Below, piece by piece: positions 1-13,474 of a stretch of DNA of 13,474 bases. The notes beneath the pieces are model-generated. The model searched no databases, was not told where the DNA came from, and was given only the letters and a program-made list of their open reading frames with translations. How positions within the stretch are numbered: position 1 is the first letter of the stretch; the number at the start of each line of letters is the position of its first letter. Position numbers and translations under genes: made by a program. This stretch comes from Tannerellaceae bacterium (GTDB lineage Bacteria; Bacteroidota; Bacteroidia; Bacteroidales; Tannerellaceae): positions 1 to 13,474 of the forward strand of contig JAITAD010000001.1 in assembly GCA_031284275.1 (NCBI GenBank). The letters are read 5' to 3'.

Positions 1-6
1 CACCGG

Positions 7-14
7 CAAAGGTA
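7..14 (-). promoter_or_regulatory. Bacteroidota -7 promoter element for a gene left of the window
   Basis: On the minus strand this reads TACCTTTG, matching the Bacteroidota -7 consensus TAnnTTTG. It lies in a 16-base block (6-21) that recurs exactly at 2287-2302, where it serves the glycosyltransferase operon. It is just downstream of the GT8 stop and points out of the window, so a new minus-strand unit probably starts beyond base 1. The -33 TTG is not clear (TGT at the expected spacing). Confidence 0.5.
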
Positions 15-46
15 GAACTTTTCGACTATATACACACGGGGAATAG

Positions 47-74
47 AAAAAAAGCGGAACTACGCACATTTCCG
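47..74 (-). terminator. Weak intrinsic terminator after the GT8 gene
   Basis: Read on the minus strand, CGGAA (74-70) can pair with TTCCG (59-55) across a 10-base loop that contains the GT8 stop codon. It is followed by one C and seven Ts (53-47). The five-base-pair stem is short, so this is a modest call. It would separate the glycosyltransferase operon from the unit starting at the left edge. Confidence 0.35.
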
Positions 75-1094
75 TGCACAAAGAAAGGCGGAAAACTTTA
101 CACAACGATTTCCCAACATTCCCACCACCGGCATGACAAACGAATGGATCAATCCCGCCACAGGGATGGCTACCTTCGCCGGCAGGAAATGGTAAACGGA
201 GACCATCACGGTGAACCACCATGGGCGATCGTCTCTCCACAAGGGATGGTCTGCCCATGGAGAAGCGTGCAAACAGGTTTTCCATGCTCCGTAAAATCCT
301 TCCGAAGGACTTCTCTTTATCCATGGACGGGGCGCATGAAAAAAAGTGGCGAAATGGATGACGACCGGACGGGCGACCGACTCCCGGACCTCTGCCTCCG
401 AATAGAAAAAACTTGGACGACGCCACTTGATCAGCTGTTCGTAAGAAAACACGCAACGTGAAATCAGGCAGTTATACTTCGGATGCGCAAGCTTCGTCTG
501 CTCATACAATATCAAGCTAAAAAGGCATTGATCTCCATATGGCCCCACTCCGTGCAACTTGCGAATGGCCGCTTGCACTTTGCACTCTATATCAAAGTTG
601 CGCCATGCTTCCATATCAATTAAGAGCATCCCCGTTTGCAGGTATGGCTGCTCTTTTCGCAGATATATCCAACGGCGGTGCATGTTCGAGCAGCAGTCGT
701 TCACCGCAACGACGATATTCCCGTCGAAAGGCATCTGCCAAAGTTCCGTCAAACTGTCCACCACCAAGGTATCACAATCCAGATAAAGCGCTCTCGTCAA
801 ACTTTTCGGCAGCAACTGCCCGATAAACAGGCGTGAGAACATACTGATTGACTTTCGCGGCGCCTTCTGCCCTCGCATCGTCTGCTCGACAGTCTCCTTT
901 GCCGGATAAAAGGTGCAGGCACACCCATACCGTTCGGTCATGAGCAGGATTTTCTGCCGGTTTTCCTGCTCTATACCTCCGTCAAGTATGTGGAAACAAA
1001 TGTTTTCGACATCCTTATTGCTTTCCATCAGTGAAAGCATGGATACCCCCATCACCCATGCAAACTTGTCGTCGCCGGCGTAAACGATATCCAT
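60..1094 (-). CDS. Glycosyltransferase family 8 (LgtC/GspA-like)
   Basis: A 344-residue putative glycosyltransferase of the GT8 fold, expected to transfer a hexose from a nucleotide sugar to a surface glycan or lipopolysaccharide on the cytoplasmic side. Seen: an N-terminal strand MDIVYAGDD (residues 1-9), typical of GT8 nucleotide binding; the metal-binding DxD as LDCDT (105-109); an acceptor-site block around QTGMLLIDMEAW; and GDQCLFS, matching the usual xDQD region. The C-terminal HxxGxxKPW metal/phosphate motif is altered to a longer HFATFFHAPRPW. The last 50 residues are hydrophobic and basic, suggesting membrane attachment. The start at 1094 is chosen because the conserved N-terminus begins there and its ATG shares one base with the TGA of the upstream GT2 gene, implying translational coupling. 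The stop is TAG. Substrate and linkage cannot be read from sequence. Confidence 0.87.
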   Translation of the reverse strand: MDIVYAGDDKFAWVMGVSMLSLMESNKDVENICFHILDGGIEQENRQKILLMTERYGCACTFYPAKETVEQTMRGQKAPRKSISMFSRLFIGQLLPKSLTRALYLDCDTLVVDSLTELWQMPFDGNIVVAVNDCCSNMHRRWIYLRKEQPYLQTGMLLIDMEAWRNFDIECKVQAAIRKLHGVGPYGDQCLFSLILYEQTKLAHPKYNCLISRCVFSYEQLIKWRRPSFFYSEAEVRESVARPVVIHFATFFHAPRPWIKRSPSEGFYGAWKTCLHASPWADHPLWRDDRPWWFTVMVSVYHFLPAKVAIPVAGLIHSFVMPVVGMLGNRCVKFSAFLCARKCA

Positions 1095-2236
1095 CAACCT
1101 TCCCTTGCTAACAAAAGCTTTTCCCATCGCCGCAGGTAGGCGCGCTGCCGGATACCCCACAACAAAAGCCGCCCCAACAGGCAGGCGGCTCCGTACCATT
1201 CCTGCTGTATGCAATAAACCAACTCTCGCTTCCCTCGCGGAAGAAAGCGCAAATCCTGTTTATCCTCCCGTAGGGACTGCCATATCCGGCCTTGCAGGGT
1301 TTCTCGAAGTACGGCCCTTCGTTTCTTTCTCGGCACGACGCTATGCAACTCCTCGTGCAACACGTAACACCTCATCATTCCGAAAAGGCGGTCGGCGCAC
1401 ATTCCAAGAAAGGCGGGACGAAAATCTTCGTCTTTCCTACCCCACTGATCCATCCGTTTGCAAAAACTCTCCATCGTCAGTTCATTGATACGTTTCATCT
1501 CAGGCTGGAAACACCTCTCTTTCGACAAGGCGTGTAGCCTGTAATGCAACAGGTAACGGTTGTACAAGACCACCTTACTTGCATACATAAACGCATCAAA
1601 ACAAAAAACCGTATCCTCTGTAAGGGAAAGTATCTCCTCAAACCGTATGTTGTGCGTTTCCAAAAACGACCGGCGAAACAGCTTACTCCAGCCCTCTCGC
1701 ATAGGGCCGAAGCGCAATCCCGTACGTTTCTCTACATAGTAGGGCGACATCGCTCCCAAGGCGAGCCATTTCACTTCCTCTCGCCCTTCCCGCACCAACA
1801 CCTCAGGACATATCGGCGTTGCTTTCCATGCTATCGGCTGTCTCTCCTTACCTTTTTGCGGCAAAGTATCGAAGTTGAAGAAATGATTGATCCCGACGAT
1901 GTTTGCATCCGTTTCCCGCAACAACGCCTCCATTTCCTCCAACGCACGCAACTCCAACCAATCATCCGCATCGACGAACCATACCCACTCTCCGGTACAG
2001 GCCGATAAACCGCTGTTGCGCGCCGAACTTGTTCCGCCATTCTCTTTGAGGATGACTTTGACCCGATTGTCCCGTTTTGCCAATTCTACGAAAAGATGCC
2101 CCGTAGCATCCTCCGAACCGTCATCTATCAACAGCGCCTCCCAATCGCCATAAGTCTGCCCGGAAATGCTTGCCAAACATTCCGCTACGAACGCTTCCGC
2201 ATTGTACGCCACTACCACGATACTGACCAACGCCAT
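1094..2236 (-). CDS. Glycosyltransferase family 2
   Basis: A 380-residue GT-A fold inverting glycosyltransferase, probably for capsule, LPS or another surface glycan. Visible motifs in order: VSIVVVAYN (residues 4-12), LLIDDGSED (35-43, nucleotide binding), ENGGTSSARNSGL (65-77) and WFVDADDWL (86-94, the metal-binding DxD and following acidic residues). The C-terminal 200 residues are basic and not diagnostic. The start at 2236 is preferred: the frame is open further upstream, but the conserved domain begins at once after this ATG, and a good promoter lies at 2288-2317, so an earlier start would fall at the -33 element. First gene of a two-gene operon with the GT8 gene. Acceptor and donor sugars are unknown. 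Confidence 0.9.
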   Translation of the reverse strand: MALVSIVVVAYNAEAFVAECLASISGQTYGDWEALLIDDGSEDATGHLFVELAKRDNRVKVILKENGGTSSARNSGLSACTGEWVWFVDADDWLELRALEEMEALLRETDANIVGINHFFNFDTLPQKGKERQPIAWKATPICPEVLVREGREEVKWLALGAMSPYYVEKRTGLRFGPMREGWSKLFRRSFLETHNIRFEEILSLTEDTVFCFDAFMYASKVVLYNRYLLHYRLHALSKERCFQPEMKRINELTMESFCKRMDQWGRKDEDFRPAFLGMCADRLFGMMRCYVLHEELHSVVPRKKRRAVLRETLQGRIWQSLREDKQDLRFLPRGKRELVYCIQQEWYGAACLLGRLLLWGIRQRAYLRRWEKLLLAREG

Positions 2237-2287
2237 TCCCTTACACCCTACCCTTCGCTCTCGCCGTTTCTGTTTCTGCTTGCCTTG

Positions 2288-2317
2288 CAAAGGTAGAACT
2301 TTCCCTGACGGGGACAA
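2288..2317 (-). promoter_or_regulatory. Promoter of the GT2-GT8 operon
   Basis: Minus strand reads TTG (2317-2315), a 19-base spacer, then TACCTTTG (2295-2288), fitting the Bacteroidota primary sigma consensus TTG-N19-TAnnTTTG. Transcription would start near 2282, giving a leader of about 45 bases to the ATG at 2236. It lies between the DUF454 stop (2342) and GT2. Confidence 0.7.
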
Positions 2318-2341
2318 TACTCGAAACTATAGGGTTGAATA

Positions 2342-3082
2342 TCAGCGCTTTCTGAAAATCAGGAGGAAAAGTGCGAAGACTTTGATGGCAATTGCGACGT
2401 AAAACATACCCTTGTGAAGGATGGGTACGGGAAAGAGATTTTTGAAGGGCAGGGAGAGTAGCATGAGGATGACGCCGACTACGATGAGTTTCAAAGGAAG
2501 GGCTTTGCGAGAGGCTTTTTTGAAAAAAAGTGAGACAACGAGAAAGGTAGCTTTGCAAAAGATGGCCATGCCGAACAGGATATGAGTGTATGGCGACGGA
2601 ACATGTAACCACCTGAGCAGGCCTGCACAAGCCAACAGTCCCAAACCAACAAACAGAAACTTCCTCCGATGGAGAGTCAAGAACTCCTTTATCCGTAAGC
2701 CATCCGCTTGCTGTGTTGATAGGCTTCGGGCGGTCTTGAAAGAAAGTATGTGGAACGTGACGGCGGTTGCAATGGCAATAAGCAGTATGCGGATACCTGC
2801 CTTCTCGACAAAGCAGAAAGCACTGTAAAGGATTGCCGACCAAAGGAGCGTTACGGACACTATCTTGACTCGAAGAGGGATAGCTCGCTCATTGAGAAAA
2901 CTGCGGATATAGGAACCGAGTACTTTATGGTTGAGTAAGAAGTCGTAAAGTCGTTGCGAACTTCGCGCAAAAAGGGCGGCGGAGAGCAGTAAAAAAGGTG
3001 TCGTCGGCAACAAAGGCAGGAATATGCCCAAGACACCAAGCGCCATGCTGACAAGGCCAAAGAAAACCAGCAGATATTTCAT
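2342..3082 (-). CDS. DUF454 (YbaN-like) inner-membrane protein with duplicated C-terminal membrane hairpin
   Basis: A 246-residue multi-pass membrane protein of unknown function. Residues 1 to about 120 match DUF454/YbaN: LGVLGIFLPLLPTTPFLLLSAALFARSS is covered by residues 15-42, followed by further hydrophobic segments near 76-110. YbaN-type proteins are usually near 125 residues, so the rest is extra. Residues 145-189 and 202-246 form two 45-residue units that align without gaps with about eleven identities (including V1, G2, L5, L15, F26, A29, I30, K33, L37, F42 of each unit), each predicted as two membrane segments joined by a proline-containing loop. Start at 3082: its ATG overlaps the miaA stop by four bases (ATGA), indicating coupling; the frame upstream is miaA overlap. 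It is the last gene of the pRiA4b-like/miaA unit. Confidence 0.82.
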   Translation of the reverse strand: MKYLLVFFGLVSMALGVLGIFLPLLPTTPFLLLSAALFARSSQRLYDFLLNHKVLGSYIRSFLNERAIPLRVKIVSVTLLWSAILYSAFCFVEKAGIRILLIAIATAVTFHILSFKTARSLSTQQADGLRIKEFLTLHRRKFLFVGLGLLACAGLLRWLHVPSPYTHILFGMAIFCKATFLVVSLFFKKASRKALPLKLIVVGVILMLLSLPFKNLFPVPILHKGMFYVAIAIKVFALFLLIFRKR

Positions 3083-3984
3083 CTTTCCAACGATTCTTGA
3101 ATGGAAGTTACTATTTGCAGTGAGGAAGAAACGGCGGGAGACAACCATGTGATTGCAGGGTCGCGACAAAACCATGCAAGTTGTTGGCGGGCATATCGGC
3201 GGGTGCGGCTCTTGATACGGTCGATGGCTTGAGGGAGGCTCATCCGGCCTTCGAAATAAAGAAAGAGTTCTTTATAACCCAAGGTGTTGAGCGCATTCAG
3301 ATGACGAAAAGGGTAAAGACGGCGGGCTTCGTCGAGCAGGCCGTCGACCATCATACGCTCAACGCGCGCATTGATACGGTCGTAGAGCGCCGCACGCGGA
3401 AGGGTCAGTCCAAACTTGCGGATACGGAAAGGGCGGGATTTAGGCGTTCGCATACGAAAAGAAGAGAATGGCCGTCCTGTACTGAGACATATTTCGAGAG
3501 CACGAATCACACGTTGGTGGTTGTAACGGTCTATCTCGTCGTAATGCAGCGGGTCAAGGCGGTGCAGTTCGTCGAGGAGGGGAGACAAGCCTTCGCTCAC
3601 ATACCTGTCGTAAAGCCGGGAACGAATAACAGGATCGGGCAACGGCATATCATCGATACCTTGACAGACGGCATCAATGTAAAGCATAGAACCTCCACAG
3701 AGGATGGCAAGCGGTTCGGTAGTACAATCGGCGAGCAGGCGCAGTACATCGGCTTCAAAGAGGCCGGCGCTGTACGCTGCATCAAGCGGAAGAAAGCCGA
3801 CACAATGATGAGGGACACGGGCAAGTTCGGCAGGAGTCGGCGCCGCTGTACCGATGGAAAGGCCTGCATAGAACTGTCGCGAATCGGCGGAAATAACCGG
3901 ACAACCATAATGCTCAGCCAACAAGAGGCTCAACTCGGTCTTTCCGACGGCGGTAGGTCCAAGCAGAACAAGCAGGGTGCGCAC
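3079..3984 (-). CDS. miaA: tRNA dimethylallyltransferase MiaA
   Basis: Transfers a dimethylallyl group to N6 of A37 in tRNAs that read codons starting with U, the first step toward ms2i6A. Seen: P-loop GPTAVGKT (residues 9-16); SADSRQFY (32-39), with the catalytic/substrate Asp and Ser; GTAAPTPAELARVPHH after it; GGSMLYIDAVCQG, a Bacteroidota-style variant of the usual GGTGLY block; TLGYKELF; and RTRRYARQQLAWFCRD near the C-terminus. Length is 301 residues with the chosen start, normal for the family. The start is GTG at 3984: it gives MRTLLVLLGPT, and the frame before it overlaps the upstream gene and is not MiaA-like. The upstream stop is only four bases away, and the downstream DUF454 start overlaps by four bases, so the three genes look like one unit. 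Confidence 0.95.
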   Translation of the reverse strand: MRTLLVLLGPTAVGKTELSLLLAEHYGCPVISADSRQFYAGLSIGTAAPTPAELARVPHHCVGFLPLDAAYSAGLFEADVLRLLADCTTEPLAILCGGSMLYIDAVCQGIDDMPLPDPVIRSRLYDRYVSEGLSPLLDELHRLDPLHYDEIDRYNHQRVIRALEICLSTGRPFSSFRMRTPKSRPFRIRKFGLTLPRAALYDRINARVERMMVDGLLDEARRLYPFRHLNALNTLGYKELFLYFEGRMSLPQAIDRIKSRTRRYARQQLAWFCRDPAITWLSPAVSSSLQIVTSIQESLER

Positions 3985-3988
3985 AACA

Positions 3989-4555
3989 TCAGGGGCGATC
4001 GCTTTCGAAGTCTTCGCCCATATCGTCGGGGAGGTCGAAACCATCGGTATCAAGCTCGTCGGCATTAAAACCGGCATCACCATAGAAATCTTCATCCAGA
4101 ACGGTTTCCACAGGCACGACGGGCACCTTGCCTTCAAACTCTTTGAAGTCTATTTGTTGGGGGGGCGCTTCTCCAGCAGAGAGAGAAACGAAAGGACGGA
4201 AAAGTTCCTTGCGGGTAATGATTTCGCACAACTCCATAAAAAAAGAGCGCTCGGTCATATAATCAAAGACGAAGAGGAGTTTCTGCCGCTCTTCGGTGAG
4301 GAACTCGTCGAGGTTGGTATCCTCCATCACGAAAGTATCTTCTTCCGATGAGGTATCCATTTCAATAAGCGTAATCTCCGCTCCTTTGTTCCAATCATCG
4401 TCACAAAGGAAGAAAGAAGACATCTGCCCCTTTACATAACCCACAGCTTCAAGAATACAATCGTGCAAGTCGAGGAACGTGGCACGGGAAGATATTTGAA
4501 TCTCCCGCCGGAACCGATCATTTTCATCCGAAAGCAAAAGGAACCTGTATACCAT
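3989..4555 (-). CDS. Plasmid pRiA4b ORF-3-like domain protein with acidic tail
   Basis: A 188-residue cytoplasmic protein. The N-terminal part resembles the pRiA4b ORF-3-like family (PF07929): MVYRFLLLSDE at the start, ISSRATFLDLHDCILEAVGY (residues 21-40), then a SSFFLCDDDWNKG strand-turn and TNLDEFLTEERQKLLFVFDY. The family was first seen on a plasmid and near mobile elements, but in Bacteroidales chromosomes it is often an ordinary gene, and no transposon ends are seen here. The last 35 residues (about 153-188) are strongly acidic. The molecular role is unknown. It sits four bases upstream of miaA and 38 bases downstream of the Big_2 reading frame; I found no clear promoter in those 38 bases. 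Confidence 0.78.
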   Translation of the reverse strand: MVYRFLLLSDENDRFRREIQISSRATFLDLHDCILEAVGYVKGQMSSFFLCDDDWNKGAEITLIEMDTSSEEDTFVMEDTNLDEFLTEERQKLLFVFDYMTERSFFMELCEIITRKELFRPFVSLSAGEAPPQQIDFKEFEGKVPVVPVETVLDEDFYGDAGFNADELDTDGFDLPDDMGEDFESDRP

Positions 4556-4593
4556 ATGCTATTATGTATCGTTCGAGATTTCGGCTTGTTTGC

Positions 4594-6333
4594 TTACCTG
4601 ACCACAACCTTATATACGGCTTGCCGGGGGCCTCCGAAAGAACGGATGACGTAGATGCCGACGGGAAGATAGAGGGGGCGAGATTCATCGTCGCCGGAGG
4701 GGATAAAGGCAGCTTTCACCTGTCCGGCAAGGGATGTGACGAGGATATTGTGGCCGGCAAGACCTTTGACGAAGAGCTTACCGAAACGATAGTCGATGGA
4801 GGCAGCTTTTGTCATCGGAACGTCGATGGATGTCGCTTGCACAGACACGATACATTGAGCCTTGACGCCATCGGACGAGATAGCGCTTATCGCAGCGGTA
4901 CCAAGGCTGTAAGTAGTGACGACACCTCTATTGTTTACATTGGCGACGTAAGGATTGTCAGTGTGCCACGTAGCAGATTGTCCGGTAGCATTGATCAGAG
5001 GAATGGTAAAATCCTCACCCGGCGACATTACCTTGTAATTTTCTACGAAGTAAAAAGACAAACCCGCAGTAGACTCGATGACGGTAACCCGACAAGTATC
5101 CGCCCGAGCACCCGTAGAGGCGATCACTTTGGCTTGGCCGGCACCAACGGCGGTCACCAATCCTGTTTTATCAACGACAACGACGGATGGATCGGATGTA
5201 GACCAGAGAACATCGTCGTGCGCCGAGATGGGGACAAACGAAACGGAAAGGGGAAAGGACGTTTCTTTTTGCAGAGTGAGGCTTTGTGCATCCATTCGGA
5301 TAACGGATGCACCGACCTGTACCTCACACGTATCCGACAATCCCGTGGATGTGGAAACGATGAGTAATGCCGTGCCTAAAGCCGAAGCCGTAAAGCGTCC
5401 ATCCGGACGGACTGCCACAACGGCAGGATTCTTGCTGATCCAATTCAGTTTAACCTCGGAAACATCATCGGGGAATAAAGCGACAGGGACATCGAAAATA
5501 TCGCCTAAGCCGACCGGCAACGATTCCGGCACTTCAACACGAGCAGCAGGATTGAAAACCCGCACGGTAATAGAGTCGGACAGGATAGCATCGGGGGCTT
5601 GTTGCACATAAACGCGAATGACGGCCGTTCCTTCTCCGACGGCATAAATACTGTCGTCGGAAACGACGGCGACGGTGGGGTCGGAAACGGAGTAAGTCAC
5701 ACTCAGCTCGCTTTCATTTTCAGCCTCAGGTTCAAGAAGGAGTTTGAAACCGTAACTGTGTCCCCGTTCCAACGGTTCGTCGGGGAAGAGGGGCAATAAG
5801 TCTATGGAAGCGGGTACGATGTAGACCTCATGAGTGGCGAAAACCTTTTCGTTAGCACGAAGACGTGCCGTAACGGTGAGATGGCCGACACGCCCTCGGG
5901 TTAATAAAACGCCGGAAAGGCTGTCAATGGTTGCTATGGTAGTATCCGACACCGACCACACGAGATGGGCATCGGGGAGGGTGGCGGGGAGGACATCCGT
6001 ACGAAACCGCGCACTACTCAACAGGGGAACGGTATGCGGATTGACGGCCTTGAAACGAACTTGCGCGACGTAAACGCGGCAGGTGGAAGAAAGCGATTGT
6101 TTGTTCACTATGGAAGAAACGGTGACCGTTGCGTCACTGGGGACATTGGCGGCGGTAAGGTCACCTGTTTGTGCATCGACGGTAACGATATCGGTACGTG
6201 AACTTGTCCAAGAGGTTTCCCCTTGTTTACTCTCGTCCGAGAACTTGGCTTGCAACTGCAACTGCTCGCCGAAAGACAGGATGGGTGCTCCTCCACCGGC
6301 AACAGATATCGACAGCGGGGCGCTGGTGATCAT
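4594..6333 (-). CDS. C-terminal half of split surface protein: Big_2 Ig-like repeats plus T9SS sorting domain
   Basis: About 579 residues from ATG 6333 (a TTG at 6339 is also possible). It consists of about six Ig-like Big_2 (BspA/intimin-type) units of roughly 80-90 residues, each with the pattern of a Trp in the second third (TSWTSS, LVWSVSD, LNWISKNP, VLWSTSDPS, ATWHTDNP), a V-A-V-V/TVD stretch and a closing T/S-C-x-V-x-V strand. The final 75 residues match a T9SS type A sorting domain: FGKLFVKGLAGHNILVTSLAG, then LPVGIYVIRSFGG and VYKVVVR at the end. As an independent gene it would lack a signal peptide, and the frame is open without interruption up to the TAG at 6379, so I read it as the distal half of the gene starting at 8010. 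Confidence 0.8.
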   Translation of the reverse strand: MITSAPLSISVAGGGAPILSFGEQLQLQAKFSDESKQGETSWTSSRTDIVTVDAQTGDLTAANVPSDATVTVSSIVNKQSLSSTCRVYVAQVRFKAVNPHTVPLLSSARFRTDVLPATLPDAHLVWSVSDTTIATIDSLSGVLLTRGRVGHLTVTARLRANEKVFATHEVYIVPASIDLLPLFPDEPLERGHSYGFKLLLEPEAENESELSVTYSVSDPTVAVVSDDSIYAVGEGTAVIRVYVQQAPDAILSDSITVRVFNPAARVEVPESLPVGLGDIFDVPVALFPDDVSEVKLNWISKNPAVVAVRPDGRFTASALGTALLIVSTSTGLSDTCEVQVGASVIRMDAQSLTLQKETSFPLSVSFVPISAHDDVLWSTSDPSVVVVDKTGLVTAVGAGQAKVIASTGARADTCRVTVIESTAGLSFYFVENYKVMSPGEDFTIPLINATGQSATWHTDNPYVANVNNRGVVTTYSLGTAAISAISSDGVKAQCIVSVQATSIDVPMTKAASIDYRFGKLFVKGLAGHNILVTSLAGQVKAAFIPSGDDESRPLYLPVGIYVIRSFGGPRQAVYKVVVR

Positions 6334-6378
6334 TTGCAACTTGTTGATATCCCCTTCCGGAATCCACTCAAAACGTAC

Positions 6379-6381
6379 CTA
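6379..6381 (-). other. In-frame amber codon splitting the surface protein gene
   Basis: Minus strand reads TCC GAA TAG GTA CGT. The frame is open on both sides for 543 codons upstream and about 594 downstream. The base after TAG is G, not the C favoured by known read-through contexts, and no hairpin was noticed directly after it. Confidence 0.9.
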
Positions 6382-8010
6382 TTCGGAAGAGCTGAGGAGA
6401 TGGCCATTCACGGTATGACGGAAGTAGCTGAGCGGAGGGCGACTGTACTCTTTCGTGGTGAGGATAGTACGTTCGCCCACCTTAAACATGGGGAAGTTGA
6501 TAACGAAAGAGTCGATAATCGACAATTCCGATAGCGACAGCCCCGTGAAGATACCCGTAGTTTCATCGTATTCATCCCATAGAGAGGGGGAGAAGGTGAC
6601 ATTGTCCATAATGACTTTTCCGGTAGGGGTAAAGGTGCCGTCCAACTTGAGATCACCCTGAAAAGTCACTTCGCCATCAATCGAAACGGGGCTGTAAAAG
6701 GTGGCATTCGTAATCTTGGCGCCTTGCCAATTCCCTTCGGCTTGTTTCATGATGGTCAGCCCATCAACGGCGATATTCTGTATATCAATTTGCAAAGGGA
6801 TATCCCAATTGTAGTCGAAGACAAGAACGTCGCCGTTGTCGGACGGCGCTATCGAGAGCCGGCTCTCGCCGCCTCGAGGTTCTTCGCCCCATCTCTCCGT
6901 ACCGTCGTAACCTCCCATGAGGGCTACATATTCGCTTTCAAAATACTGTCGGTCGGCCATGTGGTGGCCTTCCATGAAGAAAAAGCGGTCATCGCGCCCC
7001 TCGCGCAGGCCGACAGCTTCGCCAAAGTCGATATAGGCGGTTTCCCATGAACGGCCATCGCCTTCCTGCGTACCATCGTCAGGACGGATATAGGATGAAA
7101 CTATTGATTGGACGTCCAACAGTGTACCGTCAAATGTCTCCGAACTTTCGTTCAGCACGGTAAAGTGAATGGAAACGGCTCCTTTCAAGGAACTACAACC
7201 TTTGAATGCTCTGTTTCCTATCCGCACAAGGACATTCGGATCTATCCGTATGCCTTCCAACGCTTCACAACCTTCAAAAGCGCCGAACGTTCCCTTCAAC
7301 CCCTGCTCATACCCACCGATACTCCTGACGTGGGAGAGGTCTACCTTCTCTGCACACCACCCTGTACATCCGGCAAAAGCTCCTCCTCCGATGGAGGTGA
7401 TACTCTTGGGTAACAACACAGACTTTAAGCCAGAACAGCCATTGAATGAACCGGCACCGATGTGCGTAAGCTTACTGTCGACGGGTATATCCAAAGCTTC
7501 CAACCCCGAACAGCCGTAAAAAGCGCCTTTGTGGTCGATAGCATCTTCGAGGATGGTCACCGAAGAAGGGATATCCAACGTGCCCGTCAGCCCTGCACAT
7601 CCGGCAAAAGCGGCGACGCCAATATGTTTCAAACCGGCAGGAAGATAGAGCTGCCCCTTAATATTTGTACCGATAAAAACGCTATCGCCGATCTTTTCCG
7701 CGAAAAAGGGGAGAACAATGGTAGATAAACTGGTCATGCCATAACATGCCTTATCCGGCAAAAGGCCATTGTCAAGCGTTGCGTCCTGCAAGTCCAAAGC
7801 GAGCAGCTTCCCGGCTGTCTTACGGATATAATCAAAGTCCGCAACGCCCACCTTTCCGCTGACCTTCAACTCGGTGATATCTGCCAACTTGGAAGGCGTC
7901 ACTTGTTGCGATAACGTACCCGAAGCCGCCAAGGTATAATGCTCGGACTTTACCTCATGGGCATTCGCAAGGAATAGCCCGATGAGTACAAGTAAAAACG
8001 CTTTCTTCAT
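6379..8010 (-). CDS. N-terminal half of split surface protein: BspA-like leucine-rich repeat protein
   Basis: 543 residues. Signal peptide MKKAFLLVLIGLFLANA (1-17). Residues 40-75 resemble the usual BspA N-terminus (ITELKVSGKV, LLALDLQDATL). LRR_5/BspA-type repeats follow to about residue 270, with landmarks AFAGCAGL, AFYGCSGLEALDIP, SFNGCSGLKSVLLPKSIT, AFAGCTGW, AFEGCEALEGI and AFKGCSSLKG. Next is a DGRSWETAYIDFGEAV segment, like the start of Pmp-type or other right-handed beta-helix surface domains, and a region of short beta strands up to the TAG. Surface adhesin or ligand-binding role by family. Start 8010 is chosen over 8028 because it gives a clean signal peptide and AAAGAGG lies about nine bases upstream. 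As read it ends without a sorting domain. Confidence 0.82.
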   Translation of the reverse strand: MKKAFLLVLIGLFLANAHEVKSEHYTLAASGTLSQQVTPSKLADITELKVSGKVGVADFDYIRKTAGKLLALDLQDATLDNGLLPDKACYGMTSLSTIVLPFFAEKIGDSVFIGTNIKGQLYLPAGLKHIGVAAFAGCAGLTGTLDIPSSVTILEDAIDHKGAFYGCSGLEALDIPVDSKLTHIGAGSFNGCSGLKSVLLPKSITSIGGGAFAGCTGWCAEKVDLSHVRSIGGYEQGLKGTFGAFEGCEALEGIRIDPNVLVRIGNRAFKGCSSLKGAVSIHFTVLNESSETFDGTLLDVQSIVSSYIRPDDGTQEGDGRSWETAYIDFGEAVGLREGRDDRFFFMEGHHMADRQYFESEYVALMGGYDGTERWGEEPRGGESRLSIAPSDNGDVLVFDYNWDIPLQIDIQNIAVDGLTIMKQAEGNWQGAKITNATFYSPVSIDGEVTFQGDLKLDGTFTPTGKVIMDNVTFSPSLWDEYDETTGIFTGLSLSELSIIDSFVINFPMFKVGERTILTTKEYSRPPLSYFRHTVNGHLLSSSE

Positions 8011-8044
8011 ATAAACCGCCTCTTTCATGGTACTTTACGAGGGG

Positions 8045-8077
8045 CAAACTTAGCTATATTTCTTCTCCCAAACACAA
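8045..8077 (-). promoter_or_regulatory. Promoter of the BspA-like gene
   Basis: Minus strand contains TAAGTTTG (8052-8045), matching TAnnTTTG. A -33 TTG lies at 8077-8075 (22-base spacer), or TTTG at 8072-8069 (16-base spacer); neither has the ideal 19. Transcription would start near 8038, leaving a leader of about 28 bases to the ATG at 8010. It follows the hairpin behind rplI. Confidence 0.5.
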
Positions 8078-8078
8078 G

Positions 8079-8105
8079 GAGAGCGCCCCATTTTGGGACG
8101 CCCTC
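8079..8105 (-). terminator. Hairpin terminator after rplI
   Basis: On the minus-strand RNA, GAGGGCGUCCC pairs with GGGGCGCUCUC around an AAAAU loop: eleven pairs, two of them G-U. On the plus strand the same two positions become A-C mismatches, so the structure is strand-biased to the rplI transcript. No clear U-tract follows (CUUGUGUUUGG), so it may be a processed 3' end as well as a terminator. Confidence 0.6.
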
Positions 8106-8128
8106 TTCTCTTTTTTCCTTACTTCCGC

Positions 8129-8572
8129 CTATTCGGATACTACGACGAAAGGTATTTCTACGGAAACTTCACGGTGCAAGTGGGCTACCGCTTTGTAAGT
8201 GCCTATCTGCTTGACTGTGTCGTCGATATGGATAAGCTTGCGATCTACTTCAATACCCTGCTTGGCCAGAGCGGCAGCTATCTGCACATTCCCGACGGAA
8301 CCGAAGATGGTCCCGGACTCGCTCGTCTTGGCGCCAATAGTGAGCGATACGCCTTCCAACTTGGCAGCCAACGCTTGGGCGACCGCCTTGATACCGGCCA
8401 GCTTGTGGGCACGCTGTTTTTGGTTTTCCGCCAACACCTTACGGGCTGCTTCCGAGGCAATTACCGCCTTACGTTGCGGAATGAGGTAATTACGGCCATA
8501 ACCGTCCCTCACCGTCACGATGTCGTCTTTGTAACCCAGCTTGGAGATATCCTCCTTCAATATGATTTGCAT
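8129..8572 (-). CDS. rplI: 50S ribosomal protein L9
   Basis: 147 residues, normal length. Binds 23S rRNA through its N-terminal domain and extends away from the L1 side of the 50S subunit. Seen: MQIILKEDISKLGYKDDIV, then VRDGYGRNYLIPQRKAV, the L9 signature region, a charged connecting helix (residues 40-75) and the C-terminal domain with TSESGTIFGSVGNVQIAAAL. The glycine usual after Leu-Ile-Pro-x is Arg here. Third gene of rpsF-rpsR-rplI, 18 bases after rpsR. It ends in TAG, which shows amber is a true stop in this genome. Confidence 0.97.
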   Translation of the reverse strand: MQIILKEDISKLGYKDDIVTVRDGYGRNYLIPQRKAVIASEAARKVLAENQKQRAHKLAGIKAVAQALAAKLEGVSLTIGAKTSESGTIFGSVGNVQIAAALAKQGIEVDRKLIHIDDTVKQIGTYKAVAHLHREVSVEIPFVVVSE

Positions 8573-8590
8573 CGTCGTCTCTTTCCTAAG

Positions 8591-8875
8591 TTATTTCATT
8601 AAGTCGGTCACATAGGGGAGTAAGGCCAGATGGCGCGCCCGTTTTACCGCCTGCGCCACACGACGCTGAAACTTCAAAGAGGTTCCCGTCAAACGGCGGG
8701 GCAGTATCTTACCCTGCTCATTGAGAAACTTCTTGAGAAAATCAGGATCCTTGTAGTCTATGTACTTGATACCGTTCTTCTTAAAACGGCAATACTTCTT
8801 CTTCTTCACCTCCACCGTGGGGGGAATCAGGTACCTGACTTCCTGCTGTTGTTGCGACTGCTGTTGTATGGCCAT
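8591..8875 (-). CDS. rpsR: 30S ribosomal protein S18
   Basis: 94 residues. S18 pairs with S6 on the platform of the 30S subunit and contacts 16S rRNA. Seen: a Gln-rich N-terminus ([15 protein letters not shown]), [20 protein letters not shown] (20-residue core of the family), then [20 protein letters not shown] and [18 protein letters not shown], both near-invariant in S18. The single Cys in KKKYCRF lies where a zinc-binding Cys often sits in other bacteria, but the other Cys ligands are missing. It starts three bases after the rpsF stop. Confidence 0.97.
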
Positions 8876-8878
8876 GGC

Positions 8879-9256
8879 TTAGTCTTCTTTTTTTGTTGTT
8901 TCGTTATCCTTTGACTCACTGTTGGACGATGACTTGAGTTTCCGCCTCTTGATGGCGTACTCCAAGGCAAACTTGTCCTGCCGGAAAGTCAGGAAACGTA
9001 TCACACGTTCGTCACGGCGATAGTTGACTTCCAACTTGGCGATGACTGCCGGATCCGACTTGAACTCTATCAGATGATAGAAGCCTGTCGTTTTCCTGTT
9101 GATCGGGTAGGCCAACTTGCGCAGCCCCCACGCTTCATGGTTCACTATCTCCGCTCCTTCTGATTTGAGCAGGTCGGTGAACTTCTCTACCGCTTCCTTC
9201 ATCTGAACATCAGATAAAACGGGAGTTAAAATGAAAACGGTTTCGTAGTTGTTCAT
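8879..9256 (-). CDS. rpsF: 30S ribosomal protein S6
   Basis: 125 residues. S6 forms a heterodimer with S18 on the 30S platform. Seen: [16 protein letters not shown] at the start, [19 protein letters not shown] in the middle and [18 protein letters not shown]. The last 20 residues are a charged Ser/Glu/Lys tail typical of Bacteroidota S6. The start at 9256 is the family N-terminus; the frame is open upstream, but that stretch contains the promoter (TACCTTTG at 9296-9289). A leader of about 27 bases contains AAGAGG close to the ATG. First gene of rpsF-rpsR-rplI, divergent from the Crp/Fnr-like gene. Confidence 0.97.
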
Positions 9257-9288
9257 AAAAACCTCTTGTGCTTTTTGATTTTGCGGGG

Positions 9289-9296
9289 CAAAGGTA
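9289..9296 (-). promoter_or_regulatory. -7 element of the rpsF operon promoter
   Basis: Minus strand reads TACCTTTG followed by C, the same 9-mer as at 7-14 and 2288-2295. The -33 at 19-base spacing reads TGT instead of TTG. The expected transcript leader is about 27 bases, too short to hold an S6:S18-binding leader. Confidence 0.6.
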
Positions 9297-9304
9297 GCAA
9301 TACT

Positions 9305-9316
9305 TCCGACTTCGGA
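9305..9316. promoter_or_regulatory. Perfect inverted repeat in the rpsF/crp-like divergent promoter region
   Basis: TCCGA-CT-TCGGA, two perfect five-base arms two bases apart, placed within the -33/-7 spacer of the rpsF promoter and about 65 bases upstream of the regulator's own -7. It could be an operator for the neighbouring regulator, but it is short and could arise by chance. Confidence 0.3.
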
Positions 9317-9380
9317 CACTCCCATACAACTTTTTCTTCGCCGCCCCTAACTTTTCTCTCTAATGCATGAAAATCTCCCT

Positions 9381-9388
9381 TATCTTTG
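9381..9388 (+). promoter_or_regulatory. -7 element of the Crp/Fnr-like gene
   Basis: TATCTTTG on the plus strand fits TAnnTTTG. No good -33 TTG is seen at the right distance, which would fit an activator-dependent or regulated promoter. It places the transcript start near 9394, about 12 bases before the ATG at 9406, and rules against a translation start at 9367. Confidence 0.5.
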
Positions 9389-9405
9389 CCGGACGAACCT
9401 ATGTT

Positions 9406-10122
9406 ATGCAACACATAAAAGTTGTGGAGGGGCATCCGTTGGCCATCAGCCTGCCGGTCAGTCTGTCCGATATATGGAGGCTGCTCACCGACGAAGAACA
9501 CGACATCCTGCGTGCCAAGTCGGAAATGCGTACCTATCGGCGCAATCAGCTTATCTACGCCGAAGGAGAGAAGCCGCAGGATATGATGTGCCTGATTGAA
9601 GGAAAGGTAAAGATCTTCAAGAAAGGTATCGGCGGACGCAGCCAGATTATGCGTATGGTAAAGCCCGTACAATATTTCGGTTACCGCGCCTATTTCGCCC
9701 AAGAGGAGTATCTGACGAACGCCGCCGCCTTTGAGGTGTCTGTCGTTTGCCTCATCCCTATGACGATCGTCTGTGACTTTATCGCTGAGAACCCACGTCT
9801 GGCTATGTTTTTCATTCGACAATTGTCCGTCGATCTCGGAGTGGCCGACGAGCGTACCGTAACCCTCACTCAGAAACACGTACGCGGACGCCTCGCCGAG
9901 GCGATCATTTTCCTACTTGACAGTTACGGGGTTGAGGAAGACGGTTCCACACTGAGCATCTACCTCTCTCGCGAAGACCTCGCCAACCTTTCCAACATGA
10001 CCACGTCCAACGCCATTCGTACCCTTTCCACATTCGTCAACGAACGGGTCATCGCCATCGACGGCCGCAAGATCCGCGTGCTTGATCGGGACCGCCTCGA
10101 AAAAACTTCCCGCCTCGGATAA
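9406..10122 (+). CDS. Crp/Fnr-family transcriptional regulator
   Basis: 238 residues. N-terminal cyclic-nucleotide-binding-like beta barrel (about 20-140: LIYAEGEKPQDMMCLIEGKVKIF, residues 50-72, then VKPVQYFGYRAYF), a dimerisation helix (about 145-175) and a C-terminal winged helix with YLSREDLANLSNMTTSNAIR (residues 190-209) as helix-turn-helix. The Arg-Ser pair that binds cAMP phosphate in Crp is absent (YFAQEEYLTNAAAFEV instead), and the cysteines are not spaced as in Fnr, so it is unlikely to sense cAMP or to carry an Fnr-type Fe-S cluster. Start 9406 is chosen because the promoter -7 at 9381 would otherwise fall inside the gene. Divergent from rpsF; its stop is nine bases from the convergent Spy-like gene. 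Target genes and signal are unknown. Confidence 0.88.
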   Translation: MQHIKVVEGHPLAISLPVSLSDIWRLLTDEEHDILRAKSEMRTYRRNQLIYAEGEKPQDMMCLIEGKVKIFKKGIGGRSQIMRMVKPVQYFGYRAYFAQEEYLTNAAAFEVSVVCLIPMTIVCDFIAENPRLAMFFIRQLSVDLGVADERTVTLTQKHVRGRLAEAIIFLLDSYGVEEDGSTLSIYLSREDLANLSNMTTSNAIRTLSTFVNERVIAIDGRKIRVLDRDRLEKTSRLG

Positions 10123-10131
10123 CTTTCCTGC

Positions 10132-10587
10132 TCATTCCGGCTTACCGTGCCCGCGCCGCTGCATGAATTGGCGGGTAAAACGCTGTTCGGTGTCTTTGTA
10201 TTTGAACAGATTGGCGGCCGGCAGCACTTCTTTGAAACGTTTGTAATAATCCTCAGCCAGACGGGCGGTTTGGACATCCGCCTCGATACAGCAATCCATG
10301 GCTTGAATATACCGGCTTTCGGCCGGCTTATCCTCCTTACGCAAGTTACGCAGCAGCCAACGGCAGTTACGCCCCGCTTCGAACTTCTTCTGTCGGTACT
10401 CGTTACACAAAGGGATAAAAGCAGCAGCCTCTTCGGGAGTAAGCCCCAACTCGGCAATGATGAAGGCATTACATTGGTTGTCAAACTCTTCCTTGTTGAT
10501 ATGCGGCTTGTCTCCCGACTGTGCTCGCCCTGCTACGGGGGACAACAGCGTCAAAACAGAGGCGAGGATAATCCATTTCCCAATCAT
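10132..10587 (-). CDS. Secreted Spy/CpxP-like protein
   Basis: 151 residues. Signal peptide MIGKWIILASVLTLLSPVAG then RAQ (1-23), so periplasmic. The mature part is helical and charged, with LTPEEAAAFIPL (49-60), which resembles the LTxxQ-like motif of Spy/CpxP periplasmic chaperone/sensor proteins, and a basic end (QRFTRQFMQRRGHGKPE, 135-151). Five cysteines (39, 61, 75, 99, 100) are unusual for this family. In Bacteroidales such proteins often follow an ECF sigma factor and a small one-TM protein, and the latter is directly upstream here. Start 10587 gives the signal peptide; an ATG at 10623 in frame would add 12 residues that do not look like part of it. Assignment is by motif and context only. 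Confidence 0.6.
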   Translation of the reverse strand: MIGKWIILASVLTLLSPVAGRAQSGDKPHINKEEFDNQCNAFIIAELGLTPEEAAAFIPLCNEYRQKKFEAGRNCRWLLRNLRKEDKPAESRYIQAMDCCIEADVQTARLAEDYYKRFKEVLPAANLFKYKDTEQRFTRQFMQRRGHGKPE

Positions 10588-10632
10588 GACATACTTCCTT
10601 ATTATGACTAATGCAGCAGGCATATCCGGCCG

Positions 10633-10938
10633 TTATTCGAGAAAGGCGATCTCTTCCGCCATGGCGTACCGGACACATTCCTGTTGCAAGTACTCCTCGT
10701 AATCGTCTTCCTCACTATACAGCGTTTCGGGCGCCGGTACGGGTAAAAGGGTGCGGAAGCAGACGATAAGGCCGGTGAAAACGGCGGCAAGATACAGCCA
10801 TGGCAACGCTCGCTGCCATCGGGTGACAGAGGGGGTTACCACGGGGTGACGCTCAGGAAGGCCATCCATAATTCGGGCGCTAAGCCCTTCAAAATACCCC
10901 TCGGGGACGCGAAAGGGGTTTCCTCCTTGCCATTCCAT
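10633..10938 (-). CDS. Small one-TM protein, anti-sigma-like companion
   Basis: 101 residues. NPFRVPEGYFEGL (7-19) is a conserved motif in Bacteroidota proteins encoded right after ECF sigma factors. A cytoplasmic segment to about 44, one membrane helix (about 45-66, LPWLYLAAVFTGLIVCFRTL), then an acidic periplasmic tail (SEEDDYEEYLQQE, 75-87). This layout suits an anti-sigma factor or a sensor partner, but no classical zinc anti-sigma HxxxCxxC motif is present. It is followed by the Spy-like gene with about 45 bases between the stop and that gene's ATG. No sigma factor gene is adjacent: upstream are 134 bases and then sprA in the opposite direction. Confidence 0.6.
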   Translation of the reverse strand: MEWQGGNPFRVPEGYFEGLSARIMDGLPERHPVVTPSVTRWQRALPWLYLAAVFTGLIVCFRTLLPVPAPETLYSEEDDYEEYLQQECVRYAMAEEIAFLE

Positions 10939-11072
10939 GAGCCTCTGTCTTATTCCTTACGTAACCTTTCTTGACACTTGTTGGGCTTTCGACATGCGGG
11001 CGAGGAAAAGGTTTAAGCGACAAATACGGTTTCGCTGCTTTTTACGTTATAGCAAATACGAACGGTGACTGC
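10939..11072. promoter_or_regulatory. Divergent intergenic region between the anti-sigma-like gene and sprA
   Basis: 134 bases with no coding content. CAAATACG occurs twice as a direct repeat (11021-11028 and 11053-11060). TTGACA is present at 10971-10976, but no matching -10 or Bacteroidota TAnnTTTG was found in either direction, so I do not place a promoter precisely. It must hold the sprA start region. Confidence 0.4.
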
Positions 11073-13474
11073 ATGAAGGGGAAAGTGTTTGGGATGGCCT
11101 GCTTGCTGGCATGGACGTCGTGGCTGTATGCGCAGGAAAGTGCAGACACGTTACTGCGCTATCCCGTTGCGCGTACCTCTCCACAAGAATATGCAGACCT
11201 TACCCGACAACAGCCTGCCGACCTGCGTGACCCGGACAACATCAAGCGAACCGTCGAGTACGACCTGCGAACGGGCATGTATGTCGTGCGCAGCCGTGTC
11301 GGAGACATGGAAATCACTACGCCGGTAACGCTCTCGCCGGAGGAATACAGCGCCTACACGATGCGGCAATCTCTCCGATCGTATTTCCGGCAGAAAAACG
11401 ACGAAGCTTTCAACGGAGAAGACAAGAAAGGCTTTGATATCTCGGATATGCAATTCGATATCGGGCCTGCCGAAAAAGTATTCGGACCCGGAGGCGTCAG
11501 GGTAAAGACACAAGGATCTGCGGATGTTTCTCTGGGTTTGAAAAGCAACGTGACGCATGACCCTTCGTTGCCCGAACGTGCACGCAGCCGTACCTACTTC
11601 AATTTCGACGAAAACATTCAGCTCACCATGCAGGCCTCTGTGGGGGACAAGCTGAACTTCGACATGAACTACAACACCCAGACCTCGTTCGATTTCGATT
11701 CCAAGAAACTCAAACTCGCCTATCAAGGCAAAGAAGACGAGATCATCAAGAACATCGAAGCAGGAAACGTGAGCATGACCACCTCCAACTCGCTCATCAA
11801 CGGGGGAGCGGCGCTCTTCGGACTCAAAACGGACATGCAGTTCGGCAAGTTACGCGTCAATACGCTCTTCGCCCAACAGGAGTCGGAATCGATGACCGTT
11901 TCTTCCCGTGGCGGCGTACAGACCAAACCCTTTGAAATCAAAGTCGATCAGTACGACGAGAACCGCCATTTCTTCCTTTCGCACTACTTCTACGACACCT
12001 ACGACCAGTCTATGGCGCACCTCCCTTCCATCGCATCGAAGGTAAACATCACCCGCATCGAAGTGTGGATCACCAACAAGCGAAGCAATTACGATCAGGC
12101 GCGCAACATCCTCGCTTTTGCCGATATCGGCGAGAATGCCCACATCGGTAACCCTTCCTTCACGCAACCTGCCGGTGCGCTGTCCATCCCCAGCAACGAT
12201 GCCAATAATCTCTATTCCTCGCTCATCGCCAACTATCCGGGAGCGCGCAGCATCAGTCAGGCCACGCAGGTGCTGGCAGGAGTCATGGACGGGGGGCGCG
12301 ATTTTGAAAAATTCGAGAGCGCCCGCCGCCTGAACGAGAACGAATATACCCTCAACCGCCAGCTCGGTTACATCTCGCTACGTACCCAGTTGCAGTCCGA
12401 CGAGGTATTGGCCGTCGCTTTCGAGTACCAATACGGCGGAGCTGTCTATCAAGTAGGTGAGTTCTCCTCCGATAACGCCGACAATGCCGCCGCCTGTCTC
12501 TACGTCAAGCTGCTCAAAGGAACGACCAACTCTCCTGCCATGCCGTTCTGGAAGCTGATGATGAAGAACGTCTATGCCCTCACACAGTCCGCCTATTCCT
12601 ATATACAGACAGGTATTCAACGTGAGAAGTTCCGTCTTGATATCCTTTATCAGAGCGATACAACGGGGACATACCTCAACTACCTGCCCGAAGGGAAGAT
12701 ACAGAACGAGATACTCCTGCGGGTGATGAACCTCGACCGATTGGATATGCGTAACGAACCACACGCCGATGGGTTCTTCGATTTCGTCACAGGTTTTACC
12801 GTCACACCCGAATCCGGACGCATCATTTTCCCCGTCGTTGAACCTTTCGGTTCGCATCTGCGTGCACGCATCGGCAACGACGCCCTTGCCGACAAGTACG
12901 TCTATCAGGAGTTGTACGATTCCACCCTAACCATCGCCCGACAAATCGCCGAAAAGAACAAGTTCCTCCTTCGGGGAGAGTACAAATCGTCTTCCGGCGC
13001 AGAGATACAGCTTGATGCCATGAATGTGGCCAGAGGGTCGGTGAGGGTGACGGCCGGCGGTACGCTACTGACCGAAAATACGGACTACACCGTAGACTAC
13101 ACCATGGGAACCGTCACCATCCTCAACGAAGGCGTCATCTCCAGCAATACCCCCGTCAGCGTGACGCTCGAAAATCAGTCCATGTTCAACATGCAGCGCA
13201 AGACGATGCTCGGCCTTGATGTCAATTACGATTTCAGCAAAGACTTCGTCCTTGGCGTTACCGTCATGCACATGTCCGAGATGCCCCTCACCGTCAAGAC
13301 GACGATGGGCGACGAATCCATTAAAAACACCCTCTGGGGGTTGAATGCTTCCTATAAAGGTGAAAGTCAATGGCTCACCAACCTCGTGGACAAACTGCCC
13401 CTGCTGACGCTCACCCGTCCCAGTCAGATATCTTTCAAAGCCGAGTTCGCCCATCTCATCGCCGGACACTACGA
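11073..13474 (+). CDS. sprA: T9SS outer-membrane translocon SprA/Sov, N-terminal third (runs off the window)
   Basis: First 800 residues of a protein whose family is usually about 2,400-2,500 residues. SprA is the giant outer-membrane beta barrel that passes T9SS cargo to the surface. Seen: signal peptide MKGKVFGMACLLAWTSWLYA then QES (1-23); RYPVARTSPQEYADL after it; and the SprA_N-type region with RSYFRQKNDEAFNGEDK, FDISDMQFDIGPAEKVFGPG, RSRTYFNFDENIQLTMQASVG (about residues 171-191), KLNFDMNYNTQTSFDFDSKK and NVSMTTSNSLINGGAALFGL. Later come ARIGNDALADKYVYQELYDS and RGSVRVTAGGTLLTENTDYT. No frameshift or stop is visible. The P. gingivalis orthologue is called Sov. The ATG at 11073 is the only one giving a signal peptide. 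In many Bacteroidota ruvA precedes sprA; it does not here. Confidence 0.95.
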   Translation, partial: MKGKVFGMACLLAWTSWLYAQESADTLLRYPVARTSPQEYADLTRQQPADLRDPDNIKRTVEYDLRTGMYVVRSRVGDMEITTPVTLSPEEYSAYTMRQSLRSYFRQKNDEAFNGEDKKGFDISDMQFDIGPAEKVFGPGGVRVKTQGSADVSLGLKSNVTHDPSLPERARSRTYFNFDENIQLTMQASVGDKLNFDMNYNTQTSFDFDSKKLKLAYQGKEDEIIKNIEAGNVSMTTSNSLINGGAALFGLKTDMQFGKLRVNTLFAQQESESMTVSSRGGVQTKPFEIKVDQYDENRHFFLSHYFYDTYDQSMAHLPSIASKVNITRIEVWITNKRSNYDQARNILAFADIGENAHIGNPSFTQPAGALSIPSNDANNLYSSLIANYPGARSISQATQVLAGVMDGGRDFEKFESARRLNENEYTLNRQLGYISLRTQLQSDEVLAVAFEYQYGGAVYQVGEFSSDNADNAAACLYVKLLKGTTNSPAMPFWKLMMKNVYALTQSAYSYIQTGIQREKFRLDILYQSDTTGTYLNYLPEGKIQNEILLRVMNLDRLDMRNEPHADGFFDFVTGFTVTPESGRIIFPVVEPFGSHLRARIGNDALADKYVYQELYDSTLTIARQIAEKNKFLLRGEYKSSSGAEIQLDAMNVARGSVRVTAGGTLLTENTDYTVDYTMGTVTILNEGVISSNTPVSVTLENQSMFNMQRKTMLGLDVNYDFSKDFVLGVTVMHMSEMPLTVKTTMGDESIKNTLWGLNASYKGESQWLTNLVDKLPLLTLTRPSQISFKAEFAHLIAGHY

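Follow-up and report, generated by a model that had tools for sequence, protein, structure and literature searches.

An in-frame TAG in a BspA-type surface-protein gene of a Tannerellaceae bacterium: probably a recent nonsense allele

A gene for a BspA-type leucine-rich-repeat (LRR) surface protein in an uncultured Tannerellaceae bacterium is divided by one in-frame TAG codon. The most likely reading, to which a probability of about 0.6 is given, is a recent nonsense mutation in this one gene, with loss of display of its product. The original prediction had listed this possibility, and it is supported by the five recovered orthologues, all uninterrupted, and by a back half of the gene that has not decayed further. 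The sequence analysed, hereafter the window, is one metagenome contig of 13,474 bases. A base-call error in it ranks next; there is little behind switching, recoding or a functional short form.

A surface-protein frame divided by TAG

On the minus strand the gene opens with ATG at 8028 and reaches TAG at 6381-6379 after 549 codons. Downstream of TAG the same frame continues unshifted, stays open for 594 codons and ends at TAA 4596-4594. The original prediction of an in-frame TAG (6379..6381) splitting an unshifted surface-protein frame is confirmed in both coordinates and reading, and its count of 1,138 codons is consistent with a start at the second ATG.

The front half (6379..8028, minus strand) has a signal-peptide-like start, a BspA-type LRR region (PF13306 LRR_5 repeats, 113.5 bits against a gathering cut-off of 27.7) and about 250 aa that contain no named domain, and ends in TAG. 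The back half (4594..6378, minus strand) contains Big_2 Ig-like domains (117.6 bits, cut-off 22.8) and a C-terminal domain, with TAA at its end. LRR_5 and Big_2 are both also present in the sister genome's gene, L001, and in four further orthologues (P0236-P0239), and the orthologue group is made largely of known parts. The 250 aa just before TAG matched nothing in Pfam (E 1) or NCBIfam (E 10), and of 17 sequence-related entries with solved structures, none covers this middle region in its best stretch. The same stretch (6382-7131, minus strand) aligns well across the orthologues. A literature search of titles and abstract beginnings returned nothing on this gene and no name for the orthologue group.

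The last 79 aa (4597..4833, minus strand) are predicted with good confidence to form a seven-strand beta structure resembling the C-terminal domains of type IX secretion system (T9SS) cargo. The first Foldseek match was the RgpB C-terminal domain (E 2.3e-3), and in a second Foldseek look other T9SS cargo domains were near the top, below DUF3244 proteins. Scores for TIGR04183 are below its 23-bit cut-off throughout: 13.9 in the window, 22.3 in the L001 piece and 17.5-19.2 in the five full-length orthologues, where the matches end at the C-terminus or one residue before it. The gene product combines BspA-type LRR and Big_2 domains and probably ends in a T9SS C-terminal domain.

According to an excerpt of PMC5445135, T9SS cargo bears a signal peptide at the N-terminus as well as a C-terminal domain. 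In all five orthologues the N-terminal start and the C-terminal domain are on one polypeptide; in the window allele TAG puts the signal-peptide-like start and the predicted C-terminal domain on different polypeptides. The same excerpt presents Tannerella forsythia BspA as a leucine-rich surface protein and T9SS cargo. The window protein resembles it in its BspA-type LRR region, in the family Tannerellaceae and in a T9SS-type C-terminal domain (predicted in the window). The likeness is one of features, not of aligned sequence, and the window protein differs in its unnamed 250-aa middle region and in TAG.

Relatives carry the gene as one frame

By sprA, the nearest relative of the window among the best 80 of 349 relatives is a Tannerellaceae metagenome-assembled genome (MAG), in which the locus L001 lies (89% protein identity; the next relative has 72%). 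This genome is the termite-gut MAG Roe453_bin44. Roe453 is a sample of the termite Roisinitermes ebogoensis, as stated in an excerpt of PMC11707648, where another bin of that sample is named. We infer that the window itself also comes from an insect gut.

At L001 one frame of 1158 codons, located between rplI and a PRiA4_ORF3-domain gene, aligned to both window halves with 57% identity to the front and 54% to the back. The gene order rplI, surface gene, PRiA4_ORF3 gene, miaA is common to the window and L001; in the window rplI (ribosomal protein L9; 8129..8572, minus strand) is the upstream neighbour and itself ends in TAG, and the PRiA4_ORF3-domain gene (3989..4555, minus strand) lies downstream. 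The L001 gene is like that of the window in locus, in its similar length and in its LRR_5 and Big_2 domains, but it is one unbroken frame.

A protein search was run with an intact relative and the two window halves as separate rows of the query (7,993 candidates scored). Among the best 120 of 1,448 matches it recovered five full-length orthologues (P0235-P0239) of 1132-1150 aa, all single open frames, with 49-72% identity to the window halves. P0235 is the L001 gene and was seen as DNA; P0236-P0239 were seen as proteins only. The nearest, P0238, shares 71% identity with the front half and 64% with the back half. After these five, the matches listed drop to general LRR proteins. In a search of 123 Tannerellaceae genomes (at most six candidates scored per genome; the genus search covered one genome), one, that of L001, had a match with an E value of 1e-60 or lower.

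The full-length search favours intact proteins by design, and the searches with each half alone (about 8,000 candidates scored each, best 120 rows at most) therefore carry weight. Among the matches listed, these found no orthologous half-genes except the window's own: for the front half the next match had 33% identity over 51% of the query, and for the back half 27% over 84%. Judged by sequence comparison, the two halves belong to a single gene, in which the stop is the derived state, because the full-length orthologues are single-frame and one of them is at the same locus. The original prediction would have been overturned by relatives that always encode two separate genes; 5/5 full-length orthologues are single frames. 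Two separate genes are rejected in view of these single proteins and the lack of orthologous half-genes among the matches listed.

The stop might also be a tolerated shortening, in which the front half alone is functional and nothing is lost. TAG does lie downstream of the entire LRR region and of the 250-aa stretch that has no named domain. However, a protein ending there is without the probable C-terminal sorting domain that the cargo rule (excerpt of PMC5445135) calls for, none of the five orthologues ends at this point, and no separate front-half orthologue is among the matches listed. The fold model of P0238 has a mean pLDDT of 51.7 and only about 35-45 at the stop site; it is too poor there for the place of the stop relative to domain boundaries to be told, and so cannot place the stop between domains. 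A functional short form is unlikely.

TAG is a stop codon in this lineage

TAG is a normal stop here. Both the window and the sister genome use it to close rplI, at the same residue, and the sister genome also uses it to close sprA. The anticodon CUA is absent from the 30 scanned of the 33 tRNA loci in the sister genome; no tRNA was found in the window. Were TAG decoded as a sense codon, through recoding or a suppressor tRNA, a full-length protein would result; the open frame before and after TAG, with similar divergence in the two parts, would fit this. The use of TAG in rplI and sprA and the 30 tRNA loci scanned stand against it, and it is very improbable. An alternative code or suppression is accordingly rejected, and the preferred reading remains a nonsense mutation.

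Age of the interruption and the possibility of an error

Over its 1782 bases the back half is free of any additional stop or shift. This places a 95% bound on neutral change since TAG of about 0.018-0.07 substitutions per site, assuming that the back half has been unselected since then; the range reflects the assumed indel share and transition bias. Against L001, dN is 0.318 in the front half and 0.337 in the back half, and third positions are the most changed. Synonymous sites are saturated in this comparison (pS 0.79 and 0.71), and dN/dS against L001 is therefore unusable.

Private changes were counted in the window and P0238 with three outgroups. The back half has 43 in the window versus 21 in P0238 (chi2 7.6) and the front half 25 versus 16 (chi2 2.0). 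The excess in the back half, taken alone, is nominally significant against equal rates, but the two halves do not differ significantly in their excess (Fisher p 0.54). The back-half excess could fit a relaxation of selection older than the age bound. Old decay of the gene is disfavoured, as the back half is without further damage and both halves diverged alike. The earlier argument that intact flanks speak against old decay agrees with a back half that has acquired no additional stops or shifts.

The next most likely explanation, which is possible though clearly less probable than the nonsense allele, is a base-call or assembly error in the metagenome contig, the organism's own gene being intact. 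The interrupted sequence comes from one 13,474-base contig, and each half is represented by a single member sequence on a single contig. All five full-length orthologues are intact and the gene has no other stop or shift, as would be expected of an error. A contig error would look identical to a mutation, because there is a single copy of the interrupted sequence in the data searched. Against this, each of the window's 12 remaining genes gave a single continuous alignment with the sister genome (sprA is cut by the contig end). The contig is therefore not generally error-rich, although it may still carry a lone stop-making error.

Search for a switch element at the stop

Phase variation occurs in some surface proteins of other bacteria, and the original prediction had considered the stop as an on/off state of a surface protein. 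Two imperfect inverted pairs span TAG (16-18 nt, 78-81%, spacing 1.3-1.7 kb), which would suit an invertible element, but at this length and identity they may be due to chance. Within 500 bases of TAG there are no direct repeats of at least 12 bases, no di- or trinucleotide run of at least four copies and no homopolymer of more than five bases. Two tandem rows were found in the whole gene region, both weak and neither at TAG. All five orthologues are uninterrupted, and none of the rows listed for three genomes (profile matches) has an internal stop. The on/off state is unsupported, without direct repeats, slippage runs or a tandem array at TAG, and a switchable protein is a very improbable explanation. 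A promoter scan found 4 sites versus 3.2 expected.

Consequences for the protein

Under the preferred reading, a recent nonsense change would have placed TAG in the middle of the gene of a protein that is probably a T9SS cargo. Translation would terminate at TAG. The front half would be exported by Sec and, without a C-terminal sorting domain, would stay in the periplasm or be degraded. The first candidate restart codons past TAG are TTG at 6339 and ATG at 6333 (6331..6339, minus strand), and inspection by eye revealed no signal peptide after either of them. A back half made by restart would thus be expected to remain inside the cell. The net effect would probably be that this single protein is no longer displayed on the surface, either in one strain or as a population polymorphism.

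Nonsense alleles and recent pseudogenes occur in bacterial surface-protein genes. These present the same picture of a single stop in a gene that is otherwise intact and has intact relatives, and nothing was found that sets the window's allele apart from them. Caution is warranted, as a lone stop in one metagenome contig with intact relatives has the look of either recent loss or sequencing error. The case is most likely an ordinary one, a loss-of-function mutation or a sequencing error.

A broader idea, highly speculative, is that insect-gut Tannerellaceae possess a large set of giant LRR/Ig proteins, single members of which are silenced by nonsense mutations and kept as standing polymorphism in the gut population. 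If true, standing nonsense polymorphism in giant LRR/Ig proteins would be a slow form of surface diversity.

Neighbouring and related sequences

The last three codons, TAG included, are identical in rplI (8129-8137) and the front half (6379-6387), both on the minus strand; this is probably a coincidence. Between rplI and the surface gene there is a terminator-like hairpin of 12 pairs (8079-8105, minus strand), which suggests that the two genes are transcribed separately. The sister genome (G001, 1.6 Mb) contains 59 matches to the profile of the surface protein, mostly to its LRR and Ig-like parts. The open frames that hold them reach 7655 codons (for example on contigs C17, C29, C42 and C43), and for a small genome this is a large repertoire of long surface-type proteins.
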